Below are positions 1 through 45,702 of a stretch of DNA of 45,702 bases, one piece after another (the stretch's first letter is position 1; each line of letters starts with the position of its first letter). A program made the translations under genes and the position numbers. The notes below the pieces were generated by a model. That model did not search any database. It was not told the DNA's origin and was given only the letters and a program-made list of their open reading frames with translations. The stretch covers positions 1 through 45,702 of the forward strand of contig JAGBVS010000211.1 in NCBI GenBank assembly GCA_017630195.1, given 5' to 3'. Origin of the DNA: Bacteroidales bacterium (GTDB lineage Bacteria > Bacteroidota > Bacteroidia > Bacteroidales > F082).

Positions 1-119
1 AAATCATAAGTTCCGCCAGTAGCGTAAATTTGAACGTTTTGCTCTTTCAATAAAGCAACTATTTTATCTAAGTTAGTCTTGTAAAAGACTGATATTAAAC
101 AAGTTTTAATCTTTTTCAA
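1..119 (-). CDS. purH: PurH N-terminus (AICAR transformylase / IMP cyclohydrolase), partial
   Basis: Read on the minus strand from 119, the frame starts at TTG and gives KKIKTCLISVFYK, then a stretch ending YATGGTYD. This matches the N-terminal IMP cyclohydrolase (MGS-like) part of PurH, where a 'ALISVxxK ... STGGT' pattern is typical. PurH performs the last two steps of purine synthesis in the cytoplasm. Only 39 complete codons are inside the window; the rest lies beyond position 1. An in-frame TAA lies 12 nt (four codons) upstream and there is no ATG between it and the TTG, so TTG at 119-117 is the only plausible start. The gene diverges from recJ. The assignment rests on a short fragment but the motif order is convincing. 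Confidence 0.82.
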   Translation of the reverse strand, partial: MKKIKTCLISVFYKTNLDKIVALLKEQNVQIYATGGTYD

Positions 120-324
120 GGGACATCTATTTTTAAGTTAAACATATTGCAATAATAATAAATATATCTTATTTAAAAAAGGATTTTGGTAACTTTTTTT
201 AAAAGAATTATGAACAAATTAATGTGAATTACTCGACACGTCTGTCATTAGTTTATAGATATGTTTATCCTAAATCTTTGAATATTAAACAAATATTTTT
301 TTATATAAAAATCATAAAAAAAAC

Positions 325-355
325 TTGGAAAAAGTAATTATTTGTTGTAATTTTA
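325..355 (+). promoter_or_regulatory. Candidate Bacteroidetes promoter of recJ
   Basis: TTG at 325-327 is followed after 20 nt by TAATTTTA at 348-355, close to the Bacteroidetes -33/-7 pattern (TTG, then TAnnTTTG); the last base differs. The GTG start of recJ is 20 nt downstream. The rest of 120-374, between purH and recJ, is very AT-rich and I see no gene, RNA or convincing repeat in it. Confidence 0.45.
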
Positions 356-374
356 CAAGTTCAAAAAAAATATT

Positions 375-2150
375 GTGAAAACACGTTGGATATTAAATAA
401 AGAAGTTGACAAACAAATTGTTGGAGATTTATCGAATGTTTTAGGAATCGATGAAAATCTTGCTACTTTATTGGTACAACGTGGAATTGAGAACTACGAC
501 CAAGCCAAAGATTTTTTCAGACCATCGTTGACGCACCTTCACGATCCGTTCTTGATGAAAGATATGGATAAGGCTGTGGCTCGTATTAAAGAAGCTTACG
601 AAAAAGGCGAAAAAATTTTGATATATGGCGATTATGATGTTGACGGAACAACCGCTGTCGCTCTGATTTATATCTTTCTAAAAAATATCATCAATAAGAA
701 AAAAATAGAATTTTATATTCCTGACCGTTATGATGAAGGTTATGGTATATCTTATAAAGGTATAGATTATGCTGCCGATAACGGATTTAATCTTGTTATT
801 GTCTTAGACTGCGGAATCAAGGCTGTCGATAAAATAGAATACGCCAAAAGTCGCAATGTAGATTTTATAATATGCGACCATCACAGACCAGGTGATGAAA
901 TACCGAATGCAGTAGCGGTGTTGGATTCAAAACGCCCTGATTGTCAATATCCATATAAAGAATTGTCAGGTTGCGGTGTTGGTTTTAAACTTATAACAGC
1001 ATTGACAATGGAATTAGGAACTTCAATGGATAAAGTTTATGAACTCCTTGATTTAGTTGCTGTTAGTATCGCTGCCGACATAGTCCCTATAACAGGGGAA
1101 AATAGAGTCTTGGCTTATTATGGATTACAATTAATTAATAAAAATCCTCGCCCAGGTTTAGAAGCTGTTTTAAGTCATGCCAACGTTTTTCGTCTTGAAG
1201 AAGAAACACCAAGCGACACGGAACATCCTCAGAATGTTCTTAATAAAGAAGTGACAATCAGCGACTTGGTTTTTATGATTGGACCAAGAATCAATGCCGC
1301 CGGCCGTCTCGAAAAAGCAAGCGATTCGGTTAGACTTCTTATTGCTGACAGAAAAGAACACGCTGATAAATTGGCAGCTTCTATCAATGACTTGAATGTG
1401 AAACGCCGCGAATTTGATAATAAAATAACAGAAGAAGCTCTCGCTATGATAGCTGAAAATGAGAAAATTCTGAATGCCAAAAGCACTGTTATTTTTAATG
1501 AAAATTGGCATAAAGGTGTTATCGGAATCGTAGCGTCAAGACTCACAGATACTTATTATCGACCAACAATTGTATTGACAAGGTCCAATAATCTTATTAC
1601 AGGTTCGGCTCGTTCAATAAAGAATTTCGATATTTACGATGCAATCGACAACTGCTCCGATTTATTAGAACATTTTGGTGGACATAAATATGCGGCAGGT
1701 CTTTCATTAAAACCGGAAAACCTTGAGGAATTTTCCCGTCGTTTTGAAGAATATGTCGCAAATAATATTGATAAAGAAGAACTTATCCCTGAATTAAATG
1801 TCGATTTGGAAATAGATTTCTCTGACATCACTCCTAAATTTGTCAGAGTCTTGAAACAGTTTGCTCCATTCGGACCAGGAAATATGGCTCCTGTGTTTTT
1901 GTCGAAAAATGTTATAGATAACGGGTTGTCACGTTCTGTTGGAAATAAGAAACATCTCAAATTGACAATTTGTCAACAACAAGACCCAAGTTTGATTTTC
2001 GCTGGAATAGCATTCCAAAAAGGCGATGATTATATGAGAGTTCACTCAAAAGAACCATTCTCAATATGTTATTGTATAGAGAAAAACTTCTGGCAAGGCA
2101 GAACAAATCTTCAGCTTAATGTTAAAGACATTAAGTTTTCTGAAGAATGA
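375..2150 (+). CDS. recJ: Single-stranded-DNA-specific exonuclease RecJ
   Basis: 591 residues, a normal length for RecJ, a cytoplasmic 5'-3' ssDNA exonuclease of recombination and mismatch repair. DHH-family motifs are present in order: DYDVDGTT (86-93), then ICDHHRP around D168-H169-H170, then the DHHA1 signature EHFGGHKYAAG near residue 435. A C-terminal OB-like region follows (FAPFGPGNMAPVF near 497). Metal-binding aspartates and histidines look intact. The start is GTG at 375; the first residues KTRWILN resemble the usual RecJ N-terminus, so no later start is needed. It stops 9 nt before the convergent LysE-type gene, with no obvious terminator between. Confidence 0.95.
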   Translation: MKTRWILNKEVDKQIVGDLSNVLGIDENLATLLVQRGIENYDQAKDFFRPSLTHLHDPFLMKDMDKAVARIKEAYEKGEKILIYGDYDVDGTTAVALIYIFLKNIINKKKIEFYIPDRYDEGYGISYKGIDYAADNGFNLVIVLDCGIKAVDKIEYAKSRNVDFIICDHHRPGDEIPNAVAVLDSKRPDCQYPYKELSGCGVGFKLITALTMELGTSMDKVYELLDLVAVSIAADIVPITGENRVLAYYGLQLINKNPRPGLEAVLSHANVFRLEEETPSDTEHPQNVLNKEVTISDLVFMIGPRINAAGRLEKASDSVRLLIADRKEHADKLAASINDLNVKRREFDNKITEEALAMIAENEKILNAKSTVIFNENWHKGVIGIVASRLTDTYYRPTIVLTRSNNLITGSARSIKNFDIYDAIDNCSDLLEHFGGHKYAAGLSLKPENLEEFSRRFEEYVANNIDKEELIPELNVDLEIDFSDITPKFVRVLKQFAPFGPGNMAPVFLSKNVIDNGLSRSVGNKKHLKLTICQQQDPSLIFAGIAFQKGDDYMRVHSKEPFSICYCIEKNFWQGRTNLQLNVKDIKFSEE

Positions 2151-2159
2151 TTTTAAAGT

Positions 2160-2825
2160 TTATAAAGGAAAAAACAATAATCTAAGCATCAAGAATAATC
2201 CGAAAAGTACAAGCACAATACCTGTAGCTTGATTTAATTTTTTTAACATATTCTCCGTAAAGAATCGCTGTAGTGAAGCTGCTCCTAAAGCTTTTAAAAT
2301 GTCGAAAAATAATACGGTGGTGAAAACTCCTGTGAAGAATATCATCAAAGAATATTTGTCACCGCCAAAATTACTCGAAGCTGTAGCAACACAAGTAACC
2401 CAAAAAATCCATACAAAAGGATTAAATATATTGATTAAGAAACCTTTGCTGATATAAAAGAAACAAGATGGCTCATTATTTAATTTTTCTTCCAACTTGT
2501 TGATAGTTAAATTGTTGCTCTCACTTTTTTTGATAATTTTATTTGGAGATAAATTGAATGTATATATACCGTAGATTATCAATATGATACCTGCACTTAT
2601 TCCTGCATAAATAAGATTTTTCTTATCTGTAATATTGAATTGAATATTGGTCATTGTTATTAAACAAACAATTATTATGTCATTCAAAATAATGCCAAGA
2701 TCCAAGAACATGGCCGATTTGAAGCCTCTGTTGATGCTTGTTTGAATCAAGGTGAAAAATGAAGGACCGAATCCCATGACAAAAGCAAGGGAAAGTCCAA
2801 TAATAATGCCTTCAATAAAGATCAT
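2160..2825 (-). CDS. LysE/RhtB-family amino-acid exporter
   Basis: 221 residues, strongly hydrophobic with about six membrane segments, fitting the LysE/RhtB superfamily of inner-membrane exporters of amino acids and derivatives. The N-terminus has the family pattern: a first helix, then GFGPSFFTLIQTSINRGFKSA and a second helix (the PGP-like turn is FGPS here). A hydrophilic loop at about residues 93-118 sits between helices 3 and 4. Its ATG overlaps the TGA of the upstream GH3 gene (ATGA at 2825-2822), so translation is probably coupled and substrate and product may be linked. The exact substrate cannot be told from sequence. Confidence 0.85.
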   Translation of the reverse strand: MIFIEGIIIGLSLAFVMGFGPSFFTLIQTSINRGFKSAMFLDLGIILNDIIIVCLITMTNIQFNITDKKNLIYAGISAGIILIIYGIYTFNLSPNKIIKKSESNNLTINKLEEKLNNEPSCFFYISKGFLINIFNPFVWIFWVTCVATASSNFGGDKYSLMIFFTGVFTTVLFFDILKALGAASLQRFFTENMLKKLNQATGIVLVLFGLFLMLRLLFFPL

Positions 2826-4369
2826 TTGTTAAAATTTAATGATGAAATAAATTCTTGCCAATCTTCGTATCTCTTGCCTTTTAAAACGCGAGGAAATTTT
2901 GTTGCACCACCGATTTTTGCAGTTTTTTCCATAAAGTCATAAAAGACATGTGTTGGTAAAATATCTATATATAAATCTCTTAAAGCTTCTTCTCTTTCAA
3001 CGCGATAATCATCGTTCAAGATTTTAAGATGTTCATCGATTCTCTTGATGGCAGCTTCTTTGTCGATAGGTTCGTCGCAGCCTAAATACCAATGATGTGC
3101 GAATGTGTTGTTGTTGCGGAATCCGGCTACGGTAAATTCGTTTATGTCAACTTTAAACTCATTAGATACATTTTCAATTGCTTGATTCATATTATCTTGC
3201 GACAAATGTTCACCAACGAGGCTCAAGAATTGTTTTGTTCTGCCAGTTATTATTATTTCGCATTTTTCTTTATTGACGAATTTTATGACATCGCCAATGA
3301 GATAACGCCATGTACCGGCATTTGTAGAAAGCAAGATTGCATAATCTACGTTTTCTTCTATTTCATTTATCGTAAGTGATTGGCAATCTTGTTTTATATT
3401 ACCGTCTTCATTAAAATTATCATCATTGAAAGGAACGAATTCGTAATATATTCCATTGTCAACGATAAGTTGCATTATACGTTTATTGAGGTCAACTTGA
3501 TAGGCAATGTAACCTTCTGAAGCTAAATAACTTTCACTATAAACAACAGGTTTTCCGAACAATTTTTCGAAGCTTTTTTCGTAAGGAGCGAATGCAACAC
3601 CACTATGTACATAAGCCGACAACGAAGGCCATAAGTCGTGGATTGTGTTTAAGTTATATTCTTTGATGATACGTTCCAAGAGAATCTGTACCCAAGAAGG
3701 AACGCCTACCAGAACACCGATGTCCCATGATGGAGCTTTCTTTACCATCTCGTCAAGTTTGGTATTCCAATCTGTTGTTTTAGAGATTTTTCTTCCCGGT
3801 TTATAGAAATATTCAAACCAGAAAGGCAATTTAGCAGCTGAAATTCCAGATAAGTCGCCAGAATAATAAGTTCCATTATATTGGAGGTGTGTGCTGCCGC
3901 CAATCATCAAGAAGCCTTTGTCATAAAAGTCAAGTGGGAAATCGTATTTTGTAGCAGCTAAAATTTGTCTAAGACTGGCCTTCTTGATAGATGCCAACAT
4001 GTTATTGGTAATAGGAATGAATTTGCTTGATGATTCTGAGGTGCCAGAACTTAAAGCAAAATATTTTATTTTTCCAGGCCAAGTGACAAAAGTTTCACCA
4101 TTCAAAGCACGAAACCACCAGCTTTTGTACATTGAATTGTAGTCAAAGATTGGCACGTTTTTTCTGAAAGTATTGAAAACATCATCAGATTTTAATATTT
4201 CATCGAAGTGATAATATTCTCCAAATGAAGTGGTGGAAGCTTTTCTGAGTAGTTTCTTTAATTCTTTAGTTTGTGCTTTTATAGGGTCTAATCTTTTCTG
4301 TTTCATATCGATAGGGATATTTCCAACAGAATAGACGGTTTTCATTAGTGAACTAATAATCTTTGACAT
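2822..4369 (-). CDS. GH3-family acyl-acid amido synthetase
   Basis: 515 residues matching the GH3 auxin-responsive family, ANL-type adenylating enzymes that activate a carboxylic acid with ATP and join it to an amino acid. The P-loop-like adenylation motif is SSGTSESSSKF (107-117). Further family landmarks are SESYLASEGYIAYQ and, in the C-terminal half, TWRYLIGDVIKF followed by ITGRTKQFLSLVGE. No signal peptide, so cytoplasmic. Plant members conjugate hormones; bacterial members are common in Bacteroidetes but their substrates are mostly unknown. It is the first gene of a two-gene unit with the LysE-type exporter. The ATG at 4369 is the first Met of the frame and gives a natural N-terminus. 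Confidence 0.9.
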   Translation of the reverse strand: MSKIISSLMKTVYSVGNIPIDMKQKRLDPIKAQTKELKKLLRKASTTSFGEYYHFDEILKSDDVFNTFRKNVPIFDYNSMYKSWWFRALNGETFVTWPGKIKYFALSSGTSESSSKFIPITNNMLASIKKASLRQILAATKYDFPLDFYDKGFLMIGGSTHLQYNGTYYSGDLSGISAAKLPFWFEYFYKPGRKISKTTDWNTKLDEMVKKAPSWDIGVLVGVPSWVQILLERIIKEYNLNTIHDLWPSLSAYVHSGVAFAPYEKSFEKLFGKPVVYSESYLASEGYIAYQVDLNKRIMQLIVDNGIYYEFVPFNDDNFNEDGNIKQDCQSLTINEIEENVDYAILLSTNAGTWRYLIGDVIKFVNKEKCEIIITGRTKQFLSLVGEHLSQDNMNQAIENVSNEFKVDINEFTVAGFRNNNTFAHHWYLGCDEPIDKEAAIKRIDEHLKILNDDYRVEREEALRDLYIDILPTHVFYDFMEKTAKIGGATKFPRVLKGKRYEDWQEFISSLNFNK

Positions 4370-4389
4370 ATAATTTATTTTTTCTACTA

Positions 4390-4435
4390 CAAAAATAATA
4401 AAAAAGCTTTGTTTTTAAAAAAAATGTTATCTTTG
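4390..4435. promoter_or_regulatory. Divergent promoter region, GH3 operon and outer-membrane gene
   Basis: On the plus strand TTTG at 4408-4411 precedes TATCTTTG at 4428-4435, a perfect TAnnTTTG -7 box, 36 nt before the ATG of the barrel gene; the 16-nt spacer is a little short. On the minus strand TATTTTTG (4397-4390) is a -7 box about 20 nt upstream of the GH3 ATG; I see no clear -33 element for it. Confidence 0.55.
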
Positions 4436-4471
4436 TATCATTAAACGTTAACAAATTAAATTTTTAGAATT

Positions 4472-4924
4472 ATGAGAAAAAAATTATTATTGTTAGTAGC
4501 TATTATTAGCTTCTTAGGTTTAGGTGCTCAAGCTCAATCAACAATGAGCAAAGGTCAATTGGTTGGTAGTGCAAGATTAGGTTTTGGCGGTGGTGGTATT
4601 CCTATCGCTGTTGCTGCTGACTACGGTATCGTAGATAATCTTATTAATGGCAAAGACGCTATTTCTGTTGGTGGTCAAGTTGGTATTTTTATGTACGATA
4701 GCAATATCTCTTTCACATTAGCAGCAAGAGGTAATTTCCATTATCAATTTATTGACAATTTAGACACATACGCTGGTCTCCAAATTGGTCTCCACACTGG
4801 CGGTCTCAGCTTCGGCTTCGATTTAGGTACTCGTTACTATTTTAACGACAAATTCGCTGTTGGCATCGAATTCGGCGGCTGTGGTTTCACAGGTACTTCA
4901 ATCGGTGTTTCAATGAAGTTCTAA
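4472..4924 (+). CDS. Small outer-membrane beta-barrel protein
   Basis: 150 residues. The signal peptide is clear (MRKKLLLLVAIISFLG, cleavage after AQA near residue 21). The mature part alternates polar and hydrophobic residues with many glycines, and ends in VSMKF; a C-terminal Phe is typical of outer-membrane strands inserted by the BAM complex. The predicted strands (SARLGFGG, ISVGGQVGIF, FTLAARGNFHYQF, YAGLQIGLH, LSFGFDLGTRYYF, FAVGIEFGG) suggest a barrel of about eight strands. Function unknown. It is monocistronic, with its own promoter and a terminator. The codon choice (GGT, GCT, AAC, CTC) suggests high expression. Confidence 0.75.
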   Translation: MRKKLLLLVAIISFLGLGAQAQSTMSKGQLVGSARLGFGGGGIPIAVAADYGIVDNLINGKDAISVGGQVGIFMYDSNISFTLAARGNFHYQFIDNLDTYAGLQIGLHTGGLSFGFDLGTRYYFNDKFAVGIEFGGCGFTGTSIGVSMKF

Positions 4925-4952
4925 GAACAAGGTCATAAAAAATAAATTATAA

Positions 4953-4985
4953 AAGTCCGTAAGTCATTTATGGACTTTTTTTTGT
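4953..4985. terminator. Bidirectional intrinsic terminator
   Basis: AAGTCCGTAA (4953-4962) pairs with TTATGGACTT (4968-4977, one G-U pair) around a 5-nt loop and is followed by a T run to about 4983. On the minus strand the stem includes the last codons and stop of the convergent lamin-tail gene, preceded by A/T-rich sequence. Confidence 0.8.
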
Positions 4986-7577
4986 TGCTACAACGACAAC
5001 TTTTCTAATTCTTTTTACAAACCCTTCCAAATCAAAAATCTCTGTTTGTACAATATAAATTCCTGGTTCGAGATGATGATTGCTATCGTTGCAGCCGTTC
5101 CATGAAACAAAACCTTCATTATTTACAAGACTGTTGTTCAATAAATTATTTACTAATCTTCCTTTTGAATTGAAAATTTTAATGTTTAAAGTATAACCAT
5201 TTTTATCTAAATCATAATAGATATTACAAATGTCATCGAAGCCATCGTTATCAGGTGAGAAAATCTCCGGAACGATGTTTATCTCGTTATCATTTTTAAT
5301 TTCATCATAATCTGAAGACATTGAATTTTTATATCCTGGTGTTCCGTAATTCACATCGTATGATGCAGAATGCCAATTGTTTTTATCTGAAGACATATTC
5401 TCAGAAGATATTCTTTCCAGTGAAACTCCTTGGGTTTCTATTAGTAAATCATAATGCATCTTTTCCGAATAAAACACTTCGTCTATAATTTCTCGACTTT
5501 TATTACATATTATAATATGTCCTTCTTCATTGGGCAATGAAGGTAAAGATTCTATATCCAAAAAATCATCAGAAGAACTTTCATATTGATATTTAACAAT
5601 TTCGCCATCTGTGGATAATAGGCAATAAGATTTGGGAAGCAAGATTCTGCCTGTGGAAATTAATTCTTTTACAATTGTATCTGCTGGATTCGGAAAGCTT
5701 TTCTTTATTGTTCCAATCAAAATTTTGCTTAAATCGATGACTTTATCGGAACGATTAAAAAGCTCAATATATTCAACTCCGGATGAAATGGGATTGAATA
5801 GTATTTCATTGATAATAATATCTTTACGTTCTATCTGAGATGGTATTCCGAAAGCTGCGTTAATTTCATTTTCGAGTGATATGTCTTTGCAGTTTGTTAC
5901 ATTATTAATGTTAAGTGTATATAATTTGTTTTCTTCAAAATCATGATTGAAAATTAATTCCACAAAGCCTTTCTTGTCAGGAAATAAATTAACCTCTTCA
6001 GGATGTAATTGCATTTCTTTTATATAATAATTTTCAATGTTTTGCAAAGTTTCAATATTCATATTTTGGTTAAAATATACTTCGATTATATTGTTAGAAA
6101 TAGGATTTATATAATTGAGTTTAGGAAATATAATATTCTCATTTTTGATAGAATTGCTTTTTCCTGGGGTGCCGCCTTCTTTGCTTATTGAGCTGTTCCA
6201 GTTAGGTTTGCCGGCGCATGGATTGTTAGCGTCAATCTGTTCGAGCGACCATCCGCCATCTTTTTTGTAATCGGCCGAATGCCATGAAATGTCAAAGTCT
6301 ATAGAAGAAATGTAATTTTCGTTTTTATCAATCAGTGTCAGATTTGCTCCTGAATTACTTATTTGAAAAGAAGAAAAACCATAACAATTTCCATATTGCG
6401 ACAAATCTTCAGCAGCATCGATATTACATAAAATTATGTAATCATCAGCTTGGATTTCAACATCTTCATTAATCAGATATTCAGAACTTCCAATAATAAG
6501 TTTCCAGTTTTTTATGTTTATAGGAAATTCTGATGAGTTGTATAATTCTACATATTCCCAGTCGGGAAGTTCAATTTGAGGCGAAGGATCCGCCATGATT
6601 TCATTTATGACAATATCATATTCTTTTGCATTGTAATGTAGGAACTTGTGAGTTATTTCGTAAGAAATATTTCCTTCTAAGTCTTCAATATTTTTTATTG
6701 TTAAATTATGATGAATTCCTTCTTCAATTACATTATTAAATTCTAAGATAAGAGAGGAAATATCATTCCCATAACTTACTTTTTCAGGATTAAGATTTTG
6801 ATTTACAAGGAAGAAATTTTCTTTTTTCAATGAATTTTCACAAATTGCTTCGTTGAAATTAAGTCGTAAGTTAAAATCATCAATAATTTCGCAATTTATT
6901 AGTTCTGGAGCGACGCTGTCGATAATTTTGGGACCTATATAAATATTGTCGAAATAAAAATGTTTTGTATTGCTATTTGTAAAAGTGCAGTAAAATCCGA
7001 ATGATGTATTTTGATTCAAAGAAGCGAATTTATCGTCAAAAGCTGTAGCTTCCAATTTGTAGTTGCCGTTTCCCTCTTTATCCACAAAAATTTTCCAATT
7101 GTTTGATTCTTCGTATGTTATTTTGATAAAAGTAGAGAAAGAAGAAGCTATGAAAGTGTCGGTTCCGCGACAAAGGCTTGTTAGTTCACCATTGTCGATT
7201 CGTAATAATTCAACAACATCATAGCTTCCAGATTCCCCGAAACGTAAAATGTAAGCGGTTTTGCATGTTTTTAATTCTTGTGTGTCGCTATACAAAAACA
7301 CGTCGCAGAAATTTTTTGATGAAGGAGAGAATTTTTCCTTAATCCAAAATCGCCATTCGGTTTCTTTAAGTTTTTCGTAATCAACGGAAAGCCAAGCTTC
7401 TCCTCCATAGTTTGAATTTAGTTGTAATTGATATTCATCATTAATTATAAAAAGGCTATCGCTGCCGAGCCAAGCAGGATTCTCGTTGAAATTTCCATCG
7501 GAAAAATCATCGGAAACCTGCGCCCGACAAACCCGAAAAACAAATATTAATAAGGATAATAATAAAATAGGTCTCAT
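4968..7577 (-). CDS. Secreted lamin-tail-domain protein with CHU_C/FlgD-like C-terminus
   Basis: 869 residues from the preferred ATG at 7577; an earlier in-frame ATG (7637) would put 20 polar residues before the signal peptide MRPILLLSLLIFVFRVCRAQ, so I reject it. Order of domains: a jelly-roll-like region (about 25-225), an Ig-like 'Big_5' domain with APELINCEI (about 230-330), a first lamin-tail domain starting DIVINEIMADPSP (about 330-480), a second Big_5-like domain, a second lamin-tail domain starting DIIINEILFNP (about 595-760), and a C-terminal region with FSPDNDGFDD and LEPGIYIVQTE, a gliding-motility/FlgD-like cap that often serves T9SS export. Probably a cell-surface or secreted structural or adhesive protein; no catalytic motif seen. 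It converges on the barrel gene. Confidence 0.8.
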   Translation of the reverse strand: MRPILLLSLLIFVFRVCRAQVSDDFSDGNFNENPAWLGSDSLFIINDEYQLQLNSNYGGEAWLSVDYEKLKETEWRFWIKEKFSPSSKNFCDVFLYSDTQELKTCKTAYILRFGESGSYDVVELLRIDNGELTSLCRGTDTFIASSFSTFIKITYEESNNWKIFVDKEGNGNYKLEATAFDDKFASLNQNTSFGFYCTFTNSNTKHFYFDNIYIGPKIIDSVAPELINCEIIDDFNLRLNFNEAICENSLKKENFFLVNQNLNPEKVSYGNDISSLILEFNNVIEEGIHHNLTIKNIEDLEGNISYEITHKFLHYNAKEYDIVINEIMADPSPQIELPDWEYVELYNSSEFPINIKNWKLIIGSSEYLINEDVEIQADDYIILCNIDAAEDLSQYGNCYGFSSFQISNSGANLTLIDKNENYISSIDFDISWHSADYKKDGGWSLEQIDANNPCAGKPNWNSSISKEGGTPGKSNSIKNENIIFPKLNYINPISNNIIEVYFNQNMNIETLQNIENYYIKEMQLHPEEVNLFPDKKGFVELIFNHDFEENKLYTLNINNVTNCKDISLENEINAAFGIPSQIERKDIIINEILFNPISSGVEYIELFNRSDKVIDLSKILIGTIKKSFPNPADTIVKELISTGRILLPKSYCLLSTDGEIVKYQYESSSDDFLDIESLPSLPNEEGHIIICNKSREIIDEVFYSEKMHYDLLIETQGVSLERISSENMSSDKNNWHSASYDVNYGTPGYKNSMSSDYDEIKNDNEINIVPEIFSPDNDGFDDICNIYYDLDKNGYTLNIKIFNSKGRLVNNLLNNSLVNNEGFVSWNGCNDSNHHLEPGIYIVQTEIFDLEGFVKRIRKVVVVATKKSP

Positions 7578-7626
7578 AGTTTTTAGCTTTTTACATTTTA
7601 CATTTTTAAGATTTCCAATAAATTCG

Positions 7627-7634
7627 TATTTTTG
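7627..7634 (+). promoter_or_regulatory. Possible -7 box upstream of asd
   Basis: TATTTTTG fits TAnnTTTG, but no -33 element is visible and the asd start is 131 nt away. The stretch 7578-7765 is AT-rich with no hairpin I would call a riboswitch. Confidence 0.25.
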
Positions 7635-7765
7635 CACGTAAAAGTACAGCTTTTTTTCTTTAAGTTCTTGATTTTTAACTATTTTTAACTTTTGTGTTAA
7701 TAATTGTTAAAAATGAATCAAAAAGAGTGTAAAAAAAGCCATTTTTAATTAATATTTTTTAGGAA

Positions 7766-8755
7766 ATGAAAGTAGCTGTTATAGGAGCAACAGGTTTAGT
7801 GGGGCAAAAAATGTTACAGGTTTTGGATGAACAGAATCTGCCTATTGATGAATTGATTGTAGCAGCATCAGAAAAATCTGTTGGTAAAAAGATTTTATAT
7901 AAAGATAAAGAACTTACTTTAATATCGGTAGATCAAGCTGTTGAGGAAAAACCAAGCATCGCGATTTTCTCTGCCGGTGCGGAAGTATCTCTTCAATATG
8001 CAAAGAAATTCGCTGCTAATGGAACATACGTCATCGACAATAGTTCGGCTTGGCGCAAAGATAAAGACATTCCTTTGGTAGTTCCGGAAATAAATGCGTC
8101 AGATATTAGCGTTGATAATCATATAATTGCAAATCCTAATTGTACAACAATCTGTATGTTGATGGCATTAGCTCCATTACACAGAAAATATAAAGCTAAA
8201 CGATTAGTTATCTCAACGTATCAGTCGGTTAGTGGAAGCGGACATAAAGGCTTAAATCAATTGGCGGCCGAACAAAAAGGCGAAGTGTCTGATAATCCGG
8301 CATATCCTCATCAAATACATGAAAATGTAATTCCACATGGCGGTAATTTTTCTGAGACTGGTTACACAGCAGAAGAGGATAAATTGGTTTTTGAAACAAA
8401 TAAAATTTTACATTCCGATATTGCTGTTACAGCTACCGTTGTTCGTGTCCCGGTTTTCGGAGGTCATTCAGAAAGCGTGAATGTTGAATTTGAACAACAA
8501 TTTGATTTAGATGAAGTTAGAAATATTTTATCTAACACAGATGGCGTTACGCTTTATGATAATCCAAGCGAGAATATTTATCCGACACCGATTATGGCTT
8601 TCGATAAAGATGATGTTTTTGTAGGACGTATCCGCCGTGATTTCAGCATAGAAAAAGGATTGAATTTCTGGGTTGTTTCCGACAACATTAGAAAAGGAGC
8701 AGCTACTAATGCAGTGCAGATTGCTAAATATATAATTGAGAATTTTGCAATATGA
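7766..8755 (+). CDS. asd: Aspartate-semialdehyde dehydrogenase
   Basis: 329 residues. Cytoplasmic NADPH-dependent reduction of aspartyl phosphate to aspartate semialdehyde, the branch step to lysine/diaminopimelate, threonine and methionine. The N-terminal nucleotide-binding motif GATGLVGQKM is at 7-16. The catalytic Cys126 lies in NPNCTTICM, and the catalytic His234 in RVPVFGGHSESV. The QSVSGSGHKG loop also matches the family. The ATG at 7766 directly precedes KVAVIGATG, so the start is secure. The stop overlaps the ribF start by four bases (ATGA at 8752-8755), giving a translationally coupled pair. Confidence 0.96.
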   Translation: MKVAVIGATGLVGQKMLQVLDEQNLPIDELIVAASEKSVGKKILYKDKELTLISVDQAVEEKPSIAIFSAGAEVSLQYAKKFAANGTYVIDNSSAWRKDKDIPLVVPEINASDISVDNHIIANPNCTTICMLMALAPLHRKYKAKRLVISTYQSVSGSGHKGLNQLAAEQKGEVSDNPAYPHQIHENVIPHGGNFSETGYTAEEDKLVFETNKILHSDIAVTATVVRVPVFGGHSESVNVEFEQQFDLDEVRNILSNTDGVTLYDNPSENIYPTPIMAFDKDDVFVGRIRRDFSIEKGLNFWVVSDNIRKGAATNAVQIAKYIIENFAI

Positions 8756-9678
8756 AGATTTACAATACCTTCTCAGAATTTGTAAAAGTACCTAACGCTA
8801 TAGTCACAATTGGTACCTTCGACGGTGTTCACCTCGGTCATAAGGCTATTCTTAAAGACATGGTGAAGACTGCTAAAGATATTGGCGGTGAGACAGTTGT
8901 GATTACTTTTTATCCGCATCCTCGTCAGGTTCTCAATATAAATGCGGCTAATCTTAGATTCATAACGACACAAGAAGAAAAACTTAAACGTCTTGAAATG
9001 TCAGGTGTTGACAATGTGATAGTTGTGAATTTTACAAAAGAGTTTTCTCGTGTTTCATCTGAAGATTTTATCAGCGAATATATTTTAAAACATATAAATC
9101 CTGTGAAGCTCGTGATAGGTTATGATCATCATTTTGGAAATAACAGAATGGGTGATTTTAATCTTCTTAACGAAATGCAGAATAAGTATAATTTTGAACT
9201 TCAACGTATTGAAGCACATGATGTTGAAAATATTGCTGTAAGTTCTACAAAGATTCGTCATTCTTTACAACAAGGTGATGTTGAGCGTGCTAATGCTCTT
9301 CTTGGTTATCAGTTTTCATATGTCGGAAAAGTCGTTTCTGGAAATAAGATTGGTCGGGAATTAGGTTATCGTACGGCAAACATTGAACTTGAAAAAGAAT
9401 TTCGACTTATTGAAACAGCCGGCGTTTATGCTACATACGTCGATTATGACGGAAAAGAATATAAATCAATGACTTATATCGGAAAGAAACCAACTGTTAA
9501 TAATGAAGAAATTGAAAATATAGAGGTTCATCTTTTTGATTTTGATAGCGATTTATACGATAAGGTGATAAAAGTACGTTTTGTTAAAAGAGTTAGAGGC
9601 GAACATAAATTTGAGAGTCTCGATGCTTTGAAAAAACAAATTGAAATTGACGAGAAAAATATTAAAGAAATATTATAA
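8752..9678 (+). CDS. ribF: Bifunctional riboflavin kinase / FAD synthetase
   Basis: 308 residues, the usual length of bacterial RibF, which makes FMN and then FAD in the cytoplasm. The N-terminal adenylyltransferase has GTFDGVHLGH (21-30) and the ISSTKIR-like motif as VSSTKIRHSLQQGD. The C-terminal flavokinase module starts at GKVVSGNKIGRELGYRTANIE, with the T-A-N of the flavokinase signature. It overlaps asd by 4 nt and is followed after 33 nt by the secreted C69 peptidase, which may be co-transcribed since I see no terminator between. Confidence 0.95.
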   Translation: MKIYNTFSEFVKVPNAIVTIGTFDGVHLGHKAILKDMVKTAKDIGGETVVITFYPHPRQVLNINAANLRFITTQEEKLKRLEMSGVDNVIVVNFTKEFSRVSSEDFISEYILKHINPVKLVIGYDHHFGNNRMGDFNLLNEMQNKYNFELQRIEAHDVENIAVSSTKIRHSLQQGDVERANALLGYQFSYVGKVVSGNKIGRELGYRTANIELEKEFRLIETAGVYATYVDYDGKEYKSMTYIGKKPTVNNEEIENIEVHLFDFDSDLYDKVIKVRFVKRVRGEHKFESLDALKKQIEIDEKNIKEIL

Positions 9679-9711
9679 ATTATTGATTAACAACACTTAA
9701 ATTTATTTGAT

Positions 9712-11454
9712 ATGAAAAAACTATTAACACTTTTAGTTATGATGTGCGTAGTTTCTTTTATGAAACCAGCACAAGCATGTACCAATTTCTTAATCACTCC
9801 AGGTGCTTCTGCTGATGGTTCTTCAATCATCTCATACGCAGCAGACTCACACGTACTTTATGGAGAATTATATCATTATCCAGCAATGGATTATCCAGAA
9901 GGCGCTATGAGAGAAATAGTTGACTGGGACTCAGGAAGATACGTCGGTAGAATCCCAGAAGTAGCTCATACTTACAACGTTGTTGGTAATATGAACGAAT
10001 GGCAGCTTGCTATTGCGGAAACAACATACGGCGGACTTCCAAATCTTGAAAATCCAGAAGGTTTGATAGATTACGGTAGCTTGATTTACATTACATTACA
10101 ACGTGCTAAGACAGCTCGTGAAGCTATCAAGACAATGGCAGAATTGGTTGCTAATTATGGTTATATGAGCAGCGGCGAATCATTCTCAATCGCTGACCCT
10201 AACGAAGTTTGGATTATGGAACTCATCGGCAAAGGTCAAGAAAAAGGCGCTGTTTGGGTAGCACTTCGTGTGCCAGACGGTTATGTAGCAGCTCACGCTA
10301 ACCAAGCTCGTATAACAACTTTCCCATTAGCAAATAAGCATAACAAAAATAGTATCACTTCAAAAAATCTTGATAAGCTTTTGAAGAATCCAAACATCGA
10401 CTGTGTTTATGCTGAAGACGTTATCTCATTTGCTAAAAAAAACAATTTATATGCAGGTCCTGACGGACAATTCTCATTCTCAGATGTTTATGCTCCAGTA
10501 GATTTCAGCGGTGCAAGAGCTTGCGAAATTCGTGTTTGGGCTATGTTCAATCAAATTGTTGACGGCATGGATCAATATTGGGATTATGCAACTGGCAGAA
10601 ACATCAATCGTGCTAAACCTTACGTAAGCGGTCAACCACAAACTCCAGAAAATTTCCCAACAAACAGAATGCCTCTCTGGGTTAAGCCAAATGAAAAAGT
10701 AAGCGTTTTAGATGTTATGTCATTTATGCGTGACCACCTCGAAGGCACAGAGCTTGATATGACTCAAGATGTTGGCGCTGGTCCATTCCACTGTCCTTAC
10801 AGATCACGTCCAATGGGCTGGGAAGTTGACGGTGTTTCATACGTTCACGAACGTGCTACAGCAACACAACAAACAGGTTTCTCATTCGTAGCACAATGTC
10901 GTCCTAACACAATCAGAGAAATCGGCGGTATCATTTGGTTCGGCGTTGACGATGCAGCAAGCACAGTATATTGTCCAATGTACACATGTATGACAGAAAT
11001 TCCTCTCTGCTATCGCGAAGGTAACGGCAGCATCATGGAATATTCTGAGACAGCAGCATTCTGGGTATTCAACCAAGTAACAAACTGGGCTTATACAAAA
11101 TATGAATATATCCACCCAGAAATAGCAGAAAAACAAGCTAACTACGAAAAAGGCTGGGTTGAAGCTGTAGCTCATACTGATGCAAAAGCTGCTGATATTT
11201 ATAATACAGCTCCTGCTGCAGCTGTTGATTTCCTCACATCATTCTCTTGTAGAGAAGCAGAAAAATTGACAGCTGACTGGAGAGAATTCTACAAATATTT
11301 ATTTGTAAAATACATGGACTTCAACATCAAGACTGCTCAGCCAACTCCAAAAAGCCACAAATATATTGCTCCAAAAGTTGAACAACCTAAATATAGCGAA
11401 GAATACTACAGAGCAATCATTGAACAAACAGGCGATAAACTTAAAGCTTATTAA
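9712..11454 (+). CDS. Secreted C69-family (dipeptidase-like) peptidase
   Basis: 580 residues. Signal peptide MKKLLTLLVMMCVVSFMKPAQA, then Cys23-Thr-Asn-Phe. In family C69 (Ntn-hydrolase fold, formerly U34) the catalytic nucleophile is an N-terminal Cys exposed by processing; here signal-peptide cleavage would itself expose it. Other C69-like landmarks are ADSHVLYGELYHYPA, the stretch around AETTYGG, GESFSIADPNEVWIMELIGKG, and VAAHANQARITTFP. Likely periplasmic or surface cleavage of short peptides. It uses many AAC, TTC and CTC codons, as do the next gene and the barrel gene, hinting at strong expression. Substrate not predictable. Confidence 0.88.
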   Translation: MKKLLTLLVMMCVVSFMKPAQACTNFLITPGASADGSSIISYAADSHVLYGELYHYPAMDYPEGAMREIVDWDSGRYVGRIPEVAHTYNVVGNMNEWQLAIAETTYGGLPNLENPEGLIDYGSLIYITLQRAKTAREAIKTMAELVANYGYMSSGESFSIADPNEVWIMELIGKGQEKGAVWVALRVPDGYVAAHANQARITTFPLANKHNKNSITSKNLDKLLKNPNIDCVYAEDVISFAKKNNLYAGPDGQFSFSDVYAPVDFSGARACEIRVWAMFNQIVDGMDQYWDYATGRNINRAKPYVSGQPQTPENFPTNRMPLWVKPNEKVSVLDVMSFMRDHLEGTELDMTQDVGAGPFHCPYRSRPMGWEVDGVSYVHERATATQQTGFSFVAQCRPNTIREIGGIIWFGVDDAASTVYCPMYTCMTEIPLCYREGNGSIMEYSETAAFWVFNQVTNWAYTKYEYIHPEIAEKQANYEKGWVEAVAHTDAKAADIYNTAPAAAVDFLTSFSCREAEKLTADWREFYKYLFVKYMDFNIKTAQPTPKSHKYIAPKVEQPKYSEEYYRAIIEQTGDKLKAY

Positions 11455-11480
11455 AGACTACAAGACAATAAGACAACAAG
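11455..11480 (+). repeat. Short tandem AAGACNA-type repeat behind the C69 gene
   Basis: Starting right after the stop codon, three or four AAGAC units (AAGACTACAAGACAATAAG, then ACAACAAG) follow each other. The same pattern, in the opposite orientation, lies inside polA at 32971-33003 (about 24 of 29 positions equal). No coding role here. Confidence 0.55.
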
Positions 11481-11483
11481 TGG

Positions 11484-11502
11484 GGACGTGATAATCACGT
11501 CC
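11484..11502 (+). terminator. Perfect 8-bp hairpin, possible terminator of asd-ribF-C69
   Basis: GGACGTGA (11484-11491) and TCACGTCC (11495-11502) pair around TAA. It is followed by TTACTTATTT rather than a clean T run, so it is a weak terminator or an RNA-end-protecting hairpin. Confidence 0.5.
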
Positions 11503-11539
11503 TTACTTATTTAATAATGGTCTGAGTCTGAATCAAAAA

Positions 11540-11585
11540 AACTTTAATCTTTAGTCCTTTGACTTTAGTCTTTTTTATATCTTTG
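11540..11585 (+). promoter_or_regulatory. CTTTAGTC repeat with promoter for the Omp28-like gene
   Basis: Two CTTTAGTC units and related sequence lead into TATCTTTG at 11578-11585, a perfect -7 box. TTTG at 11558-11561 could be the -33 element (16-nt spacer). The ATG is 27 nt downstream. A similar cassette lies before meaB (40990-41034). Confidence 0.6.
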
Positions 11586-11612
11586 CACCCTTAATTAAAT
11601 CAACAATTATTT

Positions 11613-14165
11613 ATGAAGAAATTTTTATTAGTGCTTTGCGCAATCATGTCATTCAATATTTTGACAGCGCAAAAAAATGTGCTTCTTGAAGAAGCAACAG
11701 GTACATGGTGTCAGTATTGTCCATCAGGCATTTACTACATCGATTCATTAGTAACTATGTATGATAATGTTATTGCAGTTGCGATTCACACAAATGACGT
11801 GATGGCTGTTGAAGACTACTTCAATGCTGGTAATTTCACACAAGCTCCAGAAGCAAACATCGGTCGCCGTTATCAAAACAAATCAACAGACCAATGGTTC
11901 AATTTCGTTCAACAAGAGATGGAAGTTCAACCTAAGTCAAGTGTTACTGTTGAAAATCAATTTAATGAAACAACACGTGTTCTTACCTCAACAATAACAA
12001 TTACAGCTCTTCAAAATATTGAAGGCAACTATCGTATCGGCGCTATCTTGACAGAAGACGCTGTTACAGGTCCAGCTCCTCAATACAACCAAGCAAACCA
12101 ATATTCAAACTACTACTTCCCAATGGGTGGTTTTGAAAACCTTCCAAACCCTGTTCCTGCTAACAGAATGGCTTTCGACCATGTCGCTCGTCATCTTCTC
12201 GGCGGTTACAATGGTGAAACTGGCATGCCAACAACTCTCGCAGCAGGTCAAACATACACACATACATTCAACTATGTTCTCCCAGAAGAATACAATCATG
12301 AATATGTAAGAGTTATCGGTGTTTTGATTTCTCCAGACGGTTCTATCGATAATGCTGGCAAGAGCGCATATCTCAATGGTGAACAAAATGCAGCACCTAA
12401 ATTCACTTCAACTCCTGTAACAGAAAGTTTCGCTTTCGTTAACTATATCTATAACATTTATGTTTATGATACTGATAACAAAGAACTCGGCATCACTGTT
12501 GAAGAAAAACCAGAATGGTTGACTTTTGAACAATATGACAACAGATCTGCAGCTATCTACGGAACAACAGAAACTCCAGGTGAGTATGAAGTCGTTATCA
12601 GACTTACTGACGGCAATTATGAAGAGTTCCAAACTTATACAATAGTTGTTGAAGAAGCTTTGGATTCAAGTTGGGAAGTTATTGGTGACCGTGCTTTCAC
12701 AGCTGGTACAACATACACTTTCAGCACAGCAACATATAACGACTGCGTTTATATGTTCGGTCGTGAATTAGGTTTCCCTGCTGTTTACAAATACGACCCT
12801 CAAATCGACCAATGGCAAAAATTAACTATGCCAGCTGACGAAATGAGCTACGAAGGCAATATGGTTATCGACAACAACGGCGTTATCTATATCACTTACG
12901 CTTATATGAGCAACGACTTCCTCCAAGTAAAGAAATATGAAAACGGTCAATGGAGCGATGTAGGTACATTCGGTAAATTCGGTAGCGTGCCAAAACTCGC
13001 TGTTAACTCAGAAAACGTTCTTTATATCAGTTACATCGACTTTGATAACAATAATTATTACTTCGTTGAAAGATTCATCAACGGTGAATGGGAACGCGTT
13101 GGCACAGGTCACGTTACTGCAGGTGGCGGCTCATGGGCAAGAATCACAATAGATGAAAACGACGTGCCTTATGTTTCATGGGTTGACTTCTACGCAGGCG
13201 GTTTGATGTACGTTTCTAAACTTGTTGGCGACTTATGGGTTAAAGTTGGCGGTCAGGCTGTATCTGATGAAATAGCTGTTTACTACTATCAAGATGTTGC
13301 TGTTGATAGAGATGGTAACGTTTATCTCGCATATTGCGCACATCAAACTCAATATTTGACAGTGTTCCGTTACAACGGCACAGAATGGGAATTATTAGGT
13401 GATAACATTGCTGACGGCCCTATCAAAGGTTTGGATGTTGCTTTAGATAGCCAACAAAACTTCTATGTTTCTTATGCAGACTCTAACATGGAATCAAAAA
13501 TTTCTGTCATGAAATATGATGGTGAAGAATGGGATTACGTTGGTCAAAGAGCATTCTCAGAAGCTGGTTCTGATTCATATCAATCACTCACAATGTTATA
13601 CGATTCTCCATGTGTTGTGTTCACAGACTTAGGATTCGGATATAAAACTTCAGCTATGTATTATAAAGCAGCTGTTATGTTATATCCACCAACCAACCTC
13701 ACAGCAGAAATCGTTAACGAAGACGATGCTGTCATCAGCTGGAACGCTCCACAACAAGGAACACCATCAAGCTATAAGGTTTATAGAAACGATGTCGCAG
13801 TTAAGACTACATCAGAGTTGACATATACAGACGAAGATTTAACATCAGGAACACATCGTTACACTGTTACAGCAGTTTATGCTGAAGGCGAATCATCACC
13901 AATAGGTCCTGTTACTGTAGAAGTTACAGTTTCTGTAAATGAAAATAATGAAGTAGCATTCGTTGTTTATCCAAATCCAGCTGAAAATTATGTTATGATA
14001 GAAAGCATCAAAGAAGCTGAAGTTAGAATATATTCTATCAACGGCCAAATGGTTTCAGAACATACAGTCAGCGAAGGTCTTAACACAATTGATATTTCAA
14101 GCCTCAATGCAGGTATGTATTTCATGAATGTTAATAACACAATGGTAAAAATCGTTAAGAAATAA
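11613..14165 (+). CDS. T9SS-sorted Omp28-like protein with thioredoxin CXXC
   Basis: 850 residues. Signal peptide to about residue 19. Then an Omp28-like thioredoxin-fold region beginning VLLEEATGTWCQYCPSG, with a CxxC at Cys33/Cys36. At about 263-350 lies a cadherin/Ig-like domain; at about 355-685 a repetitive region with recurrent 'YVSWVD', 'YISYID', 'YLAYCA' strands, probably a beta-propeller; at about 690-772 a fibronectin type III domain; and at about 780-850 a T9SS type A sorting domain (VYPNPAENY, LNAGMYFMNV, ending KIVKK). Exported through Sec, then T9SS, to the surface. Function unknown; the CxxC could mean redox or metal binding. It has its own promoter and a strong terminator. Confidence 0.85.
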   Translation: MKKFLLVLCAIMSFNILTAQKNVLLEEATGTWCQYCPSGIYYIDSLVTMYDNVIAVAIHTNDVMAVEDYFNAGNFTQAPEANIGRRYQNKSTDQWFNFVQQEMEVQPKSSVTVENQFNETTRVLTSTITITALQNIEGNYRIGAILTEDAVTGPAPQYNQANQYSNYYFPMGGFENLPNPVPANRMAFDHVARHLLGGYNGETGMPTTLAAGQTYTHTFNYVLPEEYNHEYVRVIGVLISPDGSIDNAGKSAYLNGEQNAAPKFTSTPVTESFAFVNYIYNIYVYDTDNKELGITVEEKPEWLTFEQYDNRSAAIYGTTETPGEYEVVIRLTDGNYEEFQTYTIVVEEALDSSWEVIGDRAFTAGTTYTFSTATYNDCVYMFGRELGFPAVYKYDPQIDQWQKLTMPADEMSYEGNMVIDNNGVIYITYAYMSNDFLQVKKYENGQWSDVGTFGKFGSVPKLAVNSENVLYISYIDFDNNNYYFVERFINGEWERVGTGHVTAGGGSWARITIDENDVPYVSWVDFYAGGLMYVSKLVGDLWVKVGGQAVSDEIAVYYYQDVAVDRDGNVYLAYCAHQTQYLTVFRYNGTEWELLGDNIADGPIKGLDVALDSQQNFYVSYADSNMESKISVMKYDGEEWDYVGQRAFSEAGSDSYQSLTMLYDSPCVVFTDLGFGYKTSAMYYKAAVMLYPPTNLTAEIVNEDDAVISWNAPQQGTPSSYKVYRNDVAVKTTSELTYTDEDLTSGTHRYTVTAVYAEGESSPIGPVTVEVTVSVNENNEVAFVVYPNPAENYVMIESIKEAEVRIYSINGQMVSEHTVSEGLNTIDISSLNAGMYFMNVNNTMVKIVKK

Positions 14166-14187
14166 GATTTTAAATTGATAAAAAAAT

Positions 14188-14226
14188 GAGGCTGCTAAGA
14201 AATTCTTGGCAGCCTCGTTTTGTTTT
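14188..14226. terminator. Strong bidirectional terminator
   Basis: GAGGCTGCTAAGAA (14188-14201) is nearly perfectly complementary to TTCTTGGCAGCCTC (14203-14216) and is followed by GTTTTGTTTT. On the minus strand the hairpin is followed by the A/T-rich complement of 14170-14187 (ATTTTTTTATC), so it also serves the convergent gene. Confidence 0.85.
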
Positions 14227-14237
14227 AGAATAAGTTT

Positions 14238-15551
14238 TTATTTAACAACAAATACTTTCGTTATTACGTTTTTGTCGTTTGTCAAACATCTGATTAAATA
14301 TATTCCTGGATTGTATTGTGATACATCAATTTGTTTTTGTTCTATGTCGATTTTCTTCATTTTTGATATGCATTTTCCATTAGTGTCAAAAATCTCATAA
14401 GAACAAACATCGCCCTTTATGTTAATATAATCTGTCGCAGGATTAGGGAATAGGATAAACTCTTCATTTTCATTCTTTAATGAGTTGATGTCAAGAAATG
14501 TTACAATTCCTGCAAAGATAGGAAAGCCGTTATTAGTATTTTCACTATCATAAATCCAAACATTAGTGTCTTTATTTAGCATAGAGATAAATTCGGGAGA
14601 ACGCATTACATTTATGTCTAAAGCTTCACCATATTCGTTTGGTTCTTCTATACAAGTGTTGAGGTAATAGTTGTTGTCAACCATATATCCGCTTCCTTCA
14701 CATTTTCCAACTATAGCGCCTGTTTGTCCGGATTCTTCTGAGCAATAAACATTTCCGACATTATAACAGTTTTTAATTGATCCTTTAGCATTGCCGGATG
14801 TTATGCCACCTGCATATTCTTTTCCGTAAATGTTGCCCATGTTGTAGCAATTTATAATAGTGCATGATGAGAATGAGAAAGAAGTGATACCGCCAGAATA
14901 CTTATCGGCTTTTATGTCGCCATAATTAGCGCACTCTTCAATATGCTCTGGTTTTTGTGCTACTAATCCACCTCCATGTTCATTGGTTTCAACATCAACA
15001 TTAGCGATGCATCTTATTAAATTTCCGGACCATCCTGCAATACCGGCGCAATTCTTATTGTCAACATTTACAAAACCTTCAACATAAAGATTTTTAATTA
15101 TAGCGTCTTTGTCCAATTGGCTAAATAGTGCTGCGCTAGTATAAGGATACCAAATAGACTTATCGTTGGATATAGGGGAATTGTTGTCAATGTAAAGGCC
15201 TGTTATTTTATGTCCGTCGCCATTTAGGACACCTTTCATGGATTTGTCATAAACTCCGCCACCGGCATAAACTCCGCCACCGGAGCCTATTGGCAGCCAT
15301 TGATTATCTTCGCTTCCGTTGAGATCGATGTCTGTTGTCAGCAAGAAATATTTATCTTTTGTCCATTGCGAATAGTCGTAATTGATAAGATATGCGAGCC
15401 ATGCGAATTGTTGTGCATTCTCGATAAGATAAGGGTCGGTTTCTGTGCCGGAACCTTTTCTGATAGCTTCGCGCTTGCCGTCCCACACGCTTTGTGCGCT
15501 GAGACTCATTCCTAACAAGAGGAATACTATAGTGTATATTGATCTTTTCAT
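14238..15551 (-). CDS. T9SS-sorted GLUG-repeat surface protein
   Basis: 437 residues. Signal peptide MKRSIYTIVFLLLGMSLSAQ. The region after it (GTETDPYLIENAQQFAWLA, then DIDLNGSEDNQWLPIG and LNGDGHKITGLYID) is the classical lead-in to GLUG-motif proteins. GLUG-like repeats follow (GGLVAQ, then GGITSFSFSSCTIINCYNMG, then GGITSGNAKGSIKNCYNVG), expected to form a beta-helix. The last 75 residues (LFPNPATDYINI ... PGIYLIRCL) are a T9SS type A sorting domain. Likely a surface adhesin-like protein; no enzyme motif. It follows the upstream gene by 5 nt, so the two are one operon. Confidence 0.85.
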   Translation of the reverse strand: MKRSIYTIVFLLLGMSLSAQSVWDGKREAIRKGSGTETDPYLIENAQQFAWLAYLINYDYSQWTKDKYFLLTTDIDLNGSEDNQWLPIGSGGGVYAGGGVYDKSMKGVLNGDGHKITGLYIDNNSPISNDKSIWYPYTSAALFSQLDKDAIIKNLYVEGFVNVDNKNCAGIAGWSGNLIRCIANVDVETNEHGGGLVAQKPEHIEECANYGDIKADKYSGGITSFSFSSCTIINCYNMGNIYGKEYAGGITSGNAKGSIKNCYNVGNVYCSEESGQTGAIVGKCEGSGYMVDNNYYLNTCIEEPNEYGEALDINVMRSPEFISMLNKDTNVWIYDSENTNNGFPIFAGIVTFLDINSLKNENEEFILFPNPATDYINIKGDVCSYEIFDTNGKCISKMKKIDIEQKQIDVSQYNPGIYLIRCLTNDKNVITKVFVVK

Positions 15552-15556
15552 AAGGC

Positions 15557-17065
15557 TTATTTATTTAAGTTGTTGATAAAATAATTTTTGATATAATCTG
15601 CCCACTCATTCATTTCATCTCTATCGAAGGTGATAGAAGGCCAATAAGTCACAAATGCCTTATCGATGACATGAACCTCACCGCTGCTGAAGTTGAAAGG
15701 TCCTGATGAAGCAAGTCCTCTTCTGTCGCCGTAGTCATTAGGGTTTCCATTGACAGCAGTTTCTTCGCACCATTCATCTATGCCTGGATTTATTCCGTTT
15801 GTTCCCCAGTGGTAAGGGTCAGAATCATGAGGAAACATAAATTTACAAGGAATATCTGTTGTATTAGGGCTGCCAGCGACGCCATTGCCTCCGTAACACA
15901 TCTTATCGCCATTTTTCCATTCAGATTTAAGTAATCTGTAATATTCTTCAGCGATTTCAGGATCTCCGTGAATTGTTGCATCGTTTGAGTGATAGACAAA
16001 TCCGCACATACCTAAACGTTCATTATCGACTATTTCATCGCCGAAACCTAATCCGTTGATACTTTCATTGACTAATTGTTCGCCGTTATCATCGAATTTA
16101 GGATTGTCGATACCGTCAGGTGTCATATTAGGACCGCCAAGAATCATGACAAATTGTGCAGGAGGATTGTTGCCGTATGCTCCTGGTTCACCGCCTCCGT
16201 CATCGATAGCGCGTGCATTGTAGCCATAATAATATCCACGTTCAACGTTGCAGCCGATATAATCGTCTATTGGGTAACCGATGTCGAAATCGGTCCAGTT
16301 GCCAATATATACGTTATTGTAATTATTTTGTGAGCGGTTGTAAATCCAAGTACGCATGAAAAGAGTGTTGTTTAATTTTTCATCATCAGGAGCGTTGAAG
16401 CCATATAACATACAATGTAATTCTATTCCTAATGCTTCGCCGCCCGATTCGGAATGAATGTCATAATTGTCGTTATAGATACAATATAAAGCCATGTCGC
16501 CGAGTATATCGGGGTAATCACCTTTGAGAGGATTGTAAATGCCGTCATTGTCGGTATCGACGAAAGGAGCGAGATTAGCGGCATAGCCGTCTTCTACATT
16601 GCCATGTGCCGGCCATGTTAAAATATCTTCTGGAATTTCAGTTGCAGTATTATTGATAATAGCATCAATATCGCTGCGTTTGATTTTCCATACATGATGA
16701 TAATCCATTACGGCGAAGATGTCTGTCGAACCATCATTAACGCGTAGAGGTCCTGACCAGTAGTCCTCTCCTACTTGGTTGAAACGTACAGCTGAGCAAT
16801 GGATATTATCATTGTCATCGAGTCCGGCAATCCATAATGTGTTACTGTAAATAGTACCAGCGTCGCCATTATTAGGAACGGTAAAGCTTTCTACAAAACC
16901 AAATCCTTCGAAGTTGTGTCCTCCTCGCATAATGCTGAAGTTGCCAGTTCCATATAAATTAGTCTTGATGTTGTTAACATCGATTTGTGCCTCTGGATGC
17001 CATTGAGCGCACAGACTGCAAGCTGTAGATAGCATTACAATCAGAATAATAATTTTGTGTTTCAT
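15557..17065 (-). CDS. Secreted protein of unknown function, Asp/Asn-rich, no sorting domain
   Basis: 502 residues from ATG 17065. An upstream in-frame ATG at 17125 would add 20 residues encoded across the predicted promoter, so it is rejected. Signal peptide MKHKIIILIVMLSTACSLCA. The mature protein is acidic and rich in Asn/Asp/Gly, with DTDNDGIYNP (170-179), a calcium-loop-like motif, then KGDYPDILGD. Similar secreted Bacteroidetes proteins, as I remember them, usually carry a C-terminal T9SS domain. Here the protein stops at IKNYFINNLNK with none, and the T9SS-tagged GLUG protein begins 5 nt later. They may act together, but this is inference. No known catalytic motif seen. Confidence 0.7.
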   Translation of the reverse strand: MKHKIIILIVMLSTACSLCAQWHPEAQIDVNNIKTNLYGTGNFSIMRGGHNFEGFGFVESFTVPNNGDAGTIYSNTLWIAGLDDNDNIHCSAVRFNQVGEDYWSGPLRVNDGSTDIFAVMDYHHVWKIKRSDIDAIINNTATEIPEDILTWPAHGNVEDGYAANLAPFVDTDNDGIYNPLKGDYPDILGDMALYCIYNDNYDIHSESGGEALGIELHCMLYGFNAPDDEKLNNTLFMRTWIYNRSQNNYNNVYIGNWTDFDIGYPIDDYIGCNVERGYYYGYNARAIDDGGGEPGAYGNNPPAQFVMILGGPNMTPDGIDNPKFDDNGEQLVNESINGLGFGDEIVDNERLGMCGFVYHSNDATIHGDPEIAEEYYRLLKSEWKNGDKMCYGGNGVAGSPNTTDIPCKFMFPHDSDPYHWGTNGINPGIDEWCEETAVNGNPNDYGDRRGLASSGPFNFSSGEVHVIDKAFVTYWPSITFDRDEMNEWADYIKNYFINNLNK

Positions 17066-17093
17066 AGCAATTATATTTATGGGTTTACGACAG

Positions 17094-17125
17094 CAAATAT
17101 ATAATGATGAATATGCGTTTTGCAA
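17094..17125 (-). promoter_or_regulatory. Promoter of the 17065-14238 operon
   Basis: On the minus strand TTG (17125-17123) and TATATTTG (17101-17094) are 21 nt apart, matching the Bacteroidetes consensus. The ATG at 17065 lies 28 nt downstream of the -7 box. Confidence 0.6.
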
Positions 17126-17165
17126 GAGAAAACATTATGCATTTTTATGCGTTTCTATGCATAAA
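17112..17165. repeat. Array of TATGC repeats, three in exact 10-bp phase
   Basis: TATGC occurs at 17112, 17136, 17146 and 17156. The last three form contiguous 10-bp units TATGCATTTT, TATGCGTTTC, TATGCATAAA; the first (TATGCGTTTT) sits in the spacer between the -33 and -7 boxes. Helically phased repeats across and upstream of a promoter look like regulator binding sites. Confidence 0.5.
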
Positions 17166-17196
17166 ATTGTTTATATTTTTGATTTTCAGTATGTAT

Positions 17197-17232
17197 AAAA
17201 AAAGGTAGAAGCGATAAACTATCACTTCTACC
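17197..17232 (-). terminator. Terminator of the susC-susD-PNGase operon
   Basis: On the minus strand GGTAGAAG (17232-17225) pairs with CTTCTACC (17211-17204) over a partly paired loop, and is followed by a run of seven T (17203-17197). It lies 25 nt after the PNGase-like stop codon. Confidence 0.8.
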
Positions 17233-17257
17233 TTATAAATATTATATGATTATCGGA

Positions 17258-19819
17258 TTATTTGATGATAATCTTTTCTGTTTTCATTGTGTTTCCTAAC
17301 ACTTTTACGAAATAAACGCCGCTTGAAAGGTCAGAAACGTCTATTGTTCTGCTTCCGCTGAAGGCGAATTTCTTCACTTCTTGACCTTGAGCATTCAAAA
17401 TCAAAACGCTTAATTTACCATTTTGGTAATCTGAAGAGAAGTTAAGATTTGAAGATGCTGGGTTAGGGAATATGTTAACGTTGAAGTTAAGGATGTTTTC
17501 GTTAACATCGACATCGCTGCCATCGAGAACGTTGATATTATTACTGTAAGTAACGACTTTACCTGAAACGCGAAGAACTGGGTTGTCAGGAGCGTCACAT
17601 TTAGGGCAGCTATTTTGACCGTTGACACAGTCAGGGTAGTTAGGGTGACATTCGTCGATGTAAGTTGGGTCTAATTCGTAGAATATATTAGCGCAGCCGT
17701 TGCTTACGTAGTCTGTGAGGTCGAAGTCCCAAACCATAGCGATGCTACCTGGGCACCATCCAGAACGTTGGTATGTCCAAGTACCTGCTTGTGGTTGGCA
17801 ACCAGCTGGGTTAGGGTTACAAGTTCTCCATAAATGTTGGTCATAGACTTTAGCATCGTTGATTTTAATTCCGTGAGTTGCTTCGTAGAATTCAGCAGCA
17901 TTACCAGTGTTGTATGTTCCGTTAGCGCCGCTGCTCCAGTTATGACCAGAAGAGATGATTTTCAATCTTGCAGCTTCTGTATATTCAGGGAATGTATAAT
18001 CTACGTCAGGGATAGGTTGTTGGTTAGCATAGTCGCCGAATGGGAAGATGTTGAACCAGATTTCATCAACGTTATAGTAGTCATATTCAGGATTGCCTTT
18101 TGTCATTTCGAATGTAAGTGTTGGATTGTAGCCATTGCCGTTCCATGATTCGAAGTACAATTCTAATTCAACCAAACCTTGGAGTACAGAAGAGAAGTCT
18201 GTTACATCAAGATTGTCTTCACATTCTACGCCGAAAGGAGTTGTATAGCGGAAGAGTTCCATCCATTGTCCACGGTAGTTTCTGACTTTGACACCACCAA
18301 TGCGGTCGTAGGTGTCGCAGAGGCCGTCAACGCAAGTGTGGTCGTAATGAGCTTTGATGTTGTTGAAAGCGCCTACGTGGGTTGGCATTGCGTAGTTGCC
18401 GATAGCAGAATGAATTGAAGGAGTACAGATAAGGTCGCCGTTGATTGTTGTGACGTTAACGTTATCGTATTCATTTGTTATATTGAAAGAAGATGTTTTT
18501 GTTGTTACGTTGCCGCCAGAAGTTGTAACGCTGACTGTCATTGAATGTTCGCCATAATGTGATGGAGTCCAATAGTTATAGAAGTAGCCGTTTTCTGGGT
18601 TGTTAGGTTCGTCTGTATTTAATAAAATGTCTTCACCGTCGATAGTACATTTAACTTCTTCGAAGAGGAGAGCGTCGGCGTGTTCAACTTGGAGGCTGAC
18701 GTTCAAGATGATAGGTTTCAATTCTGGGAGATAAACGTTTGATTCATCGTAAGGACGGCGTATTGTAATATCTGTTGAATAAGCCATTGGGTCGATTACT
18801 TCAAAAGTCTTGACTACGTCTGGAGCGGCGAGCCATTCGTTGTTACCAGCTTGAGTAGCTTTCAAAGAAACAGTACCTACTTCGCCTGTGAGTGTCAATA
18901 TGTTACCATCGATAGTAGCAGGGCCGCTAATCATTTCGAAAGAAACAGGGAGACCTGATGTTGAAGTAGCTTCTAATGTATAAGGAGGATTGATTGTCAA
19001 TTGTTTTGGAATGTCAGGTAAGTTGATGTATTGCATGTTACCTTCAGGCATTTGACGTACTAAGAAGTTGTCGAAGCCGCCAGTACCACCTTGGCAGTGG
19101 AAGAAGATACCGTCCCAAACTTTGTAGTCGCGCATGTCGCCAGAACCTGGGGTCATACCCATATTGAGTTCTGTAGCTTCAGAGAGCTGCATCCATTCGC
19201 TCCAGCTTGTACCATTGAAATCTTTAACGAAGACAGTCAAAGAACCAGCGCCGTCGTATGCTGAGAAGTCGAAAGACATTTTATATCTTGCCCAGTTTTC
19301 TTGTCTGTAGTTTGTGATAAGGAGGTCGGTTCCGTCAGGAAGAACGATGTTTGGATGTCTGTCGTTACCGCTACCTGCGATACGGAGATAAACACCGCCG
19401 TCGCCGTCTGTCATGCCTTGAAGGATGTTGCCATCGCCGTCAGCGTCATAACCAACGCCGGCGAAAACACCCCACCAAGCTGGAGTAATATCAAATTCAA
19501 AGTCGATGATGCCGCCTTCTTTGAAATTGAAGTTGAAGTTGCTTGAAGCTTTACGTGTAGCTGTTCTACCAACGCCAGGACCGCCGTATGGATAATAAAC
19601 AGCAACACTTTCGTTTGGTGATAACAAACCATCGCAGCTATAATCAACGTCGAAGTCTTGTGAAGTTGATGCGGTTTGATAGTGTGTTGACCAGTTATCT
19701 TGTCCATTAAGACATTGAGTACCTTGTGTATAATTGTCGAAATCAATTATGTACTCAACTTGTGCATTAACAACAGTTAAGCACAACATCATTGATAAAA
19801 ATAAGAATACTTTTTTCAT
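17258..19819 (-). CDS. Peptide-N-glycosidase F-like protein, T9SS-sorted
   Basis: 853 residues. Signal peptide to about 19; a concanavalin/jelly-roll-like domain (21-260); two Ig-like domains (265-342 and 345-447); a PNGase F-like catalytic region (450-755); and a T9SS sorting domain (775-853, IFPNPASSNLNF ... LSSGVYFVKV). PNGase F cleaves the amide between Asn and N-glycans on glycoproteins. Compared from memory with Elizabethkingia PNGase F, CDTYDRIGGVKVRN matches CDEWDRYANVYVKN (catalytic Asp60 = Asp505), LDVTDFSSVLQGLVELELYF-E-SW matches the stretch holding Glu118 (= Glu557), AAEFYEATHGIKIND matches the Glu206 stretch (= Glu643), and RSGWCPG matches RAGWCPG. All three acidic residues are kept. 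It follows susD by 19 nt and is last in the operon. Confidence 0.88.
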   Translation of the reverse strand: MKKVFLFLSMMLCLTVVNAQVEYIIDFDNYTQGTQCLNGQDNWSTHYQTASTSQDFDVDYSCDGLLSPNESVAVYYPYGGPGVGRTATRKASSNFNFNFKEGGIIDFEFDITPAWWGVFAGVGYDADGDGNILQGMTDGDGGVYLRIAGSGNDRHPNIVLPDGTDLLITNYRQENWARYKMSFDFSAYDGAGSLTVFVKDFNGTSWSEWMQLSEATELNMGMTPGSGDMRDYKVWDGIFFHCQGGTGGFDNFLVRQMPEGNMQYINLPDIPKQLTINPPYTLEATSTSGLPVSFEMISGPATIDGNILTLTGEVGTVSLKATQAGNNEWLAAPDVVKTFEVIDPMAYSTDITIRRPYDESNVYLPELKPIILNVSLQVEHADALLFEEVKCTIDGEDILLNTDEPNNPENGYFYNYWTPSHYGEHSMTVSVTTSGGNVTTKTSSFNITNEYDNVNVTTINGDLICTPSIHSAIGNYAMPTHVGAFNNIKAHYDHTCVDGLCDTYDRIGGVKVRNYRGQWMELFRYTTPFGVECEDNLDVTDFSSVLQGLVELELYFESWNGNGYNPTLTFEMTKGNPEYDYYNVDEIWFNIFPFGDYANQQPIPDVDYTFPEYTEAARLKIISSGHNWSSGANGTYNTGNAAEFYEATHGIKINDAKVYDQHLWRTCNPNPAGCQPQAGTWTYQRSGWCPGSIAMVWDFDLTDYVSNGCANIFYELDPTYIDECHPNYPDCVNGQNSCPKCDAPDNPVLRVSGKVVTYSNNINVLDGSDVDVNENILNFNVNIFPNPASSNLNFSSDYQNGKLSVLILNAQGQEVKKFAFSGSRTIDVSDLSSGVYFVKVLGNTMKTEKIIIK

Positions 19820-19838
19820 TTGTTAAAATTTTTAGTTA

Positions 19839-21560
19839 TTATTCTTCCATCCACCATACCTTAGTTTCTCTTGTATCGCCATGACTCATTTTCTTAACTT
19901 GTTCGTTATAGTTGTCATAGTTGTAAGTTACTTCTGATTGAGGATAAGGTAATCTGTATGTAACGAGTTTTTGATGATCTATTGTTGTAGGTGTTGTTGC
20001 GTCTGTGCCTATAGTACGGCGTGTGAGGCTCCAAGCTTCATTAGCTTGACGGAACAAGTCTAACCAACGTTGTTGATATATGAATTCGAGATAAGCTTCT
20101 TCTGAATAAGCGAAGTTGAGGTCGTTATAAACCATTTCGTTGAAAATCTTAGAAGCGTATGAATATGAAAGTGAATATAAATCGCCTTCATTTAATATCT
20201 TTTGCAAGTCTTCATAAATATATTTATATGTAGTTTCTGTTCCATAGATTGGAAGTTGTAACCACATGAGGAAAGAGTGCTCGATGCCTTTTCTAATCAT
20301 TTCGTCTGTCATCATGCCAATGCCTCCAGGAACGATACCTTTAATCATCATTTCAGCTTTGATGAAACATACTTCAGCTGGACTTATCATGATTTGAGGA
20401 ACGAATACATGGTCACGGATGAGGTAGAAGTTGAATGGAGAATACAAGCAAGCAGGCCCTTTGAAACCATAGTTTTTGTCTCTTGCTGAAGAATAAGGAG
20501 TGCCGCCTTCTGTTGGGGTGTTAGCATCTCTCAACTGAGGATAAGCTCTCCATGCGCCTTCTGGATAGTCGGCAGTTTTGTTATTTGTATCAAAGAAGAT
20601 ATAAACTCTTGGGTCGAAGATTTCGTTATCGACAGAATCTGTTGGTTTTGACATTTGAGCGAAAACAGTCTCACCCATTCTTAAATTTTTATGTTCTCTG
20701 AAAGCCCATCCTTCATCGCCGAATGAAGTTCCCCAAAATACAGGCCATAATGCGAAACCGCCATTGCCGCTATAATAATAGTCGTCGATTACCGGTTTGT
20801 TGAAAGCAGTTTGTAATAATGTGTCAGCGAAAGCTGGGTCTTTATGACGCATTCTCATACCGTGACGTAAAATCAAGGAGTTGGCGATTTTACCCCATTT
20901 GTTATAGTCATTATGATACATGACATCGTAGGCTCCGAGTGTGTAATATTGGTTGCCGAGAGAAGTCAAGGCGTTATTGCTGTTCAATATTTCTCTAGCC
21001 CAAGCCAATTCTGCCAGTACGGTTTTGTAAATAGATTCTTGAGAATCGTATTTAGGTTTTCTGTTAGCTTCAGTGTCATACCAGATATAACCGGCTTCAG
21101 AATAAGGAATATCGCCGAACATATCTGTTACTTTAAGAGTTTTGTATGCTTCTAAAACAATAAGCTGAGCTCTTACTTTATCATCGATTTCATTGTCGCC
21201 AGCTTTTTCGCACATTTCATCAAGACGTTTGTCGATGTCGTGAATGTTGGCCAATGCGAGATAGTAATTGTTCCAGACAGCGTCAACGCCGATGCTGTAG
21301 TTGCCCCATGCTTCAGAGGTGAGAGCTCCGAGTTCTGTTTCTGGATAGAATATTTCATTCCAGAGGTAGAATTGTTCGTTGCTGTTCCAGCAGAGAGAGC
21401 TGACAACGCCGTTGAACATAGGACCGATGTCGGTTCCTGTAGGGCTCATAGGGTTTTTATTCATTTCTTCAAAGCCATTATCGCAAGAGCCTAAGAAGAG
21501 AGCACCGATGACTGTTGATGCCAATAATATTTTTTTAAGATTTAAAATGTTCTTTTTCAT
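19839..21560 (-). CDS. SusD/RagB-family nutrient-binding outer-membrane lipoprotein
   Basis: 573 residues. Lipoprotein signal with lipobox LFLGSC and Cys26 as lipidation site. The N-terminus DNGFEEMNKNPMSPTG is typical of the SusD-like family in which an 'NxNP' motif follows the lipid anchor. The C-terminal part contains the usual YLEFIYQQRWLDLFRQANEAW stretch. SusD-like proteins cap the SusC barrel on the cell surface and bind the glycan or peptide ligand. It lies 22 nt after susC and 19 nt before the PNGase F-like gene, so all three are one transcript. Ligand not predictable alone; the operon suggests glycans, glycopeptides or peptides derived from glycoproteins. Confidence 0.93.
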   Translation of the reverse strand: MKKNILNLKKILLASTVIGALFLGSCDNGFEEMNKNPMSPTGTDIGPMFNGVVSSLCWNSNEQFYLWNEIFYPETELGALTSEAWGNYSIGVDAVWNNYYLALANIHDIDKRLDEMCEKAGDNEIDDKVRAQLIVLEAYKTLKVTDMFGDIPYSEAGYIWYDTEANRKPKYDSQESIYKTVLAELAWAREILNSNNALTSLGNQYYTLGAYDVMYHNDYNKWGKIANSLILRHGMRMRHKDPAFADTLLQTAFNKPVIDDYYYSGNGGFALWPVFWGTSFGDEGWAFREHKNLRMGETVFAQMSKPTDSVDNEIFDPRVYIFFDTNNKTADYPEGAWRAYPQLRDANTPTEGGTPYSSARDKNYGFKGPACLYSPFNFYLIRDHVFVPQIMISPAEVCFIKAEMMIKGIVPGGIGMMTDEMIRKGIEHSFLMWLQLPIYGTETTYKYIYEDLQKILNEGDLYSLSYSYASKIFNEMVYNDLNFAYSEEAYLEFIYQQRWLDLFRQANEAWSLTRRTIGTDATTPTTIDHQKLVTYRLPYPQSEVTYNYDNYNEQVKKMSHGDTRETKVWWMEE

Positions 21561-21582
21561 AATTTTTCTCCTTCCTAATTAA

Positions 21583-24500
21583 TTAAAGACCAAATCTGAG
21601 TGAGAAGATAAATGAACGTGTCATAGGGAATGAACCATATTCGAGACCTTGGGCATTACCTGTTCCTAAAGTACCTTCAGGATTGATGTTGTCAGGTAAT
21701 GTTTTGAAGATATAGAACAAGTCACGGCCAGTCACTGAGATTGAAGCGTTTTGGAACACTTTAAGTTTTTCAAGTATTCTGTTAGGGAAGTTATAGCTGA
21801 GAGTTACTTCGCGCAATTTAATCCAAGTGTTGTTTACTATACCAGGAGTTGTGAGGTAGTTGCCCCAGCCGCCGAAGTTAGGCATATAATTATAATAATA
21901 ATGTACTACTTCTGTGTTTTCTGTTGCCTCACCAGTTTCTGGGTCAACGTAAACGCCAGGGAGAACAACGCCGTAGTTGCCTAAGAAGTTGCCTTCTGCG
22001 TCGTAGAGAGGAAGTCCGTTACCTTCACGTTCGTATAATGTTTCATTGCTTTGACCTGTCTGCATTGCTATGACGTAAGAACCGCAGTAGATTTCACCAC
22101 CGAGTTTAGCGTCAATCAAAGCATAGATAGATAAGTTCTTATAATTATATTTCATGTTGATACCGCCTGTCAATAAAGGAGCGCAGTTGCCAACAGGAAC
22201 GCGTTGGTTTGTCTTGAGATATTCTGTTCCTTCTGCATTGATGAGAGGAAGTGGGTTGCCATTGTCGTCATAGAATGGACCAACTACAGTACCATCGGCT
22301 GTTTCCATTGTGTAAACATAATCCCAACCGTAGATTGTACCATATTGTTCGCCTTCTTGAACTGCGATAGCAGGACCGTTAGAGCCCCAAACTTCTGACA
22401 AGATATACATGTCGGCACCGCCTAAGTCAACGATGCGGTTAGTGTTTCTAGCGAAGTTGATACCTAATTGAAGATAGCTGTTAGGTTTTTGGAATACGTT
22501 GTAATTGATGATACCTTCGATACCTTTGTTGGTAACGACACCTGTATTAATACGAGCGCTGCTTGAACCTGATGACACAGCCATAGGAGAAGCGAGGATT
22601 TGATCCCATGAATAAATGTCGTAATATGTGAAGTCCATATTGACTTTATCCCAGAGGCCGAAATCAACACCAACTTCGTATGAACGTTGACGTTGTGGTT
22701 TCAATTGAAGAGGAGGAACTTGTGTAGGAAGTGTTGATGACAATTGACCTCCGAATGAACCAGTGTTGTATGTGAAGTCTAACTGATATGGGCTGTCGTC
22801 GCTTGCTGTCATAGCGGCAGAACCTCTGAATTTCAAGAAACTGATAGGGCCCCAGTTGATTTTGAAAGCTTCAGTAGCAATGAAACTCAATGTTGCAGAT
22901 GGATAGAAATAGCTGTTGTTATCCAATGGCAATGTTGAAGACCAGTCGTTTCTTCCTGTTAAGTCCAAGAAGAGGTAGTTTCTATAAGAAATGTTCAAGA
23001 AACCATATAAAGAGTTTACCTGTTTTTCGTAGCGTGATTCACCAGGTAGCATGCCTGTTGTGATAGGATTTGCGCCACCGCTGATATAGTTGTAGAATGT
23101 GAATAAATCAGCGTAAGCCCATGTTCCTGTGCCTGCCCACAAACCGTAAGTGTTTCTGTAGTAACGTTCACCACCGAATGAAAGTCTTGCGTTAAATAAA
23201 GAACCGAAGATATAGTCTTTATGAGCAGTCAAGAGGAAATCGGCATCGAGTGTGTAGTCTCTTGTCATGTTTTGTTTGTAATAGCCGCCAGTCATTCCGT
23301 CTATTGCTGTTGGTTCATGTTTTGTTTCATATTGATCTAAGCTGAAATCGAGAGCTGCCTTACCAGCTAATGTCAACCAGTCTGTTATGTCGTAAGTAAG
23401 ACGTAATGAACCGTAAGCTTTGTCACGATCGAGAGTTGTGTTGTTGTTGTAGAAACTCCAGAAAGTATTTGCGTTGATATATTGGAACGGATAGTTGCCC
23501 CATTCTGTCATTGTTCCGTCTGGTTGTTCGTATGTTGTAGATTCGATTCCTTGCCAGCTTCTTGGCCAACTGTAGAGAAGACCTTTGTTGAAGTTGCTGT
23601 AAGATTCACCGAGGACTGGTGAATTGAGACGATGGAAATCGAAATAAGTGAAAGAGATGTCAGCCTTGATTTTTTCTGAGACGTTCAATAATGAACCTAC
23701 ATTGAAAGTTGTTTGTCTGAGATTACAGTTATCGATGATAGCGTCGGAGCGGTCGTCGGTGACAGAAACTCTTATAGAACCGAAATCACCGGCGTTTTGG
23801 AAAGAAACGTTATTGGTGAAAGAGTGAGAGTTCTTGTACAACATGCTAAGGTTGTCTGGTTGAGGAGAATAGCTTCTTGTCACGCTGTCCCACCAAATCA
23901 TTTCAGTTCCGTCCATGACAGGGCCCCAGGAAACAGCACCTCCATAATAACCGAAAGTGGTGTTTGTAGGTTCGCCTTCTGGACCTAAGTCGGCGTTGTA
24001 GTTGCCGTTATAAATATAGTTGCCGTTAGCGTCTTGTGTCAATGTTGGAGTCATGAAGGAAACAGGACCGCCGGCGCCATATTTATTTTGAACGTCACGA
24101 TAGCCGTAAGGATTTGTAATTTTATAAGTTGATGAGAAGTTGATACCAAGACCTTGTTGTTTCTTACCTTTCTTTGTTGTGATGAGCACAACGCCGTTAC
24201 CGCCTCGAGCGCCATAAAGAGCTGCAGCGGTAGGTCCTTTCAAAATGTTGAGGTCTTCAATATCTTCCTGATTTATGTTGTTGAGAGCAGTACCCCAGTC
24301 TTGACCGCCGTCCCATCCGGTAACACCGCCTTCGTTGGTCATTGGTACACCGTCAACGACGATGAGTGGCTGGTTGTCGCCAAAGATACTGTTATTACCA
24401 CGAATGACGATACGTGAAGAACCGCCGGCAACACCGTCACCAGTGATGATCTGAACACCGGCAGCACGTCCGCTCAACGAATTGATGACGTTGTCGCTAC

Positions 24501-24900
24501 CTGAACGTGTCAAATCGGCTCCGCTGATGTCTTCTGTGGCATAACCTAATTCTCTCTTCTGACGTTTGATACCTAAAGCTGTGACAACGACATTGTCTAA
24601 CATCATGGCGTCGGTACTCATAACGACATCGATTCTGTTTCTTCCGTCAACAGCGATATTCTGTGTCTGATAACCGACATAAGAGAATACCAATGTGTCT
24701 CTGGAGTTCGCACTAATGGTGTAGTCACCGTCAATTTCTGTGATTGTACCATTGCTTGTGCCTTTAACTTGAATTGTAACACCCGGCAAACCGTAACCGT
24801 CTTCAGATGAAGTGACATAGCCGGAAACTGTAATATCCTGAGCTTTGATGGTCAAACCCATACAAAGAAAAAGGATTAAGAAAAAGTAAACTTTCCTCAT
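21583..24900 (-). CDS. SusC/RagA-family TonB-dependent outer-membrane transporter
   Basis: 1105 residues. Signal peptide to about 20, then the carboxypeptidase-D-regulatory-like domain (ITVSGYVTSSEDGYGLPGVT to about 95), then the plug with DNVVVTALGIKRQKRELGYA, the SusC signature in this family, and GNNSIFGDNQPLIVVDGVPM. A long beta-barrel follows and ends RSFIFSLRFGL. It imports large ligands across the outer membrane using TonB energy, with the SusD lipoprotein as lid. It is first in a three-gene operon. No neighbouring HTCS, ECF sigma or anti-sigma gene is present, and there is no extra N-terminal signalling (STN) domain, so control must come from elsewhere. Confidence 0.95.
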   Translation of the reverse strand: MRKVYFFLILFLCMGLTIKAQDITVSGYVTSSEDGYGLPGVTIQVKGTSNGTITEIDGDYTISANSRDTLVFSYVGYQTQNIAVDGRNRIDVVMSTDAMMLDNVVVTALGIKRQKRELGYATEDISGADLTRSGSDNVINSLSGRAAGVQIITGDGVAGGSSRIVIRGNNSIFGDNQPLIVVDGVPMTNEGGVTGWDGGQDWGTALNNINQEDIEDLNILKGPTAAALYGARGGNGVVLITTKKGKKQQGLGINFSSTYKITNPYGYRDVQNKYGAGGPVSFMTPTLTQDANGNYIYNGNYNADLGPEGEPTNTTFGYYGGAVSWGPVMDGTEMIWWDSVTRSYSPQPDNLSMLYKNSHSFTNNVSFQNAGDFGSIRVSVTDDRSDAIIDNCNLRQTTFNVGSLLNVSEKIKADISFTYFDFHRLNSPVLGESYSNFNKGLLYSWPRSWQGIESTTYEQPDGTMTEWGNYPFQYINANTFWSFYNNNTTLDRDKAYGSLRLTYDITDWLTLAGKAALDFSLDQYETKHEPTAIDGMTGGYYKQNMTRDYTLDADFLLTAHKDYIFGSLFNARLSFGGERYYRNTYGLWAGTGTWAYADLFTFYNYISGGANPITTGMLPGESRYEKQVNSLYGFLNISYRNYLFLDLTGRNDWSSTLPLDNNSYFYPSATLSFIATEAFKINWGPISFLKFRGSAAMTASDDSPYQLDFTYNTGSFGGQLSSTLPTQVPPLQLKPQRQRSYEVGVDFGLWDKVNMDFTYYDIYSWDQILASPMAVSSGSSSARINTGVVTNKGIEGIINYNVFQKPNSYLQLGINFARNTNRIVDLGGADMYILSEVWGSNGPAIAVQEGEQYGTIYGWDYVYTMETADGTVVGPFYDDNGNPLPLINAEGTEYLKTNQRVPVGNCAPLLTGGINMKYNYKNLSIYALIDAKLGGEIYCGSYVIAMQTGQSNETLYEREGNGLPLYDAEGNFLGNYGVVLPGVYVDPETGEATENTEVVHYYYNYMPNFGGWGNYLTTPGIVNNTWIKLREVTLSYNFPNRILEKLKVFQNASISVTGRDLFYIFKTLPDNINPEGTLGTGNAQGLEYGSFPMTRSFIFSLRFGL

Positions 24901-24935
24901 ATCATTAAAATTTAATTTTCAAAATAAAGTTCCTA

Positions 24936-24964
24936 CAAAAATAATAAATATATATATAAGTCAA
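24936..24964 (-). promoter_or_regulatory. Promoter of the susC operon
   Basis: On the minus strand TTG (24964-24962), an 18-nt spacer and TATTTTTG (24943-24936) fit the Bacteroidetes consensus. The susC ATG (24900) is about 35 nt downstream. Confidence 0.6.
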
Positions 24965-24976
24965 CCAACAATTTTT

Positions 24977-24984
24977 TAATTTTG
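24977..24984 (+). promoter_or_regulatory. -7 box of radA
   Basis: TAATTTTG fits TAnnTTTG and lies 22 nt before the radA ATG. No clear -33 element is seen; it sits just outside the divergent susC promoter. Confidence 0.45.
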
Positions 24985-25006
24985 TAAAAATTTAAAATCA
25001 TAAAAA

Positions 25007-26371
25007 ATGGCTAAGACTAAAACGGTATTTTTTTGTAAGAATTGTGGCAATGAATCGCCAAAATGGATAGGTCATTGTCCGGGTTGTGGTGCATGGAATA
25101 GCTATGTGGAAGAGAGTGTTGTGGTAGGAAAAGACAGTAAGTCGGTGAAGGGTTCTATATTGCCTGCGACCAAGTCGAAGCCTACTCGTGTCGCGGAAAT
25201 AAGCAGCGTAAAAGAGGCTCGCATCGACCTCTGTTATGAAGAACTTAATCGTGTTTTAGGTGGCGGCCTTGTCTTAGGTTCTCTCATCTTACTCGGAGGC
25301 GAGCCTGGTATAGGAAAATCAACACTCTTGTTGCAAGTGGCTCTTAATGTTAATGATAAAAAAGTGCTTTATGTCTCTGGCGAAGAGAGCTCCCAGCAAA
25401 TTAAAATGCGTGCCGAGAGAATAGGAGTAAAAAATGAAAACTGCTTTATATTGACGGAGACTAATACTGCTGAGATAATAAAACATTTCGAGGAGACAAA
25501 ACCTGACATCGTCATCATCGACTCAATACAGACTTTGGAGTCGCCGGCAATTGATGCAACAGCCGGAAGCATAAGCCAGATTCGTGAGACAGCTGCCGAG
25601 ATGAATAAGGTCGCCAAGGCTCATCACGTTCCTATTTTCCTCATCGGTCATATCACCAAAGATGGAACTATCGCCGGTCCGAAAATCCTCGAACATATTG
25701 TCGATACCGTTATTCAATTTGAAGGCGACCGTCATTATGGCTTCAGGATTTTACGTACAGTGAAAAATCGTTTCGGCTCATCTTCAGAACTTGGAATTTT
25801 CGAGATGAACGCCACAGGTTTGCGTGAAGTCAGCAATCCAAGTGAAATCTTGCTTTCACAAAGAGAAGAGAATGTGAGCGGTATTGCTGTAGCAGCTATG
25901 GTAGAAGGTCTGCGTCCTATGATGATTGAGACTCAGGCTCTTGTCAGCACCGCAGCATACGGAACACCTCAACGCAGCTGTACCGGCTTCGATACCCGTC
26001 GTCTTAATATGTTGCTCGCTGTTCTGGAGAAAAGGGCTGGTTTCAGATTGTCGGCAAAAGACGTTTTCCTTAACATAGCCGGAGGCTTGCGCGTTGATGA
26101 TCCTGCTATCGACCTTGCTGTTATGGCTGCTATTTTATCGTCAAACGAAGACATCGCTATAAGTAATAGATATGCTTTTGCAGCAGAAGTAGGACTTTCT
26201 GGCGAGGTGCGCTCGGTCAACAGAATAGAAGCCAGAATCGCTGAAGCCGACAAACTCGGAATGGAAAAGATTTTCGTCTCTAAATACAACTGCCGTGGCC
26301 TTGATACATCGAAATACAATGTGGAAGTAGTGCCGCTCGCTACGATAGGGGAGTTGATAAAGAGTTTATGA
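25007..26371 (+). CDS. radA: DNA repair protein RadA
   Basis: 454 residues, normal for RadA, a RecA-like ATPase that drives branch migration in recombination. The N-terminal zinc finger has Cys10, Cys13, Cys24 and Cys27 (CKNCGNESPKWIGHCPGCG). Walker A is GGEPGIGKST (97-106); the RadA-specific KNRFG is at 253-257; the C-terminal Lon-protease-like domain contains NIAGGLRVDDPAIDLAVMAA. Cytoplasmic. The last codons (KSL stop) lie inside the left 8-bp repeat array of the S23 cassette, so the gene's tail and stop may have been reshaped by that insertion. Confidence 0.96.
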   Translation: MAKTKTVFFCKNCGNESPKWIGHCPGCGAWNSYVEESVVVGKDSKSVKGSILPATKSKPTRVAEISSVKEARIDLCYEELNRVLGGGLVLGSLILLGGEPGIGKSTLLLQVALNVNDKKVLYVSGEESSQQIKMRAERIGVKNENCFILTETNTAEIIKHFEETKPDIVIIDSIQTLESPAIDATAGSISQIRETAAEMNKVAKAHHVPIFLIGHITKDGTIAGPKILEHIVDTVIQFEGDRHYGFRILRTVKNRFGSSSELGIFEMNATGLREVSNPSEILLSQREENVSGIAVAAMVEGLRPMMIETQALVSTAAYGTPQRSCTGFDTRRLNMLLAVLEKRAGFRLSAKDVFLNIAGGLRVDDPAIDLAVMAAILSSNEDIAISNRYAFAAEVGLSGEVRSVNRIEARIAEADKLGMEKIFVSKYNCRGLDTSKYNVEVVPLATIGELIKSL

Positions 26372-26396
26372 GTCTATGAGTCTATGAGTTTATGGG
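26365..26396 (+). repeat. Left array of the 8-bp repeat TCTATGAG
   Basis: Four contiguous units: TTTATGAG, TCTATGAG, TCTATGAG, TTTATGGG. The first contains the stop codon of radA. Confidence 0.8.
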
Positions 26397-26449
26397 TTTT
26401 GGGGTGGGTGAGAATCAAAGATAATTGTTTAACCTTAAACTTAAAATTT

Positions 26450-26800
26450 ATGGAAAGAAGCATAGAAAATTTGTTTATATGGAAAGAATCTAGGGTTGTT
26501 GTAAATGACATTTACTCAATGATGAATAATTGCAAGGATTTTTGTTTTAAAGATCAGATTCAAAGAGCGGCAATTAGTATAATGAATAATATTGCAGAGG
26601 GTGCTGAATCAGGAACTGATGCTAAATTTGTTTCGTTTTTAAAAATAGCAAGAGGTAGTTGTTCAGAAGTAAGATCAATGTTGTATCTCTGTGAAGATTT
26701 TAATTATTGTAATGAAGAAGAAAGAGTCATTATCCAGAATCGAATAAAAACAATTACAGTAGGAGCTTTTAAACTAATAAAAAAATTGAATAACAAATAA
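26450..26800 (+). CDS. Four-helix-bundle (S23 / 23S intervening-sequence) protein
   Basis: 116 residues from ATG 26450 (MERSIENLFIWKESRVVVND). An upstream ATG at 26384 lies in the repeat array and would add 22 residues unlike the family, so I reject it. Family landmarks: LFIWKESRVVVNDIY near the start, QIQRAAISIMNNIAEGAESG in the middle (family: QIRRAAVSIPSNIAEG), and FLKIARGSCSEVRSMLYLCED (family: FL.IA.GSA.EL...L..A.D). It is predicted to be an all-helical small protein that forms ring oligomers; its role is unknown, though it was first known from 23S rRNA intervening sequences. It lies between inverted repeat arrays. Confidence 0.88.
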   Translation: MERSIENLFIWKESRVVVNDIYSMMNNCKDFCFKDQIQRAAISIMNNIAEGAESGTDAKFVSFLKIARGSCSEVRSMLYLCEDFNYCNEEERVIIQNRIKTITVGAFKLIKKLNNK

Positions 26801-26821
26801 TTCGAAACTTATTTTAACCAT

Positions 26822-26864
26822 CCCCCCCATAACTTATAGACTTATAGACTCATAGACTTATAGC
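26822..26864 (-). repeat. Right, inverted array of the 8-bp repeat with C run
   Basis: On the plus strand: seven C, AT, AA, then CTTATAGA, CTTATAGA, CTCATAGA, CTTATAGC. These are the reverse complement of the left array units, with a few changes. The stop codon and last codons (YKSMSL) of the convergent gene are inside it. Confidence 0.8.
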
Positions 26865-27753
26865 CTCTATAACTCCAAACAACAAGGAGCGACATCGCCC
26901 ATCGTGATAACAGCATCCAGAGATAGGCTCCACCGGCAGCTGAGAACAAAAGCAAATCTTCCAAATTGCTGTGCGATATTCCAATGTGACGATTCAAGAG
27001 GTCGTTTTCCTCTTTAGTGGTTTCCCCTTTCTCTGCCTCCTCTATCATGATGCCTGCTCCGTAGGCTAATCCTAATGTGTTGGAAACCAACCATAAGAAC
27101 GCTGTCTTTGGTGATAAGCCGAAAAATATCATTACAGGCTTTAAAAATCTTGAAATGTATTGTATAATGCCAAATTCAGTTAAAATCTTTTGTAATAATG
27201 TCAGAAGATAAACTAATATTGCCATCGTGACTATATTTTTTGTAGTCCTCAGAGCCCATTGTTTTAACATCACTACAAAAGTCAGCTTTTCCTGAATAGA
27301 ATTTCCCGCCATCGAAGTCTCAAAACTTCCTGGCATTATTTTATTTAAAATCCAAGCTAAAATAAAGGCTGATAATGTTCTTGTCAAAACTATGCTTAAA
27401 ACGGATGAACCTGTCTTGTGTTGAACTGCTGTCTCCACAATCATATTGTGCGAGCAAAGAACCATGACTGATAAAATTGTTGCAGCTCTGGTGCTTAAAT
27501 CTAAGGTCGTCATCACGGCGATGGCAGAATAGCAATTTACGAAATAGCCCGAAACATAAGCAAGAGCCGCCTCACCGGGCAGTCCGAAGTGTGAAAATAA
27601 AGGAGTGAGCCAATATGAAATCCATTCTATTATGCCAAAATACTGAAGCAGCAATATGACAAAAGATAACAAAGCCATTATCTTTGTCAGCCACCAGATA
27701 GTCTTGAATGCACTTGGCCCTGCAAGTTTTATGCAATTGACAAAACGTGACAC
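26842..27753 (-). CDS. Nucleoside-recognition (Gate) domain membrane protein
   Basis: 303 residues with about eight hydrophobic segments. Two similar halves: the first with the Gly-rich segment HFGLPGEAALAYVSGYF, the second with FFGLSPKTAFLWLVSNTLG, which is the pattern of nucleoside-recognition/Gate domain proteins (also spore-maturation SpmA/SpmB in Firmicutes). Inner membrane; transport role inferred only. The final six residues (YKSMSL) are encoded by the 8-bp repeat array, so the native C-terminus may have been replaced. It follows the barrel gene by 16 nt and is probably co-transcribed with it. Confidence 0.75.
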   Translation of the reverse strand: MSRFVNCIKLAGPSAFKTIWWLTKIMALLSFVILLLQYFGIIEWISYWLTPLFSHFGLPGEAALAYVSGYFVNCYSAIAVMTTLDLSTRAATILSVMVLCSHNMIVETAVQHKTGSSVLSIVLTRTLSAFILAWILNKIMPGSFETSMAGNSIQEKLTFVVMLKQWALRTTKNIVTMAILVYLLTLLQKILTEFGIIQYISRFLKPVMIFFGLSPKTAFLWLVSNTLGLAYGAGIMIEEAEKGETTKEENDLLNRHIGISHSNLEDLLLFSAAGGAYLWMLLSRWAMSLLVVWSYRGYKSMSL

Positions 27754-27769
27754 CCTACAATTCTATAAA

Positions 27770-28420
27770 TTACAGACGATTGACAAACTTAATGCTGAAA
27801 ATACCCATTGGGCTATTGTTTGAATAATTATTGGATTCTAACAAAGCACCGTTACCCAAATAATGTTCTGTTGTTATTTCGTAAAAATTATTTATACCAA
27901 AAGTATATTCCAAACCAAGGTGGATTTTGTTGAACGAGATGCCAAGTTCAGGAGCGAAAAACAAACCGTCGTCAATCATATTGATTTCATAAACTGTATA
28001 ATTGTTGTGATTGGTTTCTCTATAGGCAAATGATGTTGATGCAGGCTTGATGTTGATAAGGTATCCTACGTTAACGCTGTAATATGGAACAAATTTGGAT
28101 TCGCCTATGGCAATGTTGCCTCTAAAGTTGACAAATACAGGAATTTCTATAGCGACATCTTTGGTGGTTTCCTGTGTTAAAGTGACGGCCATCTGTTCAT
28201 CTATCATCGTACGATATGTTCCCATAAGACCGGCACCGATACCTATAGAAAAATATTCGTTATATGGACGACTGTATATGCCTTTGACAGAAATATTAAT
28301 GTCGTGTGTTTGTGTTCTGCCTAAAGAAAAGTCAATGTAACCTACATGTTCTTTTTGGGCATATGAAATATTGAACAACACGAATAAAGAAAAGAGTAAA
28401 GCTAATAATTTTGTTTTCAT
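27770..28420 (-). CDS. Outer-membrane beta-barrel protein
   Basis: 216 residues from ATG 28420, which gives a clean signal peptide MKTKLLALLFSLFVLFNISYAQ. The ATG at 28447 would add nine polar residues and is rejected. The mature part consists of alternating strands (VGYIDFSLG, FSIGIGAGLMG, FVPYYSVNVGYLI, GLFFAPELGISF, IHLGLEYTFGI) and ends MGIFSIKFVNRL, like porin-family barrels of about eight strands. Function unknown. It is the first gene of a two-gene unit with the Gate-domain protein. Confidence 0.75.
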   Translation of the reverse strand: MKTKLLALLFSLFVLFNISYAQKEHVGYIDFSLGRTQTHDINISVKGIYSRPYNEYFSIGIGAGLMGTYRTMIDEQMAVTLTQETTKDVAIEIPVFVNFRGNIAIGESKFVPYYSVNVGYLINIKPASTSFAYRETNHNNYTVYEINMIDDGLFFAPELGISFNKIHLGLEYTFGINNFYEITTEHYLGNGALLESNNYSNNSPMGIFSIKFVNRL

Positions 28421-28614
28421 AATAGATGTTATTTTAAATTTCTGCAAATTAAATGTTTTTTTTTCAATGTTACAAGTGCTTTTGCCATTATTTTTAGATG
28501 AAAATGTTAAAATAATTATGAGCTTTTTTCTTAATTTTTCTTTGCAATTGATTGATTTTTAAAGAATAAAATTTTTTTTTTGAAAAAGTGTGAAAATTAC
28601 AATTTTTATTGTAG

Positions 28615-28622
28615 TAATTTTG
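28615..28622 (+). promoter_or_regulatory. -7 box of topA
   Basis: TAATTTTG fits the consensus and lies 60 nt before the preferred topA ATG. The leader contains CGAAAC and GTTTCG (about 28628-28654), able to form a weak hairpin. The remaining part of 28421-28614 is AT-rich without recognisable features. Confidence 0.45.
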
Positions 28623-28682
28623 CACGTGCGAAACGATATGCTTTTTTGTTTCGATATATACGAACTTAACACATTTATATAT

Positions 28683-31001
28683 ATGGTAAAGAATTTAGTT
28701 ATTGTTGAGTCTCCTGCTAAGGCAAAAACCATAGAAGGTTTCTTGGGAAAAGACTTCGTAGTTAAATCAAGCTACGGTCATGTGAGAGACTTGAACAAGT
28801 CAAACTTGAGTTTGGATATGGAAAACGGTTTCCAGCCATTGTACGACATTCCGTCAGACAAGAAGGCATTGGTAGCCGAATTAAAGAAATTAGCTGAGGG
28901 CGCCGAAATGGTGTGGCTCGCATCCGATGAAGACCGTGAAGGAGAATCTATTTCATGGCATCTTTTCGAAACATTAGGATTACAAGATGATAAATATCGT
29001 CGTATTGTTTTCCACGAAATTACAAAAACCGCTATAAACCACGCTATCGACAATCCTCGTAAGATTGACATGGACCTCGTTTCTGCACAGCAGGCTCGTC
29101 GTGTCCTTGACCGTCTCGTGGGTTATGAGTTGTCACCGCTTCTTTGGAAGAAAGTAAAGCCAGCTCTCTCTGCCGGTCGCGTGCAATCTGTTGTAGTCCG
29201 TCTTATCGTTGAATGTGAAGAAGAAATCAAAAACTTCAAACAACAAAGCGCATTCCGCGTAACAGCAATATTCACATTCACCATCGACAATCATGAATAT
29301 TCACTTTCAGCAGAATTGCCTCATCGTTTCGAGAAAGAAGAAGACGCTCACGCTTTCTTGCAAAACTGCAAAGATGCTGCTTATAAAATCAAATCTGTCG
29401 ATAAGAAACCTCTTTCAAAATTACCGGCTCCTCCATTTACAACTTCAACATTGCAACAAGAAGCTGGCCGTAAATTGGGTTTCTCAGTCAGCAACACAAT
29501 GAGAATTGCTCAGCAACTTTATGAGTCAGGTAAGATTACTTACATGCGTACCGACTCCGTCAACTTGTCGCAATTTGCTCTCATGTCTGCAAAAAAAGAA
29601 ATCGAGAATTTGTACGGACCTCAATACGTTAAAAATCGTCAGTTTACTACCAAGAGCAAAGGCGCTCAAGAAGCTCACGAAGCTATTCGCCCAACGTATC
29701 TCGACCAACAAACTATAAAAGGCACAGCCGACGAACGTAAATTGTACGAACTTATCTGGAAACGTACTATCGCTTCTCAAATGGCTGAAGCTCAAATAGA
29801 AAAGACAAACGTAAGCATAGAAGTATCTAATTCAGACAAAGAATTTACAGCAAGCGGTGAAGTCGTTTTATTCGATGGTTTCTTGAAAGTCTATACAGAA
29901 AGCAGCAGCGATGAACAAGGTGAAACTGTTAATGCAATGTTGCCTCCTCTCATCGTAGGTCAAGCCCTCGATTTGGAAAAAATGGAAGCTCAACAAAGAT
30001 TCACACGTCGTCCTCCTCGTTATACCGAATCAAGTTTGGTTAAGAAAATGGAAGAACTCGGAATCGGTCGTCCTTCAACATACGCTCCAACAATCTCGAC
30101 AATTCAAAAGAGAGGTTATGTAGAAAAGAAAGATATTCAAGGTGAAGTGCGTAACTATAAAGTACTTACATTGAAGAAAAACAAGATTACAGAAAAAATA
30201 GGCAAGGAAACTATAGGTAACGAAAAAGCTAAACTCGTTCCAACAGATATCGGTATTCTCGTCAACAGATTCTTGATTCAGTTCTTTGAAACAATTGTCG
30301 ATTATAACTTTACAGCTAATGTTGAAAAAGAATTCGATAAAATTGCTGAAGGCGAATGTAAATGGAACGCCATGATTAACGATTTCTACAAGGATTTCCA
30401 TAAACAGATAGAAGAAACATCAGACAATTCAGGTAAGTTCAGCGGCGAGAAATTCCTCGGCGTTGACCCTGTCTCCGGCAAGAATGTTTTCGTGAAAATC
30501 GGTCGTTTCGGCCCGGTCGCTCAAATCGGTGATACAGACTCTGAAGAAAAACCTAAGTTCGCAGGCTTGCATAAAGATCAAAGCATTGAATCAATTACAT
30601 TGGAAGAAGTCCTCGATTTGTTCGCTTTCCCACGTACACTTGGCGAATATGAAGATGCTGAAATTCAAGTAGCTATCGGTCGCTTCGGCCCTTATATCAA
30701 ACATAATAATACATTCTACAGCCTTTCAAAACTTGATGATCCTTCAATGGTTACATTTATGAGAGCTGTCGAAATAATCGAATCAAAACGTAAGGCCGAC
30801 TTAGACAATATCGTTTCTACATATCCAGAAAACCCTGATTTGAAAGTCCTTAAAGGTCGTTTTGGTATTTATATAGCATTGGATAAACAAAACTACAAGA
30901 TACCAAAGACTTACGATCCAACTAACTTGTCATATCAAGATTGTATGGACATTATCAGCGATCCAAATAACGCATCAAAGAAAAAAGGAAAATCTAAATA
31001 A
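28683..31001 (+). CDS. topA: DNA topoisomerase I (type IA)
   Basis: 772 residues from ATG 28683. The longer frame from 28590 adds 31 residues covering the -7 box and leader, so it is rejected; MVKNLVIVESPAKAKTIEGF is the standard TopA N-terminus. The Toprim acidic residues are Glu9 (VES) and the DEDREGE motif at 82-88. The catalytic tyrosine is Tyr287 in ITYMRTDS. Central-hole and gate regions follow (RPPRYTESSLVKKMEELGIGRPSTYAPT). The C-terminus has GRFGPVAQIG, GRFGPYIKHN and GRFGIYIAL repeats, the topoisomerase C-terminal repeats typical of Bacteroidetes, instead of cysteine zinc fingers. It relaxes negative supercoils in the cytoplasm. Confidence 0.96.
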   Translation: MVKNLVIVESPAKAKTIEGFLGKDFVVKSSYGHVRDLNKSNLSLDMENGFQPLYDIPSDKKALVAELKKLAEGAEMVWLASDEDREGESISWHLFETLGLQDDKYRRIVFHEITKTAINHAIDNPRKIDMDLVSAQQARRVLDRLVGYELSPLLWKKVKPALSAGRVQSVVVRLIVECEEEIKNFKQQSAFRVTAIFTFTIDNHEYSLSAELPHRFEKEEDAHAFLQNCKDAAYKIKSVDKKPLSKLPAPPFTTSTLQQEAGRKLGFSVSNTMRIAQQLYESGKITYMRTDSVNLSQFALMSAKKEIENLYGPQYVKNRQFTTKSKGAQEAHEAIRPTYLDQQTIKGTADERKLYELIWKRTIASQMAEAQIEKTNVSIEVSNSDKEFTASGEVVLFDGFLKVYTESSSDEQGETVNAMLPPLIVGQALDLEKMEAQQRFTRRPPRYTESSLVKKMEELGIGRPSTYAPTISTIQKRGYVEKKDIQGEVRNYKVLTLKKNKITEKIGKETIGNEKAKLVPTDIGILVNRFLIQFFETIVDYNFTANVEKEFDKIAEGECKWNAMINDFYKDFHKQIEETSDNSGKFSGEKFLGVDPVSGKNVFVKIGRFGPVAQIGDTDSEEKPKFAGLHKDQSIESITLEEVLDLFAFPRTLGEYEDAEIQVAIGRFGPYIKHNNTFYSLSKLDDPSMVTFMRAVEIIESKRKADLDNIVSTYPENPDLKVLKGRFGIYIALDKQNYKIPKTYDPTNLSYQDCMDIISDPNNASKKKGKSK

Positions 31002-31016
31002 AGACTAAAGTCTTAA

Positions 31017-33869
31017 TCAGTGCGCTTCTAACCAATTAGTTCCAGTATTGAGATTTACTTCAATAGGAACGTTGAGTGGAAGCGCATTTATCATTTTATC
31101 TTTGACGATATTACTTAAAAAGTCCAATTCTTCTTTATAGACGTCAAAAACCAATTCATCGTGAACTTGTAATATCATCTTGGATTTCATATTGTTGTCT
31201 GTCATTTCCTTATGTATATTTGCCATAGCGATTTTAATCATGTCGGCAGAAGTACCTTGTATTGGCGCATTGATGGCGTTGCGTTCTGCAAAATTACGAA
31301 CCACGCTATTGCCTGCGTTGATGTCTTTTAAGTAACGACGACGTCCGAGCATTGTCTCAACATAGCCGTGTTGTTTTGCAAAATCAACTTGTTTGTCTAT
31401 ATATTCTTGAATACCAATGTATTCTTTAAAATAATTCTTGATTATCTCTGACGCTTCGCTTCTTGAAATTCCTAAACGTTCGGCGAGACCGAATGCCGAC
31501 ATTCCATAAATAATTCCAAAGTTGACAGCTTTAGCATTACGACGCATCTCTTTTGTAACATCTTCTATAGCAATATTATACACGCGAGAAGCTGTATCGG
31601 TATGAATATCCTTGCCGCTTCTGAAAGCATCTTGCATAACGGTGTCGCCACTGAGATGAGCGATTATTCGCAACTCAATCTGAGAATAATCAGCAGCCAG
31701 CAAGATATGATTTTCATCTCTTGGAACAAAAGCTTTTCTGATTTCTTTGCCTTTGTCGGTTCTCACCGGAATGTTTTGCAAATTAGGATTGTTGGAACTT
31801 AATCGTCCTGTTGCTGTAATAGCTTGATTATAAGATGTGTGAATCAATCCGTCGTTAAGATTTACTAATGAAGGCAAAGAGTCAACATATGTAGATTTAA
31901 GTTTCGTTAAAGAACGATAATCTAAAATATTCTGAACAATAGGGTTTTCATTTACAATCTTTTGAAGAATATCTTCTCCTGTAGGATATTGTCCAGTCTT
32001 GGTTTTTTTGGCTGGCGCCTTGATATTTAGTTTCTCAAAAAGAACTTCTCCAAGTTGTTTCGGAGAACCAATATTGAATGAAGTTCCTGCAATTTCATAT
32101 ATACTATTTTCAATTTCACGAATTTCTTTAGCTTGTTCATTGCTGATTTGTTGTAGGCCTTCAATATCGATTTTAACACCGTTTGCCTCCATTTTTGCCA
32201 AAACCTTGACTAAAGGCATCTCAATTTCGTAAAATAGTTTTTCTAATTGATTTTCAATTATTAAAGGTTTAAATTTGTTATAAAACTGTATTGTTATGTC
32301 GGCATCTTCTGCTGCATATTCTTTCACTTTTTCAATAGGCACATCGCGCATGCTGATTTGACTTCTCCCCTTGCCTATCAATTCTTCGATGGCAATTGGA
32401 GTGTAGTCAAGATATACGTCAGAAAGATAATCCATGCCGTGATTCTGTTCTGGTTCAATGAGATAGTGAGCAATCATTGTGTCCCAAAGATTGTTTTTTA
32501 TCTCAATGTCGTATCTTGCGAGAATTGAAAGGTCGAATTTTATATTGTGACCGACAATAGTTTTTTCTTTGTTTGAAAAAATAGGCAAAAACTTGTTCAA
32601 CAATGATTTACATTGTTCTTTATCGGCAGGAAGCGGAATGTAATAAGCCTCGTGTGCTTTGACTGAAAATGACATTCCAACTAATGATGAAGAATAAATA
32701 TTTAATCCTGTTGTTTCTGTGTCAAAAGCAAAAATATCATTGTTATTCAATAAATTGATAAGTTTGTTTATTTTGTCTTCGTCATTTGTCAAATGATATT
32801 CATGATTTTGTGTCTGGTAGTTTTTCTTTGAGGAGAAAAGAGAAAGTGAGCCGTTACTATCATTAGAATCGCCAAAAAGATCAAGCTGACCGTTTTGATT
32901 TTGTGGTACTTTATTTTTATCATTATCAACAGCCAATTCCTCATCCCTCATTCCTAATTCCTCATTATCAACTTGCGGTCTTGTAGTCTTGTAGTCTTGT
33001 TGACTTAATTTAAATCTCGACATGAAAGTTCTGAACTCAAGTTCTTCAAACAATTCTGTAAGACATTGAAAATCTGGTTCTTTAACTTCCAGACATTTTT
33101 CATCAAAGTCAATCGGCACTTCGATATTGATAGTGGCAAGTTTTTTTGACATAAGGCCTTGTTGAGCGAAATTGATTACATTTTCACACATTTTGCCTTT
33201 CAGTTTGTCAGCGTTATTGATAAGATTTTCGACGGAATCGTATTCGGCGATAAGTTTGGATGCGGTTTTCTCTCCGATACCAGGAATGCCAGGAATGTTG
33301 TCGGAAGCGTCGCCCCAAAGTCCGAGAATATCGATTACCTGTTCAGGTCGAGCGATGCCATATTTCTCGCACACGTCATTAGGACCGAGTATTTTTGCCG
33401 GTTCACCGCCTTTAGCAGGTTTGTAAATGAATATATTGTCGCTTACAAGTTGTCCGAAATCTTTGTCAGGAGTCATCATATAGGTTGTAAAACCTTCTTT
33501 TTCAGCTTTTTTAGAAAGCGTTCCAATAATGTCGTCGGCTTCATATCCTTCGCATTCGAAGATAGGAATGTTAAATCCTTTTATGATTTCTTTGATGTAA
33601 GGGACAGAAATTTTGATGTCGGGAGGAGTCTCTTCGCGGTTTGCTTTATATGCCGAGAAGTCGTCGGTGCGTAAAGTTGGCGCTCCGAGGTCGAAGGCGA
33701 CACCTATATGAGTCGGTTTCTCGTTTCTTAGCACTTCATATAAGGTGTTAAGAAAACCCATTATAGCCGAAGTGTTAAGTCCTTTAGAATTGATTCTTGG
33801 ATTTTTGTTTAAAGCGAAATAAGCTCTATATATCAATGCGTAAGCGTCAAGTAAGAATAATTTTTTCAT
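31017..33869 (-). CDS. polA: DNA polymerase I
   Basis: 950 residues from ATG 33869 (MKKLFLLDAYALIYRAYFAL); another ATG is adjacent at 33872 and the frame reaches 33905. The N-terminal 5' nuclease has FECEGYEADDIIGTL and LWGDASDNIPGIPGIGEKTA. The 3'-5' exonuclease domain appears active, with IFAFDTETTGL (motif Exo I Asp and Glu) and VGHNIKFDLSIL. The polymerase motifs are DYSQIELRIIAHLSGD (A), the O-helix RRNAKAVNFGIIYG (B) and QVHDELVFDV (C). Between the nuclease and exonuclease domains lies a linker, DYKTTRPQVDNEELGMRDEE followed by LAVDND, encoded by what looks like intergenic-type repeat DNA. It converges on topA with a 15-nt gap. Confidence 0.96.
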   Translation of the reverse strand: MKKLFLLDAYALIYRAYFALNKNPRINSKGLNTSAIMGFLNTLYEVLRNEKPTHIGVAFDLGAPTLRTDDFSAYKANREETPPDIKISVPYIKEIIKGFNIPIFECEGYEADDIIGTLSKKAEKEGFTTYMMTPDKDFGQLVSDNIFIYKPAKGGEPAKILGPNDVCEKYGIARPEQVIDILGLWGDASDNIPGIPGIGEKTASKLIAEYDSVENLINNADKLKGKMCENVINFAQQGLMSKKLATINIEVPIDFDEKCLEVKEPDFQCLTELFEELEFRTFMSRFKLSQQDYKTTRPQVDNEELGMRDEELAVDNDKNKVPQNQNGQLDLFGDSNDSNGSLSLFSSKKNYQTQNHEYHLTNDEDKINKLINLLNNNDIFAFDTETTGLNIYSSSLVGMSFSVKAHEAYYIPLPADKEQCKSLLNKFLPIFSNKEKTIVGHNIKFDLSILARYDIEIKNNLWDTMIAHYLIEPEQNHGMDYLSDVYLDYTPIAIEELIGKGRSQISMRDVPIEKVKEYAAEDADITIQFYNKFKPLIIENQLEKLFYEIEMPLVKVLAKMEANGVKIDIEGLQQISNEQAKEIREIENSIYEIAGTSFNIGSPKQLGEVLFEKLNIKAPAKKTKTGQYPTGEDILQKIVNENPIVQNILDYRSLTKLKSTYVDSLPSLVNLNDGLIHTSYNQAITATGRLSSNNPNLQNIPVRTDKGKEIRKAFVPRDENHILLAADYSQIELRIIAHLSGDTVMQDAFRSGKDIHTDTASRVYNIAIEDVTKEMRRNAKAVNFGIIYGMSAFGLAERLGISRSEASEIIKNYFKEYIGIQEYIDKQVDFAKQHGYVETMLGRRRYLKDINAGNSVVRNFAERNAINAPIQGTSADMIKIAMANIHKEMTDNNMKSKMILQVHDELVFDVYKEELDFLSNIVKDKMINALPLNVPIEVNLNTGTNWLEAH
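32923..33003 (-). repeat. Repeat-derived insertion in the polA linker
   Basis: On the coding strand, three AAGAC-type units (CAAGACTACAAGACTACAAG, then ACCGCAAG; 33003-32971) are followed by GAGGAATTAGGAATGAGGGA and TGAGGAATTGG. The first part matches the non-coding repeat at 11455-11480. It stays in frame and encodes a charged, probably unstructured stretch. Confidence 0.5.
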
Positions 33870-34046
33870 CATATAAATTTTATAGTAAAAGTATGAAAAA
33901 AACACTTACGCAGGTGAATAAAAAGTAAAATTAGTTGGTTTATACAGCTGAATTATTTTTTAAATCTAAGATGCTGATAATCAATATTAGCATTTTTTAA
34001 GAAGTCAAATAATCAAAAAAAAATGTTATAATTTGAAAAAATGGTT

Positions 34047-34054
34047 TAACTTTG
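34047..34054 (+). promoter_or_regulatory. -7 box of the acpP operon
   Basis: TAACTTTG fits TAnnTTTG and lies 54 nt before the acpP ATG. TTTG at 34032-34035 is too close (11 nt) to be a convincing -33 element. The rest of 33870-34107 is AT-rich and shows no gene. Confidence 0.5.
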
Positions 34055-34107
34055 CAAAGATTTTTTTCTTGAGCAGAAAAAGTATTATTAACTTAAATTT
34101 TAAAATC

Positions 34108-34344
34108 ATGGCAGACGTAAAAGAAAAAGTTGTGTCAATCATCGTTGATAAATTAGGCGTTAATCCTGAAGACGTAGTAGAAACAGCAAGTTTTACAAAT
34201 GATTTAGGTGCCGATTCACTTGACACAGTTGAGTTAATCATGGAATTCGAAAAAGAATTTAATGTATCAATTCCAGATGACCAAGCAGAGAAAATCTCTA
34301 CAGTGGGTGATGCTTTGAAATATATTGAAGAAAATATTGGATAA
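34108..34344 (+). CDS. acpP: Acyl carrier protein
   Basis: 78 residues from ATG 34108 ([12 protein letters not shown]). The longer frame from 34033 overlaps the -7 box and is rejected. The phosphopantetheine attachment site is Ser37 in [15 protein letters not shown]. Acidic, helical and of normal ACP length. It carries growing acyl chains in fatty-acid synthesis in the cytoplasm. It is followed after 15 nt by fabF, the usual Bacteroidetes order acpP-fabF-rnc. Confidence 0.97.
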
Positions 34345-34359
34345 AACAAGCAATAATAT

Positions 34360-35610
34360 ATGGAGTTAAAACGTGTAGTTGTCACTGGATTAGGCGCTAT
34401 TACGCCGGTAGGCAATACGGTCTCTGAGTTTTGGGATTCAATATGTAAAGGTGTTAATGGTGCTGGTGATATAACTCGTTTTGACTGCACGAGGTTCAAG
34501 ACTCGCATAGCATGTGAAGTCAAGAACTATGACCCACAAAATTTCTTTGATCGCAAAGAATCCAGAAAATTGGATTTATATACACAGTTTGCAATCATTG
34601 CATCTGATGAAGCGATTAAAGATTCAGAAATTAATAAAGACAATACTGACTATGATGAGGTTGGTGTTGTCTTTAGTTCTGGTATAGGCGGTATAAATAG
34701 TTTTTATGAAGAAGTCGCTGCTTATGCCACTGGAGACGGAACTCCACGTTACAACCCTTTCATCATCCCTAAATTATTACCCGATTTGGCAGGCGGCCAT
34801 ATTTCGATAAGGAATGGCTTCCATGGACCGAATTATTCAACAGTTTCGGCTTGTGCCTCATCGGCTAACGCTATCGCTGAAGGTTTTAATTATATTCGTT
34901 CAGGCATGCTTTCGGTTGTAGTAGTCGGCGGCTCAGAAGCAGCTGTCTCTCCTCCTGCAATGGGCGGATTTGAGGCAATGCGCGCAATGACAACACGCAA
35001 CGATGACCCAATGACAGCATCACGTCCATTCGACGCCGATCGTGACGGTTTCCTAATGGGTGAAGGCTGTGGCTGTCTCGTCTTGGAAGAATATGAACAT
35101 GCTATAGCTCGCGGCGCAAAGATATATGGTGAAATATCAGGCTGCGGACTCTCAAGCGATGCCTATCATATTACAGCTCCTCATCCGGAAGGTCTCGGCG
35201 CTATGATGTGTATGCAACGTGCTCTTAAATCAGCAGGATTGCAAACAACCGACATCGACCATATAAACACACATGGAACATCAACGCCAGCAGGTGATAC
35301 ATCAGAAGCAATGGCTATCAGCAAATTGTTCGGAGATCATGTTTCTAATATGCCAATCAACTCAATAAAATCAATGACAGGCCATTTGCTCGGCGGTTCA
35401 AGCGCAATAGAAGCAATAGCAACAGTATTGACATTGAAATATGGCATTATTCCTCCAACAATAAACCACTTCAATGATGACCCTTCAATAGATCCTAAGC
35501 TCGATATAGTCTATTGGAACGCACGCCAGAAGGAAATGACTTACGCAATAAGTAATGCTTTCGGATTCGGCGGCCATAATGCAAGTATAGTTTTTAAAAA
35601 ATATCAATAA
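34360..35610 (+). CDS. fabF: Beta-ketoacyl-ACP synthase II
   Basis: 416 residues. Condenses malonyl-ACP with acyl-ACP in fatty-acid elongation. The catalytic triad is visible: Cys165 in TVSACASSAN, His305 in HINTHGTSTPAGD and His342 in MTGHLLGGSS. The C-terminal NAFGFGGHNASIVFKK motif is also present. The ATG at 34360 gives MELKRVVVTGLGAITPVG, the normal N-terminus. The downstream rnc start follows after 9 nt and lies in the same frame, behind the TAA of fabF. Confidence 0.97.
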   Translation: MELKRVVVTGLGAITPVGNTVSEFWDSICKGVNGAGDITRFDCTRFKTRIACEVKNYDPQNFFDRKESRKLDLYTQFAIIASDEAIKDSEINKDNTDYDEVGVVFSSGIGGINSFYEEVAAYATGDGTPRYNPFIIPKLLPDLAGGHISIRNGFHGPNYSTVSACASSANAIAEGFNYIRSGMLSVVVVGGSEAAVSPPAMGGFEAMRAMTTRNDDPMTASRPFDADRDGFLMGEGCGCLVLEEYEHAIARGAKIYGEISGCGLSSDAYHITAPHPEGLGAMMCMQRALKSAGLQTTDIDHINTHGTSTPAGDTSEAMAISKLFGDHVSNMPINSIKSMTGHLLGGSSAIEAIATVLTLKYGIIPPTINHFNDDPSIDPKLDIVYWNARQKEMTYAISNAFGFGGHNASIVFKKYQ

Positions 35611-35619
35611 ATTAAAGCC

Positions 35620-36363
35620 TTGTCTCTATTAACGATTTTTAGATATAAGAATAGTGATGATAGAGCATTGGCAAGTTCTATCCATAACATCTTCGGATTC
35701 TATCCAAAGAACATAGAGTTGTATAAACTCGCTTTCACACATAAATCATTGTCGTCAAAGACAACATCCGGTCATACTATCAGCAATGAACGCCTCGAAT
35801 ATCTTGGCGACGCTGTGTTGAGCAGTGTTGTTGCTGAATTTCTCTTCAAAAAGTTTCCAACTAAGCAAGAAGGTTTCCTGACAGAAATGCGTTCAAGAAT
35901 CGTAAGCCGTTCTTCTTTGAATAAACTGTCAGTGAAATTTGGCCTCAACGATTTGATTCATTACGCAAAATCTCATGAACAACATAAGTTTAAATCAATG
36001 GGAGGTAATGCTTTCGAAGCTTTTACAGGTGCATTGTTCCTCGATTTCGGTTATAAATTCGCATATAAAATCATAGTCAATAGAGTGATTAAAATGCATA
36101 TCGACCTCGTTGAGCTTGAGAAAAATGAGAAAAACTATAAGAGTAAACTTCTTGAATGGGGACAAAAAGAAAAGCATCATATCGTTTTTAAGCAAATATC
36201 ATCTAAAGGAGCAGGCTATGATAAACTTTATGTAATACAAGTTGAGATAGATGATAAAGAATACGCCAAAGCTTCCGACCATTCAATAAAAGGCGCAGAA
36301 CAACTCGCAGCTGAAAAGACTTGGGTGATGATGATGGAAAACCAAAATAGTGAATCAAATTAA
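35620..36363 (+). CDS. rnc: Ribonuclease III
   Basis: 247 residues. Cuts double-stranded RNA, for example in rRNA processing. The RNase III signature NERLEYLGDAVL is at about 56-67, with Glu60 and Asp64 among the metal ligands, and the second acidic site is FEAFTGALFLD (Glu133). A double-stranded-RNA-binding domain lies at about 180-243, ending GAEQLAAEKTWVMMM. The start is TTG at 35620; the next in-frame ATG is only at codon 90, inside the catalytic domain, and the fabF stop is in frame just upstream, so TTG is forced. The gap to the next gene is 6 nt. Confidence 0.95.
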   Translation: MSLLTIFRYKNSDDRALASSIHNIFGFYPKNIELYKLAFTHKSLSSKTTSGHTISNERLEYLGDAVLSSVVAEFLFKKFPTKQEGFLTEMRSRIVSRSSLNKLSVKFGLNDLIHYAKSHEQHKFKSMGGNAFEAFTGALFLDFGYKFAYKIIVNRVIKMHIDLVELEKNEKNYKSKLLEWGQKEKHHIVFKQISSKGAGYDKLYVIQVEIDDKEYAKASDHSIKGAEQLAAEKTWVMMMENQNSESN

Positions 36364-36369
36364 AACCTC

Positions 36370-36837
36370 ATGGTAAAAAGAAAAAATAAGCTTGTAGTTG
36401 AGCCTTTTGATGATATTAAAATCATAGGCATCAATACCGCAATGGTGGATTATCAGTTGGCTTGGCATCTTAATAAAACGCTTAAAATAGAACTTGCCAA
36501 GTATAAAAGCATATCCAATAACGGTGAAGATTTCTTTTCTTTCTATCTTTATGATGCTGGCGAGAACTCAAACGCATATAATTTAGTTTCGTTGGTATCG
36601 GAAGGAAGAGAATGGGTTCCCTTCAAGCCAAAAACCGATTTCCTGTTTATTATCAGAAATTATATTAAAGAATCAGAATTCCAGTCAATTCTGACAAAGA
36701 TAAATAGCATTCAGAACGTGTTTCATGCTTATATTGTTGACTTGGAACATAATAAAAAGATAGATGTCATTTTGGAAGATATTGAGTTTCACGAAATGGA
36801 TATCATTGATGAAATAAACAAAAGCCCCAGAACATAA
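36370..36837 (+). CDS. IPExxxVDY-family protein
   Basis: 155 residues, cytoplasmic, no signal peptide. This Bacteroidetes family has no known function. The N-terminal pattern IKIIGINTAMVDYQLAWHLN resembles the family's 'IGI.s...DY.LcW.LN'. The name motif IPExxxVDY appears here in a diverged form as VPFKPKTDF, followed by LFIIRN. The location after acpP-fabF-rnc is the usual one as I remember it. It begins 6 nt after rnc and ends the operon; its final codons form the left arm of the terminator. Confidence 0.72.
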   Translation: MVKRKNKLVVEPFDDIKIIGINTAMVDYQLAWHLNKTLKIELAKYKSISNNGEDFFSFYLYDAGENSNAYNLVSLVSEGREWVPFKPKTDFLFIIRNYIKESEFQSILTKINSIQNVFHAYIVDLEHNKKIDVILEDIEFHEMDIIDEINKSPRT

Positions 36838-36860
36838 TTTAAAATTCTGAGGCTTTTTTG
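36821..36860. terminator. Terminator of the acpP operon (bidirectional)
   Basis: AAGCCCCAGAA (36822-36832) pairs with TTCTGAGGCTT (36845-36855) apart from one C/A mismatch and is followed by TTTT. The complement has an A/T-rich flank on the side of the converging pheS gene. Confidence 0.75.
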
Positions 36861-36883
36861 TTTGTTTAAGATATTTCTGTTGA

Positions 36884-37897
36884 TTATGCTTTTTCAAATT
36901 GTTGTAAGAATCTTACGTCATTTTCGAAGTATAATCTCAAATCATTGACTTGATATTTGAGCATTGCGATACGTTCTACACCCATACCGAAAGCGAAACC
37001 TGTGTAAACTTCAGGGTCGATATTGCAAGCTTTTAATATGTTAGGGTCGCAGATGCCGCAACCTAATATTTCTAACCATCCGGTGTGTTTACAGATGTTA
37101 CAGCCTTTTCCTCCGCAGATGTTACATGAGATGTCCATTTCTGCTGATGTTTCTGTAAATGGGAAATAAGAAGGGCGGAAACGAACCTTTGTATCTTCAC
37201 CGAAATATTCTTTCACGAAGTGGAATAATGTCTGTTTTAAGTCAGCGAAAGACACGTTTTTGTCGATGTATAAGCCTTCAATTTGATGGAAGATGCAGTG
37301 AGCGCGTGCTGAAATAGCTTCGTTGCGGAACACTCTTCCTGGAGCTATGATACGAATTGGAGGTTCTCCTTGTTCCATGGCGCGTACTTGTACGCTTGAT
37401 GTGTGAGTACGAAGCAATACGTCAGGATCTTTGCTGATGAAGAATGTGTCTTGCATATCGCGAGCTGGATGGTCAGGAGGGAAATTCAATGCTGTGAAGC
37501 AATGGAAATCGTCTTCCACTTCAGGACCTTCGCTGATGACGAAACCTAAACGCTCAAATATATTGTTGATTTCTTCTCTAACTATCGACAATGGATGACG
37601 AGCGCCTTTCATAGCGTCAACAGGTAAAGACAAATCGAGGTCGTTGGTAGCCACATTCTGTGTCTCAAATTGTTGCATTTGTTCGTCGAAAACCTCTTGT
37701 GCTCTGTTTTTTAACTCGTTAAGTTTAATGCCGAGTTCTTTACGCATCTCAGGTTCAACTTGTTTGAAATCGGCAAACAATGCTGGAATAACACCTTTTT
37801 TACTGATATAAGTGACTCTGAAGTTTTCTAAAGCTTCTTTGCTTTCTGCTTTAAAAGAGTTGATTTCTCCTAATATTTGAGCTATTTTTTCTTTCAT
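36884..37897 (-). CDS. pheS: Phenylalanyl-tRNA synthetase alpha subunit
   Basis: 337 residues. Charges tRNA-Phe as an alpha2-beta2 enzyme together with PheT (not in the window). An N-terminal coiled-coil arm (about 1-80) precedes the class II catalytic core. Landmarks: RHPLSIVREEINNIFERLGF, the TSSVQVRAME motif, the motif-2 region GRVFRNEAISARAHCIFHQIEG, and FGMGVERIAMLKY (motif 3). A cysteine-rich insertion (CNICGGKGCNICKHTGWLE) may bind zinc; such an insertion is common in Bacteroidetes PheS as I recall. It follows the cyclophilin gene by 45 nt and may be the last gene of that operon. Confidence 0.96.
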   Translation of the reverse strand: MKEKIAQILGEINSFKAESKEALENFRVTYISKKGVIPALFADFKQVEPEMRKELGIKLNELKNRAQEVFDEQMQQFETQNVATNDLDLSLPVDAMKGARHPLSIVREEINNIFERLGFVISEGPEVEDDFHCFTALNFPPDHPARDMQDTFFISKDPDVLLRTHTSSVQVRAMEQGEPPIRIIAPGRVFRNEAISARAHCIFHQIEGLYIDKNVSFADLKQTLFHFVKEYFGEDTKVRFRPSYFPFTETSAEMDISCNICGGKGCNICKHTGWLEILGCGICDPNILKACNIDPEVYTGFAFGMGVERIAMLKYQVNDLRLYFENDVRFLQQFEKA

Positions 37898-37915
37898 CTT
37901 GATTTTACTTTTTTA

Positions 37916-37936
37916 GCGGTGAGCTGAGCTCATTGC
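37916..37936 (-). other. Ten-bp hairpin between cyclophilin and pheS
   Basis: GCGGTGAGCT and AGCTCATTGC (two G-U pairs) flank a single G. No T run follows on the minus strand, so it is probably not a terminator; it could be an RNA-processing or attenuation element. Confidence 0.35.
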
Positions 37937-37942
37937 TCGATA

Positions 37943-38566
37943 TTATTTCAAAATTTCTATTGTCATTGTTACTGGTTCAACTGGCACATCCATATAACCA
38001 GTTTTAACTTTTGCAATAGCGTCGATTACTTCGAGGCCTTCAACAACTTCGCCGAATACTGTGTATTCTCCGTCTAAATGTGGAGTGCCGCCTACTGTTG
38101 TATATGCTTCAACTTGTTCTGGAGTGAATGTCAAACCATAACGTTGTTTGTACATTTCGATATGAGCTTCTGTTAAAACTTGACCTTGAACGATGTAGAA
38201 TTGGCAACCGCTTGATGCTTTTTTAGGGTTCACTTGGTCGCCTTGACGTGCTGCTGCCAATGCGCCTTTTTTGTGAATGTGGTTAGCGCGGAATTCTGCC
38301 GGAATTGTATAACCTGGGTCAACACTGCCATCTTCATTATGACCGCCTTGAATCATAAAATTATTGATTACACGGTGAAATGGTGAATTGTTGTACCAAC
38401 CTTCGTTAATTAGTTTTATGAAATTATCTCTATGTAAAGGAGTGTCGTTGTATAATTTAACTGTGATGTTACCTTTTGTAGTCTTGATTAAGACCAATGT
38501 TTCTTTTTCTTGTGCTTGTGTTGTCATACCTAATAGGATACAAATTATTAAACAAATTTTTTTCAT
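37943..38566 (-). CDS. Secreted cyclophilin-type peptidyl-prolyl isomerase
   Basis: 207 residues. Signal peptide MKKICLIICILLGMTTQA, so periplasmic. The cyclophilin core shows VLIKTTKGNITVKLYNDTPL, FHRVINNFMIQGG (the FHR catalytic region with Arg) and KKASSGCQFYIVQGQ, then VFGEVVEGLEVIDAIAKVKT. A longer insert, HIEMYKQRYGLTFTPEQVEA, lies between strands and is seen in Bacteroidetes members. It assists folding of exported proteins by cis-trans isomerisation of prolyl bonds. It starts 2 nt after the DUF4270 stop. Confidence 0.92.
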   Translation of the reverse strand: MKKICLIICILLGMTTQAQEKETLVLIKTTKGNITVKLYNDTPLHRDNFIKLINEGWYNNSPFHRVINNFMIQGGHNEDGSVDPGYTIPAEFRANHIHKKGALAAARQGDQVNPKKASSGCQFYIVQGQVLTEAHIEMYKQRYGLTFTPEQVEAYTTVGGTPHLDGEYTVFGEVVEGLEVIDAIAKVKTGYMDVPVEPVTMTIEILK

Positions 38567-38568
38567 AA

Positions 38569-39894
38569 TTAATCGTCTATTTGTGAGTAAATAAGTTCTA
38601 ACTTGATTCTTTTTGTTGTGTCAGGACTGTCAGGTCCGTGGAAAATCCAACGTTTTGCATTATATGAACCGGCGTATGTGTATAGGAATAATCCATAGTT
38701 GTCGCTTTCAGGTTTTGCAAGAATGAGGTCTTGTACATATTCTGAAATCCTAAACCAAACTTGGTCTGTTTTTGGATCATAATAGCCGCCGAAATAACTG
38801 GTTCCTACTAATTGGTCTGGTAAAATCCCGTAAGTTCCATTTTCATTAGCTTTAACGGCTATGATTTGAACAGGCTGAGTAAATGTTGCTGTGTCGTTGT
38901 TGACACCATTTATTATATCGTTAGCTCCTGTGAGTATGAGTTTCGCTTCGTTGACAAGAACGTTTGTATTCATATCTTTTGCCCATTGGTTAAGATTTGG
39001 AAATACTATTCTTGATCTTACGCCTGCTGTCGATTGAACGTACAAATAAGGGTTGTATGTTGTATCGTTGAATGTTATAGGAGCTTGCGCTGTTGTATAA
39101 TCATGTTCAAAGTGGTTGAAATAGATGTATTTGTCACTGACATTGAAATCATAGAATGTAGTATCGTAATTGTTGTGATAATAAACTCTAAGATAAGATT
39201 TTGTATTCAGCAGATTGAAATAACAAATAGAACCTGTTTCTGAAGTTGGTTCGCATGAGAAGTAAAGGCCTTTAAAATAATTCATGAAGACGCTGTTGGA
39301 TGAGAAGGAACTTTCTGCGTTTGACATGAATTTTTCGCCTAAGGCATTGTTGACAGGTATTTGTAAAATATTTACACCTATTGTATCGTTGCCGATTAAT
39401 ACTTTTGTTTTTGGTCGAGGGGTGAAAGTGTAGTTTGCTAATTCTTCACCAATTTCAAATGATGTATTTGAGTAATAATAGATTGAGTCGCCGCTCATAT
39501 CTTCTGTTACTTCATGAATACGAATTGTCATAGGTGTCAATGTGTCTCCGTAGTATCCAGCATATAATATTTGCATTACTATAGAGTCGGTTGTTGCGCC
39601 TTCTCCCCATTGCAAGCTGTTGCTGGTGAGACCTATTTGCGTATAGAAACTGAGATTTGAGTTGCCAAAATGAGGGTCGTTAAGATTACCGACCAACGAT
39701 AATGATGCAGCTTTAGTGCTGAGAGAATCAATATGTTTTACTTCCGCTTTGATGTCTTGATTGCCAGAAAAAGACACATGGATGTTGCTGCTGTTAGGTT
39801 GTAAAGAATCACCAATATGTTGAGGTAATTTTTTACAAGATACGAACCCAATCAATAATAATAACGAGGCTATGATTAAATGTTTTGTTTTCAA
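38569..39894 (-). CDS. DUF4270 lipoprotein
   Basis: 441 residues. A lipoprotein signal (MKTKHLIIASLLLLIGFVSC, Cys20) predicts membrane anchoring. The beginning of the mature protein, KKLPQHIGDSLQPNSSNIHV, and the later APITFNDTTYNPYLYVQSTAG with VRSRIVFPNLNQW fit DUF4270, a Bacteroidetes-only surface lipoprotein family without known function. It lies 4 nt after the GT5-family gene and 2 nt before the cyclophilin gene, so it is tightly co-transcribed with both. The same GT5-DUF4270 neighbourhood is usual in Bacteroides as I recall. Confidence 0.82.
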   Translation of the reverse strand: MKTKHLIIASLLLLIGFVSCKKLPQHIGDSLQPNSSNIHVSFSGNQDIKAEVKHIDSLSTKAASLSLVGNLNDPHFGNSNLSFYTQIGLTSNSLQWGEGATTDSIVMQILYAGYYGDTLTPMTIRIHEVTEDMSGDSIYYYSNTSFEIGEELANYTFTPRPKTKVLIGNDTIGVNILQIPVNNALGEKFMSNAESSFSSNSVFMNYFKGLYFSCEPTSETGSICYFNLLNTKSYLRVYYHNNYDTTFYDFNVSDKYIYFNHFEHDYTTAQAPITFNDTTYNPYLYVQSTAGVRSRIVFPNLNQWAKDMNTNVLVNEAKLILTGANDIINGVNNDTATFTQPVQIIAVKANENGTYGILPDQLVGTSYFGGYYDPKTDQVWFRISEYVQDLILAKPESDNYGLFLYTYAGSYNAKRWIFHGPDSPDTTKRIKLELIYSQIDD

Positions 39895-39898
39895 AGTA

Positions 39899-40717
39899 TT
39901 AGTTTTTTTCTTTTAACAAATTATCGTAAAAATCGTTATAAGCATCAACGTAATTTTCTGGAGATTGGTATTCAAGAACAGGTTTTTTTGTAGAATTTAC
40001 ATATTCAACGAGTTCAGGATTTATTTTTTCACTTCCATATATCACGGCATCAGAGAAGTCGATGGCGTTTTTCATAATATTGACATAATCGGCATCTTTA
40101 AGATTCTTTACATCTTTAGGTGCGATTCCTGGCAGTTTCATTTTTTTATCATAGCCAGCACGGAATGTTTCAGAGAAATCTTCATCGTAGATTGAATAAA
40201 CGATTTTTGTTTCGCTGAATAAAGGATTGTCTTTGAATGCTCTTTTGATATAGATTGGGATAAGTGACGACATCCAGCCGTGGCAGTGAATGATGTCAGG
40301 AGGCCAGTTAAGTTTGCGTATTGTTTCGATGACTCCGCGTGAGAAGAACACTGTGCGGTCGTCATTATCCTCAAAGAATACACCGTTTTTATCTGCTATT
40401 GTTGATTTACGTTTTGTAAAGAAATCGTCATTGTCGATAAAATATATTTGCATTCTGGCTTTCTGAATCGAAGCAACTTTAATGATAAGAGGATGGTCTG
40501 TATCGTTGATGATCAGGTTCATGCCTGAGAGGCGAATAACTTCATGCAATTGATTACGGCGTTCGTTGACATTGCCGAATCTTGGCATGAAGATTCTAAT
40601 TTCCTTACCTTTCATTTGAATACCTTCAGGAAGGTTACGGCCGATGAGAGAAATCGGGTTTTCTTCCAAATAAGGTGTTATTTCCTGATGAACAAATAGT
40701 ACCTTAGTCTTTTCCAT
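39899..40717 (-). CDS. GT5-like glycogen/starch synthase catalytic-domain protein (N-terminal half only)
   Basis: 272 residues from ATG 40717 (MEKTKVLFVHQEITPYLEEN); ATG 40726 three codons upstream is also possible. It resembles the N-terminal half of GT5 glycogen synthase: IRIFMPRFGNVNERRNQLHE, then WPPDIIHCHGWMSSLIPIYI. The C-terminal GT-B half is absent, and the KxGGLxDV sugar-nucleotide-binding loop is replaced by EENPISLIGRNLPEG. Similar short proteins annotated as glycogen synthase occur in Bacteroidales, so this is family-typical rather than a fresh truncation. It is unlikely to work as a glycogen synthase alone. First gene of the GT5-DUF4270-cyclophilin(-pheS) run. Confidence 0.82.
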   Translation of the reverse strand: MEKTKVLFVHQEITPYLEENPISLIGRNLPEGIQMKGKEIRIFMPRFGNVNERRNQLHEVIRLSGMNLIINDTDHPLIIKVASIQKARMQIYFIDNDDFFTKRKSTIADKNGVFFEDNDDRTVFFSRGVIETIRKLNWPPDIIHCHGWMSSLIPIYIKRAFKDNPLFSETKIVYSIYDEDFSETFRAGYDKKMKLPGIAPKDVKNLKDADYVNIMKNAIDFSDAVIYGSEKINPELVEYVNSTKKPVLEYQSPENYVDAYNDFYDNLLKEKN

Positions 40718-40738
40718 ATTTGACATTTTACAAGAATA

Positions 40739-40746
40739 CAAAATTA
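40739..40746 (-). promoter_or_regulatory. -7 box of the GT5-DUF4270 operon
   Basis: On the minus strand TAATTTTG (40746-40739) is 21 nt before the ATG at 40717. No clear -33 element. Confidence 0.45.
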
Positions 40747-40792
40747 AGCAAAAATTTTTGATTTATGGAAGAAAAATTTGAGATTTTTGAAA

Positions 40793-40832
40793 AATAACAA
40801 AAAAAGCGAAAAACAATTGTCCTTCGCTTTTT
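40793..40832 (-). terminator. Terminator behind tRNA-Lys
   Basis: AAAAAGCGAA (40832-40823, minus strand) pairs with TTCGCTTTTT (40810-40801) and continues into a T-rich run, directly downstream of the tRNA. Confidence 0.8.
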
Positions 40833-40833
40833 G

Positions 40834-40906
40834 TACTCCCTCAGGGACTCGAACCCTGGACCCATTGATTAAGAGTCAATTGCTCTACCAACTGAGCTAA
40901 GGAAGC
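40834..40906 (-). tRNA. tRNA-Lys (anticodon CUU)
   Basis: 73 nt on the minus strand. The acceptor stem is GCTTCCT with AGGGAGT (two G-U pairs), discriminator A; the D arm is AGCTCAGTTGGTAGAGC; the anticodon arm ATTGA-CTCTTAA-TCAAT gives anticodon CTT (reads AAG, Lys); the T arm is CAGGG-TTCGAGT-CCCTG. CCA is not encoded. Confidence 0.95.
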
Positions 40907-40926
40907 ATTTTTCTCATTTCGGTTTG

Positions 40927-40956
40927 CAAAAGTACAACTTTTTTTTAATAAACAAA
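40927..40956 (-). promoter_or_regulatory. Promoter of tRNA-Lys
   Basis: On the minus strand TTTG (40956-40953), an 18-nt spacer and TACTTTTG (40934-40927) match the consensus; the mature tRNA begins about 20 nt downstream. Confidence 0.65.
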
Positions 40957-40989
40957 TGTTTTTTTTGATTTTTTTTACACACGAAAAAA

Positions 40990-41034
40990 AACTTTAGCCT
41001 TTTGTCTTTAGTCTTTAGTCTTTTCTTATCTTTG
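40990..41034 (+). promoter_or_regulatory. CTTTAGTC repeat with promoter for meaB
   Basis: Tandem CTTTAGTC units lead into TATCTTTG at 41027-41034; TTTG at 41001-41004 is a possible -33 element (22-nt spacer). The meaB ATG lies only 7 nt after the -7 box. The cassette resembles that at 11540-11585. Confidence 0.65.
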
Positions 41035-41041
41035 CCACATT

Positions 41042-42160
41042 ATGGAATTACAAGAGCATTTTGAAAATCAGAAGCATGAGTGGGAGTCAGCACTTCAAGT
41101 TAACGCTCCTACCGAACAGCCTATTCAGGTGAATCCTAAGGCTTTGGAACGCATTATGGCTAAACGTCAGAAATTAATGCCGTTAGAATATTATGTGGAT
41201 GGAATACTTGATGGCGATATAGTTGTATTGAGTAAGGCGATTACCTTGGTTGAGAGCGCTTTGCCTGAACATCAGAAAATGGCTCAGGATATCATAACTG
41301 CATGTTTGCCATACTCTGGCAACGCTATCCGTCTCGGTATTACCGGCGTACCAGGCGCAGGAAAAAGTACTTTTATTGAGGCTCTTGGCATGGAATTGAG
41401 CCGCAACGGACATAAATTGGCAGTTCTCGCCATCGACCCGAGCAGCCAACGCTCTAAAGGTAGTATCCTCGGCGATAAAACTCGTATGGAGGAATTGTCA
41501 CAACAGCGTAATGTCTATATCCGTCCTTCTGCTTCTGCTGGAACTTTAGGCGGCGTGGCTCGTAAAACTCGTGAGGCTATAATACTCTGTGAAGCTGCCG
41601 GATTCGACACTATATTCGTTGAGACTGTAGGCGTCGGACAATCAGAAATAGCTGTGTATTCTATGGTCGATTTCTTTCTCCTCGTGCTGATAGGCGGCGC
41701 AGGCGATGAGCTGCAAGGTATAAAACGAGGCATCATGGAAATGGCTGACGGAATCATTGTAAATAAAGCTGATGGCGATAACGTTCAAAGGGCTAACCGT
41801 GCTATGGCTGAAGTTAGAAATGCTGTGCACCTCTTCCCTCTCGCTGAATCAGGACAGCCTGTCAACGTGATGACTTGCTCTGCATTGACTCATCATAATG
41901 TGCCAGAAGTATGGAATATGGTGACCGAACATGTGGAAAATATCCGCAAATCCGGTTATCTCCAAAAGAAAAGAGCTAAACAAGATGTACAGACAATGTA
42001 CGACAGCATCGAACAGGCTTTAAGAAATGATTTCTACGAAAACTCGTTGATAAAAGATATGATAGCACTCACAGAATCTGATGTGAAAGAAAAAAGAACG
42101 AGTGCCTATATGGCAGCTAACAAACTCCTTGAGACTTATTTTAATATGCTGAAAAAATAA
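41042..42160 (+). CDS. meaB: MeaB/ArgK-type GTPase (methylmalonyl-CoA mutase chaperone)
   Basis: 372 residues. A G3E P-loop GTPase that protects and reloads the cobalamin-dependent methylmalonyl-CoA mutase, used for propionate/succinate interconversion. The P-loop is GVPGAGKST at 102-110; later landmarks are AIDPSSQRSKGSILGDKTRM, RPSASAGTLGGVARKTRE, VETVGVGQSE and IIVNKADGDN (NKxD). Cytoplasmic. The ATG at 41042 is 7 nt from a perfect -7 box, so the mRNA has almost no 5' leader. The mutase genes are not in the window. A strong terminator follows. Confidence 0.95.
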   Translation: MELQEHFENQKHEWESALQVNAPTEQPIQVNPKALERIMAKRQKLMPLEYYVDGILDGDIVVLSKAITLVESALPEHQKMAQDIITACLPYSGNAIRLGITGVPGAGKSTFIEALGMELSRNGHKLAVLAIDPSSQRSKGSILGDKTRMEELSQQRNVYIRPSASAGTLGGVARKTREAIILCEAAGFDTIFVETVGVGQSEIAVYSMVDFFLLVLIGGAGDELQGIKRGIMEMADGIIVNKADGDNVQRANRAMAEVRNAVHLFPLAESGQPVNVMTCSALTHHNVPEVWNMVTEHVENIRKSGYLQKKRAKQDVQTMYDSIEQALRNDFYENSLIKDMIALTESDVKEKRTSAYMAANKLLETYFNMLKK

Positions 42161-42184
42161 ACAGAGTTTGTTTTTATTTATTAA

Positions 42185-42223
42185 AAAAAACCGTCTAACA
42201 AGCAAAAGTTAGACGGTTTTTTG
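42185..42223. terminator. Strong bidirectional terminator after meaB
   Basis: AACCGTCTAAC (42189-42199) and GTTAGACGGTT (42208-42218) are perfectly complementary, with A run before and T run after. Confidence 0.9.
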
Positions 42224-42239
42224 TAATTACAAATAAGAT

Positions 42240-42530
42240 TTATTCATATTCAAAATAATCTAAACCGGAATTACTATTTCTTGTGACGGGATATTTGCCG
42301 TCGTATGTATATGTGATAAATTCTGTATCTGAGCTTGATAATGTGTCAATATATTCTGTGTATTTTATTTCTGTTGCATTGTTTTTGCTGAACTCAATGC
42401 AGCTTGACTCTTCAGGGTATAATGACAAATAATTCTTGAATGGATTTATCTTGTCATCATATTTGAATTCCATTATTGTTCCTATTTCAATACCTTCTAT
42501 TGTTTTAGCTATAGACATTTTTGACATCAT
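42240..42530 (-). pseudogene. Probable C-terminal remnant of a lipoprotein
   Basis: 96 codons without a signal peptide. The sequence FKYDDKINPFKNYLSLYP, then FSKNNATEIKYTEY, then TYTYDGKYPVTRN and a final YFEYE looks like the C-terminal part of Bacteroidetes lipoproteins with YD-like strands ('YDNKxNPF ... SKNNVT ... YTYxYDxxGYP'). The N-terminal half is missing: the upstream frame soon meets a stop and the 107 nt to the next gene hold no start or signal sequence. It may still be expressed as a short protein, but a truncated remnant is the simpler reading. It shares the terminator with meaB. Confidence 0.4.
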
Positions 42531-42637
42531 ATTGTGGCATTATAATATTGATAGGGTCTAAATGTCTTTCTTTAGATTCTTTCTTCCAAAATATATTAGA
42601 ATTGATTTGGTTTTGTCTATTATACCTTTTGTAATTA

Positions 42638-44428
42638 TCATATATGTAAAATATAATTTCGTAAGTAGTTGATGAAAGCAACAACGAACATAAACATTGT
42701 TATTATAAACAACATAATAATTGTAAATATCAAAGAACCCCATACTTGGGAATTATCTGTATCTCTCGTTGTTGAACCATCGCTCCATTTGGTAATGGTA
42801 GTAACAGTTTTTGCCGTGGCAAGTGTTCCGAAAATTCCTGCTATTATTCCAGACATGAACCAAGCTGAACGATTGTTTCCGTTTAAAACTCTTCTGTTGT
42901 TCATATAAACAGGAGTCATGCTTGCCATTATATATAGAACAATAGATACAGCCACGAAACCAAGCATTGAATATTCCTGTGCAATGAGAGAAAATACAAC
43001 TCCTAAAATGGCTGATATGACTATATAAGGTGTACTTGCATTGTATGTCCGTTTTGTTGAAGTTATATAGTGTTCTCTTAATTCATTGTATTCTCTAATA
43101 ACGTCAGAGTCGTCGGGCATTGCCGCTGCGATTTCTTCTAATAAGAGACGAGTTTTTTTTGCTTGGCTGTGTTTTGTTATGATACACATGTCTTTGCCAC
43201 TTTCATCTACATACTGAGTCCAGCTGTTATAGATGACAGATATTTTATTTAATAATGTATCTGCCTCAATATAAGACATTGAGCGTAAGCCGGCAATAGA
43301 TCTGGCTTGTCTTACCTCATTAATATTAAGCTTCTTAGGTGCTTTTTTGAATAATAATTCATAAATCATGTGAATTATTATTGAACCTATAAGCAAAAGT
43401 GATAGTGAGATTTCAAGGAGTTCGTCTATTGTGTAACCTTGTACTTTAAATCTGTTGTCAATTTTTGTATCAAGTGTTTGACTGAAGGGAATGCACTGGT
43501 CCTTGATGACGTTTCCCTTTACTTTGACAGTCACATTGATATAATCACTTGTCGCTTTTATTTTTTGAGTAAAGACGGCTTGTTTTGCAAAATAATGTTC
43601 ATTGACTTTAAGGCTTTTGTTATACTTTACTATAGGTTCACCTTCAACTACATCTCCTATGAGTTCAATGTTATTGTTGTCGCTAAAATCGAAATGTAGA
43701 GGCAATGCACCTCCATTAGGATTGTCTTGTGCAAAGAGATACCAGCCATCTTTGATGTCAGCTTTTAGTATAATGTTAAATTCTTTTTTGTTTAATTTCT
43801 CTGTTTCGACAGTCCATTTGATAGCTTTTATATCATAATTTGTTGCGACGACAGGGCGCACGGTAAAGCCGTAATAACGACTTTCGTTTTCCATAGTATA
43901 AATTCTGCTGTTAAAATCCATGGCGCATGCACTGGTGGTATTATTTTCAATAGGAGTAGAACACCAATAGTGTCCGTGAGCGTCTTTTATTTGGTATAGA
44001 GATGCATCACTGCGGAAGCCTGCGGCGGGAAGGAAAATGTTGTTTCCGTTAGGGCCTGTAATCTTATAGCCTTTTTTGCCGCTTTGAGTGGTCCATTGCC
44101 ATGTGCATCTTTTCTTTAATTCCTCAAATTCTTCTTTGGTTGGCAATCTCCAAGCGCTGCCACAGTTGACGGCAGCAGCGTCGTATAGAGGATTGGCTTT
44201 AATGTTGCCAAGTTGCTTGCCGCTTGTTGAACTATTGTTCTGCGAATATTTGGATTTCGTATTAATCTCTCCCCAAGAGAAATAACTGCCGTATTGTTCC
44301 GGAGAATCTGCTCCAACGTTGCACGATGCCCATTTTACGCTCAATCCTAAATCAACGGCACTGCCCTGCGCCAATATTTCAGATGTTATAAGCGTAAATA
44401 AAATTAGACCGAGGATTATTTTCTTCAT
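42638..44428 (-). CDS. FISUMP / DsbD-N-like / multi-pass membrane chimera
   Basis: 596 residues. Signal peptide MKKIILGLILFTLITSEILA. Residues 22-196 match the FISUMP ('major paralogous') domain: VDLGLSVKWASCNVGA, YFSWGE, WRLPTKEEFEEL, YWCSTP, FTVRPV. Residues 203-322 resemble the N-terminal domain of DsbD as found in Bacteroidetes (DIKDGWYLFAQDNPNGG, KQAVFTQKIK), but the usual pair of cysteines is reduced to Cys312 (KDQCIPF). One membrane helix (336-359), a charged probably cytoplasmic region (360-465) and four more helices (467-484, 487-508, 522-540, 562-588) follow. So the first 335 residues should be periplasmic. Function unknown; not a normal DsbD, since the thioredoxin domain and the transmembrane cysteines are absent. 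Confidence 0.65.
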   Translation of the reverse strand: MKKIILGLILFTLITSEILAQGSAVDLGLSVKWASCNVGADSPEQYGSYFSWGEINTKSKYSQNNSSTSGKQLGNIKANPLYDAAAVNCGSAWRLPTKEEFEELKKRCTWQWTTQSGKKGYKITGPNGNNIFLPAAGFRSDASLYQIKDAHGHYWCSTPIENNTTSACAMDFNSRIYTMENESRYYGFTVRPVVATNYDIKAIKWTVETEKLNKKEFNIILKADIKDGWYLFAQDNPNGGALPLHFDFSDNNNIELIGDVVEGEPIVKYNKSLKVNEHYFAKQAVFTQKIKATSDYINVTVKVKGNVIKDQCIPFSQTLDTKIDNRFKVQGYTIDELLEISLSLLLIGSIIIHMIYELLFKKAPKKLNINEVRQARSIAGLRSMSYIEADTLLNKISVIYNSWTQYVDESGKDMCIITKHSQAKKTRLLLEEIAAAMPDDSDVIREYNELREHYITSTKRTYNASTPYIVISAILGVVFSLIAQEYSMLGFVAVSIVLYIMASMTPVYMNNRRVLNGNNRSAWFMSGIIAGIFGTLATAKTVTTITKWSDGSTTRDTDNSQVWGSLIFTIIMLFIITMFMFVVAFINYLRNYILHI

Positions 44429-44460
44429 AACAAATTATGTTTATGATGTTTTTATTTTAA

Positions 44461-44476
44461 GTGAGTTTGATATAAA
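44461..44476 (+). repeat. Left terminal inverted repeat of the IS982 relic
   Basis: GTGAGTTTGATATAAA; 13 of 16 positions equal the reverse complement of the right end. Confidence 0.65.
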
Positions 44477-44548
44477 ATTATTCATTAAAAATGAATAATA
44501 TAACGATATTTTTGTGTCTTTAAAGTGCTAACAACAAGAACAAAAGTT

Positions 44549-45429
44549 ATGTTATACGTCAACAAAGTTATTGAAATTTTTTATATGGTAGACGACTTCT
44601 GTAATTTTTTTAATGAAACAATAAAAAACATTCAATTGAGAAATACATGGGAACAAGCCAAGTCGTCTCTCTGATGCCGAAATGATAACAATTTTCATAA
44701 TGTTCCAATAAGAGGGTATAAATGTTTGAAGTATTTCTATATCAATTATATAAGCAGCATTGTTATAATCTTTTCCCAAAAACAGTATCCTATAATATGT
44801 TCGTTGAATTGTAAAAGAAGGTCGCGGCACCGATGCTTATTTTGTCAAGTAGGTGCTTTTGGGTAAATGCATGGGAGTCAACTTCATAGATTCAACTCCA
44901 TTGAGAATGTGTCGCAACCAACGCATCCTTTGTCACAAGGTCTTCAAAGGAATAGCCATGAGAGGACACTGCTCTATGGGATGGTCCTTTTGATTCAAAC
45001 TCCATCTGATTATCAACGAGAAAGGAAAAATACTAAATTTCAAGTTCATGCCAGGTAATGTTGATGACATGGTTCCGTTGAAATATGAAAACTTCATCAG
45101 GGTGTTTTACGGCAAGCTGGTGGCTGACAAAGGATACATATCTCAAGAATTGTTTAATAAATTATTCATCAATGGCATTCAATTGGTTGCAAAAATAAAG
45201 AACAATATCAAGAACAGTCTGATGAGCATGGCGGACAAGATTCTGTTGTGGAAATGAGTTTTGATAGAATCGATAAATAACGAACTAAAGAACATTGCGC
45301 AGATTGAGCATTCCAGACATTGTTCTTTCTCAAATTTCATTGTCAATACCATCGCAGCATTAGCGGTATATTGCTTCTTTACGAAGAAACTTTCTATATC
45401 TATGGAGCATTATCACGACAATCAATAGG
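44549..45429 (+). pseudogene. IS982-family transposase, broken by frameshifts and nonsense codons
   Basis: From ATG 44549 the frame gives VIEIFYMVDDFCNFFNE; after a shift SDAEMITIFIMFQ; back in the first frame RGYKCLKYFYI; then FPKTVSYNMFVEL and, after a stop, KKVAAPML; then in the last frame VNFIDSTPLRMCRNQRIL, FKLHLIINEKGKILNF, PGNVDDMVPLKYENF, GKLVADKGYISQELF, then ELKNIAQIEHSRH and AVYCFFTKKLSI. All are ordered pieces of a DDE IS982 transposase. At least three frameshifts and several stops (TGA within the FKLH and ILLWK regions, TAA/TAG earlier) make it inactive. Confidence 0.85.
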
Positions 45430-45444
45430 TTTTGTTTTAGTTGT

Positions 45445-45460
45445 TTATGTCGAACTTACG
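45445..45460 (-). repeat. Right terminal inverted repeat of the IS982 relic
   Basis: TTTATGTCGAACTTAC on the plus strand; its reverse complement GTAAGTTCGACATAAA matches the left end at 13 of 16 positions. Confidence 0.65.
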
Positions 45461-45526
45461 TTAATTAAAATTTATTTTAGTTGCTTCAATCTTTTGTCTT
45501 ATGATTCTGTACTTTTTTTCTTAGAC

Positions 45527-45562
45527 ATAAAAAAACTCCCGTGAATTTCTTCGCGGGAGTTT
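45527..45562 (-). terminator. Terminator of the EF-G-like gene
   Basis: AAACTCCCGCGAA (45562-45550, minus strand) pairs with TTCACGGGAGTTT (45545-45533, one wobble pair), loop of 4 nt, followed by T residues. It lies about 20 nt past the stop codon. Confidence 0.85.
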
Positions 45563-45583
45563 TTGTATTTAGTGGAGATTTTA

Positions 45584-45702
45584 TCAATCTTCGTCTTTCT
45601 TGCTTTCTTCGTAAGCTTTCAAGAGTTTTGTTTGAACGTCAGTTGGAACTTGAGCGTATTCTGCGTATTCCATTGTGAATGTACCACGACCTGATGTCAA
45701 TG
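45584..45702 (-). CDS. Elongation factor G-type protein, C-terminus (partial)
   Basis: 39 codons are visible: LTSGRGTFTMEYAEYAQVP, then TDVQTKLLKAYEE and a Lys/Asp/Glu-rich tail before TGA. This matches the end of EF-G domain V, where 'LTxGRxxFxMxFxxYExVP' is typical. The VPTDVQ..L tail is closer to the second, EF-G-like protein of Bacteroidetes than to canonical FusA, as I recall, so I give no gene symbol. The rest lies beyond the window. Cytoplasmic GTPase of translation. Confidence 0.8.
   Translation of the reverse strand, partial: LTSGRGTFTMEYAEYAQVPTDVQTKLLKAYEESKKDED

Follow-up and report, generated by a model that had tools for sequence, protein, structure and literature searches.

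What is an S23 gene, of the kind carried by the intervening sequences (IVSs) of rRNA, doing between two protein genes and inside inverted arrays of a short word? One locus raises this question in the window, by which we mean the whole stretch of 45,702 nucleotides that we analyzed (contig JAGBVS010000211.1 of Bacteroidales assembly GCA_017630195.1, the genome called G000 below). We think it probable, with modest confidence, that this locus is one copy of a widespread kind of intergenic S23 hairpin cassette, IVS-like and mobile, that resides outside rRNA.

The upstream neighbor, on the forward strand at 25007..26371, has Pfam matches to AAA_25, KaiC ATPase, ChlI and a Zn-ribbon; a reading of the letters alone, made earlier without database searches (the sequence-only reading), had named it radA, and the order of these domains presumably agrees with that name. 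The stop codon of this radA-like gene falls within the left arm, a forward tandem array of GAGTYTAT (GAGTTTAT-type) at 26362..26399 in which Tandem Repeats Finder counts about 4.8 units of 8 bp, with 90% matches among unit copies. A forward-strand linker (26400..26449) leads from the left arm to the start codon of the S23 / 23S rRNA-intervening-sequence protein gene (26450..26800, forward strand, 116 aa). We place the start of this frame most plausibly at 26450, because a longer frame, from 26384, begins within the array. Downstream follow the C-rich inner part of the stem’s right side (26819..26831, forward strand, a member of the inverted-repeat pair) and the right arm, an inverted tandem array (ACTTATAG/ACTCATAG; 26832..26867, reverse strand) of 4.0 to 4.5 units, of which Tandem Repeats Finder reports ACTTATAG repeated 4.0 times at 26832-26863. 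The right arm overlaps the end of a convergent gene of the Gate (nucleoside recognition) family (26842..27753, reverse strand; PF07670, 61.7 bits). The sequence-only reading was thus accurate in placing an S23 gene within inverted 8-bp arrays (4.8 and 4.0 units), over the interval 26365-26864 and between two protein genes.

Both arrays are held in an inverted repeat with arms of 53 nt at 26358-26410 and 26819-26871, 79% complementary and 408 nt apart, which is the longest in the 1.6-kb region and takes in the first 11 bases of the linker. A two-unit 16-mer, allowed up to 3 mismatches, has 6 matches in the 45.7 kb where 0.34 would be expected; all lie within the two arrays, and none of 100 shuffles gave as many. 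When 26355-26875 is folded as RNA a long terminal stem closes (z = -4.9), and 0 of 100 shuffles were equally stable, which bears out the earlier proposal that the ends pair as a long stem with the coding region in the loop. No rRNA was matched in the window, where Rfam yields a tRNA only, and PADLOC gave no match. As had been suggested, the anatomy is IVS-like and outside rRNA, with a long stem whose loop carries S23.

The window protein passes the cut-offs of PF05635 (101.6 bits vs 33.8) and TIGR02436 (96.2 vs 24), and matches PDB 2gsc (E 4e-10), with 2rld related as well. The dN/dS ratios of six S23 pairs, several of them with high dS, were 0.07, 0.02, 0.26, 0.07, 0.07 and 0.09, showing for these pairs that the protein is maintained by purifying selection. 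Genes of the S23/IVP family are present in 232 of 296 sampled Bacteroidota genomes, often several per genome; G000 has five. They carry names such as “four helix bundle protein.” Published work describes a solved S23p as a homopentamer (PMC4990558) and PF05635 as related, or homologous, to Avd of diversity-generating retroelements (DGRs; PMC10053308). S23, an Avd-related four-helix-bundle protein, might act in trans both on the stem of the element that encodes it and on stems of its relatives.

If the window locus is one copy of many, other S23 genes should lie between complementary flanks. We scored the complementarity of the two flanks (at least 250 nt each) of S23 genes, and of 3800 mismatched flank pairs as a null. 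Loci came from the genus of the window and the same order (40 relatives searched, S23 matched in 23), from named genomes (the 80 loci nearest to the query among at least 215 confirmed) and from a phylum-wide draw (30 loci among the best-scoring places of the 296-genome Bacteroidota search), and so form a chosen rather than a random sample. These 163 loci gave 172 S23 matches in 161 of them, and dropping 20 with flanks under 250 nt, duplicates or N left 152, with gene models throughout being longest-ORF models. Flanks at or above the 95th percentile of mismatched pairs surround 119 of the 152 S23 genes, and 90 of 152 reach the 99th; one L195 gene is counted in two frames, so that strictly there are 151 genes, with 118 and 89 at these levels. 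The median flank score is 38, against 19 for mismatched pairs and 19 for shuffled flanks. The complementarity is mostly inverted, with inverted exceeding direct similarity in 119 genes, direct exceeding inverted in 28 and 5 ties; 29 of 152 have a 99% score in direct orientation. Another 33 of the 152, including the C157 copy of G000, fall below the 95% level. Control ORFs of 100-400 aa reached the 99th-percentile score in 3 of 102 cases in the same loci and in 7 of 566 in the sampled genomes (Fisher 8e-64 vs S23). Grouping the S23 proteins at 65% identity gives 89 clusters, and in 65 of them the mean score is no lower than the 95th percentile. Together, the comparisons with shuffles, mismatched flanks and controls rule out chance or low complexity as the origin of the arrays.

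Within the genus of the window, 30 of 37 loci reach the 95th percentile (28) of same-genus mismatched pairs and 2 of 37 reach the 99th (56), the latter being few because some loci share words, so that mismatched arms match at times. The phylum-wide draw is weaker, with 19 of 30 S23 loci at the 95% level and 9 of 30 at the 99% level. Loci at the 99% level were also found in Verrucomicrobiota (3 of 5), Fidelibacterota (2 of 3), Roizmaniibacteriota (2 of 2), Wolfeibacteriota (1 of 2) and Electryoneota (2 of 3, one gene twice); in the one locus each of Thermodesulfobacteriota (Geobacter), Omnitrophota, Calditrichota and Ignavibacteriota; in an unplaced Patescibacteria genome (1 of 2); and in three more loci from unplaced genomes. 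The single loci of Gemmatimonadota, Uhriibacteriota and Yonathiibacteriota reach the 95% level only, and that of Kiritimatiellota neither level. Other copies of the family do have flanking repeats, a point on which the sequence-only reading had staked its idea; nor do all relatives carry the cassette with unrelated flanks, as the two arms of a cassette in relatives match each other.

The arms are periodic. Beyond 99% of shuffles, periodicity is found in the upstream flank of 127, the downstream flank of 110 and both flanks of 99 of the 152 S23 genes; in 87 of these 99 the two sides have equal period, and periods are mostly 7, 8 or 9 nt. At a stricter level both flanks are periodic for 72 of 152 S23 genes vs 32 of 566 control ORFs. 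Arrays by themselves are therefore common and not specific, and it is the matched inverted pair that marks S23. In a set of 90 loci the stem usually carries AGT-type sequence on its 5′ strand: 66 have a positive and 16 a negative GC skew there, and AGT-type outweighs ACT-type in 62, with the converse in 11. The word itself differs between loci, yet is common to both arms of one locus. Among the five S23 genes of G000 the window copy alone carries the window word; the C192 copy lies between inverted arrays of ACTACAAG, the C159 copy between arrays of a GAGGGA-type 9-mer and the C210 copy between arrays of a 6-mer, and no arrays were found at the C157 copy (flank score 17). The expectation that the same 8-bp units would surround other copies therefore fails within one genome, and spread of the cassette by a single 8-bp word is ruled out by the differences between loci.

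Could the arrays instead be operators, tandem sites on both sides of the gene at which S23 or another regulator binds, with looping autoregulation? In Geobacter metallireducens (PMC2700814) tandem octamers occur in pairs, one member on each strand and at varying spacing, and its annotators read them as binding sites of a global regulator. The words seen here vary, however, among close relatives and even among the S23 genes of a single genome, and below 65% identity the period is no longer tied to S23; we consider operators very improbable. Pairs of S23 proteins with at least 65% identity agree in period in 92% of cases and pairs with 50-65% identity in 41%, equal to the baseline of 41%. Strict word recognition by S23 is rejected on the figure for 50-65% identity, which does not exceed that of random pairs. 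Period does cluster on the S23 tree (19 changes vs 41.7 shuffled), and the nearest relative below 65% identity shares the period in 76 of 106 cases vs 42.9 shuffled, which we read as co-inheritance, not recognition.

How, then, do two arms of arbitrary word stay alike? If pairing in the transcript kept them so, arm differences compatible with G-U pairs might be preferred on the S23 strand; no preference was found (111 vs 109), and of 90 loci, 30 incline in one direction and 31 in the opposite one. The wobble-pair test thus gives no sign of RNA-level selection on the stem, and with no sign that transcript pairing keeps the arms alike, copying between the arms at the DNA level is the simpler account. 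The concerted change of word on both arms points to a copying process between them; to our knowledge, it is unusual for the inverted repeat of a mobile element to have both arms change word together. Such matched turnover would need copying or gene conversion between arms, perhaps most simply by way of hairpin or cruciform DNA.

The cassettes occupy a characteristic position with respect to genes. Among 106 loci with scores of at least 29, flanking gene models were available to left and right in 103, and in 96 neither lay farther than 600 nt away; the upstream gene points toward the cassette in 82 of the 96, compared with 147 of 208 control ORFs. Median distances are 1 nt between the preceding stop codon and the beginning of the left arm (82 loci), and 10 nt between the end of the right arm and a start codon that follows it (74 loci), or -2 nt where the right arm meets a convergent stop (27 loci). 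From arm to arm the element has a median length of 499 nt. A single pattern for the 23S core had no match in the fetched DNA of 147 S23 loci. The typical cassette is about 0.5 kb of DNA with its left arm at an upstream stop codon, then the S23 gene, then a right arm that is the left arm inverted, and it may be tolerated because it is seated at transcript ends. This placement would also suit arrays that act as bidirectional transcription terminators or insulators, with S23 an ordinary gene between two of them, given that the hairpins abut stop codons and convergent stops and fold strongly. A terminator has no need for one word on both sides of a gene, however, and matched inverted arrays rarely bound ordinary genes (7 of 566), and so we regard this explanation as unlikely.

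Junctions shared by relatives, which we compared between related species rather than strains, bear on mobility. Between gltX and folB (14 junctions compared, with folB next in six and other downstream sequence in eight) G009 has a cassette with S23, both flanking genes being Pfam-confirmed; its flank score of 28 (L102) lies between the 95% and 99% thresholds. At the same place G000, whose gltX end is 96% identical to that of G009, has a tight hairpin of 8-bp arrays (fold z = -5.8) in which S23 is absent, between conserved flanks. The tight array hairpin of G017 uses another word, different palindromes occupy the junction in G011 and G005, and in G015 it is empty. The gltX-folB site thus has occupied and unoccupied alleles, as a mobile element should produce. 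A second candidate for a clean empty site, C80 of G009 against C56 of G000, was set aside as its downstream side alone aligns.

The junction of the window itself is also variable. Between radA and Gate in G009 (radA 96% identical) S23 is reversed and its arms repeat a different word, and four more named genomes have S23 at the radA junction with other words, including GAGTCAAT, GAGTCACC and GAGTTGCT types, these loci (L119, L121, L122 and L128) having been placed there by eye from flank sequences. Tight array hairpins follow radA in G017 and G011, where another gene is next, and most of the remaining radA junctions among those listed have no hairpin. Cross-site arm scores of L071 are unreliable, as flanks were taken in S23 orientation, which is reversed there. 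At a third site, after an ArsP_2-like gene, G000 has S23 with ACTACAAG arms and G009 a distantly related S23 (31% identical to the window protein) with GGAATTA arms, for which the automatic flank score was 18 because the estimated start cut off the array, and 36 by hand (L104). These three junctions show a variable insert: a site can persist while its gene, its arms or the orientation changes. The earlier proposal of a mobile cassette spreading through short repeats holds for presence and absence in relatives and fails for spread through the same 8-bp units: even at a single site the word differs between species, so that one shared word cannot be the vehicle.

Array hairpins without S23 raise the converse possibility, that such hairpins arise independently, by slippage, gene conversion or perhaps as terminators, and that S23 inserts into their loops, making the arms its target. 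We regard this as possible, if doubtful. Tight array hairpins are indeed present at orthologous junctions, and arrays are common also where S23 was unseen. One site, that of the ArsP_2-like gene, held two unrelated S23 genes. Likewise rRNA IVSs sit in helix tips; according to PMC4990558 they took the place of small tetraloops. Against this, the arms differ between the two S23 genes of the ArsP_2-like site, as do the words of the S23 hairpin and the tight hairpin at gltX-folB, differences that later turnover of the arms could still produce. We lean toward arms that belong to the element rather than being a hairpin target, because gene and arms changed together at the ArsP_2-like site.

The abundance of arrays bears on both possibilities. 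Across G000 the window word (19-mer pattern, up to 3 mismatches) has 42 + 54 matches vs 4 + 4 for a reversed control, and some of its arrays elsewhere in that genome are close inverted pairs without S23. We sampled 1.38 Mb from G000, G015, G009 and G023 (contigs 1-20 in G015 and G023) and found 5.7-28.9 arrays per 100 kb in the four genomes and 0 in shuffles, densities to be read with the G000 stretches, and in part those of G009, having come from contigs known to hold arrays. Arrays without S23 far outnumber cassettes and most are single; they lie outside gene models in 50 of 62 cases in G000, 17 of 18 in G015, 65 of 91 in G009 and 47 of 63 in G023. An inverted partner within 1.2 kb was found for 5 of 62, 0 of 18, 19 of 91 and 22 of 63 arrays, respectively, against 2, 0, 2 and 2 random places. 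The sampled DNA contains 29 inverted array pairs, of which 18 have loops under 100 nt, 3 of 100-299 nt and 8 of at least 900 nt; 18 tight hairpins in 1.38 Mb of four genomes come to more per genome than the five S23 genes of G000, a point in favor of hairpins as targets. No pair in this small sample of 1.38 Mb had a loop of 300-900 nt, so that loops of this size held no other gene as cargo. Of 77 loops of 300-900 nt at S23 loci, 75 contain S23; since these loci were chosen for S23, what counts is that no other cargo occurs in the samples.

Stray arrays also tend to match the S23 flanks of their own genome or of the nearest one. Among the 62 arrays of G000, 34 match S23 flanks of G000 itself, 24 those of G009, 8 of G011, 1 of G035, 0 of G021 and 2 of G022; among the 91 arrays of G009, 38 match its own flanks and 43 those of G000, with the other four genomes contributing 11, 1, 1 and 1 matches, in a comparison where the number of S23 flanks differs between genomes and where the flanks, at 330 nt, may hold arrays other than arms (probably so for 12 matches to L003). 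At most 7 of the 18 arrays of G015 and 9 of the 63 of G023 match the S23 flanks of any one genome. No relative of the window S23 was found in G015 or G023, and both contain arrays, so that arrays need not depend on S23. On the cassette reading that we favor, hairpins of arrays only could be non-autonomous or emptied relatives of cassettes. There is a real chance that the elements form a class of their own, beyond the IVS/S23 kind. In its fullest form, which we put forward very tentatively and doubt more than we believe, S23 cassettes would be the autonomous members of an unrecognized class of hairpin elements with tandem arrays of an arbitrary 7-9 bp word as inverted ends, the word being rewritten on both arms together; stray intergenic arrays of Bacteroidota and other phyla would be their products and rRNA IVSs a special case in rRNA.

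No transposase, reverse transcriptase or recombinase linked to the cassette was found, and an unsystematic look at some elements recognized no target-site duplication. RVT_1 has 0 matches in G000 (84% complete), which gives no support, within that completeness, to a reverse transcriptase as mobilizer or to membership of the DGRs. A Y1 transposase as mobilizer, and with it membership of REPIN-RAYT systems, finds no support either, since the single Y1 transposase of G000 has unrelated flanks. In our reading the cassette is probably a mobile element working like an rRNA intervening sequence.

Several known systems share features with these cassettes. REP and REPIN elements are small intergenic inverted pairs, many without a gene, associated with Y1 (RAYT) transposases. 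The cassettes and their array-only relatives resemble them by analogy in being small intergenic inverted pairs, many without a gene, and differ in that the gene is S23, not a Y1 transposase, and the arms are tandem arrays of a word. Avd of DGRs is described as a homologous protein (PMC10053308), in a system with a reverse transcriptase, unlike G000, where none was found. Intergenic arrays of a TAACTGA repeat in Beggiatoaceae (PMC4679880) and the paired octamers of Geobacter are alike in being tandem 7-8 bp words in intergenic DNA; “s23” and “four helix” are absent from the main texts of PMC4679880 and PMC2700814. Among the open-licence PubMed Central papers listed, none linked S23 genes to flanking short-word arrays in its title or the opening of its abstract. 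The common anatomy found here gives the S23/IVP family a testable role, and it connects the S23 inserts of rRNA with the tandem short-word arrays between genes, both hitherto unexplained.

The closest likeness is to the 23S rRNA IVS with an S23 gene, as in Coxiella and Leptospira (PMC4990558); the same source describes the Coxiella IVS as a selfish element that RNase III cuts out. Both have an S23-family ORF in the loop of a stem with complementary ends, a length of about 0.4-0.5 kb, sporadic occupancy, and a seat where interruption is tolerated. The cassettes differ in lying between protein genes at stop codons, outside rRNA, in having arms that are tandem arrays of a 7-9 bp word, in existing also as array-only forms, and in often having several copies per genome. 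They thus have the complementary ends and long stem of rRNA IVSs without the insertion in a 16S or 23S rRNA gene, and the idea that the window locus is like an IVS, yet lies outside rRNA, has good support in anatomy and partial support in behavior.

The window carries further short-word arrays away from its S23 cassette. Two of them adjoin at 32936-33000, with 4.4 copies of ATTCCTC and 2.9 of GTCTTGTA, and a third, at 11454-11480, consists of 3.4 copies of AAGACAAC and resembles the ACTACAAG/GTCAACAA family of the same genome. At 40992-41023, about 85 bp past the window's tRNA match, CTTTAGT is repeated 4.6 times; its word family is common to the left arm of the cassette at gltX-folB in the close relative G009. 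On another contig of the window's own genome (C210, locus L040), a ATTCCCGA array at 1210-1290 immediately precedes an apparent tRNA gene, and 6-mer arrays around an S23 gene follow.

A single Electryoneota locus (L195) holds two S23 genes with array flanks, whose flank complementarity scores are 33 and 62; the second gene is present in two reading frames.

In the relative G023, two composite hairpin arrays of GAACGGA/TCCGTTT (L382, 12728-13059), spaced by about 170 bp, match each other with a score of 94 and fall within a frame called as an ORF. Another intergenic palindromic repeat, GGTTCCTC...GGAATGAC with its inverse, occurs in two further relatives (L202 and L291 in G011; L203 in G015), where it occupies the same type of site, after stop codons.
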